From Streptomyces sp. (GTDB taxonomy: Bacteria; Actinomycetota; Actinomycetes; Streptomycetales; Streptomycetaceae), in the NCBI RefSeq assembly GCF_019510245.1, contig NZ_JAEKKT010000116.1:1-64000 (forward strand): a stretch of 64,000 nucleotides of DNA, written 5' to 3'. Made by a program: the position numbers and the translations under genes. The notes beneath the pieces were generated by a model. The model saw only the letters and a program-made list of their open reading frames with translations. It was not told the DNA's origin and did not search any database. Below, piece after piece: positions 1-64,000 of this stretch (position 1 is the stretch's first letter; each line of letters starts with the position of its first letter).

Positions 1-1
1 G

Positions 2-621
2 ACGGTTCGAGCGTGTGTGGGGGGCGGGTCCGACGATCCCGACACCCTGGACAGCGGTTACGGCCTGCAACTCGTCCTGGCGAACCTCGGCAGGCGCGAG
101 GAATCGCTGGGACTGCTCCGGGCCGTCGTCGCCGGTCGGCGCACGGCACTGGGCCCCGCGCACCACTGGCCCTGCGCGCCCGCGCCAGTCTGCTGGAGAT
201 CCTGCCCGCCTCCGAGGTGGTCACCGAAGAAGGCGGCACGCTGCTCTCGCTGCTGTCGGAATGCGTCCGGCGCCTCGGCGCCGACCACACGGCGACGCTG
301 GGTGCCCGGCACAACCGCGCCTGGGCGCTGTACCTCCTGGGCCGGTTCGGCGAGGTCGACGAGGCGATTCGAATGGTCGCCGAAGCTTATGTGCGGCGCT
401 TCGGCACCGAGTATCCGATCGTGCTTGCAGCCCGGCAGCTTTCCTGCCGAACCCGGTCCGCGCTCGGCCACATGGACGCGGGCATCGAGCTGATGAGCGA
501 CGTCGTCGCACAACGGGAACGGAGCCTGGGCCCAGAGCACCCCTTCACGGTCGCGAGCCGTCGGCTGCGCGACGAGTACCGACCGGATCGGTGGCACCCG
601 CCGCAACCGTCTGGCGGATGA
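2..621 (+). pseudogene. Tetratricopeptide-repeat (FxSxx/NB-ARC-TPR-type) protein, C-terminal part, apparently frameshifted; 5' end outside window
   Basis: Frame 2 reads DPDTLDSGYGLQLVLANLGRREESLGLLRAVVAGRRTALGPAHH, then TPR homology continues in frame 1 (LALRARASLLEILPASEV...LGPEHPFTVASRRLRDEY). The switch is near nt 165-170. Confidence 0.6.
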
Positions 622-825
622 CGGCGGACACGTGACGGCGCCTTCCGGATCGTGGTCGGTGCGGTCCCACTGGATGAACTCAATGCAGAGGTCCCGGCGG
701 GGTGGATCGAGCGGCCCAGGGTGAGTACGGCTGCGCGTTCGAACCGACCCTGCGGGGCGGTTGGCGTAAAGGTGACGTCGGGATGGCGGACATGCGAACG
801 GGTGGCGGCGGCTCGGTAGGTTGTT

Positions 826-869
826 CAGGGCTCGCCAAAGGGATGTCCAGGGTTGGCAAAAGGGATCTT
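826..869. promoter_or_regulatory. Imperfect 22-bp direct repeat upstream of the RHS toxin gene
   Basis: cagggctcgccaaagggatgtc / cagggttggcaaaagggatctt, adjacent, 17/22 identical. Confidence 0.4.
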
Positions 870-981
870 GCCCCCTCCTTCACGTGGCGCTTACAACTTG
901 TCGCCGCAGCCTGTGTGCTTACGGCCGAGCCCGAATGCCCCCAGCTGTCTCTGATTCCTGACGGTGCGTTCGTGAAGGTCG

Positions 982-3900
982 GTGGGTGGGGTGCGTCCGC
1001 TGTCGCGGTGGCGTGTGTGGCTGGCCGTGGTGCCGTTGCTGGTGTCCTTCTGGGCCCAGGAGGGCGGCGCCGCCTACGCGGCCACACGGCCGTCCGCCTC
1101 CCTGGGGGCCGGACTGAACCAGGTCTGGAAGTGGCTGTCGGGCTCCGACGGTCCGGGCCCGGGGGCGAAGACCGGCTCGGCGCGTGACGTGCGTGCCGCG
1201 AGGGGCGGTCGCGGACGGCCCTCGGGGAAGGCACCGGGCAAGGGCAAGGGGCAGTTGGCCGCCTGGAAGGCGCCGAGCACCCGAGCTGAGAAGGAACGTT
1301 CCGGCAGGGCATCCGTGGGCTTCGACCCGAAGACGAGCAAGCGCGTCGCTGCCAAGTCGGGGGCGCAGTTCGACTACTTCCAGAACGCCGACGGGTCCTT
1401 CACCCGGAAGATGTCGCAGTCCCGGATCAACTACAAGGACGACACGGGGACCTGGAAATCCATCGACACCCAGGTGGCGAAGGGCGACGACGGCCGCTGG
1501 CACGAGAAGGCGAACTCCCTCGGAGTGTCGTTCGCGCCCGCCACGGCAACGGCGGGTTCCGTACGACAGTCCGCGCTGCGGGCCGGCGGCACCGGCTCGG
1601 TCGTGCCCGCCGCCCTGAGCTGGAAGACCATGTCCGCCGTCCAGGCCGACGACCCGACGGCCACCCCCAGTCCGGCCCCCAGTCCCACCGTCAGCTCCGG
1701 GACCTCCGCACAGGACGACCTGGCCACGCTGACCATCTCCGACTCCGAGTCGGTGTCCTGGTCGCTGGCCGGTGCCAATGCCGTGTCCGGCGCCGCTTCC
1801 GGCTCCGGCGTCGAGTACGACGGCGTCCTGACCGACACGAACCTCGTGCTCGCGCCGACCGCGGACGGCGTCAAGGAGTCCCTCGTGCTGACCTCGGCGA
1901 ACGCGCCGACCAGCTGGGTGTTCCCGATGTCGCTCAAGGGACTGACGCTGACCACCGCCGCCGACGGCACGGTGGAGCTGGTGGACGGCAGTGGCACGGT
2001 CGCCGCGACGCTGCCTCAGCCGTTCGGCCGGGACTCCTACGTCGACCCGGCCACCGGCGAGTCGCACGACAACTGGGGCATGACGTACAGCGTCACCGAC
2101 GTCGACGGCACCCCGGCCGTGAAGATGTCGCTGGACGCCTCCTGGCTGTCCGGCTCCGACATCGCCTTCCCGGTGACCGTCGACCCGACCATGACCGTGA
2201 CGACCGCGGGCCAGACCCTGACGACGTACGTCTACTACCCGAACACCGCCGACTACTCGTCGGACACGACCATGCGCGTGGGCACCCCGGACGGCGGCGC
2301 CTACATCGGCCAGGCGTTCATGAAGTTCCTGGGGCTGCCGGACAGCGACGGCTACCACATCAGCGCCGCCTCGCTGCACCTGTTCGACGTGTGGGCATAC
2401 ACGTGCAGCTCCGCCACCTCGTACGACGTCATGCCGATCACCGAGCAGTGGTGGGTGACCGGCAGCAAGTCCTGGTCGGACCGGCCGGCGACCGCCGCCT
2501 CCATCGGCACCTGGTCGGGCACTGTCTCCGGCACCGTGTGCGGGAACACCTCCGTCTCCACCGGCACCGGCCAGTGGCAGACCACCAGTCTGGACACGGA
2601 CTGGTTCCAGAAGGTAGCCCTCGGCGAGACCGGCAACTACGGCCTGTCCGTGTTCTCCTCGGGCACCAACTCCAACCAGTGGAAGAAGTTCGACTCCTCC
2701 CAGGTCGACTCCCACGCGCCGTACATCACGGTGACCTACAGCAAGAACTCGGCGCCGGACATCGAGCGGACCAACCCGGCGGCCGGCTTCGTCTCGCCGT
2801 CGCTGCGCCCGCAGCTGCAGGCCAAGGCCGTCGATCCGGACACGTTTCCCAACTCGGCCCTGAAGTACGACTTCGCCGTGTACAACTCGGCGGGCAAGCA
2901 GATCGACACCTCCGGCTGGCAGACCTCGGCCAAGTGGACCGTTCCGTCGGGAGATCTGGACTGGTCGGCGTCGTACTACTGGACCGTCTCCGCCAACGAC
3001 GGCTGGTCGACGACCACGAGCGGCAGCAGAGCCCTGTCCACCCTGGTCGCCCAGCCCCTGGTCGCCTCACGTCTGGCGCAGAACGGCGGGCACGGCTACG
3101 ACGAGGAGGCCGGCAACTTCACCACCTCCGCGACCGACGCCGACGTGTCGACCGTCGGCCCGGACCTGCAGATGACCCGTTCTTACAACTCCCTGGACAC
3201 CAGCACCGCCGGGGCGTTCGGCGCGGGCTGGTCGGCGCTCGCCGACATGCGCGCCGTCGTGGACGACGACGGCTCCAAGAGCGTGGTGATCACGGATGAC
3301 GGCGGCAAGCAGCAGCGTTGGGGCTACTCGTCCTCCGGCTACACCCCGCCCACCGGCACCTACGGCACCTTCAAGGCCCTCTCGGCCGGATATTCGCTGA
3401 CCGAGACCTCGGGCACGACGTACACCTTCGACACCGGCGGAGGCACGAACGTCTGGCTGCTGTCGCAGATCAAGACCCACGCCGGCCTCACCGAGACGCT
3501 CACCTACGACACTTCGCACCGCCTGAGCACCATCAAGAACGACGTCTCAGGCCGCACCCTGTACTTCGCCTGGTCCAAGCCGTCCGGCGCCGCCCACTAC
3601 CACGTGCAGACGGTCACGACCGACGCCGCCACCAGCGGTGTCACGAGCACCGCCGCGCTGTGGAGCTACGGCTACACCGGCGACCAGCTCACCTCCGTGT
3701 GCCCGCCCGCCACCTCGGCTCCGTCGACCCCGTCGACCTCGTGCTACGCGTACACCTACGAGCCCGGATCCAATTACCCGGCCGCCGCCCTGGACGCGAA
3801 CCCGAGCGGCTACTGGCGCCTCGACGAGGCGTCCGGCAGCACCACGGCAGCCTCCTCGGTCCTGGCCAACGAGCAGACGGACGCGGGAAGTTACAAGACG

Positions 3901-6900
3901 GTCACGCTCGGCGGCACCACCGGGCCGCTCACCGGATCCTCGGCGACAGCCGCGACCCTCGCGGGCAGCGGATACGTCAAGGTGCCGGCCGGACTGCTGC
4001 ACGCCAGCACCACCCGCGCGGTGTCGCTGTGGTTCAAGACGTCCAAGAAGGGCGTCCTGATCGGCGACCAGTCCACGTCGGTCACCGGCGCCACGGCGGC
4101 CTCCGGCACGTGGACGCCCGTGCTCTATGTCGGCTCGGACGGCAAACTGCGCGGCCACTGGTGGAGCGTGAGCGGCTCCGGCAGCTCCGACTTCGGTTCC
4201 ACCGGCACCGTCACGGACAACACCTGGCACCACGCCGTGCTCAGCTCCGACGGCTCCACCCAGACCCTTTACCTGGACGGCACCAAGCAGGACACCTTCT
4301 CGGGTACCCCCGACGACCAGTCCAACGTCGACACCTACATCGGCGCCGGTTTCGCGGACTCCTGGATCGACTCCCCCGGCGCCGTCAGCTACTTCACCGG
4401 CTCCATCTCCGACGTCTCTTTCTACAGCCACCCCCTCACGGCCTCCCAGGCAGACGACCTCTACGCGGCAGGCACCGCCGGCGCGGCCCTGCTGACCAAG
4501 GAGGTGAGTCCGGCCGGGCGCACCACCGCGGCCGTCGCCTACGACACCGATGCCGACCGTCTGACGCAGGTCACCGACGAGCACAACGGCACCTGGAAGC
4601 TCGGTGCCCCCACCGTGGCCGGTTCCAGCGCGGTCTTCCGCGGTTCGGTCCTGGGCGCGGACCCGGCCGGGTACTGGCAACTCGGCGACGACAGCGACGA
4701 CGGTTCGGCGGCCTACGCGGACGACGAAGTGGACGGCGGCGACGGCACGTTCAACAACGTCACCCTCGGGGTGAGCGGCCCGTTCAGCGGCAAGGACAGC
4801 ACCGCGAGCACCGCCGCCTCCTTCGACGGCACCGACTCCTACGTCTCCGTTCCCGCCGACCTCCTGCACACCGACACCAAGCGCAGCATCGGCATCTGGT
4901 TCAAGACCTCCACCGCCGGCGTGCTCATCGGCGACCAGTCGACCGCCATCGACGGGGCCACCTCGGCCTCCGGCACCTGGACACCGGTGCTGTACGTGGG
5001 CTCCGACGGCAAGCTGCACGGCCACTGGTGGAGCGTGAGCGGCTCCGGCAGCGCCGACTTCGGCTCCACCGGCACGGTCACCGACAACGCCTGGCACTAC
5101 GCGGTGCTCAGCTGCGACGTCGACAGCCAGGCGCTGTTCCTGGACGGCACCAAACAGGACACCTTCTCCGGCACTCCCGCCGACCAGTCCAACACCCTCA
5201 CCTACATCGGCGCGGGCTTCGCCAAGAGCTGGCTCGACTCGCCCGGTGACGTCAGCTACTTCAAGGGCTCCATCGCCGAGGTGGCCTTCTACGGCCACAA
5301 CCTGACCTCCGCCCAGGTCGCCACCCAGTGGAACGCCTACAAGCAGGCGGGCGGCACCGTCGCCACCGAGTCCGTGGCCGTCACCGACCCCGGGAACAAC
5401 ACCCTCAGCAGCACCTACGACCTGTCCGACGGCGGCCGTATCCTCACCGACACCGAAGGGACAGGCGCCACCACCTCCTACGGCTACGACACCGCGGGCT
5501 TCGTGTACACCACGACCGACGACAACGGCGACGTCACCACCACCGGTCACAACTCCCGCGGTGACGTGGTCTCCCGCACCACCTGCCAGGACCAGTCGGC
5601 CGCCAAGTGCTCGACGTCGTACTTCACGTACTACCTCAACACCTCCTCCGATACGGATCCGCGCAACGACCAGCTGCTCACCTCCTCCGACGGCCGCTCC
5701 TCCAGCTCCACGGACACCACCTACCAGACCGTCAACAGCTATGACACCAACGGCAATCTGCTGACCACCACGACACCGGCGGTCACCGGCCACAGCGCGG
5801 GCCTGACGACGAAGAAGACGTACACGACGTCCACCACGGCCGGCTACGCCTCCGGCACGGTCGCCCCGGCGGGCCTGCTCGCCTCGATCACCACGCCAGG
5901 GGGCGCGACGACCTCGTACGTCTACTACGCGAACGGCGACCTCGCCCAGCAGACCTCGCCGCTCGGCCTGGTCACCCGGTACACGTACGACGCCGTCGGC
6001 CGCGTCCTGACCAGGACCGAGATCTCCGACACCTACCCGGCGGGCCTGGTCACCCACTACACCTACGACCCGCTGGGCCGGGTCCTCACCGAACTCGACC
6101 CCGGCACCACGAACGCCGTCCGGGCGAACGTCGTCCACACGGCCCTGACGACCAGGACCTACGACGCCGACGGCAACACGCTCACCAGCACGGTCTCCGA
6201 CACCACCGGCGGCGACACGGCCCGGAGCACGAGCACGGTCTACAACGACTTCGGCGAACCGAAGACCATCACGGATCCCGAACAGCACACCACCGCCTAC
6301 ACCTACGACTCCTACGGCAACAAGCAGACGGAGACCGACGCCGACGGCCAGTCCTACGCCTTCACCTACGACGCCGACGGCAACCCGCTGACGACGACCC
6401 TCACCAACTACACGGGCTCCTCGGCGACCCCCGACACACCCGCCGCCAAGCTGCTGGAGCAGCGGACGTACGACGGTGTCGGCCGCCTGCACACCCTCAC
6501 CGACGGCATCGGCGTCACCACCACCTACGCCTACTACGACAACGGCCTGACGAAGCAGATCACCCGCACCGGCTCCGCCGGCACCAGCTACGTCGAGGAG
6601 CAGGACTCATACGACTACGCGGGCAACCTCACCGCGAAGACCACCGCGAACGGCAGCCTCACCACCACGTACACGGTCGACGCCGCCGACCGCACCACGG
6701 GGACCACGCAGGACCCGAACGACCTGGACCGGTCGACCGCGTACACCTTCGACGCCGACTCGCGCGTCCTGACGTCCACCCAGACGGACGCGGCCGGCGA
6801 CCCCGCGCAGAAGCGGACGTACACCTACGACGCGGCCGGCGACACGCTGTCCTCCGCGCAGTACGTCTCCAGCTCTCTCACTCTCCACCAGCGCCACCTA

Positions 6901-7209
6901 CGACGAGCGCGGCCTGCAGGTCACCTCCACCGACGCCCAGCAGCAGGTCACCCACTACACCAACGACGAGGCCGGCCGGCTGACCACGACCACCAGCCCG
7001 GCGATCACCGTCACCACGCCCGGCACCGGCGCCACGGACACCGAGTACCCGATCACCCTCGACGGCTACGACACCTTCGGCGACCGCACCGAGGCCGAGG
7101 ACCCGAAGGGCAACATCACCGCCACCGCCTACGACCGGGACGGCCGCAAGACCGGCACCACCCTGCCGTCGTACAACGGCACCTCGGCCACCACTGCCTG
7201 GACCTATGA
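982..7209 (+). CDS. Secreted RHS/YD-repeat polymorphic toxin, N-terminal part (signal peptide, DNRLRE-like region, two LamG-like domains, RHS repeats); real homology ends at ~6880 where the frame shifts
   Basis: 2075-aa ORF; hydrophobic N-terminus WLAVVPLLVSFWAQEGGAAYA; many YTYDxxGxxxxxT repeats; frame degenerates after ...SSAQYVSSS. Confidence 0.85.
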   Translation: MGGVRPLSRWRVWLAVVPLLVSFWAQEGGAAYAATRPSASLGAGLNQVWKWLSGSDGPGPGAKTGSARDVRAARGGRGRPSGKAPGKGKGQLAAWKAPSTRAEKERSGRASVGFDPKTSKRVAAKSGAQFDYFQNADGSFTRKMSQSRINYKDDTGTWKSIDTQVAKGDDGRWHEKANSLGVSFAPATATAGSVRQSALRAGGTGSVVPAALSWKTMSAVQADDPTATPSPAPSPTVSSGTSAQDDLATLTISDSESVSWSLAGANAVSGAASGSGVEYDGVLTDTNLVLAPTADGVKESLVLTSANAPTSWVFPMSLKGLTLTTAADGTVELVDGSGTVAATLPQPFGRDSYVDPATGESHDNWGMTYSVTDVDGTPAVKMSLDASWLSGSDIAFPVTVDPTMTVTTAGQTLTTYVYYPNTADYSSDTTMRVGTPDGGAYIGQAFMKFLGLPDSDGYHISAASLHLFDVWAYTCSSATSYDVMPITEQWWVTGSKSWSDRPATAASIGTWSGTVSGTVCGNTSVSTGTGQWQTTSLDTDWFQKVALGETGNYGLSVFSSGTNSNQWKKFDSSQVDSHAPYITVTYSKNSAPDIERTNPAAGFVSPSLRPQLQAKAVDPDTFPNSALKYDFAVYNSAGKQIDTSGWQTSAKWTVPSGDLDWSASYYWTVSANDGWSTTTSGSRALSTLVAQPLVASRLAQNGGHGYDEEAGNFTTSATDADVSTVGPDLQMTRSYNSLDTSTAGAFGAGWSALADMRAVVDDDGSKSVVITDDGGKQQRWGYSSSGYTPPTGTYGTFKALSAGYSLTETSGTTYTFDTGGGTNVWLLSQIKTHAGLTETLTYDTSHRLSTIKNDVSGRTLYFAWSKPSGAAHYHVQTVTTDAATSGVTSTAALWSYGYTGDQLTSVCPPATSAPSTPSTSCYAYTYEPGSNYPAAALDANPSGYWRLDEASGSTTAASSVLANEQTDAGSYKTVTLGGTTGPLTGSSATAATLAGSGYVKVPAGLLHASTTRAVSLWFKTSKKGVLIGDQSTSVTGATAASGTWTPVLYVGSDGKLRGHWWSVSGSGSSDFGSTGTVTDNTWHHAVLSSDGSTQTLYLDGTKQDTFSGTPDDQSNVDTYIGAGFADSWIDSPGAVSYFTGSISDVSFYSHPLTASQADDLYAAGTAGAALLTKEVSPAGRTTAAVAYDTDADRLTQVTDEHNGTWKLGAPTVAGSSAVFRGSVLGADPAGYWQLGDDSDDGSAAYADDEVDGGDGTFNNVTLGVSGPFSGKDSTASTAASFDGTDSYVSVPADLLHTDTKRSIGIWFKTSTAGVLIGDQSTAIDGATSASGTWTPVLYVGSDGKLHGHWWSVSGSGSADFGSTGTVTDNAWHYAVLSCDVDSQALFLDGTKQDTFSGTPADQSNTLTYIGAGFAKSWLDSPGDVSYFKGSIAEVAFYGHNLTSAQVATQWNAYKQAGGTVATESVAVTDPGNNTLSSTYDLSDGGRILTDTEGTGATTSYGYDTAGFVYTTTDDNGDVTTTGHNSRGDVVSRTTCQDQSAAKCSTSYFTYYLNTSSDTDPRNDQLLTSSDGRSSSSTDTTYQTVNSYDTNGNLLTTTTPAVTGHSAGLTTKKTYTTSTTAGYASGTVAPAGLLASITTPGGATTSYVYYANGDLAQQTSPLGLVTRYTYDAVGRVLTRTEISDTYPAGLVTHYTYDPLGRVLTELDPGTTNAVRANVVHTALTTRTYDADGNTLTSTVSDTTGGDTARSTSTVYNDFGEPKTITDPEQHTTAYTYDSYGNKQTETDADGQSYAFTYDADGNPLTTTLTNYTGSSATPDTPAAKLLEQRTYDGVGRLHTLTDGIGVTTTYAYYDNGLTKQITRTGSAGTSYVEEQDSYDYAGNLTAKTTANGSLTTTYTVDAADRTTGTTQDPNDLDRSTAYTFDADSRVLTSTQTDAAGDPAQKRTYTYDAAGDTLSSAQYVSSSLTLHQRHLRRARPAGHLHRRPAAGHPLHQRRGRPADHDHQPGDHRHHARHRRHGHRVPDHPRRLRHLRRPHRGRGPEGQHHRHRLRPGRPQDRHHPAVVQRHLGHHCLDL

Positions 7210-10200
7210 CACCGCCGGCGACGTCCTCACCGAGACCGACGCCAAGGGCGAGACCGACTACGGCTACGACCAGCTGGGCGACCTGGTCAAGCAGACCAAC
7301 CCCGCCATCGACATCTCCGGCACCGCCACCCAGGGGACCTTCACCTACTCCTACGACCTGGCCGGCGACCGGCTGACCGAGACCTCGCCCTACGGCTCGG
7401 TCACCCACCACAGCTACGACGACCTCGGCCGCGCGAGCAGCGACTGGGTGTACGTCTACACCTCGACCACCGCCCAGACGAAACAGGAGACCGACACCGC
7501 CTACAACGCGGCCGGTCAGGTCTCGCAGACCGCCTCGGTCAGCGGAGTCACGGCCAAGTACACGTACGACGCGCTGGGCCGCACCCACACGGCGGCCGAC
7601 ACCACCGGCGACACCACGACGTACAGCTACGACCTGCGCGACGACGTCATCAAGACGGTCCTGCCGGACCAGAGCGTCCAGACCGCGACCTACGACGCGG
7701 CCGGCCGCGAGACCGCGACCGCGAACCAGACGCCGGCCGGCACGGTGCTGTCGTCCACGTCGGCGACCTACACGAACGACGGCCAACTCCAGACGGCCAC
7801 CGATGCCCGTCAGCACACTACGAGCTACGAGTACGACGCCGTCGGCGACCTGACGAAGCAGACGGAGCCGGTTACCGACAGCACCAGCATCACCACCAAG
7901 TTCGGCTACGACACGGCCGGCCACCAGACCGCCTACACCGACGGCAACGGCGACACCACGTACTACAAGTACAACTCGCTGAGCCTGCCGGCGAGCAAGG
8001 AGGTCCCGGCGGTCACCGGCTACACGAGCGACGCCGACCGGACCACCACCTACACCTACGACGAACGCGGCCGCCTCGTCACCCAGACCGACCCGGGCGG
8101 TGTCACCCTCACCAACACCTACGACGCCCTGGACGACCTGACCGCACAGACCGGCACCGGCGCCGACGCGAGCACCGCCGACCGCCGCTTCGCCTACTCG
8201 CTGAACGGACACCTGGTGGCCTCGGCCGTCGGCGGCACCTGGGAGTACTACGACACCAACGCGCTCGGCGACGTCCTCACCACATCGGGCCAGGCGGGCA
8301 ACTCGTCCTTCACCTACAACACCGACGAGAACCCAACCACCCGCACCGACGCCTCCGGCACGAGCAGCTACACCTACGACACCGACGGCCGCCTGAACAC
8401 CGACACGGACGCGGCGACCGGCACCATCCTCACCTACCAGTACAACTCCCTCTCCCAGCCGAAGTCGGTGACCTACGGCACGTCGGGCGACGTCCGCAAC
8501 TACGGCTACGACTCCCTGCACCGCCTCACCTCCGACGTCCTCACCACCGCGGCCGGCACCACCGTGGCCTCCGTCGGCTACGACTGGGACAAGAACGACA
8601 ACCTGACCTCCAAGACCACCACGGGACTCCAGGGCGCCGCGACGAACTCGTACACCTACGACTACGCCGACCGCCTCACGTCCTGGACATCCGGCGCCAC
8701 GACCACCGGATACACCTACGACGGCGACGGCAACCGACTGACCGCGGGCGCCAAGACCTACACCTACAACGCCCGGGACCAGCTGACCTTCGACGGAACG
8801 CTCGACTACAGCTACACGGCACGCGGCGCCCTCGCCGCAAAGGGCTCCACGCCATACACTTTCGACGCCTACGGTCAGCAGGCCACCGCCGGAGCCACGG
8901 CCTACACCTACGACGCACTGGGCCGTGCCATGACCGACGGCTCGACCGCACTCACCTACTCCGGCACCGACAACACGGTCGCCTCCGACGGCACGACCAC
9001 CTACAGCCGCGACCCCTCGGGCGCCCTCACCGGCGAGTCCTCGGCGGCCGGCGCCACCCTGGCCTGGACCGACCTGCACATGGACGTCATCGGCCAGTTC
9101 ACGGCGACGGGCAGTACGCTGACCGGCTCTGCGAGCTACGACCCGTGGGGCACGACCATCGCCTCCACCCTGACCGGCAGCGCGGGCTACCAGAGCGAGT
9201 ACACCGACCCGGCTACCGGCAACGTCAACATGCACGCCCGCTGGTACAGCCCCAGCACAGGCGGCTTCAACTCCGCGGACACGTTCGACAATCCGGCGGT
9301 CGGAGACAGCACCAACGCGAACGACTACGCGTACGCGAACGACGCACCGCTCACCGGGACGGATCCGAGCGGGCACTGCTTCTGGGACGCGTGCATCGGA
9401 GAAGCGGAGGGCGCCTACCTCGTGGGCTCGGCTCTGATCGGCGCCTGCATCGCGTACTGCTCCAGCCTGTCCAACAGCATCTCGGACGCGTGGAACTCAG
9501 TGTCCAGCTGGGGGAGTTCCGGCTCCACCACGCACAGCCACTCCCACGCCGCCAGCTCCAGCTCCAGCGCCACCCACGTCGCGTCCGGAGAGTGCGTCGA
9601 CTACTGGTCGATGGCCTGCGAGACCCGTTACAGCAGGCCCTCGCACAGCAGCGGCCGTTCCTCCTCGGGATCCGGCTCCGGAGGCGGCGGCTCCAGCGGC
9701 GGCACCTGCTACTACTGCGGCGGCGGGGGCAGCGGCGTCAGCGCCGCGGAACAGGCGGCCGCCGCGGCCAAGGCGGCCGCGGCAGCGGCAGCCGCCGCCG
9801 CGGCACGCCGCGCGGCGATCCGCGCCCACGCCATCAAGATCACCACGTCCATCGGCAAGTCCACGCTGAAGGTCCACTCGATCTCAGCCGCCACCGAGCC
9901 GCCGACGGTGCAGATCAATATCGGTAACTCGATACGCAACGCGGCCTCGGCCATCGCGGCGGGACTCACTACGGCGGCCGTCTGCGTGGCGACCGGTGGC
10001 TGCGCCGGAGATGACGATGACGACGGGCGCAGGAGTTCGTGCGATGCGATGCCCCTGGTCGACGGGGGGCGGATCTACGGTGGTCTCGAGGAATACACGG
10101 ACCATCAGGGGAGCAAGGGATGCAGGGCGACCGGTGCCATCGCATTTCTCACCAAGAGCGATCGCAGGTCACGGACGGGAGCCGGCGGTTTGCCGAAGTG

Positions 10201-10570
10201 CCCTGAATGCGAACCGTCCGTCGAGCCGGATGGAATGGGAGAGATCAGAGCAGGAGGCGGAAGGCCGCAGGCGGGCCACCTGATAGGTTATTGGGGTAAG
10301 GGTACCGGCGAGGATGTCCGCAACCTGGTGGCGTTGAACGCCAGGGCGAATGCTCGGATGGCGAGCAAGGTGGAGGCCTTCGGATGGAAGGCGCTGAACA
10401 GAAACGACAGTCTGTTCATGTCGGTCGTTCCCGTGTACGGAGACACTCACTCGGCCGTTCCGACGACTATCCAGGTGGGAATGGCCGTGTACGGACCCAG
10501 AGGTAGGATCACGGACAGCTATTCATGCACTGTGGTCAACTCCAAGACCGGCATCGGCTCGACGTGCTAG
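6884..10570 (+). CDS. RHS/YD-repeat polymorphic toxin, C-terminal part with RHS core end and NS_2-like DNA/RNA non-specific endonuclease tip (frameshifted continuation; ORF track starts it at 7448)
   Basis: Frame 2 reads STSATYDERGLQVTSTDAQQQ... through ARWYSPSTGGFNSADTFDNP...NDYAYANDAPLTGTDPSGH to tip GRPQAGHLIGYWGKGTGEDVRNLVALNARANARM. Confidence 0.85.
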   Translation, partial: STSATYDERGLQVTSTDAQQQVTHYTNDEAGRLTTTTSPAITVTTPGTGATDTEYPITLDGYDTFGDRTEAEDPKGNITATAYDRDGRKTGTTLPSYNGTSATTAWTYDTAGDVLTETDAKGETDYGYDQLGDLVKQTNPAIDISGTATQGTFTYSYDLAGDRLTETSPYGSVTHHSYDDLGRASSDWVYVYTSTTAQTKQETDTAYNAAGQVSQTASVSGVTAKYTYDALGRTHTAADTTGDTTTYSYDLRDDVIKTVLPDQSVQTATYDAAGRETATANQTPAGTVLSSTSATYTNDGQLQTATDARQHTTSYEYDAVGDLTKQTEPVTDSTSITTKFGYDTAGHQTAYTDGNGDTTYYKYNSLSLPASKEVPAVTGYTSDADRTTTYTYDERGRLVTQTDPGGVTLTNTYDALDDLTAQTGTGADASTADRRFAYSLNGHLVASAVGGTWEYYDTNALGDVLTTSGQAGNSSFTYNTDENPTTRTDASGTSSYTYDTDGRLNTDTDAATGTILTYQYNSLSQPKSVTYGTSGDVRNYGYDSLHRLTSDVLTTAAGTTVASVGYDWDKNDNLTSKTTTGLQGAATNSYTYDYADRLTSWTSGATTTGYTYDGDGNRLTAGAKTYTYNARDQLTFDGTLDYSYTARGALAAKGSTPYTFDAYGQQATAGATAYTYDALGRAMTDGSTALTYSGTDNTVASDGTTTYSRDPSGALTGESSAAGATLAWTDLHMDVIGQFTATGSTLTGSASYDPWGTTIASTLTGSAGYQSEYTDPATGNVNMHARWYSPSTGGFNSADTFDNPAVGDSTNANDYAYANDAPLTGTDPSGHCFWDACIGEAEGAYLVGSALIGACIAYCSSLSNSISDAWNSVSSWGSSGSTTHSHSHAASSSSSATHVASGECVDYWSMACETRYSRPSHSSGRSSSGSGSGGGGSSGGTCYYCGGGGSGVSAAEQAAAAAKAAAAAAAAAAARRAAIRAHAIKITTSIGKSTLKVHSISAATEPPTVQINIGNSIRNAASAIAAGLTTAAVCVATGGCAGDDDDDGRRSSCDAMPLVDGGRIYGGLEEYTDHQGSKGCRATGAIAFLTKSDRRSRTGAGGLPKCPECEPSVEPDGMGEIRAGGGRPQAGHLIGYWGKGTGEDVRNLVALNARANARMASKVEAFGWKALNRNDSLFMSVVPVYGDTHSAVPTTIQVGMAVYGPRGRITDSYSCTVVNSKTGIGSTC

Positions 10571-10580
10571 AAGGGGTCAA

Positions 10581-11105
10581 GTGATGGCAACGCTTGGGGA
10601 GATCCGAGCCTTGTTGGGCGAACCTGGATTCAATTGGACGGATCCGGCGCCATGGAACGAATTGGAGAGGGAGTTCGGAATCCAATTCCCGGCGGACTTC
10701 CGTGAGATCGTGGATGCCTACGGTTCGGTCCAGATCAACAACCAACTGTATCTGGAGCACCCCGCCGGTCATCTTCTGCACAATCTGACGGAATCCATCA
10801 AAGGTGATCTTGAGCTTTTCCGCGAGGAAGACATGGCGGAGTACCTGCCGAGTCCGGCCGGGGCGAACCCTGGTGAGCTGATGCCGGTGGCGTCGGCCAC
10901 GACGGGGGAATGGGTTTTCCTCCGGGTTCCCGACGGCCCTTCCTCGCCTTGGCGCGTCCTGGTTCAGGAGCTTGACAGCCCTGCGTGGGTGCTCCATGAG
11001 ATGACATTCAGTGAGTGGTTGCTGGCGTACCTCAGGGGTGAGGACGTGACGGTGTGTTCTCGCGCCTTCGCGCCCGACCGACCGTTCTTCGAACCGCTGA
11101 GCTGA
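10581..11105 (+). CDS. SMI1/KNR4 family protein, probable cognate immunity protein
   Basis: 174 aa, starts 10 bp after toxin stop; WNELEREFGIQFPADFREIVDAYGSVQINNQLYL...FSEWLLAYLRGE fits SMI1/KNR4 (SUKH) fold. Confidence 0.75.
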   Translation: MMATLGEIRALLGEPGFNWTDPAPWNELEREFGIQFPADFREIVDAYGSVQINNQLYLEHPAGHLLHNLTESIKGDLELFREEDMAEYLPSPAGANPGELMPVASATTGEWVFLRVPDGPSSPWRVLVQELDSPAWVLHEMTFSEWLLAYLRGEDVTVCSRAFAPDRPFFEPLS

Positions 11106-11155
11106 ACCGTGACATTCGCACTCCACATCGCCGGCTGGATCTGCAGAAGGACACC

Positions 11156-11668
11156 ATGCACTGGGCTGTGAAAACGCTGAGCCGTCTTGTGCAGCCGCCC
11201 GCGGGCGGTGGCGACACGGTCGACTGGGACACGCTGCGAGCTGCTACCGGGTGGGAATTCCCGGCCGACTACCGCGACTTCGTAGCGGCGTGCGGCATGG
11301 GAACGATCAGTGAGTCGATAGGCGTCCTGACGCCGCCTTTCGACGGGTGTCCGTACGACGACCACCTGCTCTTCCGAGCCGAGCGGCCGCTTGAGGGCGG
11401 GGTGCTGACCTGGGTTTCGAACGAGGCCGGTGACGACTTTCTGTGGCGGTGTGCGGGCGAACCGGAGCAGTTGAAGGTGATCTTCCGGCCCAGGAACCGT
11501 CGCCAGGAACGCGTGTACGACATGGGAATGGCCGAGTTCCTTCTGCGTCTGGTGGAAGGGGAGATCCGTCCGCCGTTGGGGGCTGAGTTCGCCATGCCGG
11601 CCACGTTCGCATCATGGCGTGAGGAACAGCGTCTGCTCGATGAGGGCGACGACCTTGAGGGCTTCTGA
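11156..11668 (+). CDS. Second SMI1/KNR4 family immunity-like protein
   Basis: VDWDTLRAATGWEFPADYRDFVAACGMGTISESIGVLTPP...FLLRLVEGEI; ATG at 11156. Confidence 0.75.
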   Translation: MHWAVKTLSRLVQPPAGGGDTVDWDTLRAATGWEFPADYRDFVAACGMGTISESIGVLTPPFDGCPYDDHLLFRAERPLEGGVLTWVSNEAGDDFLWRCAGEPEQLKVIFRPRNRRQERVYDMGMAEFLLRLVEGEIRPPLGAEFAMPATFASWREEQRLLDEGDDLEGF

Positions 11669-11673
11669 TCCTG

Positions 11674-11748
11674 GTGTCCTTCCTGCTGTTCCTGCTGTTC
11701 CTGCTGGCCGGCTTGGGCCTCGCTGGGTGCGACATCATCAACTACTGA
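11674..11748 (+). CDS. Candidate 24-aa sORF with lipoprotein-like signal (VSFLLFLLFLLAGLGLAGC-DIINY)
   Basis: GTG start; hydrophobic stretch encoded by ttcctgctg repeats, ending in LAGC lipobox; no strong RBS. Confidence 0.3.
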   Translation: MSFLLFLLFLLAGLGLAGCDIINY

Positions 11749-11770
11749 GAACGAGGAATGGGGCGTACGG

Positions 11771-12265
11771 GTGACATTGCGTGTCTCACGGCGGCGTCTG
11801 GGGGCCATGCTGGGTGTGGGGGCAGCCCTGGTGATGGCGGGTGTCCTCGTGTGGTTCCTGCGTGCTGCGCCGGAGGCCGGCGTGCACGCGCCGGAGCCCG
11901 TGTCGCACGTCGACACCGCGACCCGGGACTGTCTGCTGACGTCGACGGACGTGGACACCACGGGCACGTGGGCGGCGATGCAGAAGACTGCCGGGGCGAG
12001 TGACTCGAAGATCGTCGTCCAGCGCTACCGCCTCCCGACCGGTGCGGACGCCGTCGCCTACGTCAACACACTTGTGCGGCTTCGCTGCTCGACCGTCGTC
12101 ACCACGGGCACCGCAGCTCGCTCGGCCGTCGCCGCCCGCCTCGCGGCGGGGGCGGTCCCGCATGTCCGCTTCGTGGTGGTGTCCAGTCAGCCGTTGCGTG
12201 GGACTACGCATCTGGACCCGGACGCGGTGAGCGCGCGGAGCCTCTCCGGCGCGCTGGCCGCGTGA
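11771..12265 (+). CDS. Hypothetical membrane-anchored protein
   Basis: 164 aa; N-terminal TM segment LGAMLGVGAALVMAGVLVWFL followed by soluble domain. Confidence 0.6.
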   Translation: MTLRVSRRRLGAMLGVGAALVMAGVLVWFLRAAPEAGVHAPEPVSHVDTATRDCLLTSTDVDTTGTWAAMQKTAGASDSKIVVQRYRLPTGADAVAYVNTLVRLRCSTVVTTGTAARSAVAARLAAGAVPHVRFVVVSSQPLRGTTHLDPDAVSARSLSGALAA

Positions 12266-12530
12266 CAGGTCACTGCGGCTGCGAGAGAACCTCACCCCGG
12301 CCACCCTCGCTCTGCGTTTGCGCAGCTCACAGTGGTGGGGTGGCCATCCCCGGCGTACGGCCCGACTCGTCTGCCGCCACCTGCGGCTTTGCCCGCGAAA
12401 GGGCCTCGACCGTCATCGCGACAGCCATTGGAGCACCACCCTGGGGTCGCAGAGCTTGCTGCGGTCTTGCCCCGGTGGGATTGCGCGGCCTCGGCGTCGG
12501 CCCTCGACCTGGGGCGTGCTTCAGAAGGGA

Positions 12531-13193
12531 TCAAGCATCGTGGTCGGCCGGGCCGGGCGTCTCGTCCGCCCAGCCTCGGGACAGAGCCAGTCGGCCGGAC
12601 CGGTGTGCGTTGCGCTGTTCGGTGACCCATCGCTCGACCTGGTTCACGGATGTCGCGAGCGACTGGCCAGTGGTGTCGATCAGGTGGGTGCGCCATCGCG
12701 GGTCCACGGCGGTCCACGTGGTCCATCGGTGCCAGGCCATCTCGGGCCAGCTCCCGTCGATGATGATGTCGGGCCGGAAGCGTGGGTCGCGGGCGTGCCC
12801 GCGGTGCCAGGCCGCCCAGCCGCAGAAGGCGTCGGTGGCGGCCTGGTCCCATCGGCCGCCGTCGCGTGCGGCGAGTCGGTCGCGCCGGTCCTGGTCGGCG
12901 ACGTCGATCAGGCAGACGGCGATCCCGTTCAGCGACGGTGCCGAGGGGGCGGCCAGGACTTCGCCCAGCGGTGAGTTCCCGGACAGCAGCAGGTCCATTC
13001 CACGGTCCTGGTACTCCAGCGCTCGGCGCACCCACACCTCGGTCATGCGGTTGCGCCAGTGGGGAGGGATCGGAGGGTCCGGGACACCGACTTCGTCGAA
13101 GTCGTGCACCACGATCCGGTCGAGTCGGCCGGCGACGGCGAAGGCGAGCGCGGTCTTGCCCGCGCCGCTGGAACCGGTCAGCTTGAGCAACAT
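12531..13193 (-). CDS. P-loop NTPase / nucleotide-kinase-like AAA protein
   Basis: 220 aa; Walker A LTGSSGAGKTALAFAVAGRL at N-terminus. Confidence 0.75.
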   Translation of the reverse strand: MLLKLTGSSGAGKTALAFAVAGRLDRIVVHDFDEVGVPDPPIPPHWRNRMTEVWVRRALEYQDRGMDLLLSGNSPLGEVLAAPSAPSLNGIAVCLIDVADQDRRDRLAARDGGRWDQAATDAFCGWAAWHRGHARDPRFRPDIIIDGSWPEMAWHRWTTWTAVDPRWRTHLIDTTGQSLATSVNQVERWVTEQRNAHRSGRLALSRGWADETPGPADHDA

Positions 13194-13311
13194 CTGGCCA
13201 GGGTGACAGCCCGCAAAGGCATTCTCGACTGGTTTGTCGGGGGCCTGCGCCGGCCCTGGCGAGTCGCCGGATTCTTACAGCCACTCATGGATGGCGGCGA
13301 TCAGCGATCGA

Positions 13312-13427
13312 GGCCGCACTCCACCGCGTGGCGCTTCTTGTCTCTCGTGGCGACACGGTCGACTGGGGCACGCTGCGGGCCGCGGCTGCGGCTGCGATGT
13401 GGACCGCCGGGCCGTACGCGGGCTGAA
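13312..13427 (+). pseudogene. Remnant of an SMI1/KNR4-type immunity gene
   Basis: AALHRVALLVSRGDTVDWGTLRAAA then stop; nt strongly similar to 11207-11241 of the intact SMI1 gene. Confidence 0.5.
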
Positions 13428-13632
13428 ATCCTCCGCCGGTCTCCCGGAACGCCTGGCGTACAGCCCGGCTCGGTAGGACCCGCCCCGGCGACGCGGGCTT
13501 CGGCGGCGGGGCTGTGGTGGCCGAACCTGAATCCTCCTCCATGCGCACGCACGTATTTGAGGCGTGGGTCACAGCAGGGCCGTGTCCGGCGCATCAGCGG
13601 GAAAACGAGTACGCAACGGATAGGAGGCGGAT

Positions 13633-14847
13633 GTGTCACGCGATCGGATCGCACTGGCCGAGGTGCTGGCAGCGGCGGAGGACGCCGCGCCGGTGCGCTC
13701 TCTCGATGTCGTGGCCCGCAATCTGCGCAAGCGGTTCGGTGCCCGATATGTGTCGTACCTGTTCGTCGACGTCGTCGGCCGACGACTGTTGCGGGTGAGC
13801 GAGGAGGCCGCCACGCCGCAGGAGCGTCGCGCTGAAGAGATCCCCTTCGACGACAGCGTCTACGACGAGGTCCTGCGCGTACAGCGGACGGTGCGGGTGC
13901 CGGAGGGCGAGCGCGGGCACAGGGTGCTCACCCCCGTCACCAACCGCGGCGACGCCATCGGTGTCCTGGAGCTGTTCCTCTCCGAGGCCGGCCGGGAAGT
14001 GTTGGAGCAGGTCGAGGAGGCCGCGCACGCGCTGGCGTACATCGTCGTCACCGACCGCCGCTTCACCGACCTCTACCACTGGGGCAACCGCACGACCTCG
14101 GTCAGTCTGGCCGCGGAGATCCAGCGCCAGCTCCTGCCCTCCGCCCCTTCCTGCGAGGCCCCGGAGTTCGCCCTCGCGGGCGCCCTGGTCCCGGCCGCCG
14201 ACATCGCCGGTGACACCTACGACTACACCCTCGACCACGACACCCTGCACCTGTCCGTCACCGACGCCATGGGCCACGACGTCAGCGCCGCACTCATGGC
14301 CACACTCCTGGTCAACGCCTCCCGCGGCGCCCGCCGTGCCGGGTGTGACCTCGCCGAACAGGCCCGTCAGACCCACGAGGCCCTCCTCGCCCACGGACGG
14401 CAGACCTTCGCCACCGGCCAGTTGCTGCGCATCGCCCTGGACGGCACGAGCTCCCAGCTCGTCAACGCCGGCCATCCCTGGCCCCTGCGGCTGCGCGACG
14501 GCACGGTCGACGAACTGCGGCTGGCGGTGAACCTGCCGTTCGGCGTCGCCACAGACAAGGGGCCGTACCGGGTACAGGACTTCGACCTGCGCCCCGGTGA
14601 CCGCCTCGTGCTGCACACCGACGGCATGCAGGAACGCGAGGCGAAGAAGGTCGACCTCCCCGGCCTCATCCGTGACACCGCCGCCGAGCACCCGCGCGAG
14701 GTCGTACGTACTCTGGCCACCGCGGTCACCGACGCCTGGGACGGCCACCCGCAGGACGACGCCACCGTCCTGTGCCTGGACTGGTACGGCCCCGGTGCCC
14801 GCAGCCGCAGACCGCCGCGCGAACGCCGTCGCAGACGCGCCGGGTGA
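13633..14847 (+). CDS. GAF-type sensor / PP2C SpoIIE-family serine phosphatase
   Basis: [10 protein letters not shown]...[33 protein letters not shown]...[14 protein letters not shown]...LHTDGMQE...[10 protein letters not shown]. Confidence 0.85.
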
Positions 14848-14867
14848 GGGCCGGCGAGCGGACCGGA

Positions 14868-15173
14868 CCACACCTGCTTGGCACCGCCGTCGATGAAGAT
14901 CTCGGTGCCGGTGATGAAACTGGACTGGCCGGTGGCGAGGAAGAGCGCCAGGTCGGCGACTTCCTCCGGCCGGCCCATGCGGCCCAGGGGCACGGTGCCG
15001 GCGAGGGTCTCCCGCGGCTGCGCGGCCCCTTCCTCGTCAGCGGCGAGACCGTCGAGTCCGGGGGTGGTGATGGGGCCGGGCGAGATGGTGTTGACGCGGA
15101 TGCCGCGCCAGCTCAGTTCGTCGGCCCAGGTGCGGGAGAAGGCGCGGATGGCGGCCTTCGATGCGCCGTACAC
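14868..15173 (-). pseudogene. C-terminal fragment of a short-chain dehydrogenase/reductase (N-terminal Rossmann half missing, stop lost)
   Basis: MYGASKAAIRAFSRTWADELSWRGIRVNTISPGPITTPG...EEVADLALFLATGQSSFITGTEIFIDGGAKQV, then reads on antisense to the phosphatase gene. Confidence 0.7.
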
Positions 15174-15330
15174 ACCGAAGGCTCGTCGGCTCAGTGGCCC
15201 GTCGCGGCGTGCACGTGCTGCGCCGACGTGTCCGGCTGCCGCATCACACCGGGGCGAGGATGCCGCCCGGTTCGTCCGCGTCGGCGTGGGACGCTGCCTC
15301 CCCTGGCGGCACCTGCCGTGGCGCTGGTCG

Positions 15331-16353
15331 TCAGCGCCAGCCGAGTTCCGGCGCGACGTGCTTCAGGATGCTGCCGACGACATGCGCGTTGTAGTCGACA
15401 CCGAGCTGGTTGGGCACGGTGAGCAGCAGTGTGTCGGCGGCGGCGACGGCCTCGTCCTCCGCGAGCTGCTTGACGAGCACGTCGGGCTCGGCGGCGTAGG
15501 ACCGGCCGAAGATGCTGCGTGTGTGGGCGTCGATGTAGCCGATCTGGTCCGTCGAGTCGCGGTCCCGGCCGAAGTACGCGCGGTCCCGCTCGTCGACGAG
15601 CGGGAAGATGCTGCGGCTGACCGACACCCTGGGGGTGCGGGTGTGTCCCGCGGCGCGCCACGCCTCGCGGTACGCCTCGATCTGCTTGCGCTGCTGGACG
15701 TGGAGCGGCTCGCCGCTCTCGTCGTCCTTGAGGGTCGAGCTCTGCAGGTTCATCCCGAGCCCGGCGGCCCAGACCGCGGTGGCGTTCGAGCCGGAACCCC
15801 ACCAGATGCGGTCCCGCAGCCCCTCGGAGTGCGGTTCGATGCGCAGCAGGCCCGGCGGGTTCGCGAACATCGGCCTGGGGTCGGGCTCCGCGAATCCCTC
15901 GCCCCTGAGCACCTCGAGCAGTTCCTCGGTGTGCGCGCGAGCGAGGTCGGCGTCGGTTCCGCCCTCCGGCGGCCGGTAACCGAAGTGCCGCCAGCCGTCC
16001 ACGACCTGCTCCGGTGAGCCCCGGCTGAGGCCGAGCTGGAGCCGGCCGCCCGAGATCAGGTCGGCCGCGCCCGCGTCCTCCGCCATGTACAGGGGGTTCT
16101 CGTAGCGCATGTCGATCACACCGGTGCCGATCTCGATCCGGCTGGTGCGCGCGCCGATCGCCGCGAGCAGCGGGAACGGGGAGGCGTGCTGCCGGGCGAA
16201 GTGGTGCACGCGGAAGTAGGCGCCGTCCGCCCCCAGCTCCTCCACGGCGACCGCCAGGTCGATCGCCTGCAGCAGGGAGTCCGACGCGGAGCGCGTCTGC
16301 GAGTGCGGCGACGGCGTCCAGTGCCCGAAGGACAGGAACCCGATCTTTTTCAT
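15331..16353 (-). CDS. LLM class flavin-dependent oxidoreductase
   Basis: 340 aa; MKKIGFLSFGHW...GADGAYFRVHHFARQHASPFPLLAAIGARTSRIEIGTGVIDMRYENP. Confidence 0.85.
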   Translation of the reverse strand: MKKIGFLSFGHWTPSPHSQTRSASDSLLQAIDLAVAVEELGADGAYFRVHHFARQHASPFPLLAAIGARTSRIEIGTGVIDMRYENPLYMAEDAGAADLISGGRLQLGLSRGSPEQVVDGWRHFGYRPPEGGTDADLARAHTEELLEVLRGEGFAEPDPRPMFANPPGLLRIEPHSEGLRDRIWWGSGSNATAVWAAGLGMNLQSSTLKDDESGEPLHVQQRKQIEAYREAWRAAGHTRTPRVSVSRSIFPLVDERDRAYFGRDRDSTDQIGYIDAHTRSIFGRSYAAEPDVLVKQLAEDEAVAAADTLLLTVPNQLGVDYNAHVVGSILKHVAPELGWR

Positions 16354-16599
16354 ACCGCTTTCAACAATCGGCGCACGGGTTCATTCCGCCGTGACCCGGT
16401 GGTGCCCGTCCGAGCGCAGAAGCGCTGGGGAAACTGCTTGCGTGAACCGACTCGACGCCGTGCGGTTCCCGAGGCCGGATCGGCGGCCGGTGTCCTGGTT
16501 CGTGAGGGCTTCCGGCCATGCCGGCTGCATGCGATCCGTGAGCTTCCGGCGGGGCCTGCGATGGGCCGGAGTCCCCGCAGAGGGGCCGGTCGGGCGGCG

Positions 16600-17238
16600 T
16601 CAGACCGATCCGAGCAGGCCGTCGAGGACGACCTTCTCGGCGAGGTAGAAGACGAGACCGCCCACGGGAGCGAGAACGGCGCACAGCCAGGAGCGCTGCA
16701 CCCCGGCGCGCGCCAGGTAGGCGGTCAGGAGAGCGGTGAGCAGCGCGCCGACGGCCAGGAAGGCGGTCGCGTCTCCCCAGTAACGGAGCCCCAGTCCGAA
16801 CCAGAGTCCCTCGCCCAGCACCACCATCGTGACGACCGCCCCGGCCGCCGCCCGCACGACCCCCTGCCCTCGCCGTACCGTCCACCCGGCCCATCCCAGC
16901 AGGGGCCCTCCCGCGAGTCCCGCCACCGACCACACGGCGGCGGTCCCGAGCCCTCCGCTCCCGAAGGTGCCGCCGAGGGTGGACGCCGTGTAGTAGCCAC
17001 CGCAGGTGGCGAGCATCATCAACGCCCCGCCCCAGATGGCGAGTTGCCGGCTCCGGATCAGGGCGCCTGCCGCGGCGGTCCAGATGATCCAGGTGGACGT
17101 CGAGTTGGTGGCCCGGTCCAACAGGGGCGCCATCCCGTGCAGGCCGTACGTCGCCCAGCCGAGCAGCAGTCCGAAGGCGGTGGTCGCGGTGAGGACGGTG
17201 GCGGGGGCGTCGCGCCGGAAGGCGGTCATGGAAGCCAT
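16600..17238 (-). CDS. Multi-pass membrane protein (DUF6518-like)
   Basis: MASMTAFRRDAPATVLTATTAFGLLLGWATYGLHGM...; several hydrophobic segments. Confidence 0.65.
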   Translation of the reverse strand: MASMTAFRRDAPATVLTATTAFGLLLGWATYGLHGMAPLLDRATNSTSTWIIWTAAAGALIRSRQLAIWGGALMMLATCGGYYTASTLGGTFGSGGLGTAAVWSVAGLAGGPLLGWAGWTVRRGQGVVRAAAGAVVTMVVLGEGLWFGLGLRYWGDATAFLAVGALLTALLTAYLARAGVQRSWLCAVLAPVGGLVFYLAEKVVLDGLLGSV

Positions 17239-17396
17239 GCCCGGCACTATACATGCGAAGTATACACATGGTGCATAGTGGCCAAGGGGGGCTCCGCAGT
17301 GCAGTGCCGCCTGCCGGACCGGACCGGACGGGCTCGCGAGGCGATGTCGGGCCGCCCGGCCGGCGTGGGCGGCCCGACTCAGATCCTCACCTCGCC

Positions 17397-18158
17397 TCAC
17401 CTCTCCGTCGGACTCGGTGACACCGTGCCGTTCGCCGGCGGGGTGAGGACGACCTGCGGCTGGCCCGCGACCGCGGGCGGCGGGGTCAGGTCCTGGGCCG
17501 GAAGGCCGGGGGAGGTGGTTTCCTGGGCGAGGGCCCGGGCGAAATCGACCAGGCCGGTCTTCTCCACGACCGTGATGTGGTCCAGGACGGTGCTGTTGGC
17601 CTGGTCGGCCAGCGCGCGGACCAGCGAGTTCCTCGTGGTGCTGCGGACGCTCGCGATCGTGGTGAGGAGCTGGCCGTTCGTCGCGCGCACGGTGGTGGCC
17701 AGGTCCGTGTCGAACTCCTTGCCGCTTTCCGCGGTCAGCCGGGACCCGAAGCTCTGCTGCTGGGGCGACGGCTGGTTGGGCAGCGTGATGCCCAGCTGAT
17801 CGGCGACACTGCGGCAGGCGGCGTCCAACGAGGCGTCCCCGTCGACCAGATGCTCCCCGGCGTTCCTGACCGCCTTCGTCGTCCCCTTCTTCGCCGCCTT
17901 CTGGCCGACGGGGTACTCCCACAGTCCGGCCGAGCGCACTTTGACCACGAAATCCCGGTCGGCTTCCGTCAGCGGTCCGGTCGCCGGGGTGGCGAGGACC
18001 CGTTCGGGTGCGCTGCTGACCTTCTGGACTCCGAGCATGGCGGGGTAGAGGAGGGAGCCGAGAGTGAAGCTGAGCGCACCACCCACGAAGAGAGTTCCCG
18101 CCGCCTTCCGTGAAACGAACACCGTGTCTCCTGATCCGGTTCTTCGGATCCCGCACAC
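17397..18158 (-). CDS. DUF4142-like secreted/membrane-anchored protein (start uncertain)
   Basis: LTEADRDFVVKVRSAGLWEYPVGQKAAKKGTTKAVRNAGEHLVDGDASLDAACRSVADQLGITLP; N-terminal hydrophobic segment. Confidence 0.75.
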   Translation of the reverse strand: MCGIRRTGSGDTVFVSRKAAGTLFVGGALSFTLGSLLYPAMLGVQKVSSAPERVLATPATGPLTEADRDFVVKVRSAGLWEYPVGQKAAKKGTTKAVRNAGEHLVDGDASLDAACRSVADQLGITLPNQPSPQQQSFGSRLTAESGKEFDTDLATTVRATNGQLLTTIASVRSTTRNSLVRALADQANSTVLDHITVVEKTGLVDFARALAQETTSPGLPAQDLTPPPAVAGQPQVVLTPPANGTVSPSPTER

Positions 18159-18249
18159 GCAGGCATACGGACGAGAGGGCGCGCAGAACCTCTTGGGCTC
18201 GTCATGGGTTCGTAAAGCGATGGGCGGTGTGTGAAGAAGCGCCGTGAAG

Positions 18250-18300
18250 AAGGGCCGTTAGGCCCTATCGGCGGCCGAAGAAGGGACTGTTGGGCCCTAT
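18250..18300. promoter_or_regulatory. Tandem DevR/OsdR-like palindromes
   Basis: AAGGGCCGTTAGGCCCTAT (18250-18268) and AAGGGACTGTTGGGCCCTAT (18281-18300), ~31-bp spacing. Confidence 0.45.
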
Positions 18301-18535
18301 CGGAGCCGAGTGGTCCCCGGTCGATCATGTGGCGGCGGCCGGGAAGGGCCAGGTCCATTCCCGCACTTCTGGTCCTTCCCGGCACGTCGACGACACCGAC
18401 TGAGGGGAGGGCGCCGCTGGGCCGGCATCCACCGACGTGCACCGACTGCTCACCAGAACTTCACACGGGACGGCGGCTGACGGCGGCCGGGAGGGTACCC
18501 GGCCGGGTGCCGTTCACCGGAAGGGACCCGCCGTC

Positions 18536-18772
18536 GTGATCGCTGTGGCTGCGTCGCTGCTGCCCGTGCTGGGCCTGCTGCTGCACGTAATGGACCGTGT
18601 GGAGGACTGGCTGGGCGGCGATCCGCCGACGACCGCACGCCACGCCCGGGACCGTCACCTGACGCTGGTCCACAACGACAGCCCACCACCAGCCGAGCCG
18701 AGTCCGGCCGGTCCGAGTCTGGTCGGTCCGAGCCCGGCCGGTCCGGTCCCGTGCCGCATCGACGCGGCCTGA
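18536..18772 (+). CDS. Small single-TM hypothetical protein
   Basis: VIAVAASLLPVLGLLLHVMDRVEDWLGGDPPTTARHARDRHLTLVHN. Confidence 0.5.
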   Translation: MIAVAASLLPVLGLLLHVMDRVEDWLGGDPPTTARHARDRHLTLVHNDSPPPAEPSPAGPSLVGPSPAGPVPCRIDAA

Positions 18773-19058
18773 GCACGCCGAGTGGGGTGCCGGGCCGCAC
18801 GGGCGACGGCCAGGGGCGTACCCGCCGCCGGTTGCGGAGCTGTCGGGTCGGGCGCCGGGCACAGCCAGGTCGCCCTCGGCGTACTGGGCACGGCCGAAGC
18901 CGAACGACCGGTCCTGGGGGCCGTTCTCGATGATGCCGACGAAGACGTCCGCGGCCGGTGAACCGGCCGGATGCCGTGAACTGGTGTGCTACGCAAGGGG
19001 GTTCGCCCTTAAAGTGTGCCCCGACCCGATCCCCCCCGCCGAAGGACGCACCCGCCTC

Positions 19059-19877
19059 ATGACCGACCCCGTGACCACACCCGACCCGGCCGAGCAGCAG
19101 CAGAAGATCGACACCTCGGTGCCGCACTCCGCCCGTATCTGGAACTACTGGCTCGGCGGCAAGGACAACTACCCCGTCGACGAGGCGGCCGGTGACGCCT
19201 ACACCGAGGTGTTCCCCGGGATCGTCACCATCGCCCGCTCCAGTCGGGCCTTCCTGCGTCGGAACATCGCGTATCTCGTCTCCGAGGCGGGTGTCCGGCA
19301 GTTCCTGGACGTCGGCACCGGGCTGCCGACCGCGCAGAACACCCACGAGGTCGCCCAGCGGCTCGCCCCTGAGGCGCGGATCGTCTACGTCGACAACGAC
19401 CCGATGGTCCTCGCCCACGCCCGTGCGCTGCTCACCTCCACCGAGGAAGGCGCGACCGCGTACATCGACGCCGACGTGACGGACCCGGAGCGGATCCTCG
19501 AGGCCGCCGCCAGGACGCTGGACCTCGGCCGGCCCACCGCGCTCATCCTCAGCAACATCCTGGGGCACGTCGCCGACCACGAGCAGGCCCGTTCCATCGT
19601 CGGCCGGCTGATGGACGCCCTGCCCTCGGGCAGCTACCTCTCCGTCAACGACGGATCGCGCGGTGTCGACCCCGTCTTCGAGCAGGCCCAGGACGCCTAC
19701 AACAGCAGCGGCGCCGTTCCGTACAACCTGCGCTCCATCGACGAGATCACCGCTTTCTTCGACGGTCTGGAGCTCGTCGAGCCCGGTGTCGTCTCGGTGA
19801 CGCAGTGGCGGCCGGAGGACGGTCCGGGCGCCCCGGAGGTCGTCGCCGAGCACGGTGGGCTCGCGCGGAAGCCGTGA
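19059..19877 (+). CDS. SAM-dependent methyltransferase, Methyltransf_19 (DUF574) type
   Basis: HSARIWNYWLGGKDNYPVDEAAGDAYTEVFP...RQFLDVGTGLPTAQNTHEVAQRLAPEARIVYVDNDPMVLAHARALL. Confidence 0.9.
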   Translation: MTDPVTTPDPAEQQQKIDTSVPHSARIWNYWLGGKDNYPVDEAAGDAYTEVFPGIVTIARSSRAFLRRNIAYLVSEAGVRQFLDVGTGLPTAQNTHEVAQRLAPEARIVYVDNDPMVLAHARALLTSTEEGATAYIDADVTDPERILEAAARTLDLGRPTALILSNILGHVADHEQARSIVGRLMDALPSGSYLSVNDGSRGVDPVFEQAQDAYNSSGAVPYNLRSIDEITAFFDGLELVEPGVVSVTQWRPEDGPGAPEVVAEHGGLARKP

Positions 19878-20185
19878 CGGCGGTTACGCGTTCACTTCAC
19901 CGCCGGTGACCTGGCCCGGGTCCCGGCGGCCACGGAGTTCGCCCCAGCGGTGACCGGCGGGTGCCTCTCACCCGGGCGGCCCGGGGCGGGGGACGGCAGA
20001 TCCCAGGGCAGTCCCAGGGCAGACTCACCCCGCTCCGGCTGCGCGAGATCGCGGCCGCCTGCCCGGCCGCCTGCCTGGCCGCAGGGCTCCTAGATCGCCT
20101 CGCCTCCCCGGAACGCCCTGCCTAGCATGGAAAGGACGCCGCTGACCCGGCGGTGTGTGCCCCGCGCCGGCGAAGGGTGAGAGCC

Positions 20186-22528
20186 GTGAGCACCTCCCAC
20201 GACGAGCAGAAGCGGTTGCGGCCGGCGGAGCCGGGGGGCGAGGAGCGGGTGGGGCCGCGGCCCGACGGGGAGCCGTTCTTCCATCCGTACCACCATCCCG
20301 CCGCAGGCTGGGGCGCCGCCAAGAGCGTGAGCAAGTTCCTGGTGCGGGAGCGGGCGCTCGTGGAGGGGCCCCGGGCGATCATGAAGATGAATCATGAGAA
20401 CGGCGGCTTCGACTGTCCCGGATGCGCCTGGCCCGACGACACCAAGGGGCTGCGGCTCGATCTCTGTGAGAACGGGGTCAAGCACGTCACCTGGGAGATG
20501 ACCCGGAAGCGGGTCGGGCGGGAGTTCTTCGCCGCCCATTCCGTCGGTGAGCTGGCCGGATGGAGCGACTTCGCGCTGGAGGACCAGGGGCGGCTGACCG
20601 AGCCCATGGTCTACGACGGTGACACGGACCACTACGTGCCGATCAGCTGGCGGGACGCGTTCGACCTGGTCGGGGGAGTGCTGCGCGGGCTCGACCATCC
20701 GAACCAGGCGTCCTTCTACACCTCCGGGCGGCTCGGCAACGAGGCCACCTTCCTGTATCAGCTCCTGGCCCGCGAGCTGGGGACGAACAACCTCCCGGAC
20801 TGTTCCAACATGTGTCACGAGGCCAGCGGGCGGGCCCTCACCGCCTCGCTGGGCACCGGGAAGGGGACCGTCGACCTCCAGGACTGGGATGTCACCGACG
20901 CCCTCTTCATCCTGGGCGTGAACGCCGCCTCGAACGCGCCCCGGATGCTCACCGCCCTCGCCGCCGCCTACCGGCGCGGTGCACAGATCGTGCACGTCAA
21001 CCCGCTGATCGAGGCGGCCTCGCGGCGGACGATCATCCCGCACGACTTCGTGGACATGGCCGCCTGCCACTCGACCCGCACCGGCACCCTCGACCTCCAG
21101 GTGCGCGTCGGCGGTGACATGGCGCTGCTGCGCGGGATCGCCAAGGCCGTCCTCGACCAGTCGGCGTCCGATCCCAAGGCACTCGACCAGGAGTTCGTCG
21201 ACCGGTACACGAGCGGGTTCGAGGACTACCGGAAGGTGTGCGAGGCCACGTCCTGGGAGGAGATCGAGCGGCAGTCCGGCGTCGGCCGCGCCGACATCCT
21301 CCGCGCGGCCAGGATCTACCGGGACGCCGACCGCAGCATCATCAGCTGGTGCCTCGGCGTCAGCCAGCACGAGCACGGCGTCGACACCGTACGGGAGATC
21401 GTCAACCTGCTGTTGCTGCGGGGCAACCTCGGGCGGGAGGGCGCCGGGCCCTCGCCCGTGCGTGGCCACAGCAACGTGCAGGGCAACCGTACGTGCGGCA
21501 TCGACCACCGGCCGGCCGGCCGGTTCCTGGACCGGCTCGCCGCGGTGTGCGAGATCGATCCGCCCCGCGAACACGGGCTCGACACGGTCGGCACCATCCG
21601 GGCGATGCTCCGCGGCGACGTCAAGGTGTTCGTCGGCATGGGCGGCAACTTCGCCCTCGCCGCGCCCGACACCCGCGCCACCCACGAGGCCCTGCGCAAC
21701 TGCGAACTCACCGTCCAGGTGAGCACCAAGCTCAACCGCAGCCACCTGGTCCACGGCCGGCGGGCGCTGATCCTGCCCTGCCTCGGCCGTACCGAGAAGG
21801 ACCACCAGCGGAGCGGCATCCAGAGCACCTCGGTCGAGGACTCCATGAGCATGGTGCACCTGTCGGTCGGGATGAAGAAGCCTGCTTCCGCGCACCTGTT
21901 GTCCGAGCCCGCCGTCATCGCCGGGATCGCCCGCGCGGCGCTTCCCGACAGCACCACACCCTGGGCCTGGTACGTCGAGGACTACGACCGTATCCGCGAC
22001 ACCATGGCCCAAGTCCTCGACGGCTTCGAGGACTTCAACCGGCGGGTGCGGCTGCCGCTGGGCTTCCGGATCCGGCAGCCCGCGCGGGAACTGGTCTTCC
22101 GTACGGCCTCCGGGCGCGCCGAGTTCTCCTCGGCACCGCTGCCCGACGTCGTACCCGCGCCGGGGACGCTGGCGCTGGGCACCATGCGCTCCCACGACCA
22201 GTGGAACACCACCATCTACTCCGACAACGACCGCTACCGGGGGATCAGGAACCTCCGCACCCTCGTCTTCATGAACGCGGCCGACATGCGGGAGCGCGGC
22301 ATCGCGGAGTTCGACCCGGTGGACATCGAGAGCACGGCCAAGGACGGCAGCACCCGTGCGCTGAACGGCTACCTCGCCGTTCCGTACGACCTGCCCCGCG
22401 GCTGTGCGGCCGGGTACATGCCCGAGATGAACGCGCTGATCGCCCTGTGCGACTACAGCGAACAGAGCGACCAGCCGTTGATGAAACACATCCGGGCGAC
22501 CATCGGACCGGCCGCTGCCGCCCGTTGA
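20186..22528 (+). CDS. FdhF/YdeP family molybdopterin oxidoreductase
   Basis: MKMNHENGGFDCPGCAWPDDTKGLRLDLCENGVKHVTWEMTRKRVGREFF...SNMCHEASGRAL...GPSPVRGHSNVQGNRTCGI. Confidence 0.9.
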   Translation: MSTSHDEQKRLRPAEPGGEERVGPRPDGEPFFHPYHHPAAGWGAAKSVSKFLVRERALVEGPRAIMKMNHENGGFDCPGCAWPDDTKGLRLDLCENGVKHVTWEMTRKRVGREFFAAHSVGELAGWSDFALEDQGRLTEPMVYDGDTDHYVPISWRDAFDLVGGVLRGLDHPNQASFYTSGRLGNEATFLYQLLARELGTNNLPDCSNMCHEASGRALTASLGTGKGTVDLQDWDVTDALFILGVNAASNAPRMLTALAAAYRRGAQIVHVNPLIEAASRRTIIPHDFVDMAACHSTRTGTLDLQVRVGGDMALLRGIAKAVLDQSASDPKALDQEFVDRYTSGFEDYRKVCEATSWEEIERQSGVGRADILRAARIYRDADRSIISWCLGVSQHEHGVDTVREIVNLLLLRGNLGREGAGPSPVRGHSNVQGNRTCGIDHRPAGRFLDRLAAVCEIDPPREHGLDTVGTIRAMLRGDVKVFVGMGGNFALAAPDTRATHEALRNCELTVQVSTKLNRSHLVHGRRALILPCLGRTEKDHQRSGIQSTSVEDSMSMVHLSVGMKKPASAHLLSEPAVIAGIARAALPDSTTPWAWYVEDYDRIRDTMAQVLDGFEDFNRRVRLPLGFRIRQPARELVFRTASGRAEFSSAPLPDVVPAPGTLALGTMRSHDQWNTTIYSDNDRYRGIRNLRTLVFMNAADMRERGIAEFDPVDIESTAKDGSTRALNGYLAVPYDLPRGCAAGYMPEMNALIALCDYSEQSDQPLMKHIRATIGPAAAAR

Positions 22529-22641
22529 GACACCCGACGGCCCGAGTCATCCCTGTGGGACGCTCTGTGTGCGTACGCTGTTCACCGCGCGGAGCACATC
22601 GGCGTGGCCGCGCGGAGCACATCGACGAGAGGCCCGACCCT

Positions 22642-23199
22642 ATGTCCGAGACACCCGGCACCGAGCTGGCGTCCGAGTACAGCGCGCGGATCGCGCAGGA
22701 CCTCGAAGTCAACGCCCGGGAACAGGACCGCCTCGCCACCGAGATCGCCGCCCTGGAAGAGCAGTTGCGCGCGGTACGGGAGAACAGGGTGGTGCTGGAG
22801 CGGCTGCAGCAGGCACTCACCCCCCAGTCCTCCGCCTCCGCCTCGTCCATCCCCGCACCCGCACCCGCGCCCGCGGCGGCCGACGCCGACACCGATGCCG
22901 TCGTGCCGCACCAGCGGACCGAGCCCGCCCCGGACCGCCGTGACCTCGTGAAGCCGGGCCCCGCGGAGGCGAAGCCGAGCCTCGTCGAGGCCGTCCACGC
23001 CTATCTGGCCGAGCAGCGGGAGCCGCGGTCCGCGACCGACGTCGCCGAGGCGATCAGGGCCGCCCAGCCCGGCCGCACCATCAAGACGACGGTGATCCGT
23101 ACGACGCTGGAGAACCTGGTCGCCAGGAACCGGGCCCGGCGCACCAAGCAGGGCCGGGCGGTCTTCTACACCCTCGTGACACCGGAGGCCGGTGCCTGA
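22642..23199 (+). CDS. Hypothetical coiled-coil protein with C-terminal winged-helix-like region
   Basis: MSETPGTELASEYSARIAQDLEVNAREQDRLATEIAALEEQLRAVRENR...TDVAEAIRAAQPGRTIKTTVIRTTLENLVARNRARR. Confidence 0.65.
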   Translation: MSETPGTELASEYSARIAQDLEVNAREQDRLATEIAALEEQLRAVRENRVVLERLQQALTPQSSASASSIPAPAPAPAAADADTDAVVPHQRTEPAPDRRDLVKPGPAEAKPSLVEAVHAYLAEQREPRSATDVAEAIRAAQPGRTIKTTVIRTTLENLVARNRARRTKQGRAVFYTLVTPEAGA

Positions 23200-23551
23200 C
23201 ACCTCTCCCGGTTCGCCCGGGACATGTGTCCGCCGTGCGCGGACGTGCGGGGCGGCGGACTCGTCCGCGGCCCCCGCCTGTCCCGCACCGCCGGTCAGGT
23301 GACCGGCGGCTCGATGTCCGCGTCGATCGGGCGCCACGCCGTGACCGACCGGGTCATGGGGTGCTCGGCGCCGAGTTCCTTGTTTTCCCGGGCCCGCCGT
23401 TCGGCTTCGTCGTGCAGCCGCTGGGCCTCGTGTGCCTCGTAGCCGGGCGGCGCGGCGGCAGCGAGGAGGGCCGGTCGGCTCCTCCCGCACACCGGGGCGG
23501 GGACGGGACAGGGGGCCGGGACCGGGGTCGTCCACCGCGCCACGGACCCGC

Positions 23552-24025
23552 TCAGCCGGGCAGAACCCCGTCCGGATCCTCGCGATCCCCCGTCCCGCCG
23601 GTGGCCGCCGCCCCCAGCGAGCGCTCCGTCACCCCGGCCAGATGCCGGCCGAACACCGCCGCCGCGTCCGGTGTCAGCGTCCGCAGGGCCACCAGGGCCG
23701 TGATCACCACGTCGCACAGCTCGCCCTGCACGTCCTCCCAGGTGTGGGTGACGCCCTTGCGGGGGTTCTGGCCGGTCGCCCCGATCACCGCCTGGGCGAC
23801 CTCGCCGACCTCCTCCGTGAGCTTGAGCATGCGCAGCACCAGGCCGGTCTCGCCGCCGTGCCTCCGGTGGGCGTCCAGCCAGGTCCACAGGTCCTCGATG
23901 GAGGTCCACAGGTCCGGGGCGGCCGGGCCGGCCGGGGCGGCAGAAGTGGCCGAAGTGGCCGAAGCGGCCGAAGCGGACGGGGCGGGCCGGGGCTCCGTGG
24001 GCGGTGTCGTGTGCTCTTCCGTCAT
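23552..24025 (-). CDS. MazG-like nucleotide pyrophosphohydrolase family protein
   Basis: GLVLRMLKLTEEVGEVAQAVIGATGQNPRKGVTHTWEDVQGELCDVVITALVAL. Confidence 0.85.
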   Translation of the reverse strand: MTEEHTTPPTEPRPAPSASAASATSATSAAPAGPAAPDLWTSIEDLWTWLDAHRRHGGETGLVLRMLKLTEEVGEVAQAVIGATGQNPRKGVTHTWEDVQGELCDVVITALVALRTLTPDAAAVFGRHLAGVTERSLGAAATGGTGDREDPDGVLPG

Positions 24026-24056
24026 GGCGCAGAGCCTGCCATGCCCGTTCCCGCGG

Positions 24057-24614
24057 CTACTCCTCGAACAGCGCCTCCTGCTCCCCCTCCTTGGCCCGCC
24101 GTACCCGCCGGTTCCGGGCGCCGATCACCACCGCCGTGGCCGCCGCCGTCACGCCCAGCGCCGTCGGGACCATCCAGCCGCGGTCGAAGACATGTCCGAG
24201 CACGTGGTCCAGGGAGAGCCGGCCGGGGCCCGCGACGGCCAGGCCCGCGGTGGCCAGGCCCAGGGTCGCGGCGTACTCGTAACCGCCCTCCGCGGCGAAG
24301 AACCCGTTCGGCTTGTGCAGGGCGGTCGCGCCCGCCATCGCCCCGGCCGCCGCGGCCCCCGCCGCCGGGGTCGCGAGACCCAGCGCCAGCAGGGTCCCGC
24401 CGCCCGCCTCCGCGAGCCCCGCCGCCAGCGCGCTCTGCCGCCCCGGCGCGTACCCGGCCGACTCCATGAACTGCCCCGTGCCCTCCAGGCCGCCCCCGCC
24501 GAACCAGCCGAACAGCTTCTGCGTGCCGTGCGCGGCCAGCACCCCGCCGGTGCCCAGCCGGAGCAGCAGCAGGCCCACGTCACGTCGGTCGTAGCAGGTC
24601 ACGGGAGCTCCCAT
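24057..24614 (-). CDS. DoxX family membrane protein
   Basis: DVGLLLLRLGTGGVLAAHGTQKLFGWFGGGGLEGTGQFMESAGY. Confidence 0.9.
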   Translation of the reverse strand: MGAPVTCYDRRDVGLLLLRLGTGGVLAAHGTQKLFGWFGGGGLEGTGQFMESAGYAPGRQSALAAGLAEAGGGTLLALGLATPAAGAAAAGAMAGATALHKPNGFFAAEGGYEYAATLGLATAGLAVAGPGRLSLDHVLGHVFDRGWMVPTALGVTAAATAVVIGARNRRVRRAKEGEQEALFEE

Positions 24615-24735
24615 CGGCGGCAACGGATCGCGGATTTCCACCGTCGCATCCGGCACACCCGGTCGGCCCGTCCGCGCAGCCGTTCGGGTGGCGGGCGGGT
24701 GGCGGGCCACCGGGACCGGTGTGACGCTGGCTGGC

Positions 24736-25062
24736 ATGCCGATCAAGACAGCCAAGCTCAGCGACCCGGCGGTGCGGGCCTTCGTCACCGCCGTCAACGC
24801 CAGCGACCGCGAGCGCCTCGTGGAGCTCCTCACGCCGGACGCGACGATGGCGGACGACGGCTCCGACCGGGACCTCGACGACTGGATCGACCGGGAGATC
24901 TTCTCCTCCAACGGCCACCTCGACGTCGACAACGAGTCCAACGGCGGCCGCTCCCTGCTCGCCCACTACCGCAACGACACCTGGGGCGAGATGGTCACCC
25001 GCTGGGACTTCACCATCGAGGACGACGGCCGCATCTCCCGCTTCGAGACCGGGCAGGCGTAG
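24736..25062 (+). CDS. Nuclear transport factor 2 / SnoaL-like family protein
   Basis: VRAFVTAVNASDRERLVELLTPDATMADDGSDRDLDDWIDREIF...WDFTIEDDGRISRFETGQA. Confidence 0.75.
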   Translation: MPIKTAKLSDPAVRAFVTAVNASDRERLVELLTPDATMADDGSDRDLDDWIDREIFSSNGHLDVDNESNGGRSLLAHYRNDTWGEMVTRWDFTIEDDGRISRFETGQA

Positions 25063-25113
25063 AGACAGACCGCGCAATCGCTTGTCTTCGGGTGCACTCC
25101 AACTCCTAGCGTC

Positions 25114-26106
25114 GTGGGCATGGAAACCGACAGCACCACCAGGACCCTGGGCAGTTCCGGCATCCGTGTCAGCGCGCTCGGCTTCGGCTGCTGGGCCATC
25201 GGCGGCGAGTGGCAGGACGCCACCGGGCAGCCGCTCGGCTGGGGCAAGGTCGACGACGAGGAGTCCGTGCGGGCGGTCCACCGTGCCCTCGACCTCGGCG
25301 TCACCTTCTTCGACACCGCCGACACCTACGGCGCCGGCCACAGCGAGCGCGTCCTCGGCCGTGCCCTCGGCAAGCGGCGGGACGAGGTCGTCGTCGCCAC
25401 CAAGTGGGGCAACGTCTTCGACGAGGAGACCCGCACCCTCACCGGCCGTGATGACTCCCCGGCCCACGTCCGCCGCGCCCTCACCGCATCGCTGCGCCGC
25501 CTCGGCACCGACCACGTCGACCTCTACCAGCTCCATATCTCCGACGCCGACCCGGTTCGTGCAGCCGAACTCCGGGACGTATGCGAGGAGTTGGTCGGCG
25601 AGGGGCTGATCCGGGCCTACGGCTGGAGCACCGACGACCCCGCCCGCGCCGCGGTCTTCGCCGAGGGACCGCACTGCACGGCCGTGCAGCACACCCTGAA
25701 CGTGCTCCAAGACGCTCCGCAACTCCTCGACGTGGCGGAGAAGTTCGACCTCGCCGCCGTCAACCGCAGCCCGCTCGCCATGGGGTTGCTCGGCGGACGG
25801 CGGGCGGGGGCCGCGGCCGGCGACATCCGCAGCAGGCCGCCGGCCTGGCTGCCCGGGTTCGGGGACGGCGACGGGGCCGATCCCGCGTGGGTCGAGCGGA
25901 TCGAGGCCCTGCGCGCCGTCCTCACCAGCGACGGGCGGACCCTCGCCCAGGGCGCCCTCGGCTGGATCTGGGCGCGCAGCCCGCGGACGGTCCCGATCCC
26001 CGGCTTCCGGTCCGTCGCCCAGGCCGAGCAGAACGCCGGCGCGATCGCGAAGGGGCCGCTCACCGCCGGGCAGATGGCCGAGATCGACCGTCTCCTCGGG
26101 CGGTGA
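25114..26106 (+). CDS. Aldo/keto reductase
   Basis: RTLGSSGIRVSALGFGCWAIGG...GVTFFDTADTYGAGHSERVLGRAL... Confidence 0.93.
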   Translation: MGMETDSTTRTLGSSGIRVSALGFGCWAIGGEWQDATGQPLGWGKVDDEESVRAVHRALDLGVTFFDTADTYGAGHSERVLGRALGKRRDEVVVATKWGNVFDEETRTLTGRDDSPAHVRRALTASLRRLGTDHVDLYQLHISDADPVRAAELRDVCEELVGEGLIRAYGWSTDDPARAAVFAEGPHCTAVQHTLNVLQDAPQLLDVAEKFDLAAVNRSPLAMGLLGGRRAGAAAGDIRSRPPAWLPGFGDGDGADPAWVERIEALRAVLTSDGRTLAQGALGWIWARSPRTVPIPGFRSVAQAEQNAGAIAKGPLTAGQMAEIDRLLGR

Positions 26107-26134
26107 GCGGCCCCGCGCCGCTCACTGACCGCGG

Positions 26135-26989
26135 TCAGTACGCCTGACCGCCGCCGCCGTGCTGCTGTTGCACGTACGGCTGCCGGTCGTGGGCCTGGGA
26201 CTGCGGGGCGCCGTACGCCGCCGCCTGCTGCTGCCCGTGTCCGGCCGCCGCTTGCTGCTGCCCGTGTCCGGTCGCCGCCTGCTGCGCGTACCGCTGTCCG
26301 CCGCCCTGCTCGGTGAGGGTGATCTGGCCGGCCTTGATGGTGGCCAGGCGCGGAGCACGGCGGGCGATGGAGGAGTCGTGGGTGACCATGACGAAGGTCA
26401 GCCCGTACTCGTGCCACAGGCCTTCGAGGAGGGCCATGATGTCGTCCCGGGTGCCCTCGTCGAGGTTGCCGGTCGGCTCGTCGGCGAGAAGCACCTTCGG
26501 CTTCTTCACCAGCGCGCGGGCGATCGCGACGCGCTGCTGCTGCCCGCCGGAGAGCTCGGAGGGGGCGTGCCCGAGGCGCTCGCCGAGGCCCACCGAGCGC
26601 AGGGCCTCCGCCGCGCGCTCCCGGCGCTCGGCCGGCTTGATGCCGAGCGGGACGAGGGCCGTCTCGACGTTCTCCTGGGCGGTGAGCGTCGGGATCAGGT
26701 TGAACGCCTGGAAGATGATGCCGATCTTCTCCGCGCGCAGCCGGGTGAGCTTGGTCTCGCTGACCTGGGCGAGGTCGACGTCGTCCAGCATGACGCTGCC
26801 CTCGGTCGGGCGGTCCAGGCCGCCGATCATCTGGAGCAGGGTCGACTTGCCGCCGCCGGTCGGGCCCTGGATGACGAGCTGGTCGCCGTCCTCGATGGTC
26901 AGGTCGATGCCGCGCAGCGCCTCGACCGTCTCCTTGCCCCGCGTGTAGCGCTTGGTGACTCCGGTGAGTCTGTACATGGGGTTCTCCAC
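26135..26989 (-). CDS. ABC transporter ATP-binding protein (MacB/LolD-like) with Q/A/G-rich repetitive C-terminal tail
   Basis: GPTGGGKSTLLQMIGGL, LSGGQQQRVAIARALVKKPKVLLADEPTGNLD; tail AQQAATGHGQQQAAAGHGQQQAAAYG. Confidence 0.93.
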   Translation of the reverse strand: MENPMYRLTGVTKRYTRGKETVEALRGIDLTIEDGDQLVIQGPTGGGKSTLLQMIGGLDRPTEGSVMLDDVDLAQVSETKLTRLRAEKIGIIFQAFNLIPTLTAQENVETALVPLGIKPAERRERAAEALRSVGLGERLGHAPSELSGGQQQRVAIARALVKKPKVLLADEPTGNLDEGTRDDIMALLEGLWHEYGLTFVMVTHDSSIARRAPRLATIKAGQITLTEQGGGQRYAQQAATGHGQQQAAAGHGQQQAAAYGAPQSQAHDRQPYVQQQHGGGGQAY

Positions 26990-27089
26990 TGGGTGCTCTG
27001 CCGAAAGGGCCGTAGGGAAGGCCCGTAAGGGGGTGGGGCGCCGTGTCCCGGGGGGAGTGGAAGCGGCGCCCCGGCTCGGGGGCGGGGGG

Positions 27090-28589
27090 TTACGAGACGC
27101 TGCGCAGGGCGTCGGCCGGGCGCATCCGGGAGGCGCGCCAGCCGCCCATCGCGCCGGCGATCAGACCGCCGGCGACCGCGAGGCCGACCGCGAGGGCGAT
27201 GGTGGTGAGGGAGACCGGCGCGGACAGCGCGATCTCGAGGGTGTTCTGGGAGGCCTGCTGGCCGGGGCCGCCGCCCGGGCCGCCGCCCACGCCGCCACCG
27301 CCGCCGGAGCTGCCCAGCTGGGCGGTGAGCTTCGGGCTGATCGCGGTGACCGCGTAGGCCGCGCCGACGCCGAGGGCGATGCCGAGGGCACCGCCGATCA
27401 GTCCGTTCACGATGGACTCGCCGACCACCTGGCGGGTGACGTTGCGGGACGGCCAGCCGAGCGCCTTCAGGGTGCCGAACTCACGCACCCGGCGGGAGAC
27501 CGCGGACGAGGTCAGCAGGGCCGCCACCAGGAAGGCCGCCGCGAGGACCGCGATGGACAGCCACTTGCCGACGCTGGTCGCCAGGCTGGAGGCGGTGGAG
27601 AGGGAACCGGAGACGGTGGAGGCCAGGTCGGCGGAGGTGGTGACCGTCGTACCGGAGATGTTGGCGGTGATCTCCTTCTTCACGGTGGAGATCTGCTTGG
27701 AGTCGGTCGCCTTGACGTAGATCGTGGTGACCTGGTTCTTGGCGTCGCCGAGGGTCTGCGCGACCTTCAGCGGGACGAACACGTCGGTGTCGGACTCGCT
27801 GCTGTCCGGGGTCGCGATCCCGATGACGGTGAACGTGGTGCCGGAGATCTTGAAGGTCGAGCCGACCTTGTACTTCTTCTCCTTGGCGTACGACTTGCTG
27901 ACCACCGCGACCTTGGCGCCGGTCTGCGCGGTGGTGAAGGTCTTGCCCGAGGTGACCTTCATGGTGGACAGCGGGCCGAGGCCCTGGTGGGCCACGTCGA
28001 CGCCGGCCACGGAGTAGCTGTTGACGTTGAAGTTCGCGCCGCCGCCCTGCACCTGCGGCGCGCCGCCCGAGCCGCTGCTGCTGCCGCCGCCCGGCTGGCC
28101 CTGGCCGCCGCTGTTGCTGCCGCTGCTGCCGCTGCTGCCGCTGCTGCCGCTGCTGCTGGTGGAGGACTTCGCCTTGCCCTGGGTGAAGGAGCCGTCGACC
28201 TTGGTGACGTTGAGGGAGAGCGCTCCGACCGCGCTCTCCACGCCCTTCTGGCCGGCGACCTTGGTGACCAGGGACGACTTCAGGGCCTGACCGCCCTGCG
28301 TCTGCACGCGGTCCGAACTCTGCGTGGAGCTGCTGCTGGACTTGGCGTCGAACTTGAAGTTCGGGCCGCCGGAGCTGCCCGAGGTCGGCGCGGTGCGGGC
28401 CTTGGTGACCGTCATGTCGGTCCCGAGGCCGTACAGCGACTTGAGGACCTTGTCCTGCGCCTGGGTCATGCCGGCCGACACCGAGTTGACCGTGATGACC
28501 AGCGCGATACCGAGCGCCAGACCCAGAGCGATGACCAGGGCCGCCTTCTTTCTGCGGCCCAGCTCGCGCTTGAGATAGATGCCAAACAT
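27090..28589 (-). CDS. ABC transporter permease, FtsX/MacB-like
   Basis: N-terminal TM, periplasmic domain with GSSGSS insert, three C-terminal TMs, VREFGTLKALGWPSRNVTRQVVGESIVNGLIGG. Confidence 0.9.
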   Translation of the reverse strand: MFGIYLKRELGRRKKAALVIALGLALGIALVITVNSVSAGMTQAQDKVLKSLYGLGTDMTVTKARTAPTSGSSGGPNFKFDAKSSSSSTQSSDRVQTQGGQALKSSLVTKVAGQKGVESAVGALSLNVTKVDGSFTQGKAKSSTSSSGSSGSSGSSGSNSGGQGQPGGGSSSGSGGAPQVQGGGANFNVNSYSVAGVDVAHQGLGPLSTMKVTSGKTFTTAQTGAKVAVVSKSYAKEKKYKVGSTFKISGTTFTVIGIATPDSSESDTDVFVPLKVAQTLGDAKNQVTTIYVKATDSKQISTVKKEITANISGTTVTTSADLASTVSGSLSTASSLATSVGKWLSIAVLAAAFLVAALLTSSAVSRRVREFGTLKALGWPSRNVTRQVVGESIVNGLIGGALGIALGVGAAYAVTAISPKLTAQLGSSGGGGGVGGGPGGGPGQQASQNTLEIALSAPVSLTTIALAVGLAVAGGLIAGAMGGWRASRMRPADALRSVS

Positions 28590-28787
28590 CCCGTTCCTCG
28601 AAGGTTCTTGGCGCCCGCTGTGGACGCGAGCTCAAGCTAGGGAGAAACCTTTGAGCGGCCCTGGGTAAAAGATGTGTCAGAGCTGAGAACCGGGACGTCT
28701 CAGCAAACTTTCATAAGACAGCAAATTCATATGCCGGGGAGGGGTCCTCCCGGCAAGGCCCTGCTGGGCGCGGTGTACGGTCCCGGG

Positions 28788-30020
28788 ATGCGCGATTCCT
28801 CTCGGCTGACCCGGCGTGCCGCCCTCGGACTGACGGCCGCCGCCCTCCCCCTCTCCGTGGCGGCTCCCGCCTCGGCCGCCACGGCCGGCGCCAGGACCGC
28901 CGCCACCGTGGTCGGCGGCGAGCGGCTGGCCCGGGGCGGCATACAGGTGCGGGGAGCCGCCGGGCTGCCGAAGAAGATCACCGCCCGCGCCTGGCTGCTC
29001 GCCGACTGTGACAGCGGAGAGGTGCTCGCCTCGTACAACGCGCACCGGCGGCTGGCGCCCGCCTCCACCCTGAAGATGCTGTTCGCGGACACCGTGCTGA
29101 AGAAATTCGAGCCGACCGAGCGGTACAGGGTCAAGGACTCCGACATCTCCGACGTCCCGGCCGGCTCCAGCCTGGTCGGCATCAAACCCGGCCTCACCTA
29201 CACCGTCGAGCAGCTCTGGCAGGGCGTCTTCCTGCGCTCCGGCAACGACGCCGTGCACGTCCTCTCCCACATGAACGGCGGGATCGCGCGGACCGTCGCC
29301 GAGATGCAGGCCAAGGCGGCCGACCTCCAGGCCCTCGACACCCATGTGGTCAGCCCCGACGGCTTCGACCACCCGGGCCAGCTGTCGTCGGCGTACGACC
29401 TGACCCTCTTCGCCCGGCACGGACTGAAGGACGACGACTTCCGCGGCTACTGCGCCACACGGACCGCGAACTTCCCGGCGGGCGGCAAGAAGACCTTCCA
29501 GATCCAGAACACCGACCGCCTGCTCACCGGCGCCTGGGGCCTCGACGTCTACAAGGGCCTGTTCGGCGTCAAGAACGGCTACACCAGTCACGCCGGCAAC
29601 ACCTTCACCGGCGGTGCCACCCGGGGCGGCCGCACCCTGCTGGTCACCGTGATGCACCCGGACCCCGGCACCAACGCGGTGTACGAGCAGACCGCCGCGC
29701 TGCTCGACTGGGGCTTCGAGAAGGGGAGTTCGGCGCAGCCGGTGGGCACGCTGGTCGATCCGCTGAGCGAGGGCGGGGCGAGCGCGAGTCCGTCGCCCTC
29801 GAAGGGCAACGGGGCCGCGGGGGCGGCCGGGACGGGCGCGGCCGGTTCGGGGTCGTCGGGACCGTCGCCCTGGCGGGTCGCGGAGGGCGGGGCGGTGACG
29901 TTCGGGCTGCTGGGTGTGGGGGCGTGGGCGCTGCGCCGGCGCCGGCGGGCGGCCGGTGCCGCGGCGGGCCCCGACTCGGGTGACACACCGGCCGGGCCGG
30001 CCGGCCCGGCCGCGGGCTGA
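28788..30020 (+). CDS. D-alanyl-D-alanine carboxypeptidase (S11) with probable Tat signal and C-terminal TM
   Basis: SRLTRRAALGLTAAALPLSVAAPASA; LAPASTLKMLFADTVL; SGNDAV; KNGYTSHAG. Confidence 0.88.
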   Translation: MRDSSRLTRRAALGLTAAALPLSVAAPASAATAGARTAATVVGGERLARGGIQVRGAAGLPKKITARAWLLADCDSGEVLASYNAHRRLAPASTLKMLFADTVLKKFEPTERYRVKDSDISDVPAGSSLVGIKPGLTYTVEQLWQGVFLRSGNDAVHVLSHMNGGIARTVAEMQAKAADLQALDTHVVSPDGFDHPGQLSSAYDLTLFARHGLKDDDFRGYCATRTANFPAGGKKTFQIQNTDRLLTGAWGLDVYKGLFGVKNGYTSHAGNTFTGGATRGGRTLLVTVMHPDPGTNAVYEQTAALLDWGFEKGSSAQPVGTLVDPLSEGGASASPSPSKGNGAAGAAGTGAAGSGSSGPSPWRVAEGGAVTFGLLGVGAWALRRRRRAAGAAAGPDSGDTPAGPAGPAAG

Positions 30021-30274
30021 CGTGACGGAGGGCTGACGTCACGCGGCAGCCGCCCCACCCACCGGTGCGTACCCGCGGTCCCAGGCGGGTCCACCCCCGC
30101 CCGGTCCGGTGGAACGGCTGCCGCCTCCCCCCTCGGTGTGGTCGGCGGAATGCCAGAGCCTCAACTGTGAAGTTCTGGTGGAGGAGAGTTGAGCATAGGC
30201 CCGTTACCGGCTGCAATACCGCGGACGTCGGTATTCCGCTTGTGCAGGTTGTGGAGGGCCCGCTGAACGGCGGT

Positions 30275-31033
30275 TCAGCCCCGGCCCACGTACGGCATCG
30301 CCGTCGCCAGTACCGTCGCGAACTGCACGTTCGCCGCCAGCGGCAGCTCGGCCATGTGCCGCACGGTCCGCGCCACGTCCGCCACGTCCATCACGGGTTC
30401 CGGGGCGATCACCCCGTTCGCCTGCAGCGCGCCGGTCTCCATCCGGGCCGTCATGTCGGTTGCCGCGTTGCCGATGTCGATCTGCCCGACCGCGATCCCG
30501 TACGGCCGCCCGTCCAGGGACAGGGACTTGGTCAGTCCCGTCAGCGCGTGCTTGGTCGCGGTGTAGGCGACGGAGCGGGGGCGGGGCGCGTGCGCCGAGA
30601 CGGACCCGTTGTTGATGATCCGGCCGCCCTGCGGCTCCTGCTCCTTCATCTGCCGGAACGCCGCCTGCGCGCACAGGAACGCCCCGTTGAGGTTGGTGTC
30701 CACCACGTGCCGCCACGCCTCGTAGGGCAGGTCCTCCACGGCCACCCCGCCGGGGCCGAACGTCCCCGCGTTGTTGAACAGCAGGTCCACCCGCCCGAAC
30801 CGGTCCACGGCCGCCGCGAACAGTGCAGCCACGTCGTCGGGTTGGGAGACGTCGGTCCGTACGGCGACGGAGGCGCCCTCCGGCACCAGTGCCGCCGTCT
30901 CCGCCAGCCGCGCGGGGCGGCGGCCGGCCAGCGCCACCGACCAGCCGGCCCGCAGCAGTTCCGTGGCCACGGCACGGCCGATACCGGAGCCGGCGCCGGT
31001 GACGACCGCGATCTTTGGTTGCTTGGTGTCCAT
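30275..31033 (-). CDS. SDR family oxidoreductase
   Basis: [33 protein letters not shown]...[10 protein letters not shown]...[18 protein letters not shown]. Confidence 0.92.
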
Positions 31034-31089
31034 GGGGCCGCAGCGTAGGCGCTCCGCTGGGAGGGCCGGGCCGGGTCGGGCTGGGTCGG

Positions 31090-31157
31090 GTCGTCGGTCG
31101 GGTGCGGCTGGGTGGGGGCTGGTCGCGCAGTTCCCCGCGCCCCTTTGGGGCGCTTCC
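31090..31157 (+). repeat. Dispersed intergenic repeat, copy 1
   Basis: ggtcgtcggtcgggtgcggctgggtgggggctggtcgcgcagttccccgcgcccctttggggcgc. Confidence 0.7.
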
Positions 31158-31185
31158 AGTGCGGGGCGCTTCCAGCGGGGGGGCT

Positions 31186-32184
31186 TTATGCCTCGTCCGG
31201 GTAGTGGACGCCGATCAGGGCGCGTAGGGCGTCCAGGGTGCGCATGACCGCGAGGGTGCTGTCGTGGGGGACGAGGGGGGACTCCTGGTCGCCGGCCCGG
31301 ACCGCGCGCATCGCCTCCCTCGCCTCGTGGCGGAAGGTGTTGCGCGGGCCGTCCTCCGGGGTCAGGGCGAACTCCTGCGGGTCGCGGCCGTCGCGGTGCA
31401 GCACGAAGCGGTCGGGGTTGAAGAAGCCGTCCGGGATGTCGATCCGGCCCTGCGAGCCGGTGACCGAGGCCGTGGTGCCGGTGCCGCCGACGATGGAGCA
31501 GTGCACCGAGGCGAGAGCGCCGCTCTCCCAGGAGAACAGTGCACCTGTCTGGAGATCGACGCCCTCGTCCGAGAGCACCGCTCGCGCCGACATCCCGTCC
31601 GGCTCACCGAGCAGCAGGTGCGCGAACGACACCGGGTACACGCCCAGGTCGAGCAGCGCGCCCCCGCCGAGCAGCGGGTTGCGCAGCCGGTGCGCCGGCG
31701 GGAACGGCCCCTCCAGGCCGAAGTCCGCCTGCACGGTCCGCACCTCGCCTATCGCCCCGTCCGCGACCAGCGCCGTGAGCCGCCGGATCAGCGGATGGCA
31801 GTACATCCACATCGCCTCCATCAGGAAGCGGCCGTGCTCCTTCGCCAGCGCGACCAGTTCCCCGGCCTCGCGGGCGTTGAGCGTGAACGGCTTCTCGCAC
31901 AGCACGTTCCGCCCGGCCGTCAGGCACAGCCCGGCGGCCGCCCGGTGCGCCGAGTGCGGAGTGGCGACGTACACGATGTCGACGTCCTCGTCGCGGGCCA
32001 GCGACTCCCAGTCCCCGTACGCCCGGCCGATCCCGAACCGCTCCGCGAACCCCGCCGCCGCCTCCGGGGACCGCGAGGCCACCGCCACGATCTCCGCGTC
32101 GGGCAGATCGACCAGGTCCGCCGCGAACGCGGCCGCGATCCCGCCCGTCGCCAGGATCCCCCACCGCACGCTCTGCTCACCCAT
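31186..32184 (-). CDS. Gfo/Idh/MocA family oxidoreductase
   Basis: [46 protein letters not shown]...[31 protein letters not shown]. Confidence 0.93.
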
Positions 32185-32307
32185 CCCGGCCGCCCACCCT
32201 CGCTCACGTGTTTCCCGGCAGTCTGTACGAGCTGAGAGCATATGCGGGGGCCATCGGGGTCCAGCAACAGCCGACCGGACCGCGAGACCAACGAAGACGG
32301 GGGACAC

Positions 32308-33729
32308 ATGCCCGAGCAGCCGGCGCCGCCGACACCCGACGCCCAGGGCACCGCGAACGCCCAGGACACCGCGAACGCCCAGGACACCGCGAACGCCCAG
32401 GACACGGCGAACGCCCAGGACACGGCGAACGCCCAGGGCACCGCCGTACCCGCGCCGCGCGGCCCGGCCGGCCGGCCCGGCTCCGCCACCGCCGCGACCC
32501 GCCGCGCCGGCCTCCTGCTCGTGCTGGTCCTCGGCGGGCTCACCGCGACGCCCCCGCTCGCGATGGACATGTACCTGCCGTCCCTGCCGGAGGTCACCCG
32601 CTCCCTCGGCGCCCCCGCCGCGACCGTCCAGCTCACCCTCACCGCCTGCCTCGCCGGCATGGCCCTCGGCCAGCTGGTCGTCGGCCCGATGAGCGACCGC
32701 TGGGGGCGCCGCCGCCCGCTGCTGGCCGGCCTCGCCGTCTACGTCGTCGCCACCGCCCTGTGCGCCGTCGCGCCGGACGTTCAGACCCTGGTCGCCTTCC
32801 GCCTCGCCCAGGGCCTCGCGGGCGCGGCCGGCATCGTCATCGCGCGGGCCGTCGTACGCGACCTCTACGACGGGGTCGCCATGGCCCGCTTCTTCTCCAC
32901 CCTGATGCTGGTCTCCGGGGTCGCCCCGGTCGTCGCCCCGCTGATCGGCGGGCAGATCCTGCGGGTGACGGACTGGCGGGGCGTCTTCGTCGTCCTCACG
33001 GCCGTCGGGGCGCTGCTCGCCGCACTGGTGTGGGTGCGGCTGCCGGAGACCCTGCCGGCGGCCGACCGGCACGCCGGGGGAGTGGCCGCCGCCGTCCGCG
33101 CCATGCGCAGCCTCCTCGCCGACCTGCCCTTCACCGGCTACATGCTCGCCGGCGGCTTCGCCTTCGCGGCCCTCTTCGCCTACATAGCGGCGTCCCCGTT
33201 CGTGATACAGGAAATCTACGGCGCCTCCCCGCAGACCTTCTCCCTCCTCTTCGGCGTCAACTCGGTCGGACTGGTGATCGCCGGGCAGGTCAACGGGAAG
33301 GTGCTGGTCGGCCGGGTCAGCCTGGACAAGGTGCTGGGCGCGGGCCTGGCCGTGACCGTGCTCGCCGCGACCGCCCTGCTCCTGATGTCGGCCGGGGTCC
33401 TCGGCCCGGTCGGCCTCGCCCCGGTCGCCGCCGCCCTCTTCGTCCTGATGTCCGCGATGGGGTTCACCCTGCCCAACGCCCAGTCCCTCGCCCTGCTGCG
33501 CACCCGGCACGCCGCCGGTTCCGCGTCCGCGCTGCTCGGGACCTCCTCGTTCCTCGTCGGCGCGGTCGCCTCGCCGCTGGTCGGGATCGCGGGGGAGAGA
33601 ACCGCCGTGCCCATGGCGATCGTCCAACTGGCCGGGGCACTGGTGGCACTGGCCTGCTTCGTGGGAATGTGCCGTCCCTGGGCAGCACGTGGGAACACCC
33701 GTGCGAGGACGGAGGGAGCAGGCAGCTGA
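32308..33729 (+). CDS. MFS multidrug efflux transporter, Bcr/CflA-like, with N-terminal NAQDTA tandem repeat
   Basis: TPPLAMDMYLPSLPEVTRSLGAPAATVQLTLTACLAGMALGQLVVGPMSDRWGRRRPLLAG. Confidence 0.93.
   Translation: MPEQPAPPTPDAQGTANAQDTANAQDTANAQDTANAQDTANAQGTAVPAPRGPAGRPGSATAATRRAGLLLVLVLGGLTATPPLAMDMYLPSLPEVTRSLGAPAATVQLTLTACLAGMALGQLVVGPMSDRWGRRRPLLAGLAVYVVATALCAVAPDVQTLVAFRLAQGLAGAAGIVIARAVVRDLYDGVAMARFFSTLMLVSGVAPVVAPLIGGQILRVTDWRGVFVVLTAVGALLAALVWVRLPETLPAADRHAGGVAAAVRAMRSLLADLPFTGYMLAGGFAFAALFAYIAASPFVIQEIYGASPQTFSLLFGVNSVGLVIAGQVNGKVLVGRVSLDKVLGAGLAVTVLAATALLLMSAGVLGPVGLAPVAAALFVLMSAMGFTLPNAQSLALLRTRHAAGSASALLGTSSFLVGAVASPLVGIAGERTAVPMAIVQLAGALVALACFVGMCRPWAARGNTRARTEGAGS
32341..32450 (+). 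repeat. 18-bp in-frame tandem repeat (~6 units) within the MFS gene
   Basis: gcccaggacaccgcgaac-type units. Confidence 0.85.
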
Positions 33730-34862
33730 GCGTACCGAGACTGCGCGTCGAGACACCGGAACGGGCCGGTCTCGACCCCGCGGAACTCAGGCACCTCGTC
33801 CGCGAAGTGCACGACCTCACCGCCGGTGAGCGCCCCTGGGCGGCCGGGGCCGTCGTGGTCGCCGGACGCGGACCCGTGATCGCCGTACAGGAGGCGTCCG
33901 GCTGGGCCGTGCGCTGGTCCGCGTACGACCCCGCGACCGACGCCGGTGTCGAGCTCCCGCCCGCCGCCCGGGTCCCGGCGACCGTCGACACCCCCTTCGA
34001 CGTCGCCTCCCTCACCAAGCTGTTCACCGCGGTCGCCGCCGTGCAGCAGCTGGAGCGCGGCACCCTCGGCATCGACGCCCGCGTCGGCGCCTACCTCCCC
34101 GACTTCCACGGGGCCGCCGCGCACGGCATCACCGTCCGCCAGCTCCTCACCCACACCTCCGGCCTGCGCCCCGAACTCCCGCTCTACGACTGCCCCGACG
34201 ACACGGTCCGCCTCGACCTGCTCCGGGCGGAGGCCCCGACCAGCGCCCCGGGCGCCTACCGCTACTCGGACCTCAACCTGCTCCTCCTCCAGCACGTCCT
34301 GGAGCGGATCACCGGCCGCCCCCTCGACGTCCTGGTCCGCGACGGCATCACCCGGCCGCTCGGCATGACCGCCACCGACTTCGGCCCCTGCCCGGGGGCG
34401 GCGGCCACCGAGGACCAGCGGCGGCCGTGGGCCAAGGCGGACCGGGGCATGCTGCGGGGTGTCGTGCACGACGAGAACGCCTGGGCGCTGGGCGGCGTGG
34501 CGGGGCACGCCGGCCTCTTCTCCACCGCCCCGGACCTGGCGATCTTCTGCCGGGCCCTGCTCGCGGGCGGCGCGTACGGCCCGGCGCGCATCCTCGGCCC
34601 CGACTTCGTGGACCTGCTGCTGGCCCCGCCCGGCCTGGGCTTCCTGGTGGACCAGCCGTGGTTCATGGGCGAGCTGGCGGGACAGGGCGCCGCGGGCCAC
34701 ACCGGGTTCACCGGCACCAGCCTGGTGCTCGACCGGGCCACGGACACGTTCCTGGTGCTGCTGGCCAACAGCGTGCATCCGCGGCGCCGTCCCGGCGACA
34801 GCGCCCCCCGGGCAGCCGTGGCGACCCGCCTCGCCAGGGCTGTCCATACAATCGCCGGGTGA
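33669..34862 (+). CDS. Serine hydrolase / beta-lactamase family protein (start uncertain)
   Basis: TPFDVASLTKLFTAVAAVQQLERGTLGIDARVGAYLPDF...TVRQLLTHTSGL...YRYSDLNLLLLQHVLERITG...GHTGFTGTSLV. Confidence 0.87.
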   Translation: MPSLGSTWEHPCEDGGSRQLSVPRLRVETPERAGLDPAELRHLVREVHDLTAGERPWAAGAVVVAGRGPVIAVQEASGWAVRWSAYDPATDAGVELPPAARVPATVDTPFDVASLTKLFTAVAAVQQLERGTLGIDARVGAYLPDFHGAAAHGITVRQLLTHTSGLRPELPLYDCPDDTVRLDLLRAEAPTSAPGAYRYSDLNLLLLQHVLERITGRPLDVLVRDGITRPLGMTATDFGPCPGAAATEDQRRPWAKADRGMLRGVVHDENAWALGGVAGHAGLFSTAPDLAIFCRALLAGGAYGPARILGPDFVDLLLAPPGLGFLVDQPWFMGELAGQGAAGHTGFTGTSLVLDRATDTFLVLLANSVHPRRRPGDSAPRAAVATRLARAVHTIAG

Positions 34863-35854
34863 ACCACCCCACCCCTCCCGCCCCACCGGCCGACCGGCTC
34901 CGCGCGACGCTCTCCGACCTGCTCGACGGCCTGCCCCCGAAGCAGGCCGCCTCGGCCGTCGAGCGGCTGATCGCCAACTACCGCGGGGCCACCCCGACCG
35001 ACGCGCCGATCCTGCGGGACCGGGCGGACGTGGTGGCGTACGCGGCGTACCGGATGCCGGCGACCTTCGAGGCGGTACGGTCCGCGCTGGCCGCCTTCGC
35101 AGACGCGGTACCGGAGGGATGGGTGCCGGGCAGTCACGTGGACGTCGGCGGCGGGACGGGCGCGGCGACCTGGGCGGTGACCGACACCTGGGAGGGCGTG
35201 CGGCCGGTGACGGTCCTCGACTGGGCCGAGCCGGCGCTGGCCCTCGGCCGGGAGATCGCCGCGGCGAACCCGGCGCTGCGGGACGCGTCGTGGCAGCGCG
35301 CGCGGATCGGAGCGGCGCTCACCATCGAGAGCACTGATCTCGTCACGGTGTCGTACGTCCTCAACGAACTCGACGAGGCCGGCCGCGCCGCCCTCGTCGC
35401 GGCCGCCGCGGCCGCCGCGCAGGCCGTCGTCATCGTCGAGGCGGGCACGCCCGCCGGCTACGCCCGGGTCATCGAGGCCCGCGACCGCCTGGTCGCCGCC
35501 GGCTTCCACGTCGCCGCGCCCTGCCCGCACAGCGCCGCCTGCCCGATCGTCCCCGGCACGGACTGGTGCCACTTCTCGGCCCGGGTCAGCCGCTCCTCCC
35601 TGCACCGTCAGGTCAAGGGCGGGTCGCTGCCCTACGAGGACGAGAAGTTCAGCTACGTGGCCGCCACCCGCTTCCCGCCCGCCCCGGCACCGGCCCGGGT
35701 GGTCCGCCGCCCCCAGATCCGCAAGGGCCAGGTCCTGCTCGACCTGTGCGAGACCGACGAGCACCTGCGCCGCACGACGGTCACCAAGCGCCACGGCGAC
35801 CTGTACCGGGCGGCCCGGGACGCGGACTGGGGCGACGCCTGGCCGCCCGGGTGA
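34859..35854 (+). CDS. Rsm22-type small ribosomal subunit methyltransferase family protein
   Basis: VDVGGGTGAATWAV...LVTVSYVLNELDEAGR...CPHSAACPI...WCHFSARVSRSSLHRQVK; start overlaps upstream stop. Confidence 0.85.
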   Translation: MNHPTPPAPPADRLRATLSDLLDGLPPKQAASAVERLIANYRGATPTDAPILRDRADVVAYAAYRMPATFEAVRSALAAFADAVPEGWVPGSHVDVGGGTGAATWAVTDTWEGVRPVTVLDWAEPALALGREIAAANPALRDASWQRARIGAALTIESTDLVTVSYVLNELDEAGRAALVAAAAAAAQAVVIVEAGTPAGYARVIEARDRLVAAGFHVAAPCPHSAACPIVPGTDWCHFSARVSRSSLHRQVKGGSLPYEDEKFSYVAATRFPPAPAPARVVRRPQIRKGQVLLDLCETDEHLRRTTVTKRHGDLYRAARDADWGDAWPPG

Positions 35855-35935
35855 CACAGCTCTCGTACCCCCCGCTTCACGCCCAGACGGGACCATAAGG
35901 CATCCTGTCCGGACCACAGCGAGGCGAGGCGATAG

Positions 35936-36682
35936 ATGAGCGCGACGTTCGGCGGCCCGAGCGGCCGGCAGGGCAGACTCTCCCAGTGGCTCCGCGGACG
36001 CCGCCCGAAGCAGGCGGCCGCCGCCGACGACTCGGGCCGCGCGGCACTGCTGCTCGCCGCCGCCGAAGCGGGCCTCCCGCTGGCCCCCGCCGCCTACCCG
36101 GCCCCCGGCTACGGCTGCTCCTGCGACCGCGTCGGCTGTCCCACCCCGGCCCGGCACCCGGTGTCGTTCGCGTGGCAGACGCAGTCCACCACCGACCGCG
36201 CCCAGATCGAGCGCTGGGCCCGGCACCAGCCGCAGGCCAACTTCATCACCGCGACCGGCATGACCCACGACGTCCTGGACGTGCCCCTGGAGGCCGGCCG
36301 GCAGGCGCTGGAACGGCTGCTCGCGAACGGCGTCGAGGTCGGGCCGGTCGCCGAGAGCGACGACGGCCGCCTGCTCTTCTTCACCCTCACCCGTGGCACG
36401 CCCGAGGACGAGGACGAGTGGTGGCCCTGCGAGCTGGACTGCCGCCCCGAGACCATGGACGAGCACCCGGGCCTGCGCTGGCACTGCCGGGGCTCCTACG
36501 TCCTGGTCCCGCCCGCCAGGCTGCCCGGCGGCGACGGCGACCGGCGGGTGCACTGGGTACGCGGCCCGGAGCACGGGCTCCCCGATCCGCTGAGTCTGCT
36601 GGAGATCCTCACGGACGCGTGTGCCCGGTACGTGGGGGAGGAGGCCGACGAGGCGGGGGTCGGCTGGCCTCTGCGGCACTGA
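35936..36682 (+). CDS. Bifunctional DNA primase/polymerase N-terminal-like protein
   Basis: AAEAGLPLAPAAYPAPGYGCSCDRVGCPTPARHPVSFAWQTQSTTDRAQIERWARHQPQANFITATG. Confidence 0.75.
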   Translation: MSATFGGPSGRQGRLSQWLRGRRPKQAAAADDSGRAALLLAAAEAGLPLAPAAYPAPGYGCSCDRVGCPTPARHPVSFAWQTQSTTDRAQIERWARHQPQANFITATGMTHDVLDVPLEAGRQALERLLANGVEVGPVAESDDGRLLFFTLTRGTPEDEDEWWPCELDCRPETMDEHPGLRWHCRGSYVLVPPARLPGGDGDRRVHWVRGPEHGLPDPLSLLEILTDACARYVGEEADEAGVGWPLRH

Positions 36683-36708
36683 GCCGTCCGCGGCTGTGGG
36701 AAGCGCCG

Positions 36709-36806
36709 GGTCGTCGGTCGGGTGCGGCGCCGTGGGGGCTGGTCGCGCAGTTCCTCCCCCAGTCTTCGGCTGGGGGTACCCCCAGCGCCCCTCACGGGGC
36801 GCTTTT
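36709..36806 (+). repeat. Dispersed intergenic repeat, copy 2, ending in an intrinsic-terminator-like hairpin
   Basis: ggtcgtcggtcgggtgcggc...ggggctggtcgcgcagttcctcccccagtcttcggctgggggtacccccagcgcccctcacggggcgctttt. Confidence 0.7.
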
Positions 36807-37816
36807 CAGGAGCCCTGTGCCGAGGTCAGGCCCTGGATGCGGCCCAGGACGGAGACCTTGCCGGAGCCTGCCGGGTCCAGTGCGACCTGGTTGGAGACGA
36901 ACTGCATCGTCAGCGACTGCTTGATCTCGCCCTTGGTGAGGGCCTTGACGCTGAGGTTCGGCGTCGGCACGGAGGTGCCCGCGGCCGCCGTCTCCTTGGC
37001 GTAGTAGCGGGTGGTGAAGAACACCGCCGCCCCGCCGCCGGTGGTGCGCAGCGCGAGCGGCGCGTAGTCGCCTTCGGTGAGCGGCTCGTCGATGTACTGG
37101 GTGGCCAGGCCCGGCTTGGTGGACTTCTTGCGGTCGGTGCGCCAGCCGCTGGTGTGCACGCCGTCCGCGAAGACGGTGCCGCCGCTCTTCAGGTAGGTGG
37201 CGTAGTCCCGGCTCAGGTCGCCCGGGGCGACGGCGAGTCGAGTGCTGTTCGCCGGTACGTCCTCGGCCCAGCCGTCCTTGTCGGTGGTGAACTTCGGTAC
37301 GTCGCCCGGCGCGACCAGCGTCAGGTACGCCACCTGGAACGGCTGGGAGAGGCTGTTGCGGGTGAAGACCAGCAGCCAGCGGTCGTCGCCGCCCTTGTTG
37401 CCGTGTGCGTCGGCGACGAACCAGCGCGGCCAGCCGGCCTTCTTCGGGATGGTGTACGTGACGTCGTCGAACTCCAGCGCCGAGTGGGCGGAGTTGCCGG
37501 CCGGGCTGTTGACGTGCCCGGCCTTCAGACGCGCCGAGTCGATGTCGGCGAGGGCGCCGGTCGTGTAGTCCGCGTCCAGGGAGCCGTCGTAGGCCTTGTC
37601 GGCCTTGTTGTAGGCGTCCGTGAACTGCCGGAGCGCCTTGGCCGCCTCGGCGCGGGTGGTGGTGGGGAGCACCTCGCGCTCCCCGTGCACCACCACGCAA
37701 CCGCTCGCCGTCAGCGACATGGCGGTCAGCGAGACCGCTATGAGCGCGTTCCGATCACGCCTGCGGAGCCCGCGGAGCCGTCGAGGGCCGCGACCCCTGG
37801 TCGTCAGGTGCGTCAT
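36806..37816 (-). CDS. Putative lipoprotein of unknown function
   Basis: N-terminal ALIAVSLTAMSLTASGC lipobox; 336 aa. Confidence 0.7.
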   Translation of the reverse strand: MTHLTTRGRGPRRLRGLRRRDRNALIAVSLTAMSLTASGCVVVHGEREVLPTTTRAEAAKALRQFTDAYNKADKAYDGSLDADYTTGALADIDSARLKAGHVNSPAGNSAHSALEFDDVTYTIPKKAGWPRWFVADAHGNKGGDDRWLLVFTRNSLSQPFQVAYLTLVAPGDVPKFTTDKDGWAEDVPANSTRLAVAPGDLSRDYATYLKSGGTVFADGVHTSGWRTDRKKSTKPGLATQYIDEPLTEGDYAPLALRTTGGGAAVFFTTRYYAKETAAAGTSVPTPNLSVKALTKGEIKQSLTMQFVSNQVALDPAGSGKVSVLGRIQGLTSAQGS

Positions 37817-38648
37817 CAGGTGCCTTCACCTTCCCCTTCCCGGAGCCGAACCCTACCGGGGCGAAGAAGAGTGCGAGTGTCGGGACCAGGTACAGCAGCC
37901 ACACCGTGACCTGGAGCACGGTCGGGTCGGGCTGGAAGTTGAACACGCCCTTCAGCAGCGTCCCGTACCAGCTGTCCGGCGGGACGGTACCGCTGATGTC
38001 GAAGGCCTGGTCGGTCAGGCCAGGGATCCAGTCGGCCTCCTGGAGGTCGTGGAAGCCGTACGCCAGCACGCCCGCCGCGACCACCACCAGCATGCCGCCG
38101 GTCCAAGTGAAGAACTTGGCGAGGTTGATGCGCAGCGCGCCCCGGTAGAAGAGCCAGCCCAGGAAGACCGCGCTGGCCAGGCCGAGCGCCACGCCGACCA
38201 GCGGCCGGGGGGTGCCGTCGCTCGCCGCGTGCACGGACGCCCACACGAACAGCGCGGTCTCGAGGCCCTCCCGGCCCACGGCGAGGAAGGCGGTGGCGAC
38301 CAGCGCACCCGTGCCCATCGCGAGGGCCGCGTCCAGCTTGCCGTGCAGTTCCTTCTTGAGGTGCCGGGCGGTGCGCCGCATCCAGAACACCATCCAGGTC
38401 ACCAGGCCCACCGCGACGATGGACAGGGACCCGCCGAGCGCCTCCTGCGCCTCGAACGTCAGCTCCTGGGAACCGAATTCGAGCGCGCACCCGAAGCCCA
38501 TGGCGATCAGCACCGCCACCGCGATACCGGTCCAGATCGGTTTCAGGGCGTCCGTACGCCCGGTCTTGACCAGGTAGGCGATGAGGATACAGACGACGAG
38601 CGAGGCCTCAAGCCCTTCCCGCAGCCCGATCAGGTAGTTCGAGAACAC
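37755..38648 (-). CDS. efeU: Iron permease EfeU/FTR1 family
   Basis: MFSNYLIGLREGLEASLVVCILIAYLVKTGR (REGLE); second motif AVGREGLETALFVW. Confidence 0.93.
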   Translation of the reverse strand: MFSNYLIGLREGLEASLVVCILIAYLVKTGRTDALKPIWTGIAVAVLIAMGFGCALEFGSQELTFEAQEALGGSLSIVAVGLVTWMVFWMRRTARHLKKELHGKLDAALAMGTGALVATAFLAVGREGLETALFVWASVHAASDGTPRPLVGVALGLASAVFLGWLFYRGALRINLAKFFTWTGGMLVVVAAGVLAYGFHDLQEADWIPGLTDQAFDISGTVPPDSWYGTLLKGVFNFQPDPTVLQVTVWLLYLVPTLALFFAPVGFGSGKGKVKAPDDAPDDQGSRPSTAPRAPQA

Positions 38649-38651
38649 GGC

Positions 38652-39917
38652 TCACGCCCCCTCGGCGGACTCGGCGGAATCGGCGGATCCGGAGAACAGC
38701 GTCCGGCCCCACCAGTCGTCCTTGTCCCGGACGCCGGGCGGGACGGCGAAGACGGCCGAACCCACGTGCTGGATGTACTCGTTGAGCGCGTCGGACGCCG
38801 AGAGCTTGCGCTGGAGCGGGATGAACCCCTTGCCGACGTCACGCATGTAGGCCAGGAAGAACAGCCCGGCGTCGAGCCGTCCGAGCCCGTCCGTCCCGTC
38901 GGTGAAGGAGTAGCCGCGGCGCAGGATGGTGATCCCGCCGTTGGAGTCCGGGTGCGCGAGCCGTACATGGGCGTCGGGCTTCATGGCCTTCAGGAACGGC
39001 TCGTCGTGCTCCTTCGCCTTGCCGACCGGGGCGCCCTCGCCCTTGTCGCGCCCGAAGACGTCCTCCTGCTCCTGGAGCGAGGTCCGGTCCCAGGTCTCGA
39101 TGTTCATGCGGATCCGCCGGGCCACGAGGTACGACCCCCCGGTCATCCAGTCGGTCCCGTCCCCTTCTCCCACCCACACGAACTTCTTCAGCCGGTCGGT
39201 CTCGGTTCCCGCGATGTTGCGGGTGCCGTCCTTGAATCCCATGAGGTTGCGGGGGGTCTGGGCGTCCGGGGTGGTGGACGAGGTCTTCCCGAAGCCGAGC
39301 TGGGACCAGCGGACGGCGACCTTGCCGAAGCCGATCCGGGCGAGGTTGCGGATGGCGTGCACGGCGACCTGCGGATCGTCGGCACAGGCCTGGATGCAGA
39401 GATCGCCCCCGGTGCGGGACGCGTCGAGGTTGTCGCCGGGGAACTTCGGCAGGTCGACGAGTGCGGCGGGCCGTCGGCGGTCCAGGCCGAACTTCTCGAA
39501 GAAGGACGGCCCGAAGCCGATCGTCAGCGTCAGCCGGGACGGCTGCAGCCCGAGGGCCTCGCCGGTGTCGTCCGGGGGCGCCTCGGCGAGACCGCCGTAC
39601 GCGCCCTCGCCGACGGCCCTGCCCGCGGTCATCCGCCGGGCCGCGGCCGTCCAGTCCTTCAGCAGCTGCACGAACTCGGCCCGGTCGTCGGTCTTCACGT
39701 CGAACGCGGCGAAGTGCAGCCGGTCCTGGACGGGGGTGGCGATACCGGCCTGGTGGGCGCCGTGGAACGGGACGGCGGTGGTGGTGGCGTCGGCGCTGTC
39801 GCCGCCGCCGGACTCGGCCGCGGCCACCGCGCCTCCGGCCACGGCGGCGCCGAGCGCGAGCCCGGCCCCGCCCCAGCCGATGAGTGCGCGACGCGACGGA
39901 TTGGTTGTGTCACCCAT
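38652..39917 (-). CDS. efeB: Deferrochelatase/peroxidase EfeB (Dyp-type), Tat signal
   Basis: NPSRRALIGWGGAGLALGAAVAGGAVAAA; LMGFKDGTRN; GGSYLVARRIRMNIETWDRTSLQEQEDVFGR. Confidence 0.93.
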   Translation of the reverse strand: MGDTTNPSRRALIGWGGAGLALGAAVAGGAVAAAESGGGDSADATTTAVPFHGAHQAGIATPVQDRLHFAAFDVKTDDRAEFVQLLKDWTAAARRMTAGRAVGEGAYGGLAEAPPDDTGEALGLQPSRLTLTIGFGPSFFEKFGLDRRRPAALVDLPKFPGDNLDASRTGGDLCIQACADDPQVAVHAIRNLARIGFGKVAVRWSQLGFGKTSSTTPDAQTPRNLMGFKDGTRNIAGTETDRLKKFVWVGEGDGTDWMTGGSYLVARRIRMNIETWDRTSLQEQEDVFGRDKGEGAPVGKAKEHDEPFLKAMKPDAHVRLAHPDSNGGITILRRGYSFTDGTDGLGRLDAGLFFLAYMRDVGKGFIPLQRKLSASDALNEYIQHVGSAVFAVPPGVRDKDDWWGRTLFSGSADSAESAEGA

Positions 39918-39927
39918 GCCCGGCTCC

Positions 39928-41061
39928 TTACTTGACCACGGCCGCGGCGAGCTTCGACAGCGGCTCCGCGAGGGCGTTGACCGCGTCGGACAGCTCCTTG
40001 CGCTGCGCTTCGGTGACCGTGTCGTACGAGACGTAGCCGTCGGAGGTCTTGTCCGTGCGGTACTTGCCGAGCAGCGTGTCCAGCGCGGCGAACTGCTTGT
40101 CGAGTTCGGTGGCGAGCGCCGCGTCGTTCTTCTGCGCGACCGGCTTGAGCAGCTCGTACGCCTTCTGGGCGCCTTCGACGTTGGCCTTGAAGTCGCTCAG
40201 GTCGGTGTGCGAGTAGCGGTCCTCCTCGCCGGTGACCTTGCCGGTGGCGACCTCGTCGAGGAGCTCCTTGGCGCCGTTGGCCATGGAGGTCGGGGTGATC
40301 TCGGCCTTGCCGACCCGCTGCTGCCAGTCCTTCAGGTCCGTGACCAGCTGGGCCGCGAGGGCCTTTTGCTCGGCGCCGGTCTTCTTGTCCTGCCACAGCG
40401 CCTTTTCCAGCGCGTGCCAGCCGGTCCACTTCTGGCCCTTCTCCAGGCCGTCGGCGCGGGTGTCGGTCTTGGGGTCGATGTCCCCGAACGACTCGGCGAT
40501 CGGCTCGGTGCGCTCCCAGCCGACGCGGGAGGGAGCGTAGGCCTTCTTGGCGGCTTCCAGGTCGCCGGCCGCGACGGCGTCGGCGAACGCCTGCACCTTC
40601 GGGATCGTCGCGTCGGCCTGCTCCTGCGCGTACTCGCGATAGGCGGCGACGGCCGCGTCCAGCTTCGGGTCGCGCTTGGCGGCCGTGCCGCCGGTGACGG
40701 TCAGCTTCTGCCGGACGCCGTGCCCCTTCATCCCGGGCCGGCAGGCTATCTCGTACGATCCCGCCTTCACCTCGGCGGTCAGCGTGTACTTGGTCCCCGG
40801 ACCGATGTTCTCCTTCTCGGAGACGATCCGGTCGTCGGGGAAGAGGATCTCGACCTCGGTGGCCTTCGACCCCGTGTTCTCGATGGCGAGTGTGACGTGC
40901 CCCGCCGGAACCGACTTCGCCGATGTCTCGCACTTCGAGTCGGCGGCGGTGACCCGGATCGCGTCGTCGCCCTCGGCGTCGCTCTTCGCCGTGCAGGCCG
41001 AGAGGGCGGTCAAGGCGGCCACGGTGGCGGCGGCGGTGACGGTGAGTCGGACGGCACGCAT
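39928..41061 (-). CDS. efeO: Iron uptake system protein EfeO
   Basis: Cupredoxin-like N-domain plus M75-like domain: VGWERTEPIAESFGDIDPKTDTR...GWHALEKALWQDKKT. Confidence 0.93.
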   Translation of the reverse strand: MRAVRLTVTAAATVAALTALSACTAKSDAEGDDAIRVTAADSKCETSAKSVPAGHVTLAIENTGSKATEVEILFPDDRIVSEKENIGPGTKYTLTAEVKAGSYEIACRPGMKGHGVRQKLTVTGGTAAKRDPKLDAAVAAYREYAQEQADATIPKVQAFADAVAAGDLEAAKKAYAPSRVGWERTEPIAESFGDIDPKTDTRADGLEKGQKWTGWHALEKALWQDKKTGAEQKALAAQLVTDLKDWQQRVGKAEITPTSMANGAKELLDEVATGKVTGEEDRYSHTDLSDFKANVEGAQKAYELLKPVAQKNDAALATELDKQFAALDTLLGKYRTDKTSDGYVSYDTVTEAQRKELSDAVNALAEPLSKLAAAVVK

Positions 41062-41084
41062 GCAGGCTCCAAGCGGGTGGTGTG

Positions 41085-41121
41085 GTGAGGCTGGCCTAAC
41101 TTACCTGAGGCTTACCTCACT
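41085..41121 (-). promoter_or_regulatory. Candidate DtxR/DmdR-type iron boxes upstream of efeO
   Basis: tgaggtaagcctcaggtaagttaggccagcctca on the minus strand. Confidence 0.5.
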
Positions 41122-41322
41122 CATACCCGGGCGGGTGGTGATTGGCCAGACACGGAAAGATCACAGACACGGCTTGATATCGATACCTCGATGGTTAAGC
41201 CAAAAGAATATAAAGAAATCGTCAAGTATGCCGTCGGGGGTGCTGGAGGTATCCCCGGCCGAAGGCTGGGGAGGAGCTGCGAGTGCGCAGGCGTCGTACG
41301 CTGCGGGTGCTTCAATGCCGCT

Positions 41323-41994
41323 GTGACTGATTACGACGTGCTGCGTGTCTTCTGCGCGGCGAACGGCGGGTACGGCAACGAGCTGGGGGTCGTCCGGGAC
41401 GGCTCCGTGCTGCCCGACCGGGAGGACCGGCAGGTGCTGGCGGCGAAGCTCGGGTTCAGCGAGACCGTGTTCGTGGACGACCCCGAGCGCGGAGTCCTCG
41501 ACATCTACACCCCCACCCTGCGCCTGCCGTTCGCCGGACACCCCTGCGTCGGCACGGCCTGGCTGCTGGACGTGCCCGAACTGGTCACCCCGGCCGGCGT
41601 GGTCGGCGCCCGGCTGGACGGGGAGTTCAGCTGGATCGAGGCGCTCCCGGAGTGGGCCCCGCCGCGCACCCTGCGCCAGTACGCCAAGGCCGCCGAGGTC
41701 GACGCGCTGCCGGTGCCGCCGCCCGGGGAGTGGATCTACGCCTGGGCGTGGGAGGACGAGTCGGCCGGGCGGGTCCGCGCCCGCGCCTTCCCCGGCCGGA
41801 ACGACGGCATCGACGAGGACGAGGCCACCGGGGCGGCCGCCCTGCTGCTCACCGCGCAGCTGGGCCGGGCCCTGAACATCACCCAGGGCCGGGGTTCGCA
41901 GATCCTGACCGCGCCGCAGCCGTACGGCTGGGTGGAGATCGGCGGCCGGGTCTTCCTGGAGGGCCCGGAGAAGCAGCCGGGGATCAGCCGGTGA
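41323..41994 (+). CDS. PhzF family phenazine biosynthesis-like isomerase
   Basis: DYDVLRVFCAANGGYGNELGVV...LGFSETVFVDD...TLRLPFAGHPCVGTAWLL...DEDEATGAAALLL. Confidence 0.88.
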   Translation: MTDYDVLRVFCAANGGYGNELGVVRDGSVLPDREDRQVLAAKLGFSETVFVDDPERGVLDIYTPTLRLPFAGHPCVGTAWLLDVPELVTPAGVVGARLDGEFSWIEALPEWAPPRTLRQYAKAAEVDALPVPPPGEWIYAWAWEDESAGRVRARAFPGRNDGIDEDEATGAAALLLTAQLGRALNITQGRGSQILTAPQPYGWVEIGGRVFLEGPEKQPGISR

Positions 41995-42166
41995 CCGACT
42001 TGCCGGCGCGCCCGCGCCGCACGTAGTACCAGGTCATGTTGGACGACAGTCCCGTCAGCAGCACCCAGACCACGCCGATCAGCCAGCTGCCCTGGATGAA
42101 GGAGACGACGGCGGCGACGACGGCGAGGACGCAGACGATCAGGGCGTAGAGGGCGAGGCGGGGCAT
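41984..42166 (-). CDS. Small two-TM membrane protein
   Basis: MPRLALYALIVCVLAVVAAVVSFIQGSWLIGVVWVLLTGLSSNMTWYYVRRGRAG. Confidence 0.65.
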   Translation of the reverse strand: MPRLALYALIVCVLAVVAAVVSFIQGSWLIGVVWVLLTGLSSNMTWYYVRRGRAGKSVTG

Positions 42167-42227
42167 GGGGGTCGCTTTCTCATGACGAGGGGGACACTGC
42201 TGGCGTCCCCCAGTGTCCCCCATCCGC

Positions 42228-42947
42228 TCAGACGTCCGTGACGCGGAGCCCGGCGTGTGCCTTGTAGCGGCGGTTGACCGAGATCAGGTTCGCGACCAGG
42301 GACTCCACCTGGTGCGCGTTGCGCAGCCGCCCCGCGAACACGCCGCGCATCCCGGGGATCCGCCCGGCCAGCGCCTGCACGATCTCGACGTCGGCCCGCA
42401 CCTCGCCGAGCACCATCACGTCGGTGTCGATCTCCTCGATCTCCGGGTCCTGGAGGAGCACGGCGGAGAGGTGGTGGAAAGCCGCCGTGACCCGCGAGTC
42501 CGGCAGCAGCGCCGCGGCCTGCTCCGCCGCACTGCCCTCCTCCGGCTTCAGCGCGTAGGCGCCCTTCTTGTCGAAGCCGAGCGGGTTGACGCAGTCCACG
42601 ACCAGTTTGCCGGCCAGCTCCCCGCGCAACGACTCCAGCGTCTTGCCGTGCCCGTCCCACGGTACGGCGACGATCACGAGGTCGCTGCGGCGCGCGCACT
42701 CGGCGTTGTCGGTGCCCTCGACACCGTGCCCGAGCTCGTCGGCGGCGGCCTGCGCGCGCTCGGCGGCCCGCGAGCCGATGATCACCTTCTGGCCGGCGCG
42801 GGCCAGCCGGTAGGCGAGGCCCTTGCCCTGCGGGCCGGTGCCGCCGAGCACACCCACGACCAGACCGGAGACGTCGGGCAGGTCCCAGGGATCCTTGGCA
42901 GGGGCCTTCTCGGCCGCCGGCTGCTGTGCACTGTCGGTAGAGGTCAT
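42228..42947 (-). CDS. npdG: NADPH-dependent F420 reductase
   Basis: VGVLGGTGPQGKGLAYRLARAGQKVIIGSRAAERAQ...VVDCVNPLGFDKKG...TAAFHHLSAVLLQDPE. Confidence 0.92.
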   Translation of the reverse strand: MTSTDSAQQPAAEKAPAKDPWDLPDVSGLVVGVLGGTGPQGKGLAYRLARAGQKVIIGSRAAERAQAAADELGHGVEGTDNAECARRSDLVIVAVPWDGHGKTLESLRGELAGKLVVDCVNPLGFDKKGAYALKPEEGSAAEQAAALLPDSRVTAAFHHLSAVLLQDPEIEEIDTDVMVLGEVRADVEIVQALAGRIPGMRGVFAGRLRNAHQVESLVANLISVNRRYKAHAGLRVTDV

Positions 42948-42984
42948 GGGCCGACTCTACGTCCGGGCCGACGGCCGCACCCGG

Positions 42985-44064
42985 TCAGGTGAGGCGGTTC
43001 ACGGGCACCCGGCGGAACGTGATCGTCGTGTACGCGCTGAAGTCGCCGGTCTCGTACAGCAGTCCGACCGTGGCCGCGTCGATGCGGGTCAGGTCGGAGT
43101 AGGCGGCCGGCAGTCCGTCGACCGTGTAAGCGGTCCGCCAGGTGGTGCCGCCGTCCGTGGAGGTGCGGATCGTCATCAGGGCGCGGGCCGCGGGATCGCC
43201 CGGCCCGGAGTACAGCAGCAGGTCGGGATCGCGGAGTTGGAGCACGCTGGCCTGGCAGACCGGTGCGGTGAGGCCGGCCTGCGGCCGGAAGGGCTTCACC
43301 AGGGTGCGCCCGCCGTCCGCCGAGTGGGCGTCGGCCCTGTTCCCCGGCGCCGGTGAATCGTTGCGCGTGTTGAAGTAGACGCGCCCGTCGGGCAGTTCGG
43401 CGGCGGTGGTCTCGTTGACGTTGATGTACCCGTCGGTGTTCTCGTCGAGGTAGCCGAGGTACCAGGTCGCCCCGTGGTCGTCGCTGAGCAGGCAGTGTCC
43501 GCTGTTGTACCTGCCCTCGGTGCCGTTGTCCGACCCGGTGGGCGGGAGGGTGTGGTTGGCGGCCACGACGACGCGGCCCGAACGCAACTGGACGGCGTGC
43601 CCGGGCGTGGTGGCGTACCACCGCCACCCGGCCTTCTTCACGGACCTGGTGATCTCGACCGGGGCGGACCAGGTCACCCCGTCGTCGTCGCTGTGCTGCA
43701 CCCACACCCGCCGCCCGTCGGCGTCCGACACCTGCCCGCGCAGGATGGCGTCCTCGGTGGCGGAGGCGGCGCTGCGGACGTGCACGAGCAGGATGCGACC
43801 GGTGTCGAGCACGACGGGCGCCGGGTTCCCGGCGAGGTCGGTCCCGTTGCTCGCGGCGACCTGGAGCGGACCCCAGGTGCGGCCGCCGTCCGCGGACCTC
43901 TTCAGCACCACGTCGATGTGCCCGTGGTCGGCGGCGGAGTCGACTCTCCCCTCGCAGAAGGCGAGCACGGTGCCCGCCCGGGAGACCACCACCGCCGGGA
44001 TCCGGAAACTGGCGTACCCCTCTGTGCCCGCGCGAAAGGGAATGCTTGCTTCTGCGTCGCTCAT
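42985..44064 (-). CDS. Exo-alpha-sialidase (BNR/Asp-box repeats), no obvious signal peptide
   Basis: FRIPA motif; Asp boxes SADGGRTWG, SDDDGVTWS, SDDHGATWY, STDGGTTWR. Confidence 0.9.
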   Translation of the reverse strand: MSDAEASIPFRAGTEGYASFRIPAVVVSRAGTVLAFCEGRVDSAADHGHIDVVLKRSADGGRTWGPLQVAASNGTDLAGNPAPVVLDTGRILLVHVRSAASATEDAILRGQVSDADGRRVWVQHSDDDGVTWSAPVEITRSVKKAGWRWYATTPGHAVQLRSGRVVVAANHTLPPTGSDNGTEGRYNSGHCLLSDDHGATWYLGYLDENTDGYINVNETTAAELPDGRVYFNTRNDSPAPGNRADAHSADGGRTLVKPFRPQAGLTAPVCQASVLQLRDPDLLLYSGPGDPAARALMTIRTSTDGGTTWRTAYTVDGLPAAYSDLTRIDAATVGLLYETGDFSAYTTITFRRVPVNRLT

Positions 44065-44144
44065 GGGCCGCCTTCTCCCCGGGCCGGGCGAATTCGCGGT
44101 GAACTCCGCGTCACGAGTGTCCGATTGCGGCAGTATGCGGAGGC

Positions 44145-44744
44145 ATGGACGCCGTACGGGTCGCGTTGTTGCGTGAAGTGCTCGCCGGGACCGAGTGGTT
44201 GACCGCGACACGGAGGTTCGCGGGCGCGCTGCGGGGCTCGGTGGTGACCCACGGCGGCGGACTGCTCCTGCTCGGCACGCCGGAGTACGAGCCGTGGCAT
44301 CTCGCCGCGCACCTCGTCGACGAGGCGGCGTGGTCCGGTACGCCGGAACTGGCGCCGACCCTCGTCCGGTACGACGCCCGGCCCACCGACCCGGCGCACC
44401 TCGCGGTCGGCCCCGGCCGCATCGAGGCGGCCCGCCGGGGGGAGACCCTGCTGGTGGTGGCGCCGGGTGACACCGAACCCCTGCTGGAGCGGGTCCACAC
44501 CGCCCGCCGCGCCGGCGTGACGGTCCTGACCCTCGCCACCACCACCGACGACGCGCTGACCGCCATGGCCCACGAGACCCTCGCCGTCCCCGAGGCCGCG
44601 GAACTGGACCTGGACACGGTCCAGCACCTGGTCAGCGCGGCAGCCGGCGAGAACGGCCCGTCGCCGAGGAGCCGCCGCAGCTTCAGGGACCGCCTGGCGA
44701 AGCTGGCGGAAACGGTGATGGCGCCGCCTCCGACTCCCTGGTGA
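44145..44744 (+). CDS. Hypothetical protein, conserved-looking Streptomyces small protein
   Basis: 199 aa intact ORF with ATG, good codon bias, divergent from the sialidase gene. Confidence 0.65.
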   Translation: MDAVRVALLREVLAGTEWLTATRRFAGALRGSVVTHGGGLLLLGTPEYEPWHLAAHLVDEAAWSGTPELAPTLVRYDARPTDPAHLAVGPGRIEAARRGETLLVVAPGDTEPLLERVHTARRAGVTVLTLATTTDDALTAMAHETLAVPEAAELDLDTVQHLVSAAAGENGPSPRSRRSFRDRLAKLAETVMAPPPTPW

Positions 44745-44756
44745 GACTTCGGCTGC

Positions 44757-44901
44757 GGGCGCGTGGGGGTTGCTCGCGCAGTTCCTCCCCCAGCCTTCGG
44801 CCGGGGGTACCCCCGGCGCCCCGTCAGGGGCGCTGCACCAACGCGCCCCGAAGGGGCGCGGGGAACTGCGCGACCAGCCCCCATCGGGCCGCACCCGGGC
44901 G
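44757..44901. repeat. Dispersed intergenic repeat, two copies in opposite orientation
   Basis: + copy gggttgctcgcgcagttcctcccccagccttcggccgggggtacccccggcgccc...; - copy gcgccccgaaggggcgcggggaactgcgcgaccagccccc. Confidence 0.75.
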
Positions 44902-44946
44902 AAAAGTGTTTGCTGCCGCCGAGCGCAGCGTTCAACATGGCCCCCC

Positions 44947-46254
44947 GTGAGTCTCCTCCCCGACCTAGCCCCCTGGAAGGCCTCCGTCGACTTCCGGCGG
45001 CTGTGGGTCTCCGGTCTGATCAGCAGCTTCGGGAGTTTCCTGACGTTCGTCGCGCTCCCGGTGCAGATCAAGGACCTCACCGGTTCCGCGGCCGCCGTAG
45101 GCGCCATCGGCGCTGTCGAACTGCTCCCGCTCATCCTCTTCGGCCTCTACGGCGGCGCCCTCGCCGACGCCCTCGACAAGCGCGCCCTGATCGTCCGGAC
45201 CGAGGCCGCTCAGGGCCTGCTCAGCGCGGGCCTGCTGGTCAACGCCCTGCTGCCGCACCCGGCGGTGTGGCCGCTGTACGCCGTCGCCGCGCTCTCCGCC
45301 GCGCTGGTGTCCGTGCAGCGCCCCGCCCTCGACTCCCTGCTGCCGAGGATCGTCGCCCACGACGACCTCCCGGCCGCGGCGGCCCTCAACTCCTTCCGCT
45401 GGACCATCGGCGGCGTCGCGGGCCCCGCCGTCGCCGGCCTGGTCGTGGCGTACGCGGGCCTCGGCTGGGCGTACGGCGCCGACCTCGTCACGTTCCTCGT
45501 CTCGGTCGTGCTCATCCTGCCCATCGCCGCGTCGCCCGCCTCCCACGAGGCCGCCAGGCCCTCCCTCCGCTCCGTCGCCGAGGGCGCCCGCTACGCCTGG
45601 AGCCGCAAGGAACTCCTCGGCACCTACGCGGTCGACCTCGCGGCGATGTTCCTGGCGATGCCGCTCGCCGTGCTGCCCTTCCTCGCCGACGAGTTGAACG
45701 CGCCCTGGTCGTTGGGGCTGATGTACGCGAGCATCCCGGCCGGTTCGCTCCTCGTGAGCCTGGTCAGCGGCTGGACCTCACGGGTGCGCCGGCAGGGGCG
45801 GATGGTCGTGCTGTCCGCCGCGCTGTGGGGCCTCGCGATCGCCGCCGCCGGCGCCGTGGCGAACGTGTGGCTGGTCCTGCTGCTTCTCGCCGTCGCCGGC
45901 GGCTGCGACATGGTCAGTGGGATCTTCCGGGCCGCGATGTGGAACCAGACGATCCCCGACGAGCTGCGCGGCCGCCTCGCCGGGATCGAACTGCTGTCGT
46001 ACTCCGTGGGCCCCACTCTCGGCCAGGTCCGCTCCGGCGGCATGGCCGGATGGCTCGGGGTACGGGCGTCCGTCGGCGCGGGCGGGCTGCTGTGCACCGG
46101 CGCGGTCGGCCTGCTGGCCCTGTGCCTGCCCGCCCTGATGTCGTACGACGCGCAGACCGACGAACACGCCCTGCGACTGCGCGCCCGACGCACCGCCGAA
46201 GCCGCGACCGAAGCCGCGACCGAAGCCGCGGCCGACCCCGTCCAGCACCCGTGA
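44947..46254 (+). CDS. MFS transporter (enterobactin exporter-like)
   Basis: FRRLWVSGLISSFGSFLTFVALPVQIKDLTGSAAAVGAIGAVELLPLILFGLYGGALADALDKR. Confidence 0.9.
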   Translation: MSLLPDLAPWKASVDFRRLWVSGLISSFGSFLTFVALPVQIKDLTGSAAAVGAIGAVELLPLILFGLYGGALADALDKRALIVRTEAAQGLLSAGLLVNALLPHPAVWPLYAVAALSAALVSVQRPALDSLLPRIVAHDDLPAAAALNSFRWTIGGVAGPAVAGLVVAYAGLGWAYGADLVTFLVSVVLILPIAASPASHEAARPSLRSVAEGARYAWSRKELLGTYAVDLAAMFLAMPLAVLPFLADELNAPWSLGLMYASIPAGSLLVSLVSGWTSRVRRQGRMVVLSAALWGLAIAAAGAVANVWLVLLLLAVAGGCDMVSGIFRAAMWNQTIPDELRGRLAGIELLSYSVGPTLGQVRSGGMAGWLGVRASVGAGGLLCTGAVGLLALCLPALMSYDAQTDEHALRLRARRTAEAATEAATEAAADPVQHP

Positions 46255-46267
46255 TCAGCGCTCCTGA

Positions 46268-46501
46268 TCAGCCCTCGTCCGAGGAGTCCCCCGCGGGCGC
46301 GTCGTGCCACCGCGGGTCGTTCTCCCACTGGAGGTTGCGCTCCCGCGCGATCTCCATCGCGTGCTCGGCCTCCCCACGGGTGGCGTAAGGCCCGAACCGG
46401 TCCTTGGCGGGACACTCGGGCCCCTCCTCGACCTTCTGATGCTGCAGGCAGTAGTACCACTCGCCCGGCTTCGCAACGGTCCGCTTCTTGAACAGGGGCA
46501 T
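46268..46501 (-). CDS. Small hypothetical protein (Streptomyces conserved type)
   Basis: [67 protein letters not shown]. Confidence 0.8.
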
Positions 46502-46559
46502 GACCGGCTCCTTTCGCCATCCACATGTTCCCCCATGCCCGCTGGTTAGACTCGCTGGC

Positions 46560-47417
46560 ATGTCTGGCCAGTCGCTGCTCGTACCAGGGGAGCTCTCTCC
46601 CACCCGTTCGGTACCCGGAAACATCCGCCGCCCCGAGTACGTCGGCAAACCCGCGCCGACCCCGTACACCGGGCCCGAGGTGCAGACCCCGGAGACCATC
46701 GAGGCGATGCGGATCGCCGGCCGCATCGCCGCGCAGGCGATGGAGGAGGCCGCGAAGATCATCGCACCGGGTGTGACGACGGACGAACTCGACAGGGTGG
46801 CGCACGCGTACATGTGCGACCACGGGGCCTACCCGTCCACGCTCGGCTACCGCGGCTTCCCCAAGTCCCTGTGCACCAGCGTCAACGAGGTCATCTGCCA
46901 CGGCATTCCGGACTCGACGGTGCTCCAGGACGGCGACATCGTCAACCTGGACGTGACCGCGTACATCGGCGGGGTGCACGGCGACAACAACGCCACCTAC
47001 CTGGTCGGGGACGTCGACGAGGAGAGCCGGCTGCTGGTGGAGCGGACCAGGGAGTCCCTGAACCGGGCGATCAAGGCGGTCCGGCCCGGCCGGCAGATCA
47101 ACATCATCGGCCGGGTCATCGAGTCGTACGCCAAGCGCTTCGGCTACGGGGTGGTCCGTGACTTCACCGGCCACGGCATCAACTCGTCGTTCCACTCCGG
47201 GCTGATCATCCCGCACTACGACAGCCCGCACGCGACGACCGTGATGCAGCCGGGGATGACCTTCACGATCGAGCCCATGCTGACGCTCGGGACGTACGAG
47301 TACGACATGTGGGACGACGGCTGGACCGTCGTCACCAAGGACCGCAAGCGCACCGCGCAGTTCGAGCACACGCTGGTGGTGACGGAAACCGGCGCGGAGA
47401 TCCTCACCCTGCCGTAG
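46560..47417 (+). CDS. map: Type I methionyl aminopeptidase
   Basis: [72 protein letters not shown]...GHGINSSFH. Confidence 0.95.
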
Positions 47418-47436
47418 CCCGCTCCCGCGGCCGCCC

Positions 47437-47469
47437 GGCCCGTCCTCCTCCCGGAGGGCGGGCCTTTTT
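47437..47469 (+). terminator. Intrinsic terminator downstream of map
   Basis: GGCCCGtCCTCctcccGGAGGgCGGGCC followed by TTTTT. Confidence 0.85.
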
Positions 47470-47501
47470 CGCGGAAGCGGCGGACCGCTTCCGCGTGCGG
47501 G

Positions 47502-48302
47502 TCAGCCGGCGGCCGAGCAGAACCCGTCCGTCCCCTGCCAGAACCGGTAGAGCTGCTGACCGCAGTACTGGTCGAGGTCGCCGACGCCCAGGTGGCGCAG
47601 CAGCGCGTCGATCACGTCGAAGAACGCGGTGTTGATCGACGGCACCCACAGCAGCGCGAACACGAAGAGCAGGCCGAACGGGGCGAACGGCTCCACCTGG
47701 CGCTTGACGCCGTACGACAGCCAGGGCTCGATCACGCCGTAGCCGTCCAGGCCCGGCACCGGCAGGAAGTTCAGGATCGCCGCCGTGACCTGGAGCAGGG
47801 CGAGGAAGGCGAGGGCGAAACGGAAGTCGCGCGGGACGCCGTCCAGCGCGTCCAGCCAGAAGGGGGCGGTGCACACGGCGGCGAACAGGACGTTCGTCAG
47901 CGGACCGGCGGCCGAGATGAGGCTGTGCCGCCAGCGGCCCCGGATCCGGCTGCGCTCGATGAAGACCGCACCGCCCGGCAGGCCGATCCCGCCCATGATC
48001 ACGAACAGCACCGGGAGCACGATGCTGAGCACGGCGTGCGTGTACTTCAGGGGGTTCAGCGTCAGGTAGCCCTTCGCGCCCACCGTGATGTCGCCGCCGT
48101 GCAGGGCGGTGCGCGCGTGCGCGTACTCGTGCAGGCAGAGCGAGACGATCCAGGCCGCCGTCACGAACAGGAACACGGCGACCCCGGGCTGCTCGGCGAA
48201 CCCGGACCAGGTGGCCCACCCGGTGACCGCGGTGACGGCGAGGATCCCGACGAACACGGGAGAGATCCGCCGGTCACTGGGGCGGGTGGTGGTGGCGGTC
48301 AT
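47502..48302 (-). CDS. Site-2 protease family zinc metalloprotease
   Basis: SLCLHEYAHARTALHGG (HExxH-like HEYAH); NFLPVPGLDGYGV. Confidence 0.9.
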   Translation of the reverse strand: MTATTTRPSDRRISPVFVGILAVTAVTGWATWSGFAEQPGVAVFLFVTAAWIVSLCLHEYAHARTALHGGDITVGAKGYLTLNPLKYTHAVLSIVLPVLFVIMGGIGLPGGAVFIERSRIRGRWRHSLISAAGPLTNVLFAAVCTAPFWLDALDGVPRDFRFALAFLALLQVTAAILNFLPVPGLDGYGVIEPWLSYGVKRQVEPFAPFGLLFVFALLWVPSINTAFFDVIDALLRHLGVGDLDQYCGQQLYRFWQGTDGFCSAAG

Positions 48303-48435
48303 GGCGGGGGGCTCCCGGGGCGCGTCGGTGGAGGTGGCGTGCGGGGTAGACCGTACAGGTGACGGGTGAAGAACGTCCTGCGGGCGGCCCGAGGTTCCTG
48401 TTAGTCGTTACGCTGATAGCGAGTCGAACGAGGAG

Positions 48436-48987
48436 GTGCTCATGACGATCGCCGAGGGATGGGTCGAACTGGTCCAGGACCGGATCGAGGTCCCGCGCAG
48501 CGCGCGCCTCCGGCTGACGGAGAACGGGCTCACTGTGGTACCAGTCACCTTTGCGCACAGGGCGACGCAGCGGCGCATCGAGAACCAGATCGACCAGCGG
48601 CTGCCGGGCTGGGTCGCGACGAGTGAATTCTCTGTCGTTCCGCCCCGGGAGGGCTACAAGCCCGAACCGGATGCCACGGCGATCCCGCTCGACGTGGTCC
48701 AGACGGACAAGAGCGACATCAACGAGGAACTGTTGCCCTTCGTGGTCGAGGTCGTCTCACCGGAGAGCAAGAACCGCGACTACAACACGAAGCCGAGCCA
48801 CTATGCCCTGCGTGGTATCCCGGTCTATCTGATCGTCGATGTGCTCTCCGCCAGGTGGACGCTGCTGACCCGTCCTGAAGACGGCGAGTACCAGCACCAG
48901 GAGTCCGGCGTGTTCGGCGACCAGATCTCCATTCCCGTCGCCGACCAGACCCTCACTTTGGACTCCTCCGAGTTCGTCCGCATCTGA
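48436..48987 (+). CDS. Uma2 family endonuclease (PD-(D/E)XK-like)
   Basis: EPDATAIPLDVVQ...LLPFVVEVVSPESKNRDYNTKPSHYALRGIPVYLIVDV. Confidence 0.88.
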   Translation: MLMTIAEGWVELVQDRIEVPRSARLRLTENGLTVVPVTFAHRATQRRIENQIDQRLPGWVATSEFSVVPPREGYKPEPDATAIPLDVVQTDKSDINEELLPFVVEVVSPESKNRDYNTKPSHYALRGIPVYLIVDVLSARWTLLTRPEDGEYQHQESGVFGDQISIPVADQTLTLDSSEFVRI

Positions 48988-49022
48988 AACCCACAGGCGG
49001 CGTCCGGGCGTCCCCAGGGACA

Positions 49023-52000
49023 ATGGACCCCGTGCGCTACGCGATCCTCGGCACCACCCAGGCACTCCGCCCCGACGGCACGGCCGTCCCCGTGGGCGGG
49101 GCACGGCTGCGTGCCCTGCTGACCGTGCTGGCGCTGCGGCCCGGCCGTGCGGTGCCCGCCGGGCTGCTCGTCGACGAGGTGTGGGGCGACGAGCCGCCGG
49201 CGGACGCGGGCGGCGCGCTGCAGGCGCTGGTCGGCCGGCTGCGCAGGGCGCTCGGCGCGGACGCGGTCGACTCCACCGACGGGGGCTACCGGCTGGCCGC
49301 CGCCCCCGACGACGTCGACCTGCACCGCTTCGAGCGGCTCACCGGCGAGGGGCTGCGCGCCCTCGCGGACGGCGACCCCGCCAAGGCGGCCGCCGTCCTC
49401 GACGACGCCCTCGCCCTGTGGCACGGCCCGGCCCTGGCCGATCTGCCCGACCGCACCGCCGAGGCGGCCCGCGTCGACGTCCGCCGCCTGGACGCCCTGC
49501 GCGCCCGCCACACCGCCGCCCTCGCCCTCGGCCAGGCCGAGCAGTCCCTGCCCGAGCTGGCCGCCCTGTGCGACGCGCACCCCCTCGACGAACCCCTCCA
49601 GGCCCTGCGCCTGCGCGCCCTGCACAGCACCGGCCGCACCGCCGAGGCACTGGCCGCCTACGACGACGTACGCCACCTCCTCGCCGACCGCCTCGGCTCC
49701 GACCCCGGGCCCGAACTGCGCGCCCTGCACGCCGGGTTCCTCGACCCGGAGCCCGCGGCACCGGCTTCTGCCCGGCCCGGCAACCTGCGTGCCCGGCTCA
49801 CCTCCTTCGTCGGGCGCGAGGCCGACATCGAGGCCATCCGGGGCGACCTCGCCGCCGCCCGGCTCGTCACCCTGCTCGGACCCGGCGGGGCCGGCAAGAC
49901 CCGGCTCTCGCAGGAGGCCGCCGAGACCCTGAAACACGCCCGGGACGGCGTCTGGCTGGCCGAGCTGGCCCCCGTCGACGACCCCGCCGACGTCCCCGAG
50001 GCCGTGCTCAGTGCGCTCGGTGCCCGCCAGGCCGTGCTGTACGGCGGCGGCGCCGAGGCCATGCGGGCCGCCGCCGACCGGCACGACGACCCGGTCGAGC
50101 GGCTCGTCGAGCACTGCGCCCGGCGCCGGATGGTGCTCGTCCTCGACAACTGCGAGCACGTCGTCGACGCGGCGGCCGACCTGGCGGCCCGGCTCCTGGA
50201 GCGCTGCCCGGACCTGACGATCCTGGCCACCAGCCGCGAACCCCTCGGCGTGCCGGGGGAGTTGCTGCGTCCGGTGGAGCCGCTGCCCGAGCCGGTGGCG
50301 CTCCGGCTGCTCGCCGAGCGGGGCGCAGCGGCCCGCCCCGGCTTCACGGTCGACGCCGACGACGAGACCGCGGCGGCCTGCGCCGAGATCTGCCGCCGCC
50401 TGGACGGACTGCCCCTCGCCATCGAACTGGCCGCCGCCCGGCTGCGGATGCTGACCCCGCGCCAGATAGCCGACCGGCTGGACGACCGCTTCCGGCTCCT
50501 CACCTCCGGCAGCCGCACCGTGCTGCCCCGCCAGCAGACCCTGCGCGCGGTCGTCGACTGGTCCTGGGACCTGCTCGACGCCGGCGAACGCGACGTCCTC
50601 GGCCGGCTCTCCCTCTTCGCGGGCGGCTGCGACCTGGCCGCCGCCGAGGCCGTCTGCGGCCCCGCCGCCCTCGACGCGCTCGGCACCCTGGTCGACAAGT
50701 CCCTGGTCGTGGCGGCCCCTTCGGACGAGGCCGCGGACGGCGGGATGCGCTACCGGCTCCTGGAGACCGTCGCCGAGTACGCCGCCGAGCGCCTCGACGA
50801 GAGCGGTGGCCGCGCCGCCGCCGAGCGCGCCCACCTGACGTACTACCGCGAACTCGCCCGCACCACCGAACCGTTGCTGCGCGGCGCCGGCCAGCGGGCC
50901 GCCATCGCACGGCTCCAGCTGGAGTACGAGAACCTGCGCACCGCGTTGCGGCACGCCATCGCCGTGCGGGACGAGCACGAGGCGCTCTGCCTGCTCCACT
51001 CGCTGTTCTGGTACTGGCAGATGCACGACCAGCGGATCGAGACCCGCACCTGGTGCGCCGACGTCATAGCCCTCGGCCCCGACCCGTTCGCCGCGCCGCT
51101 GCGCCCGGCCGAGCCGGTGTGGCAGCGCTGCACCGACGCCCCGCCGCCGTACACCGGGGAGGTCCTCACCGAGGCCCGGCGCGGCCTGCACCTGGCCCAT
51201 CTGGCCTGCATGGACACCGAGTTGGACGCCTGGCAGACGCCCGAGGCGCAGGCGAAGCTGCGCGCCGTCACCGAGGTCTACGAACCCGGCATGCCGCAGA
51301 CCTGCCGGGCGCCGGGCATGTTCTGGTTCTTCGCCGTGATGCTGACCGGCGGCATGGACCGGCTGCGCGAGATCCTCGACGCCGCCGTCCGCACCTGCCG
51401 CGAGACGGCCGGCTACGAGTGGGAGCTGGCCGGGAGCCTCGCCATGCGCGCCAACCTGCTCGCCAACCGCGCCGCCTGGGCGGGCGACGCCACCCGGGAC
51501 GCCGACGAGGCGCTGGAGATCTTCCGGCGCCTCGGGGACGACTGGGGCACCGCCGAGGCGTTCTCCGGGCGCGCCGAGGCCCGGGAGCGCCGTGGCGACT
51601 ACCTGGCGGCGGCCGCCGACTACGAGGCCGCCATCGAGCGGGTCGGCCGGCTCGGTGCCCGCGCCCAGACCGCCGTGCTGCACGCCCGCCTCGGCAGCGT
51701 GCTGATCGAGTCGGGCGAGACCGAGCGCGGGGAACGGCTGCTGCGCCAGGTCATCGCCGACAACGAGGGCCTGAACAACGAGTCGATGCCCGCCGCCCGG
51801 CTCTTCCTCACCACCTGGCTCCTGCTGAGCGGCGGCATCGCCGAGGCCCGCGAGCAACTCCGCTTGCTGCGCGCCGAGTTCAAGATCTCCCACTTCGTCG
51901 TCTTCGACGCCCTGATCCTCACCCAGGAGGCCTGGGTGGACGCCCTCGACGACCTGCACGCGGAGGCGCTGGCCAAGCTGCGGGACGCGGTGCGGCTCGC

Positions 52001-52295
52001 CGCCGACCCGCTGAGCGAGGCCATCACCCCGCACCTGACCTCCCTGTGCCTGACCGTCGCCGCGGTCGCCCTGGCCGGCCTCGACGGGGGCGCACGTGCC
52101 CTGGACGGCGCCCGCTGCCTGGGCGCCGCCGACGCCCTGCTGCCGCCCGGCCACCTCCAGGTCGGCCTGGAGCGCACGACACGCGACCGGTCGGAGGTCC
52201 GGGTCCGCGCCGCCCTCGCCGACGACCCCGCCTACGAGTCGGCGTACGCCGAGGGCGGTGGCCTCTCCCGCGCGGAGGCCACCGCCCTGCTCTGA
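49023..52295 (+). CDS. AfsR/SARP family transcriptional regulator with BTAD, NB-ARC and TPR-like regions
   Basis: N-terminal OmpR-type wHTH and BTAD; P-loop LLGPGGAGKTRLSQEAAE; LVLDNCEHVVDA. Confidence 0.92.
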   Translation: MDPVRYAILGTTQALRPDGTAVPVGGARLRALLTVLALRPGRAVPAGLLVDEVWGDEPPADAGGALQALVGRLRRALGADAVDSTDGGYRLAAAPDDVDLHRFERLTGEGLRALADGDPAKAAAVLDDALALWHGPALADLPDRTAEAARVDVRRLDALRARHTAALALGQAEQSLPELAALCDAHPLDEPLQALRLRALHSTGRTAEALAAYDDVRHLLADRLGSDPGPELRALHAGFLDPEPAAPASARPGNLRARLTSFVGREADIEAIRGDLAAARLVTLLGPGGAGKTRLSQEAAETLKHARDGVWLAELAPVDDPADVPEAVLSALGARQAVLYGGGAEAMRAAADRHDDPVERLVEHCARRRMVLVLDNCEHVVDAAADLAARLLERCPDLTILATSREPLGVPGELLRPVEPLPEPVALRLLAERGAAARPGFTVDADDETAAACAEICRRLDGLPLAIELAAARLRMLTPRQIADRLDDRFRLLTSGSRTVLPRQQTLRAVVDWSWDLLDAGERDVLGRLSLFAGGCDLAAAEAVCGPAALDALGTLVDKSLVVAAPSDEAADGGMRYRLLETVAEYAAERLDESGGRAAAERAHLTYYRELARTTEPLLRGAGQRAAIARLQLEYENLRTALRHAIAVRDEHEALCLLHSLFWYWQMHDQRIETRTWCADVIALGPDPFAAPLRPAEPVWQRCTDAPPPYTGEVLTEARRGLHLAHLACMDTELDAWQTPEAQAKLRAVTEVYEPGMPQTCRAPGMFWFFAVMLTGGMDRLREILDAAVRTCRETAGYEWELAGSLAMRANLLANRAAWAGDATRDADEALEIFRRLGDDWGTAEAFSGRAEARERRGDYLAAAADYEAAIERVGRLGARAQTAVLHARLGSVLIESGETERGERLLRQVIADNEGLNNESMPAARLFLTTWLLLSGGIAEAREQLRLLRAEFKISHFVVFDALILTQEAWVDALDDLHAEALAKLRDAVRLAADPLSEAITPHLTSLCLTVAAVALAGLDGGARALDGARCLGAADALLPPGHLQVGLERTTRDRSEVRVRAALADDPAYESAYAEGGGLSRAEATALL

Positions 52296-52318
52296 CGTCC
52301 CCTTGCGGTGGACGTCAG
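52292..52318. terminator. Bidirectional hairpin between convergent SARP and ABC permease genes
   Basis: CTGACGTCC-N9-GGACGTCAG. Confidence 0.6.
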
Positions 52319-53142
52319 CTCTTCGTCCGGAACTTGTAGATCGCGTACGGCGCCGCCACCGCCGTGATCCCCACCGACCAGGCCAGCGTGATCCACAGGT
52401 CGTGGGCGACCGGGCCGCCGACCATCAGCCCGCGCGCCGCGTCGGCGAGCGTGGACAGCGGGTTGTAGTCGGTGAAGGCCTGCAGCCAGCCCGGCATCGA
52501 CTTCGTCGGCGCGAAGATCGACGAGCCGAACTGCAGCGGGAACAGCACCAGGAACCCCATGGCCTGCACGGACTGGGCGTTCTTCAGGATCACGCCCAGG
52601 GTGAGGAACACCCACATGATCGAGGAGGCGAAGACCGCGGACAGGCCCACGGCGGCGAACAGCCCGCCCCAGTGGTTGATGTGGAACCCGACCAGCACGG
52701 CGACGATCATCAGCACGGCGGTGGCGAACAGCATCCGCACCAGTTCCACCGAGATCTTCGCGAACAGCACCGAGCCGCGCCCGATCGGCAGCGACCGGAA
52801 CCGGTCCATCACACCGGAGTTGAAGTCCTGGCTGAAACCGGTGCCGACGCCCTGCGAGAGCGTCATGCTCATCATCGCGATCATGCCCGGGATGACGTAC
52901 TGGACGTACCCGTCCTGACCGCCGCCGAGCGCCTGCCCGATCGAGCCGCCGAAGACGTACACGAACAGCAGCGTGAAGACGACCGGCATCAGCAGCGCGT
53001 CGAACATCGACTCGGGGTCCTGCCGGATCCACAGCAGGTTGCGGCGGATCAGGGCCCCGGTGTGCCGCAGGTGCCCGCGCAGCGGGATCCGGGCATCGGA
53101 TACGGCCGCGGTTGCGGTGGGGGTTGCGGTCGTGGCGCTCAT
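52315..53142 (-). CDS. ABC-2 type transporter permease (DrrB-like)
   Basis: LIRRNLLWIRQDPESMFDALLMPVVFTLLFVYVFGGSIG...YVQYVIPGMIAMMSMTLSQGVGTGFSQDFNSGVMDRFRSLPI. Confidence 0.93.
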   Translation of the reverse strand: MSATTATPTATAAVSDARIPLRGHLRHTGALIRRNLLWIRQDPESMFDALLMPVVFTLLFVYVFGGSIGQALGGGQDGYVQYVIPGMIAMMSMTLSQGVGTGFSQDFNSGVMDRFRSLPIGRGSVLFAKISVELVRMLFATAVLMIVAVLVGFHINHWGGLFAAVGLSAVFASSIMWVFLTLGVILKNAQSVQAMGFLVLFPLQFGSSIFAPTKSMPGWLQAFTDYNPLSTLADAARGLMVGGPVAHDLWITLAWSVGITAVAAPYAIYKFRTKS

Positions 53143-54146
53143 ACGGCGACCTCCTGACGGTCGTCGGCGGGCTGGGCGTCCTGCGGGGCACTGGCGCGGT
53201 GGCCGGTGAGGGACAGGAACACCTCGTCCAGGCTGGGCAGTTCGGTGACGATGGAGCTGATGGTGATACCGCGGGCGGTGACGGCGCCGACCACGGCGGT
53301 CAGCTGCTCGTCGCTGAGGATCGGCACCAGCAGCGTGCCGTTCTCGGCGTCCACGGTGGTGCCGGCGAGCCCGGTGATGCCCAGCTCGTCGATCATGGCG
53401 GCGAGCGGCCGGACCTGCAGCGGGTCGACGGGCCGCACCCGCAGCGTCCGCCCGCCGACCTTCGCCTTCAGCTCCTCCACCCTGCCGCCGGCGATGACCT
53501 TCCCGCGGTCCACGACGGTCAGCTCGGAGGCGAGGTACTCGGCCTCCTCCATGTACTGGGTGGTCAGCAGCACGGTCACCCCGTCGCCGACCATGGCCTT
53601 GACCTCCTGCCACACCTCGTTGCGGGTGCGCGGGTCGAGGCCGGTGGTCGGCTCGTCCAGGAACAGCACCTGCGGGTGCCCGATCATCGAGGCGGCGAGG
53701 TCGAGCCGGCGGCGCATACCACCGGAGTAGGTGCTCGCGGGGCGCTTGGCGGCCTCGGTCAGCGAGAACCGCTCCAGCAGCTCGTCGGCCCGGGCCCGTG
53801 CGTCCTTCCTCGGCAGGTCGAGCAGCCGCCCGATCATGTAGAGGTTCTCCCAGCCCGGCAGCTTCTCGTCCACGGAGGCGTACTGCCCGGTCAGCCCGAT
53901 CGCCCGGCGCAGCTGGCGGGGCTGGCGCAGTACGTCGTACCCGGCGACGGTCGCCTCTCCCGCGTCGGGCCGCAGCAGCGTGGACAGGATCCGCACCAGG
54001 GTGGTCTTGCCGGCCCCGTTCGGCCCGAGCACGCCCATCACGGTGCCCTGGCGGACGTCCAGATCAACTCCGTCGAGTGCCTTGGTGTCGCCGTAGTGCT
54101 TCACCAGCCCCCGTACGGACACGGCGTTGTTGTCGATTCGCGTCAT
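53139..54146 (-). CDS. Daunorubicin-resistance-type ABC transporter ATP-binding protein (DrrA-like)
   Basis: VRGLVKHYGDTKALDGVDLDVRQGTVMGVLGPNGAGKTTLVRILSTLLRPDAGEATVAGYDV...YSGGMRRRLDLAASMIGHPQVLFLDEPTTGLDPRTR. Confidence 0.95.
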   Translation of the reverse strand: MTRIDNNAVSVRGLVKHYGDTKALDGVDLDVRQGTVMGVLGPNGAGKTTLVRILSTLLRPDAGEATVAGYDVLRQPRQLRRAIGLTGQYASVDEKLPGWENLYMIGRLLDLPRKDARARADELLERFSLTEAAKRPASTYSGGMRRRLDLAASMIGHPQVLFLDEPTTGLDPRTRNEVWQEVKAMVGDGVTVLLTTQYMEEAEYLASELTVVDRGKVIAGGRVEELKAKVGGRTLRVRPVDPLQVRPLAAMIDELGITGLAGTTVDAENGTLLVPILSDEQLTAVVGAVTARGITISSIVTELPSLDEVFLSLTGHRASAPQDAQPADDRQEVAV

Positions 54147-54167
54147 GGAAAGTACGGTGCCAGGCCC

Positions 54168-54253
54168 CACCGACAAACCACCGACAGCCCGCCGACACCG
54201 GCCTACAGTTCACCGATAGCCCGCCGATAGCCGGCGATAGCTCGCCGACGGTC
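54168..54253. promoter_or_regulatory. ~11-bp periodic direct-repeat array upstream of the DrrAB-like operon
   Basis: caccgacaaac/caccgacagcc/cgccgacaccg/gcctacagtt/caccgatagcc/cgccgatagcc/ggcgatagct/cgccgacggtc. Confidence 0.6.
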
Positions 54254-54348
54254 GCTTGGTGAAAAGCGGCCGGCCCGCCGACGGGGGAAGATCGGCGGGC
54301 CGGCCTCGGTGTTTCCGCAGTGGCTCTCAGTAGGCCCGCTGTTCGGCG

Positions 54349-54385
54349 GGCCCCAAAGGGGCGCGAGGAACTGCGCGACCGGCCA
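54349..54385 (-). repeat. Dispersed intergenic repeat, short minus-orientation copy
   Basis: ggccccaaaggggcgcgaggaactgcgcgaccggcc. Confidence 0.6.
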
Positions 54386-54437
54386 CGACGACGCCGCGGA
54401 CGAACGACGGCGCACCGCGGCCCTCCTCGCGGAGCGC

Positions 54438-55313
54438 TCAGTGGACGGAGTGCTCCTCCAGCGGGAACGTTCCGCCGACGACGTCCTCGGCGTAGGCCCT
54501 GGCCGCGTCGCCCATGACCTCGCGCAGGTTCGCGTACTTCTTCACGAACTTCGGGACCCGGCCCGAGGTCAGGCCGAGCATGTCCGTCCAGACCAGGACC
54601 TGCGCGTCGGTCTCGGGACCGGCGCCGATGCCGACGGTCGGGATGTGCAGCACCCGGGTCACCTCGGCCGCGAGCTCCGCCGGGACCAGTTCGAGCACGA
54701 CCGCGAACGCGCCCGCGTCCTGGACCGACTTGGCGTCGCGCAGCAGCTGCTGGGCCGCCTCCTCGCCGCGGCCCTGCACGCGGTAGCCCATCGCGTTGAC
54801 GGACTGCGGGGTCAGGCCGATGTGCGCCATCACCGGGATGCCGGACTCGACGAGCAGCCGGATCTGTTCGTGCGACCGCTCGCCGCCCTCCAGCTTGACC
54901 GCGCCGACGCCCGCCTCCTTCACCAGCCGGGTCGCCGAGCGCAGCGCCTGCACCGGGCCCTCCTGGTAGGAGCCGAAGGGGAGGTCGCCGACGATCAGGG
55001 CGCGCTGGGTGCCGCGGACCACGGCCGCCGACAGCATCGTCATCTCGTCGAGCGTCACGGGGACCGTCGACTCGTAGCCGAGGTGACAGTTGCCGGCCGA
55101 GTCGCCGACCAGGAGTACCGGGATGCCGGCCTCGTCGAAGACGGAGGCGGTCATCGCGTCGTAGGCGGTGAGCATGGGCCACTTCTCGCCGCGTTCCTTG
55201 GCGAGGGCGATGTCGCGAACCGTGATGCGGCGGGTGCCCTTCCCCCCGTACAGTGCCCTGCTGCCGTCGGAGGGGCTGTTCTGCACAGTCTGGGCAGCCG
55301 AAAGCTGCGTCAT
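54438..55313 (-). CDS. panB: 3-methyl-2-oxobutanoate hydroxymethyltransferase (start could be 55334)
   Basis: [44 protein letters not shown]...[23 protein letters not shown]. Confidence 0.95.
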
Positions 55314-55548
55314 GACAACGGCTCCTTCAGTCATCTCGAGGCACCCTGACGGTGTCCCCGGATCCCTCTCATGGTGGCACTTCGTGCCGCCGACGGCCAG
55401 AGGACCCCCGTGTGATCCATCGGTCACCGGTCCCCGGCCGCCGCCCTCTGACCCGGGGCCGCCCCGCTCTGCCGCGTTCCGTAAGGTCTGGGTAAAGGAA
55501 TTCAGATACGAGACGGTACCGTATTGGAATGGTCATAGGCTCATCGGC

Positions 55549-57147
55549 ATGACAACTCCTGCCGACCACGCTCCACCCGGCCCGCGCATACCCGAGGCGG
55601 TGCACCGGCGCCGCTGGGCGATTCTCGGCGTGCTCATGCTGAGCCTGCTGATCGTGGTGCTCGACAACTCGATCCTGAACGTCGCCGTCAAGACCATCTC
55701 CACCCCGGCCCCGGTCGGCCTCGGCGCCACCCAGAGCCAGCTGGAATGGGCGATCAACGCCTACACCCTCGTCTTCGCCGGCCTGCTCTTCACCTCCGGG
55801 CTCGTCGGCGACCGCCTCGGCCGCAAGAAGGTGCTCATCGGCGGCCTCCTGATCTTCGGCGTCGGCTCGGCCCTGGCCGCCGAGTCCGGCTCCGCGGACC
55901 AGCTGATCGCCTTCCGCGCCCTGATGGCCCTCGGCGCCGCCTTCGTGATGCCCGCCACCCTCGCCGTCCTGATGAACGTCTTCGAGCGCCAGGAGCAGCC
56001 GAAGGCGATCGGCATCTGGGCCGGCGGCGTCGGCCTCGCCATCGCCATCGGCCCGATCACCGGCGGTGTGCTGCTCGACCACTTCTGGTGGGGCTCGGTC
56101 TTCCTCGTCAACGTACCGATCGTGATCATCGCGCTCGCCCTGATGGTCTGGCTGGTGCCCGACTCGCGCGACCCGCGCCCCGGCCGTCTCGACCCCGTCG
56201 GCGTGGTGCTCTCCGTAGTCGGCCTCGTCCTGCTGGTCTACGGCATCATCAAGGGCGGCGAGCTCGCCGACTTCACCGACGCCAAGGTGCTCGCGACCAT
56301 CTTCGCCGGCCTCGCGGTCCTCGCCGGCTTCGTGATCTACGAGAAGCGCAGCGACCACCCGTCCCTGGACGTCACCTACTTCAAGAACAAGGTCTTCTCG
56401 GCCGCCATGGCCGCCATCGCGCTGGTCTTCTTCGCGCTGATGGGCGTGACCTTCTTCTCCGTCTTCTACACCCAGAGCGTGCGCGGCTACTCGCCGCTGC
56501 AGTCCGGTCTGCTGCTGCTCCCGCTGGCCGCCGCGCAGATGATCTTCGCGCCGCGGGCCCGGCTGGTGGTGGAGCGGTTCGGCAACAAGGCCACCACCGC
56601 GGGCGGCCTGGTGCTGATCGCCGCCACCCTGGCCACCTTCGCCACCTTCGAGGCCGACACGCCGATCTGGATCCTCGAGGTCGTCTTCTTCCTCATGGGC
56701 ACCGGCATGGCGCACATCATGACGCCGACCTCGGTCGTCATCATGCAGGCCCTGCCCCGCGAGAAGGCCGGTTCCGCCTCCGCGCTCAGCAACACCTTCC
56801 GCCAGGTCGGCGGCGCCCTCGGCATCGCCGTGCTCGGCTCGGTGCTGTCGACGTCGTACCGCAACGGCATCGAGGGCAGGCTCGGCGCGCTGCCCCCGGG
56901 GCTGCGCGACACCGCCGGCGAGTCCATCGAGGCCACGCTCGGCGTCGCCTCGAAGCTCGGGGCGCAGGGCAAGGCCCTGGTCACCCCCGCCAACGACGCC
57001 TTCCTGCACGCCATGCACATCACCGCCCTGTGTGGCGCGGGCGTCGCGCTGATCGGCGCCGTGGTCGTGACTCTCTTCCTGCCGGGAAAACCACCGGCCG
57101 GTCAGCAGGGGGACCGGGAGCAGGAGTTGGTCGTGGCGGCGGAGTGA
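55549..57147 (+). CDS. MFS transporter, DHA2 (EmrB/QacA) family
   Basis: [25 protein letters not shown]...[30 protein letters not shown]. Confidence 0.93.
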
Positions 57148-57339
57148 ACCCGAGCGACCGGCACGACCGGAGCGACTGAACGGACCGGCCGGCACCGGCA
57201 GGAACCACGGGGGGACACCGGGGGACCGGGGGGCCGGGGGACACCCCGGAGCCGCGGGGAAACCTCGTGGCCCACCACGGGGGGAGGCTTCGGCTGCGGG
57301 AGAATTCCCGCAGCCAGTGCACTGAGAGGACGGTACGAC

Positions 57340-57963
57340 GTGACGCTTGCCGACAGCGGACCGCGGTCCATCACTCCGGCCCGCGGCCGCCCCCGCAGCG
57401 AGGCGGTGGAGATCGCCATCCTGGAAGGCGTGATGAAGCTCCTGGAGGACGGCGTCCCGCTCGCTGAGCTCTCCATCGAGCGGATCGCCCGGACCGCCGG
57501 CGTCGGCAAGGCCACCATCTACCGCCGCTGGAACGGCAAGGAGGAGCTCTTCGTCGACGTCATGCGCGCCGCCGAGCCCCCCGACCCCGAACTCCCCGGC
57601 ACCTCCATGCGCGACGACCTCGTCGTGCTGCTCGAATCGCTGCGGCAGCGCGGTCTGATGAACCGTTCGTCGGCCATCCTGCACAACGTCTACGCCCAGA
57701 TGAAGAGCAGCCCCCGCATCTGGAACGCCTACCACGCCAACGTCGTCAACCCCCGGCGCGAACTGGGCAGGGAAGTGCTGCGCCGGGGCCAGCGCAACGG
57801 CGAACTCCGCGCCGACGTCGACATCGAGCTGGCCAACGACATGTTCACCGGACCGATGCTGCTCAGGGCCGTCCTGCGCCCCGACGCCGAACTCCCCGAA
57901 GGCCTCGCCGAACAGATCGTCGACGAGGTGCTGGCGGGGCTGGGCCCCGTCACCTCGCCGTAG
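57340..57963 (+). CDS. TetR/AcrR family transcriptional regulator
   Basis: LAELSIERIARTAGVGKATIYRRWNGKEELFVDVM. Confidence 0.93.
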   Translation: MTLADSGPRSITPARGRPRSEAVEIAILEGVMKLLEDGVPLAELSIERIARTAGVGKATIYRRWNGKEELFVDVMRAAEPPDPELPGTSMRDDLVVLLESLRQRGLMNRSSAILHNVYAQMKSSPRIWNAYHANVVNPRRELGREVLRRGQRNGELRADVDIELANDMFTGPMLLRAVLRPDAELPEGLAEQIVDEVLAGLGPVTSP

Positions 57964-58113
57964 CGAGTGTGCGCGTTTCGTCACAGACCCCGCCGACCCG
58001 GCGGTAACCGGAACCCCTTCCCCCGGCCTGTTCGTCATCGTCTTCCGTACGGCCGTCATGTGACGGCGGGAGAGGAGCCGATCATCCCCTAGGGTCGTAA
58101 TCGGGGGACGACG

Positions 58114-59196
58114 GTGTGCACGGCGGGTTGTGAGGCAGGCGGTATGGCGCAGCAGGCGTACATGACGGAGACGGACAACGGCGGCTCGGGACCCGAGCGT
58201 CGGGGAGACCGGTTCCGACGCCTGGTGGAACGGCTGCTGAAGGGCTGGCGGAACGATCCGCGCATCTGGCGCCGGGGCATCGTCACCGCCGTGGTGGCGC
58301 TGCTCCTCGCCGGTGTGATGCTGCTGCACTCCCGCATCCCCAACGCCGTCGGCAACCTCGGCAGTCTCACCGAGACCTTCCTGCCCTGGCTGGGCCTGCT
58401 GATCCCGGTCCTGCTCCTGGTCGGCTTCCTGCGCAGGTCGGCGACCGCGCTGATCGCCGTGCTCCTCCCGGCGATCGTCTGGCTGAACCTGTTCGGCGGA
58501 CTGCTCACCGACAAGCAGGGCACCGGCGGCGACTTCACGGTCGCCACCCACAACGTCAACGCGGACAACCCCGACCCGACCGGTACGGCCGCCCGGCTCG
58601 CCGCCTCGGGCCCCGACGTGCTGGCCCTGGAGGAGCTGACGGCGACGGCCGTACCCACGTACGAGACAGCGCTGGCGTCGACGTACAGGTACCACGCGGT
58701 CGAGGGCACCGTCGGCCTGTGGAGCAAGTACCGGCTCACCGGTGTGAAGGCCGTCGACATCAAGCTCGGCTGGACGCGCGCGATGCGCGCCACGGTCGCC
58801 ACCCCGCACGGCCCCGTCGCCGTCTACGTCGCCCATCTCCCCTCCGTGCGCGTCAAGGTGAACGCCGGCTTCACCGCCCGGCAGCGCGACACGAGCGCGG
58901 ACGCGCTGGGCGAGGCCATCGCCGACGAGACCCTGCCCCGGGTGATCCTCCTCGGCGACCTCAACGGCACGATGAACGACCGCTCCCTGAACGGCGTCAC
59001 CTCGCAGATGCGCTCCACGCAGGGCGCGGCGGGCAGCGGCTTCGGGTTCAGCTGGCCGGCCGCGTTCCCGATGGCCCGCATCGACCAGATCATGGTCAAG
59101 GGCGTGGAGCCGGAGAGTTCCTGGACCCTGCCGAGGACCGGCAGCGACCACCTCCCGATCGCGGCGCGTGTGAACCTGACCACATCGGGTTCGTAA
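58114..59196 (+). CDS. Endonuclease/exonuclease/phosphatase family protein with N-terminal TMs (alternative start ATG 58144)
   Basis: THNVNADNPDPTGTAARLAASGPDVLALEELT...ILLGDLNGTMND...GSDHLPIAARV. Confidence 0.9.
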   Translation: MCTAGCEAGGMAQQAYMTETDNGGSGPERRGDRFRRLVERLLKGWRNDPRIWRRGIVTAVVALLLAGVMLLHSRIPNAVGNLGSLTETFLPWLGLLIPVLLLVGFLRRSATALIAVLLPAIVWLNLFGGLLTDKQGTGGDFTVATHNVNADNPDPTGTAARLAASGPDVLALEELTATAVPTYETALASTYRYHAVEGTVGLWSKYRLTGVKAVDIKLGWTRAMRATVATPHGPVAVYVAHLPSVRVKVNAGFTARQRDTSADALGEAIADETLPRVILLGDLNGTMNDRSLNGVTSQMRSTQGAAGSGFGFSWPAAFPMARIDQIMVKGVEPESSWTLPRTGSDHLPIAARVNLTTSGS

Positions 59197-59344
59197 AAAC
59201 CCCTGGCCGGCGCGGTCCAACCCTCTTTGTAAGGACAATCGGACACTGCGCCGTAACCTGGCGGAATACTTGGCCTGGGAGACTTTGTTCCGTAGCTGAA
59301 CTTAGAACGCACGGAACCCTGCTCCCCGAAAGGCAAAGTCCTTC

Positions 59345-60571
59345 ATGCCTCTGGCCCTGCTCGCCCTGGCCGTCGGCGCTTTTGGTCTCGGCACCACCGA
59401 ATTCGTCATGATGGGCCTGCTGCCCGACGTCGCCGACGACCTCCACATCTCGATCCCGGCCGCCGGCCACCTGGTCTCGGCGTACGCCCTCGGCGTCGTC
59501 ATCGGCGCCCCGCTCCTGGCGGCGCTGACCGCGCGCCTGCCCCGCCGCCGGGTCCTCATCTCGCTGATGGCCCTGTTCGTCGTGGGCAACGCGCTCTCGG
59601 CCCTGGCCCCCGGCTACGACTCCCTGCTCGCCGCCCGCTTCCTCAGCGGCCTCCCGCACGGCGCCTTCTTCGGCGTCGGCGCGGTCGTCGCCACCAGCAT
59701 GGTGGCGCCGGAGCGCAAGGCCCGCTCGGTCTCCCTGATGTTCATGGGCCTGACCGTCGCCAACATCGCGGGCGTCCCGGTGGCGACCCTGATGGGCCAG
59801 CACCTCGGCTGGCGGGCGACCTTCCTGGGCGTGAGCCTGATCGGCGTCGCGGCGATCGCCGCGGTGTTCTTCCTGATCCACCCCACGCACACCCCGGCCC
59901 CGGCGTCCGGCCTGCGCGGCGAACTGGCCGCCCTGCGCTCCCTGCCGGTCTGGCTGGCCCTCGCCACCACGGTGGTCGGCTTCGGCGCCCTCTTCTCCGC
60001 GTACAGCTACATCACGCCGATGCTGACCGAGTCCGCCGGCTACGGAGAGGGGAACGTGACGCTCCTCCTCGCCCTCTTCGGCGTCGGCGCCACGATCGGC
60101 AACCTGGTCGGCGGCCGCCTCGCCGACCACGCGATGCGCGGCACGCTCTTCGGCGGCCTGGTCTCGATGGTCGCGGTGCTGCTCCTCTTCCCGGTCCTGA
60201 TGCGGGCGGAGTGGAGCGCGGCGGGCGCGGTCGTCCTCCTCGGTGTCGCGGCCTTCGTCACCGGCTCGCCGCTCCAGCTGATGGTCATGGAGCGCGCGGC
60301 CGCCGGCCCCTCCCTCGCCTCCTCCGCCAACCAGGCGGCCTTCAACCTCGCCAACGCCGGCGGCGCCTGGATCGGCGGCGTGGCCCTGGCCGCGGGCTTC
60401 GGCGTCACGTCCCCGGCCCTGGCGGGCGCGGCCCTCGCCGTCCTGGGCCTGGGCGTAGCGAGCGTGGCGTACGCGGTGGACCGCCGCCGGGACGTCCCGG
60501 CGCCGACCGGCCACGTACGGGTGGTCGCCTCGCACGTCCCGGAGGCCGTGGAGCCGGTGCACTCCTCCTGA
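59345..60571 (+). CDS. MFS transporter (AraJ-like, DHA1)
   Basis: PLALLALAVGAFGLGTTEFVMMGLLPDVADDLHISIPAAGHLVSAYALGVVIGAPLLAALTARLPRRRVL. Confidence 0.93.
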   Translation: MPLALLALAVGAFGLGTTEFVMMGLLPDVADDLHISIPAAGHLVSAYALGVVIGAPLLAALTARLPRRRVLISLMALFVVGNALSALAPGYDSLLAARFLSGLPHGAFFGVGAVVATSMVAPERKARSVSLMFMGLTVANIAGVPVATLMGQHLGWRATFLGVSLIGVAAIAAVFFLIHPTHTPAPASGLRGELAALRSLPVWLALATTVVGFGALFSAYSYITPMLTESAGYGEGNVTLLLALFGVGATIGNLVGGRLADHAMRGTLFGGLVSMVAVLLLFPVLMRAEWSAAGAVVLLGVAAFVTGSPLQLMVMERAAAGPSLASSANQAAFNLANAGGAWIGGVALAAGFGVTSPALAGAALAVLGLGVASVAYAVDRRRDVPAPTGHVRVVASHVPEAVEPVHSS

Positions 60572-60577
60572 ACGGCC

Positions 60578-60618
60578 GTGTCCCGGCCAGGTCGCCGATG
60601 CGCCCCCGGCCGGGACAC
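60578..60618 (+). terminator. Hairpin downstream of the MFS gene
   Basis: GTGTCCCGGCC-N19-GGCCGGGACAC. Confidence 0.6.
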
Positions 60619-60762
60619 CGTGATACGTCGCGTGCTGCCGGATCCGGTCCTCAAGGGTCGGACGCGCGCTGTTCACCTTCGGGTGAAGCGCTTCGGACGG
60701 GGCGTCGCCGATCGGATCTGCCTACGATGATGCTCTCGACGCCAGCCCCTGGGAGGCACGCG

Positions 60763-61377
60763 ATGTCCGCCGCAGCCATCGAGCAGCCCTTCGACGACGA
60801 GCCGTTCTCGCTCACGGCCATCGCCGACGAGATCATGGAACGGCATCCGGGCTACCGAGTCGAGATCATCGGAGGTCACCTCCTCGTGACCCCATCACCG
60901 GATGCCCCTCACGCCCGTGCCCTGACCGGCCTGATGATCCCCTTCATCGCCGCAGGTCTGCACGGGGAGGAAACCGAGGTCCTGCAGAACGTCGGACTCT
61001 GGTTGTCCACCGGAGTCGAGGACTACGCGATCCCGGACCTCGCGATCGTGGACGCCGACATCGACGACCACCTCGTCGAGAACAACGCCTACGACCCGGT
61101 CTGCTTCCGTCTCGTCCTGGAGGTCACCTCCAGCAACTGGAAGGACGACCTGAAGACCAAGGCCGCCGCGTACGCCCAGGCCAAGGTGCCGGTCTACGTG
61201 ATCGTCGACCGCAGGCACCAGCGCCTCCACGTGCTCACCGATCCCAGTGGGGAAAAGTACGAGCACCACCGCCCGTACTCGCCCGGCGAGACCGCCACGC
61301 TGCCCGCGTCGATCGGCGCCGAGGTCACCCTCGACGTCGACCAGATCCTCAAGGCCGCCCAGAAGAAGGCCGACTGA
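60763..61377 (+). CDS. Uma2 family endonuclease (second copy in window)
   Basis: YRVEIIGGHLLVTPSPDAPHARAL...YAIPDLAIVDADID...RLVLEVTSSNWKDDLKTKAAAYAQAKVPVYVIVDR. Confidence 0.9.
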   Translation: MSAAAIEQPFDDEPFSLTAIADEIMERHPGYRVEIIGGHLLVTPSPDAPHARALTGLMIPFIAAGLHGEETEVLQNVGLWLSTGVEDYAIPDLAIVDADIDDHLVENNAYDPVCFRLVLEVTSSNWKDDLKTKAAAYAQAKVPVYVIVDRRHQRLHVLTDPSGEKYEHHRPYSPGETATLPASIGAEVTLDVDQILKAAQKKAD

Positions 61378-61422
61378 CCGCGTCCGCCTCCCCGGCGGCG
61401 AGCCTCACGTCGTGCACCGGAG

Positions 61423-61448
61423 CCGCCCCTCCTGTCCCGGAGGGGCGG
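61423..61448. terminator. Perfect 10-bp hairpin between convergent Uma2 gene and tRNA-Gln
   Basis: CCGCCCCTCC-tgtccc-GGAGGGGCGG. Confidence 0.65.
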
Positions 61449-61460
61449 TGTCCGCGCTTG

Positions 61461-61532
61461 CTGGGATACCAGGACTCGAACCTGAACTAACGGAACCAGA
61501 AACCGTCGGGCTGCCAATTACCCCATATCCCA
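61461..61532 (-). tRNA. tRNA-Gln (anticodon CTG)
   Basis: Minus strand TGGGATATGGGGTAATTGGCAGCCCGACGGTTTCTGGTTCCGTTAGTTCAGGTTCGAGTCCTGGTATCCCAG; cloverleaf folds with CTG in the anticodon loop. Confidence 0.93.
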
Positions 61533-61992
61533 TTCGCACCGAAGACCGCGGGAGCACGGTCAGCCGGGCGTCGCCCTGCCGCGTGTCGCTGTAGGGCGTT
61601 GCCCAACCTATCCGCGCTCCCCGCGGTGTGCCGTGAGGTGTGCGGGGTGTGTCGACCAGAGTTTTGCCCGTGCTCTCCTCCCGGACCCGCCGAGGGCTTC
61701 GGCCCCTCCTGCGCGTCGCCGGTCCTCGAAGCCTCCTGCCGCGCCGCAGGCGCCGACAGTGGCGGGGCGAGGTCCGCGCGGTCGTTCGGTGCCTTCGGAC
61801 AGAAGCTCATCCTGCGGCGTCCGGGGCCGGTTCGCCGGTCACCGGAGCCGATCGGGGGATTCCTTGCGCCGATCGTCTCGCCCGATTGCGGGACCGCTCG
61901 GCGTGGCCATAACTTCGACATGTCGGAAATATTCCGAAAAGGTAAACAGCTTGCCTTATGTTTGCCTTCCAGTGGCATCGAACGGAGTCTTC

Positions 61993-62496
61993 ATGTCGGT
62001 GATGACCGGTACCCCGCCTCTGCAGCAGTTCGGCCAGCAGTTCGCCGGGCCGCAGCAGCAGCTCGCGCAGGTCGTCCAGCAGTCCATCCAGCAGGCCTGC
62101 CAGCAGGCGAGCCAGCAGATCGCGCAGCGCATGCAGCAGACGCTGCAGCAGCTCCACCAGGTCCAGCAGCAGTTGCAGCAGCAGGGCATCGCCCACCACG
62201 CCCACCCCTACATGGCCGTCGCGCTGCACCACTCCCTGATGCAGGGCGTGCGCAGCGCCGTGGAGCAGTCCGTGCAGCAGGCGCTGCCGGCCGCGATCCT
62301 GACGCTGGTGCAGCAGAGCCAGCAGAGCCAGCAGAGCCAGCAGGGACAGCAGGGCCAGCAGGGCCAGCAGCAGTGGGGCGGCGGGTTCGGCCAGCAGTCG
62401 TTCGGTCAGCAGCCGTTCGGCCAGCAGTACCCGCAGCAGTACCAGCAGCCCGGCTTCGGCTTCGGCCCGATGGGTCAGCACTTCGGTATCGGCTGA
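61993..62496 (+). CDS. Gln-rich low-complexity protein with C-terminal Q/G/F-rich segment
   Basis: ATG with GGAG RBS 5 nt upstream; MSVMTGTPPLQQFGQQFAGPQQQLAQVVQQSIQQACQQASQQ...QQSQQSQQSQQGQQGQQGQQQWGGGFGQQSFGQQPFGQQYPQQYQQPGFGFGPMGQHFG. Confidence 0.8.
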   Translation: MSVMTGTPPLQQFGQQFAGPQQQLAQVVQQSIQQACQQASQQIAQRMQQTLQQLHQVQQQLQQQGIAHHAHPYMAVALHHSLMQGVRSAVEQSVQQALPAAILTLVQQSQQSQQSQQGQQGQQGQQQWGGGFGQQSFGQQPFGQQYPQQYQQPGFGFGPMGQHFGIG

Positions 62497-62513
62497 CGCA
62501 AGGCAGTGCCCAG

Positions 62514-62550
62514 TGCGGTGTGCCCGGGACCGGTTCCCGGGCACACCGCA
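62514..62550 (+). terminator. Perfect 16-bp stem hairpin between the Q-rich gene and the subtilase-like gene
   Basis: TGCGGTGTGCCCGGGA-ccggt-TCCCGGGCACACCGCA. Confidence 0.7.
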
Positions 62551-62611
62551 CAGCCACGGAAGGCACGAGCCGCCCGTCATACGGATCAGAAGCGCGGAAA
62601 CCGACGTAGGC

Positions 62612-64000
62612 ATGGTTAAGGTGGATGTAATGGTCAAGGACAGGCCCGGAAGCAAGCCCAGGAGCAGCCGCCAGAGCGAATCCGAGGGCGCGGGGGCCGG
62701 CGGGCCGGGCCCCGAGGAAAAATCGGCGCCACGCAAGAAGGGCGGACCGTCGCCGATCGCGGTACAGCCGCGCCGGTCCCGCTACATGGTGACCCCGCTG
62801 CCGCAGCAGCTGCTGCCCGTGGGAGTGCCCGAACTCGGCATGGACGCGGTGTGTGACCACCTGGAGCGGATGCCCGAGGTCACGGTGGTTCGCAGACTCA
62901 CCCCGTCGGACAAGCTGCAGTCGGCGGGAGTGCAGCCCTCCTGCCCGGAACTCGTGGTCGTCGAGGCCGCCGAAGCCCAGGTACCGGCGATGCGGTCGCT
63001 GCATGTGCACATCGAGCCGGATCTGCCGCTGTCCACGGCCGTACCCGTCGCCATGCCGGCCGCGGGGTTGCTGCCGCTGCGCGACCCGGGGCTGGTCATG
63101 CCGCTGGAGAAGCCCCTGCAGGTCACGATCAGTGTCTGCCGTCCGGACGGCGAACCGCTTGCCGGTGCGGGGGTGTTCCTGATCGGGTCGGCATGGCCGA
63201 GCCAGGGCGTCACCGGCCCCGACGGGAGGGTCACCCTCACGCTGGCGACGGAGACCGCGCAGTCCGTGCAGGCACTGTACGTCCGGGCCGCGGGCGGCTA
63301 CACGGACCGCTGGATCCAGCGCCCCGAACTCTCGGCGACGCAGGACAACCTGGTCACCCTCACCCCGCTCTCCAGGGTCTACCCGGAACTGGAACAGCGG
63401 CAGAGTTACGGCTGGGGCCAGCAGGCCATGCGGCTGGACCGGCTGCCACCCACGTTCCGTGCTTTCGGCACCAAGATCGCCGTCATCGGTACGGGCGTCG
63501 GCATCGACCACCCCGACCTGAAGCAACAGGTGCGCTCCGGCGCCGATTTCGTGCGCGGCACGAAGGAGGGCTGGGCCCGCGATCCGGTCGGCACCGGCAC
63601 CCACGCGGCAGGCATCATCGTCGGGGCGGACACGGGCAAGGGCGTCATCGGCATCGCCGTCGACGCCGAACTCGAGGTCTGCGAGATCATGCCCGACGGT
63701 CACTTCAGCGACCTGATCGCAGCCCTGGACCACTGCGTCGAGCACGAGGTCGACATCGCCCACATCCAGGTGGCGACCCCGTACCCCTCGTCGCTGGTCT
63801 CCCGCAAACTCGCCGATGCCACCGCGGCGGGCATCGCCTGCATCGCTCCGGTCGGCGACAGCGGCGGACCGGTCTCCTTCCCCGCCTCCCTGCCCACCGT
63901 CTTCGGCGTGGGCGCCCTGGGAGCCTTCGGCACCTACCCGCCCGACACCTCCCAGGCCACCCACATCGGGCCGCAGTTGAGCCCGGAGGGGCTGTTCGCC
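62612..64000 (+). CDS. S8 (subtilisin)-fold protein, probable pseudo-protease; partial, runs off the window end (alternative start ATG 62630)
   Basis: Open frame to window end: MVKVDVMVKDRPGSK...TKIAVIGTGVGIDHPDLKQQV...DPVGTGTHAAGIIVGADTGKGVIGIAVDAELEVCEIMPDG...AGIACIAPVGDSGGPVSFPASLPTVFGVGAL. Confidence 0.8.
   Translation, partial: MVKVDVMVKDRPGSKPRSSRQSESEGAGAGGPGPEEKSAPRKKGGPSPIAVQPRRSRYMVTPLPQQLLPVGVPELGMDAVCDHLERMPEVTVVRRLTPSDKLQSAGVQPSCPELVVVEAAEAQVPAMRSLHVHIEPDLPLSTAVPVAMPAAGLLPLRDPGLVMPLEKPLQVTISVCRPDGEPLAGAGVFLIGSAWPSQGVTGPDGRVTLTLATETAQSVQALYVRAAGGYTDRWIQRPELSATQDNLVTLTPLSRVYPELEQRQSYGWGQQAMRLDRLPPTFRAFGTKIAVIGTGVGIDHPDLKQQVRSGADFVRGTKEGWARDPVGTGTHAAGIIVGADTGKGVIGIAVDAELEVCEIMPDGHFSDLIAALDHCVEHEVDIAHIQVATPYPSSLVSRKLADATAAGIACIAPVGDSGGPVSFPASLPTVFGVGALGAFGTYPPDTSQATHIGPQLSPEGLFA

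Follow-up and report, generated by a model that had tools for sequence, protein, structure and literature searches.

The window analyzed here is a 64,000-bp stretch of DNA, bases 1-64000 of contig C262 from an 11.6-Mb draft Streptomyces genome. It ends within P0001, a gene encoding a subtilase-like protein that had been picked out, from the window sequence alone, as a candidate pseudo-protease. The open frame described in that original prediction is real and runs on past the end of the window. Read on the contig, it extends for 587 codons from its ATG to a stop codon at C262:64373-64375. Immediately upstream lies P0002, which encodes a Gln-rich protein. Two hairpins are found in the P0002 leader and another between the two genes, and an extra tRNA-Gln(CUG) gene is divergently oriented (Table 1). 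An apparently intact gene for a sedolisin-type protease, named from its sequence, sits 2.2 kb downstream of P0001 (L009:8609-10621; C262:66609-68621, minus strand). All start codons are predictions, and genes in the loci used for comparison were called with a simple GC-based script.

Table 1. Features of the P0002-P0001 locus (window positions unless marked C262)
Feature	Position	Strand	Basis or remark
Extra tRNA-Gln(CUG) gene	61460..61532	-	ARAGORN; Rfam tRNA, 53 bits; divergent from Gln-rich gene
Two leader hairpins of Gln-rich gene	61923-61937 and 61939-61968	+	Both fold in window sequence
Gln-rich partner gene P0002 (167 aa, 35% Gln)	61993..62496	+	Directly upstream of P0001, same strand
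Hairpin with 17-bp stem, between P0002 and P0001	62513..62551	+	Folding
Pseudo-subtilase gene P0001 (587 aa)	62612..64000, continuing to C262:64375	+	ORF and ATG
N-terminal propeptide-I9-like domain (~residues 57-140)	62780..63031	+	AlphaFold2 topology; stand-alone homologues
Ig/CarboxypepD_reg-like beta domain (~residues 165-245)	63104..63346	+	Weak Pfam matches; strands in model
Catalytic Asp position, Gly293	63488-63490	+	On Asp32 (BPN' numbers); Savinase and family alignments
Catalytic His position, Thr328	63593-63595	+	On His64 (BPN' numbers); Savinase and family alignments
Oxyanion-hole Asn position, Asp416	63857-63859	+	On Asn155 (BPN' numbers); Savinase and family alignments
Catalytic Ser position, Gly498	C262:64103-64105 (outside window)	+	On Ser221 (BPN' numbers)

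A subtilisin fold without catalytic residues

In a Pfam profile search, P0001 matched PF00082 with 68.5 bits, well above the gathering score of 21.8. We ran AlphaFold2 on the closest orthologue, from Streptomyces shenzhenensis (locus L147), which is 95% identical to P0001; 531 residues were modeled, leaving out the N-terminal low-complexity stretch. The model had a mean pLDDT of 87.4 and a pTM of 0.87, and Foldseek matched it to subtilisin DY (1bh6) with an E value of 6e-23, a TM score of 0.90 (normalized by target) and an rmsd of 2.3. The S8 part aligned to subtilisins over about 307 to 319 columns, with no long insertion apparent. An intact relative from Streptomyces sulfonofaciens modeled equally well.

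Two further domains had been proposed N-terminal to the S8 part. The propeptide-like segment held up: in the model it has the order beta-alpha-beta-beta-alpha-beta, plus a short extra helix, and resembles subtilisin propeptides, though it has no Pfam match. Stand-alone homologues of this domain, of about 85 aa, occur in some loci encoding intact relatives (hmmsearch, E 3e-13 to 2e-8). The carboxypeptidase-regulatory-like beta domain can be upheld only as a weak similarity: its matches to PF13620 (E 0.016) and PF17789 (E 0.005) both fall under the Pfam cut-off. Beta strands are nevertheless present in this region of the model, and in one intact relative the domain matches Big_1 at 7e-8, just under the cut-off. 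Inspection of the P0001 sequence revealed no apparent signal peptide, and no membrane anchor was seen in it.

The motifs on which the original prediction rested, AVIGTGVGIDHPDL, GTGTHAAGII and CIAPVGDSGGPVSFPA, had been read correctly. Alignment with Savinase (E 1.5e-24) and with the family places Gly, Thr and Asp of P0001 on the catalytic Asp and His and the oxyanion-hole Asn, respectively. Reading the contig beyond position 64000 revealed the remaining motif, DGTGTASAH, in which TALDGTGTASAHIAGLAAL aligns with Savinase ASLNGTSMATPHVAG; the nucleophile is Gly, a fourth lost residue. The substrate wall has changed as well, N-[LM]-S-L-G of active enzymes being H-I-[AQ]-V-A in the pseudo-subtilases. 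P0001 thus has neither the Asp-His-Ser triad nor the oxyanion Asn of an active S8 protease. No alternative catalytic Asp or His was found in the alignment and no close orthologue with an intact triad among the sequences compared. Sequencing error or chance can be excluded because the substitutions are common to the whole orthologous clade. That P0001 lacks protease activity is, as an inference from its sequence, near certain.

Retention of the fold, loss of the triad, the sharing of that loss among orthologues and purifying selection together would define a pseudo-subtilase, and all four are met (the last two are documented below). The alignments and the model show P0001 to be, within what such data can establish, a true pseudo-subtilase, with the subtilisin fold kept and the triad and oxyanion Asn gone. 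The candidate pseudo-protease is thereby supported, and simple gene decay, which it had set aside, is rejected on the strength of intact frames and a dN/dS of about 0.26.

Distribution and ancestry of the pseudo-subtilase

Orthologues 75 to 100% identical to P0001 were present in 18 of 296 Streptomyces genomes, a few more of which encoded relatives at 35 to 46% identity. Throughout the pseudo-subtilase clade the Asp position is Gly and the oxyanion position is Asp. The His position is Thr or Ser, and Asn once, so that none of these three catalytic residues survives in any member. The Ser position is mostly Gly, with Val in two members and Ser kept in two (L141 and L173). Pairwise Nei-Gojobori comparisons (171 pairs) gave a median dN/dS of 0.26 for the whole protein, 0.34 for the N-terminal part and 0.215 for the S8 part, with maxima of 0.37 for the whole protein and 0.38 for the S8 part. 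By this sequence-based measure, the clade is evolving under purifying selection.

A scan of 85,462 genomes found at least 79 related loci. Among the matches listed, members with an intact triad and the same architecture came from Streptosporangiaceae, Actinoplanes, Bradyrhizobium, Massilia, Oxalobacteraceae and others; Streptomyces pseudo-subtilases were among the matches too. In a 92-sequence tree built on the relatives among these matches, the 28 proteins with Gly for Asp formed one clade (support 1.0), within which the Ser-retaining L141 was basal. Its sister was a protein of Saccharopolyspora soli with the residues DHDS, in which only Asn has changed, to Asp; members with DHDA, DSDA and DRDA came next. 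All 34 members of the larger clade so defined (support 1.0) have Asp at the oxyanion position, and the clade is set among intact enzymes. From the tree we infer that, in the Streptomyces branch, the oxyanion Asn was probably the first residue to go, with Asp and His following and Ser last.

In S. sulfonofaciens, genes for two relatives with intact triads lie within 3.7 kb of each other (L075:6564-8339 and 11994-13619). Plasmids yielded no close full copy of P0001, only a few distant relatives. A plasmid-borne relative, L180:5055-6641 (NZ_CP020041.1), is an intermediate with Asp for the oxyanion Asn and the Ser motif DGTTIAAAH. Public records call it an "S8 family serine peptidase" and assign it to proteolysis in GO, an annotation that, judged from the residues present, is probably wrong for this protein and for the pseudo-subtilase clade.

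Upstream of the genes for intact relatives there is likewise a low-complexity and frequently repetitive gene, as seen in Streptosporangiaceae, Actinoplanes, Bradyrhizobium, Massilia and Oxalobacteraceae. Many of these partners consist of glycine-zipper units ending in PFSA-like motifs; that of Bradyrhizobium has about eight copies of a LQSFWSVLKKIGQGVQTG-like unit. Polyprotein-like glycine-zipper or amphipathic genes lie just upstream of intact S8 genes at L168:4367-5458, L126:4195-5478, L102:3989-5224 and L160:4500-5585, none with a confident whole-protein match in Pfam or NCBIfam. Many actinobacterial intact cassettes have an additional upstream gene for a helical protein of about 85 aa, which was not seen in the Asp-oxyanion clade at the loci compared.

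Intact cassettes (L103, L106, L107, L120 and their neighbors) often stand beside genes for universal stress protein, Hsp20, CBS-domain and DUF1876-like proteins, named from sequence only; this neighborhood was seen in Streptosporangiaceae and one Bradyrhizobium. A dormancy or low-oxygen setting for the intact cassettes is possible. Since universal stress protein, Hsp20 and CBS genes adjoin them, we looked upstream of the cassettes for FNR/FixK or DevR-like hypoxia operators and found only isolated, unconvincing matches.

A Gln-rich partner gene, conserved hairpins and an extra tRNA-Gln

P0002 had no confident family match in Pfam, NCBIfam or PADLOC-DB. Its homologues were present in 20 of the 296 Streptomyces genomes, all 20 of which also encode an S8 protein of the P0001 lineage: an orthologue in 18, and an intermediate S8 in genomes G218 and G237. 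The reverse also holds, with a handful of exceptions that are distant or degraded (G045, G167 and G007). The other flanking genes vary between loci, leaving the Gln-rich gene as the only conserved neighbor. In G237 the P0002-type gene is one gene away from the intermediate S8 gene, whose own Gln-rich partner sits between them. The two genes thus form a module; we count as parts of it the covarying leader hairpin, the strong hairpin between the genes and, in the lineages that have it, the additional tRNA-Gln(CUG) gene.

The C-terminal tails of the partners are conserved within each S8 clade while their bodies vary. The tail is GQPFGIG in Streptomyces, PVxAGxGF-like in Streptosporangiaceae and T[MLI]H in proteobacteria; P0002 itself ends in GQHFGIG. 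The G218 partner combines arms of the type that accompanies DHDA proteins with a core of the P0002 type, from which we infer that the arms pair with the S8 protein and that the cores are exchangeable.

In the P0002 leader, the second stem has compensatory changes in eight of its nine pairs across 33 sequences. The first also seems to covary (GTCGGA/TCCGAC versus GTCAC/GTGAC), judged by eye only. These changes support a conserved dyad in the leader, without fully separating an RNA hairpin from a protein operator. Between the two genes, folding of the segment 62500-62575 gave -50.3 kcal/mol (z -6.5), and a hairpin was found at the equivalent place in all 21 loci examined. Its sequence is nearly identical over most Streptomyces module loci. 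We infer that it may lower expression of the downstream gene.

A version of the tRNA-Gln(CUG) gene at least 99% identical to the window copy was found in 3 of the 296 genomes and only adjoining the module; the next best match was 93%. It also occurs in G446, L146 and L147, and a tRNA-Gln lies at the module in L099, L146 and L147. In the other genomes examined there are two distinct tRNA-Gln genes, about 82 to 89% identical to the window copy, which we take to be the housekeeping pair, and the window copy was for that reason rejected as a housekeeping gene. The pair was not found in the window's own draft assembly, possibly because of a gap. Integration at a tRNA gene was rejected as a general rule, since tRNA-Gln adjoins the module in some lineages only. 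Past the tRNA gene, the lineages of the window, G101 and G142 share no related DNA, so the tRNA gene appears to travel with the module. Glutamine in P0002 homologues is encoded by 1,153 CAG codons and 19 CAA codons.

Interpretation and known systems

We propose that the module descends from an intact-triad, cytosolic-looking S8 enzyme whose gene closely followed that of a low-complexity and frequently repetitive partner. The pairing is observed; that the ancestral enzyme cut its partner is a plausible inference. The Streptomyces branch would then have lost its catalytic residues in the order given above while retaining the partner gene. The pseudo-subtilase would now bind the Gln-rich protein without cutting it, via the conserved terminal arms, as a dedicated chaperone, scaffold or anchor for an abundantly made partner. 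The extra tRNA-Gln(CUG) suggests high demand for the partner, as does a hairpin that could keep expression of the second gene lower. Cutting, binding and bulk expression are all inferred, and we judge this best reading, in which a protease that once processed its partner now binds or scaffolds an abundant Gln-rich protein without cutting it, to be evenly poised between right and wrong. No interaction, expression or activity data bear on it, and adjacency need not mean contact. Two orthologues keep Ser, though without Asp and His. The bulk-supply argument is weakened by the restriction of the extra tRNA to some lineages and by the general CAG bias of high-GC genomes. The peptide-binding or scaffold module proposed originally remains plausible in outline. 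The changed substrate wall makes a substrate-like binding mode doubtful, however, and the likely ligand is the adjacent Gln-rich protein, which the original prediction left out and for which there are no binding data.

Two readings that deny the protein a new role can be set against this one. It might still cut or transfer peptides through an unusual residue set: Ser remains in L141 and L173, and in prohormone convertase 2 an Asp at the oxyanion position does not by itself abolish activity. Yet among the matches listed Asp and His are absent from all 28 members of the clade, 26 of them have Gly or Val in place of the nucleophile and the substrate wall is altered, so we consider residual activity very improbable. 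Still harder to credit, and disfavored, is the view that the gene is a decaying pseudogene left over from a mobile cassette and serves no function today. The patchy distribution and the degraded copies or fragments in G007, G142 and G237 would fit decay, but frames are intact in all full-length copies, dN/dS is 0.26 and the leader hairpin is conserved.

The other alternatives accept a function. The Gln-rich and glycine-zipper proteins could be peptide effectors or their precursors in an antagonistic system, processed to maturity by the S8 protease where the cassette is intact, with the Streptomyces protein a derived immunity or carrier protein. The partners in intact cassettes do look polyprotein-like, with repeated glycine-zipper or amphipathic units and Gln-rich linkers between them. 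Partner bodies vary while tails are kept, the distribution is patchy with unrelated flanks, and S8 proteases mature cyanobactins, the PatA model being weakly matched. This reading is nonetheless unlikely: no transporter or modification enzyme is conserved beside the genes, the Streptomyces partner lacks such repeats, and PADLOC-DB gave only weak generic subtilase and coiled-coil matches, none forming a listed anti-phage defense system. We doubt even more that the pseudo-subtilase is a sensor or receptor for a peptide or small ligand, with the Gln-rich protein relaying the signal, in the manner of CspC and CspA during germination of Clostridioides difficile. In its favor, CspC likewise has Thr for His and Gly for Ser (PMC6636752), P0001 weakly matches the NCBIfam models of Csp pseudoproteases, and Streptomyces also forms spores. 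The Csp matches are far under the cut-off, however, and only about 7% of the Streptomyces species sampled have the module, which therefore does not belong to general spore biology. Regulation of a paralogous intact protease was rejected, because the genome encodes no second protein with the N-terminal architecture of P0001.

Returning to the non-cutting binder, a wider generalization, which we offer only tentatively, is that the S8-fold protein recognizes the arms of its low-complexity partner throughout: the active form would mature glycine-zipper polyproteins in several phyla, and the Streptomyces form would have given up cutting to become the partner of a Gln-rich protein that is made in very large amounts and has its own traveling tRNA-Gln(CUG). 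In the open-licence literature we found no description of a Gln-rich protein with a subtilase, or of a pseudo-subtilase in Streptomyces, and none of the family libraries searched recognizes the cassette of low-complexity partner and S8 gene as such. To our knowledge, the pseudo-subtilases so far described in bacteria come mainly from clostridial germination. The present clade is a second case, of independent origin, and because living species still show several steps of the loss, both the sequence of decay and the role acquired since are directly testable. A tRNA gene dedicated to the Gln-rich protein, if borne out, would be an unusual case of tRNA supply tailored to one product.

Among characterized subtilases, Savinase and subtilisin DY share the fold of the P0001 lineage, and all their catalytic and oxyanion residues differ in P0001. 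The best NCBIfam match of the S8 part is the mycosin model (TIGR03921, E 4e-23), but its 82.1 bits fall short of the 278.75 cut-off and no T7SS/ESX genes are conserved beside P0001. The intact cassettes (in Nonomuraea, Microbispora, Planotetraspora, Bradyrhizobium, Massilia, S. sulfonofaciens and others) share the three-domain architecture, about 34 to 46% identity with P0001 and the upstream low-complexity gene. They differ in having Asp, His and Ser intact, Asn or Ser at the oxyanion position, partners often with glycine-zipper repeats and, in many actinobacteria, the extra helical-protein gene or, in some, a stand-alone I9-like gene.

The closest known system is CspC/CspA of C. difficile. 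CspC is a subtilase pseudoprotease with G485, T170 and D105 at the triad positions (PMC6636752), and it acts in complex with CspA (PMC12880746). By profile score P0001 falls outside the Csp family proper, reaching only 20.7 bits with the NCBIfam CspC model, whose cut-off is 675. It shares with CspC/CspA the subtilisin fold, a prodomain-like N-terminal part and a lost triad. Unlike CspC, it has also lost Asp and the oxyanion Asn and is paired with a Gln-rich protein rather than a sister protease, with no intact paralogue in its genome. Alignment of the modeled S8 part with subtilisins gave no sign of the jelly-roll insertion that Csp proteins carry in the subtilase domain. Both proteins have Thr at the His position and Gly at the Ser position, presumably by convergence, and CspC demonstrates that a protein with these two substitutions can be functional.
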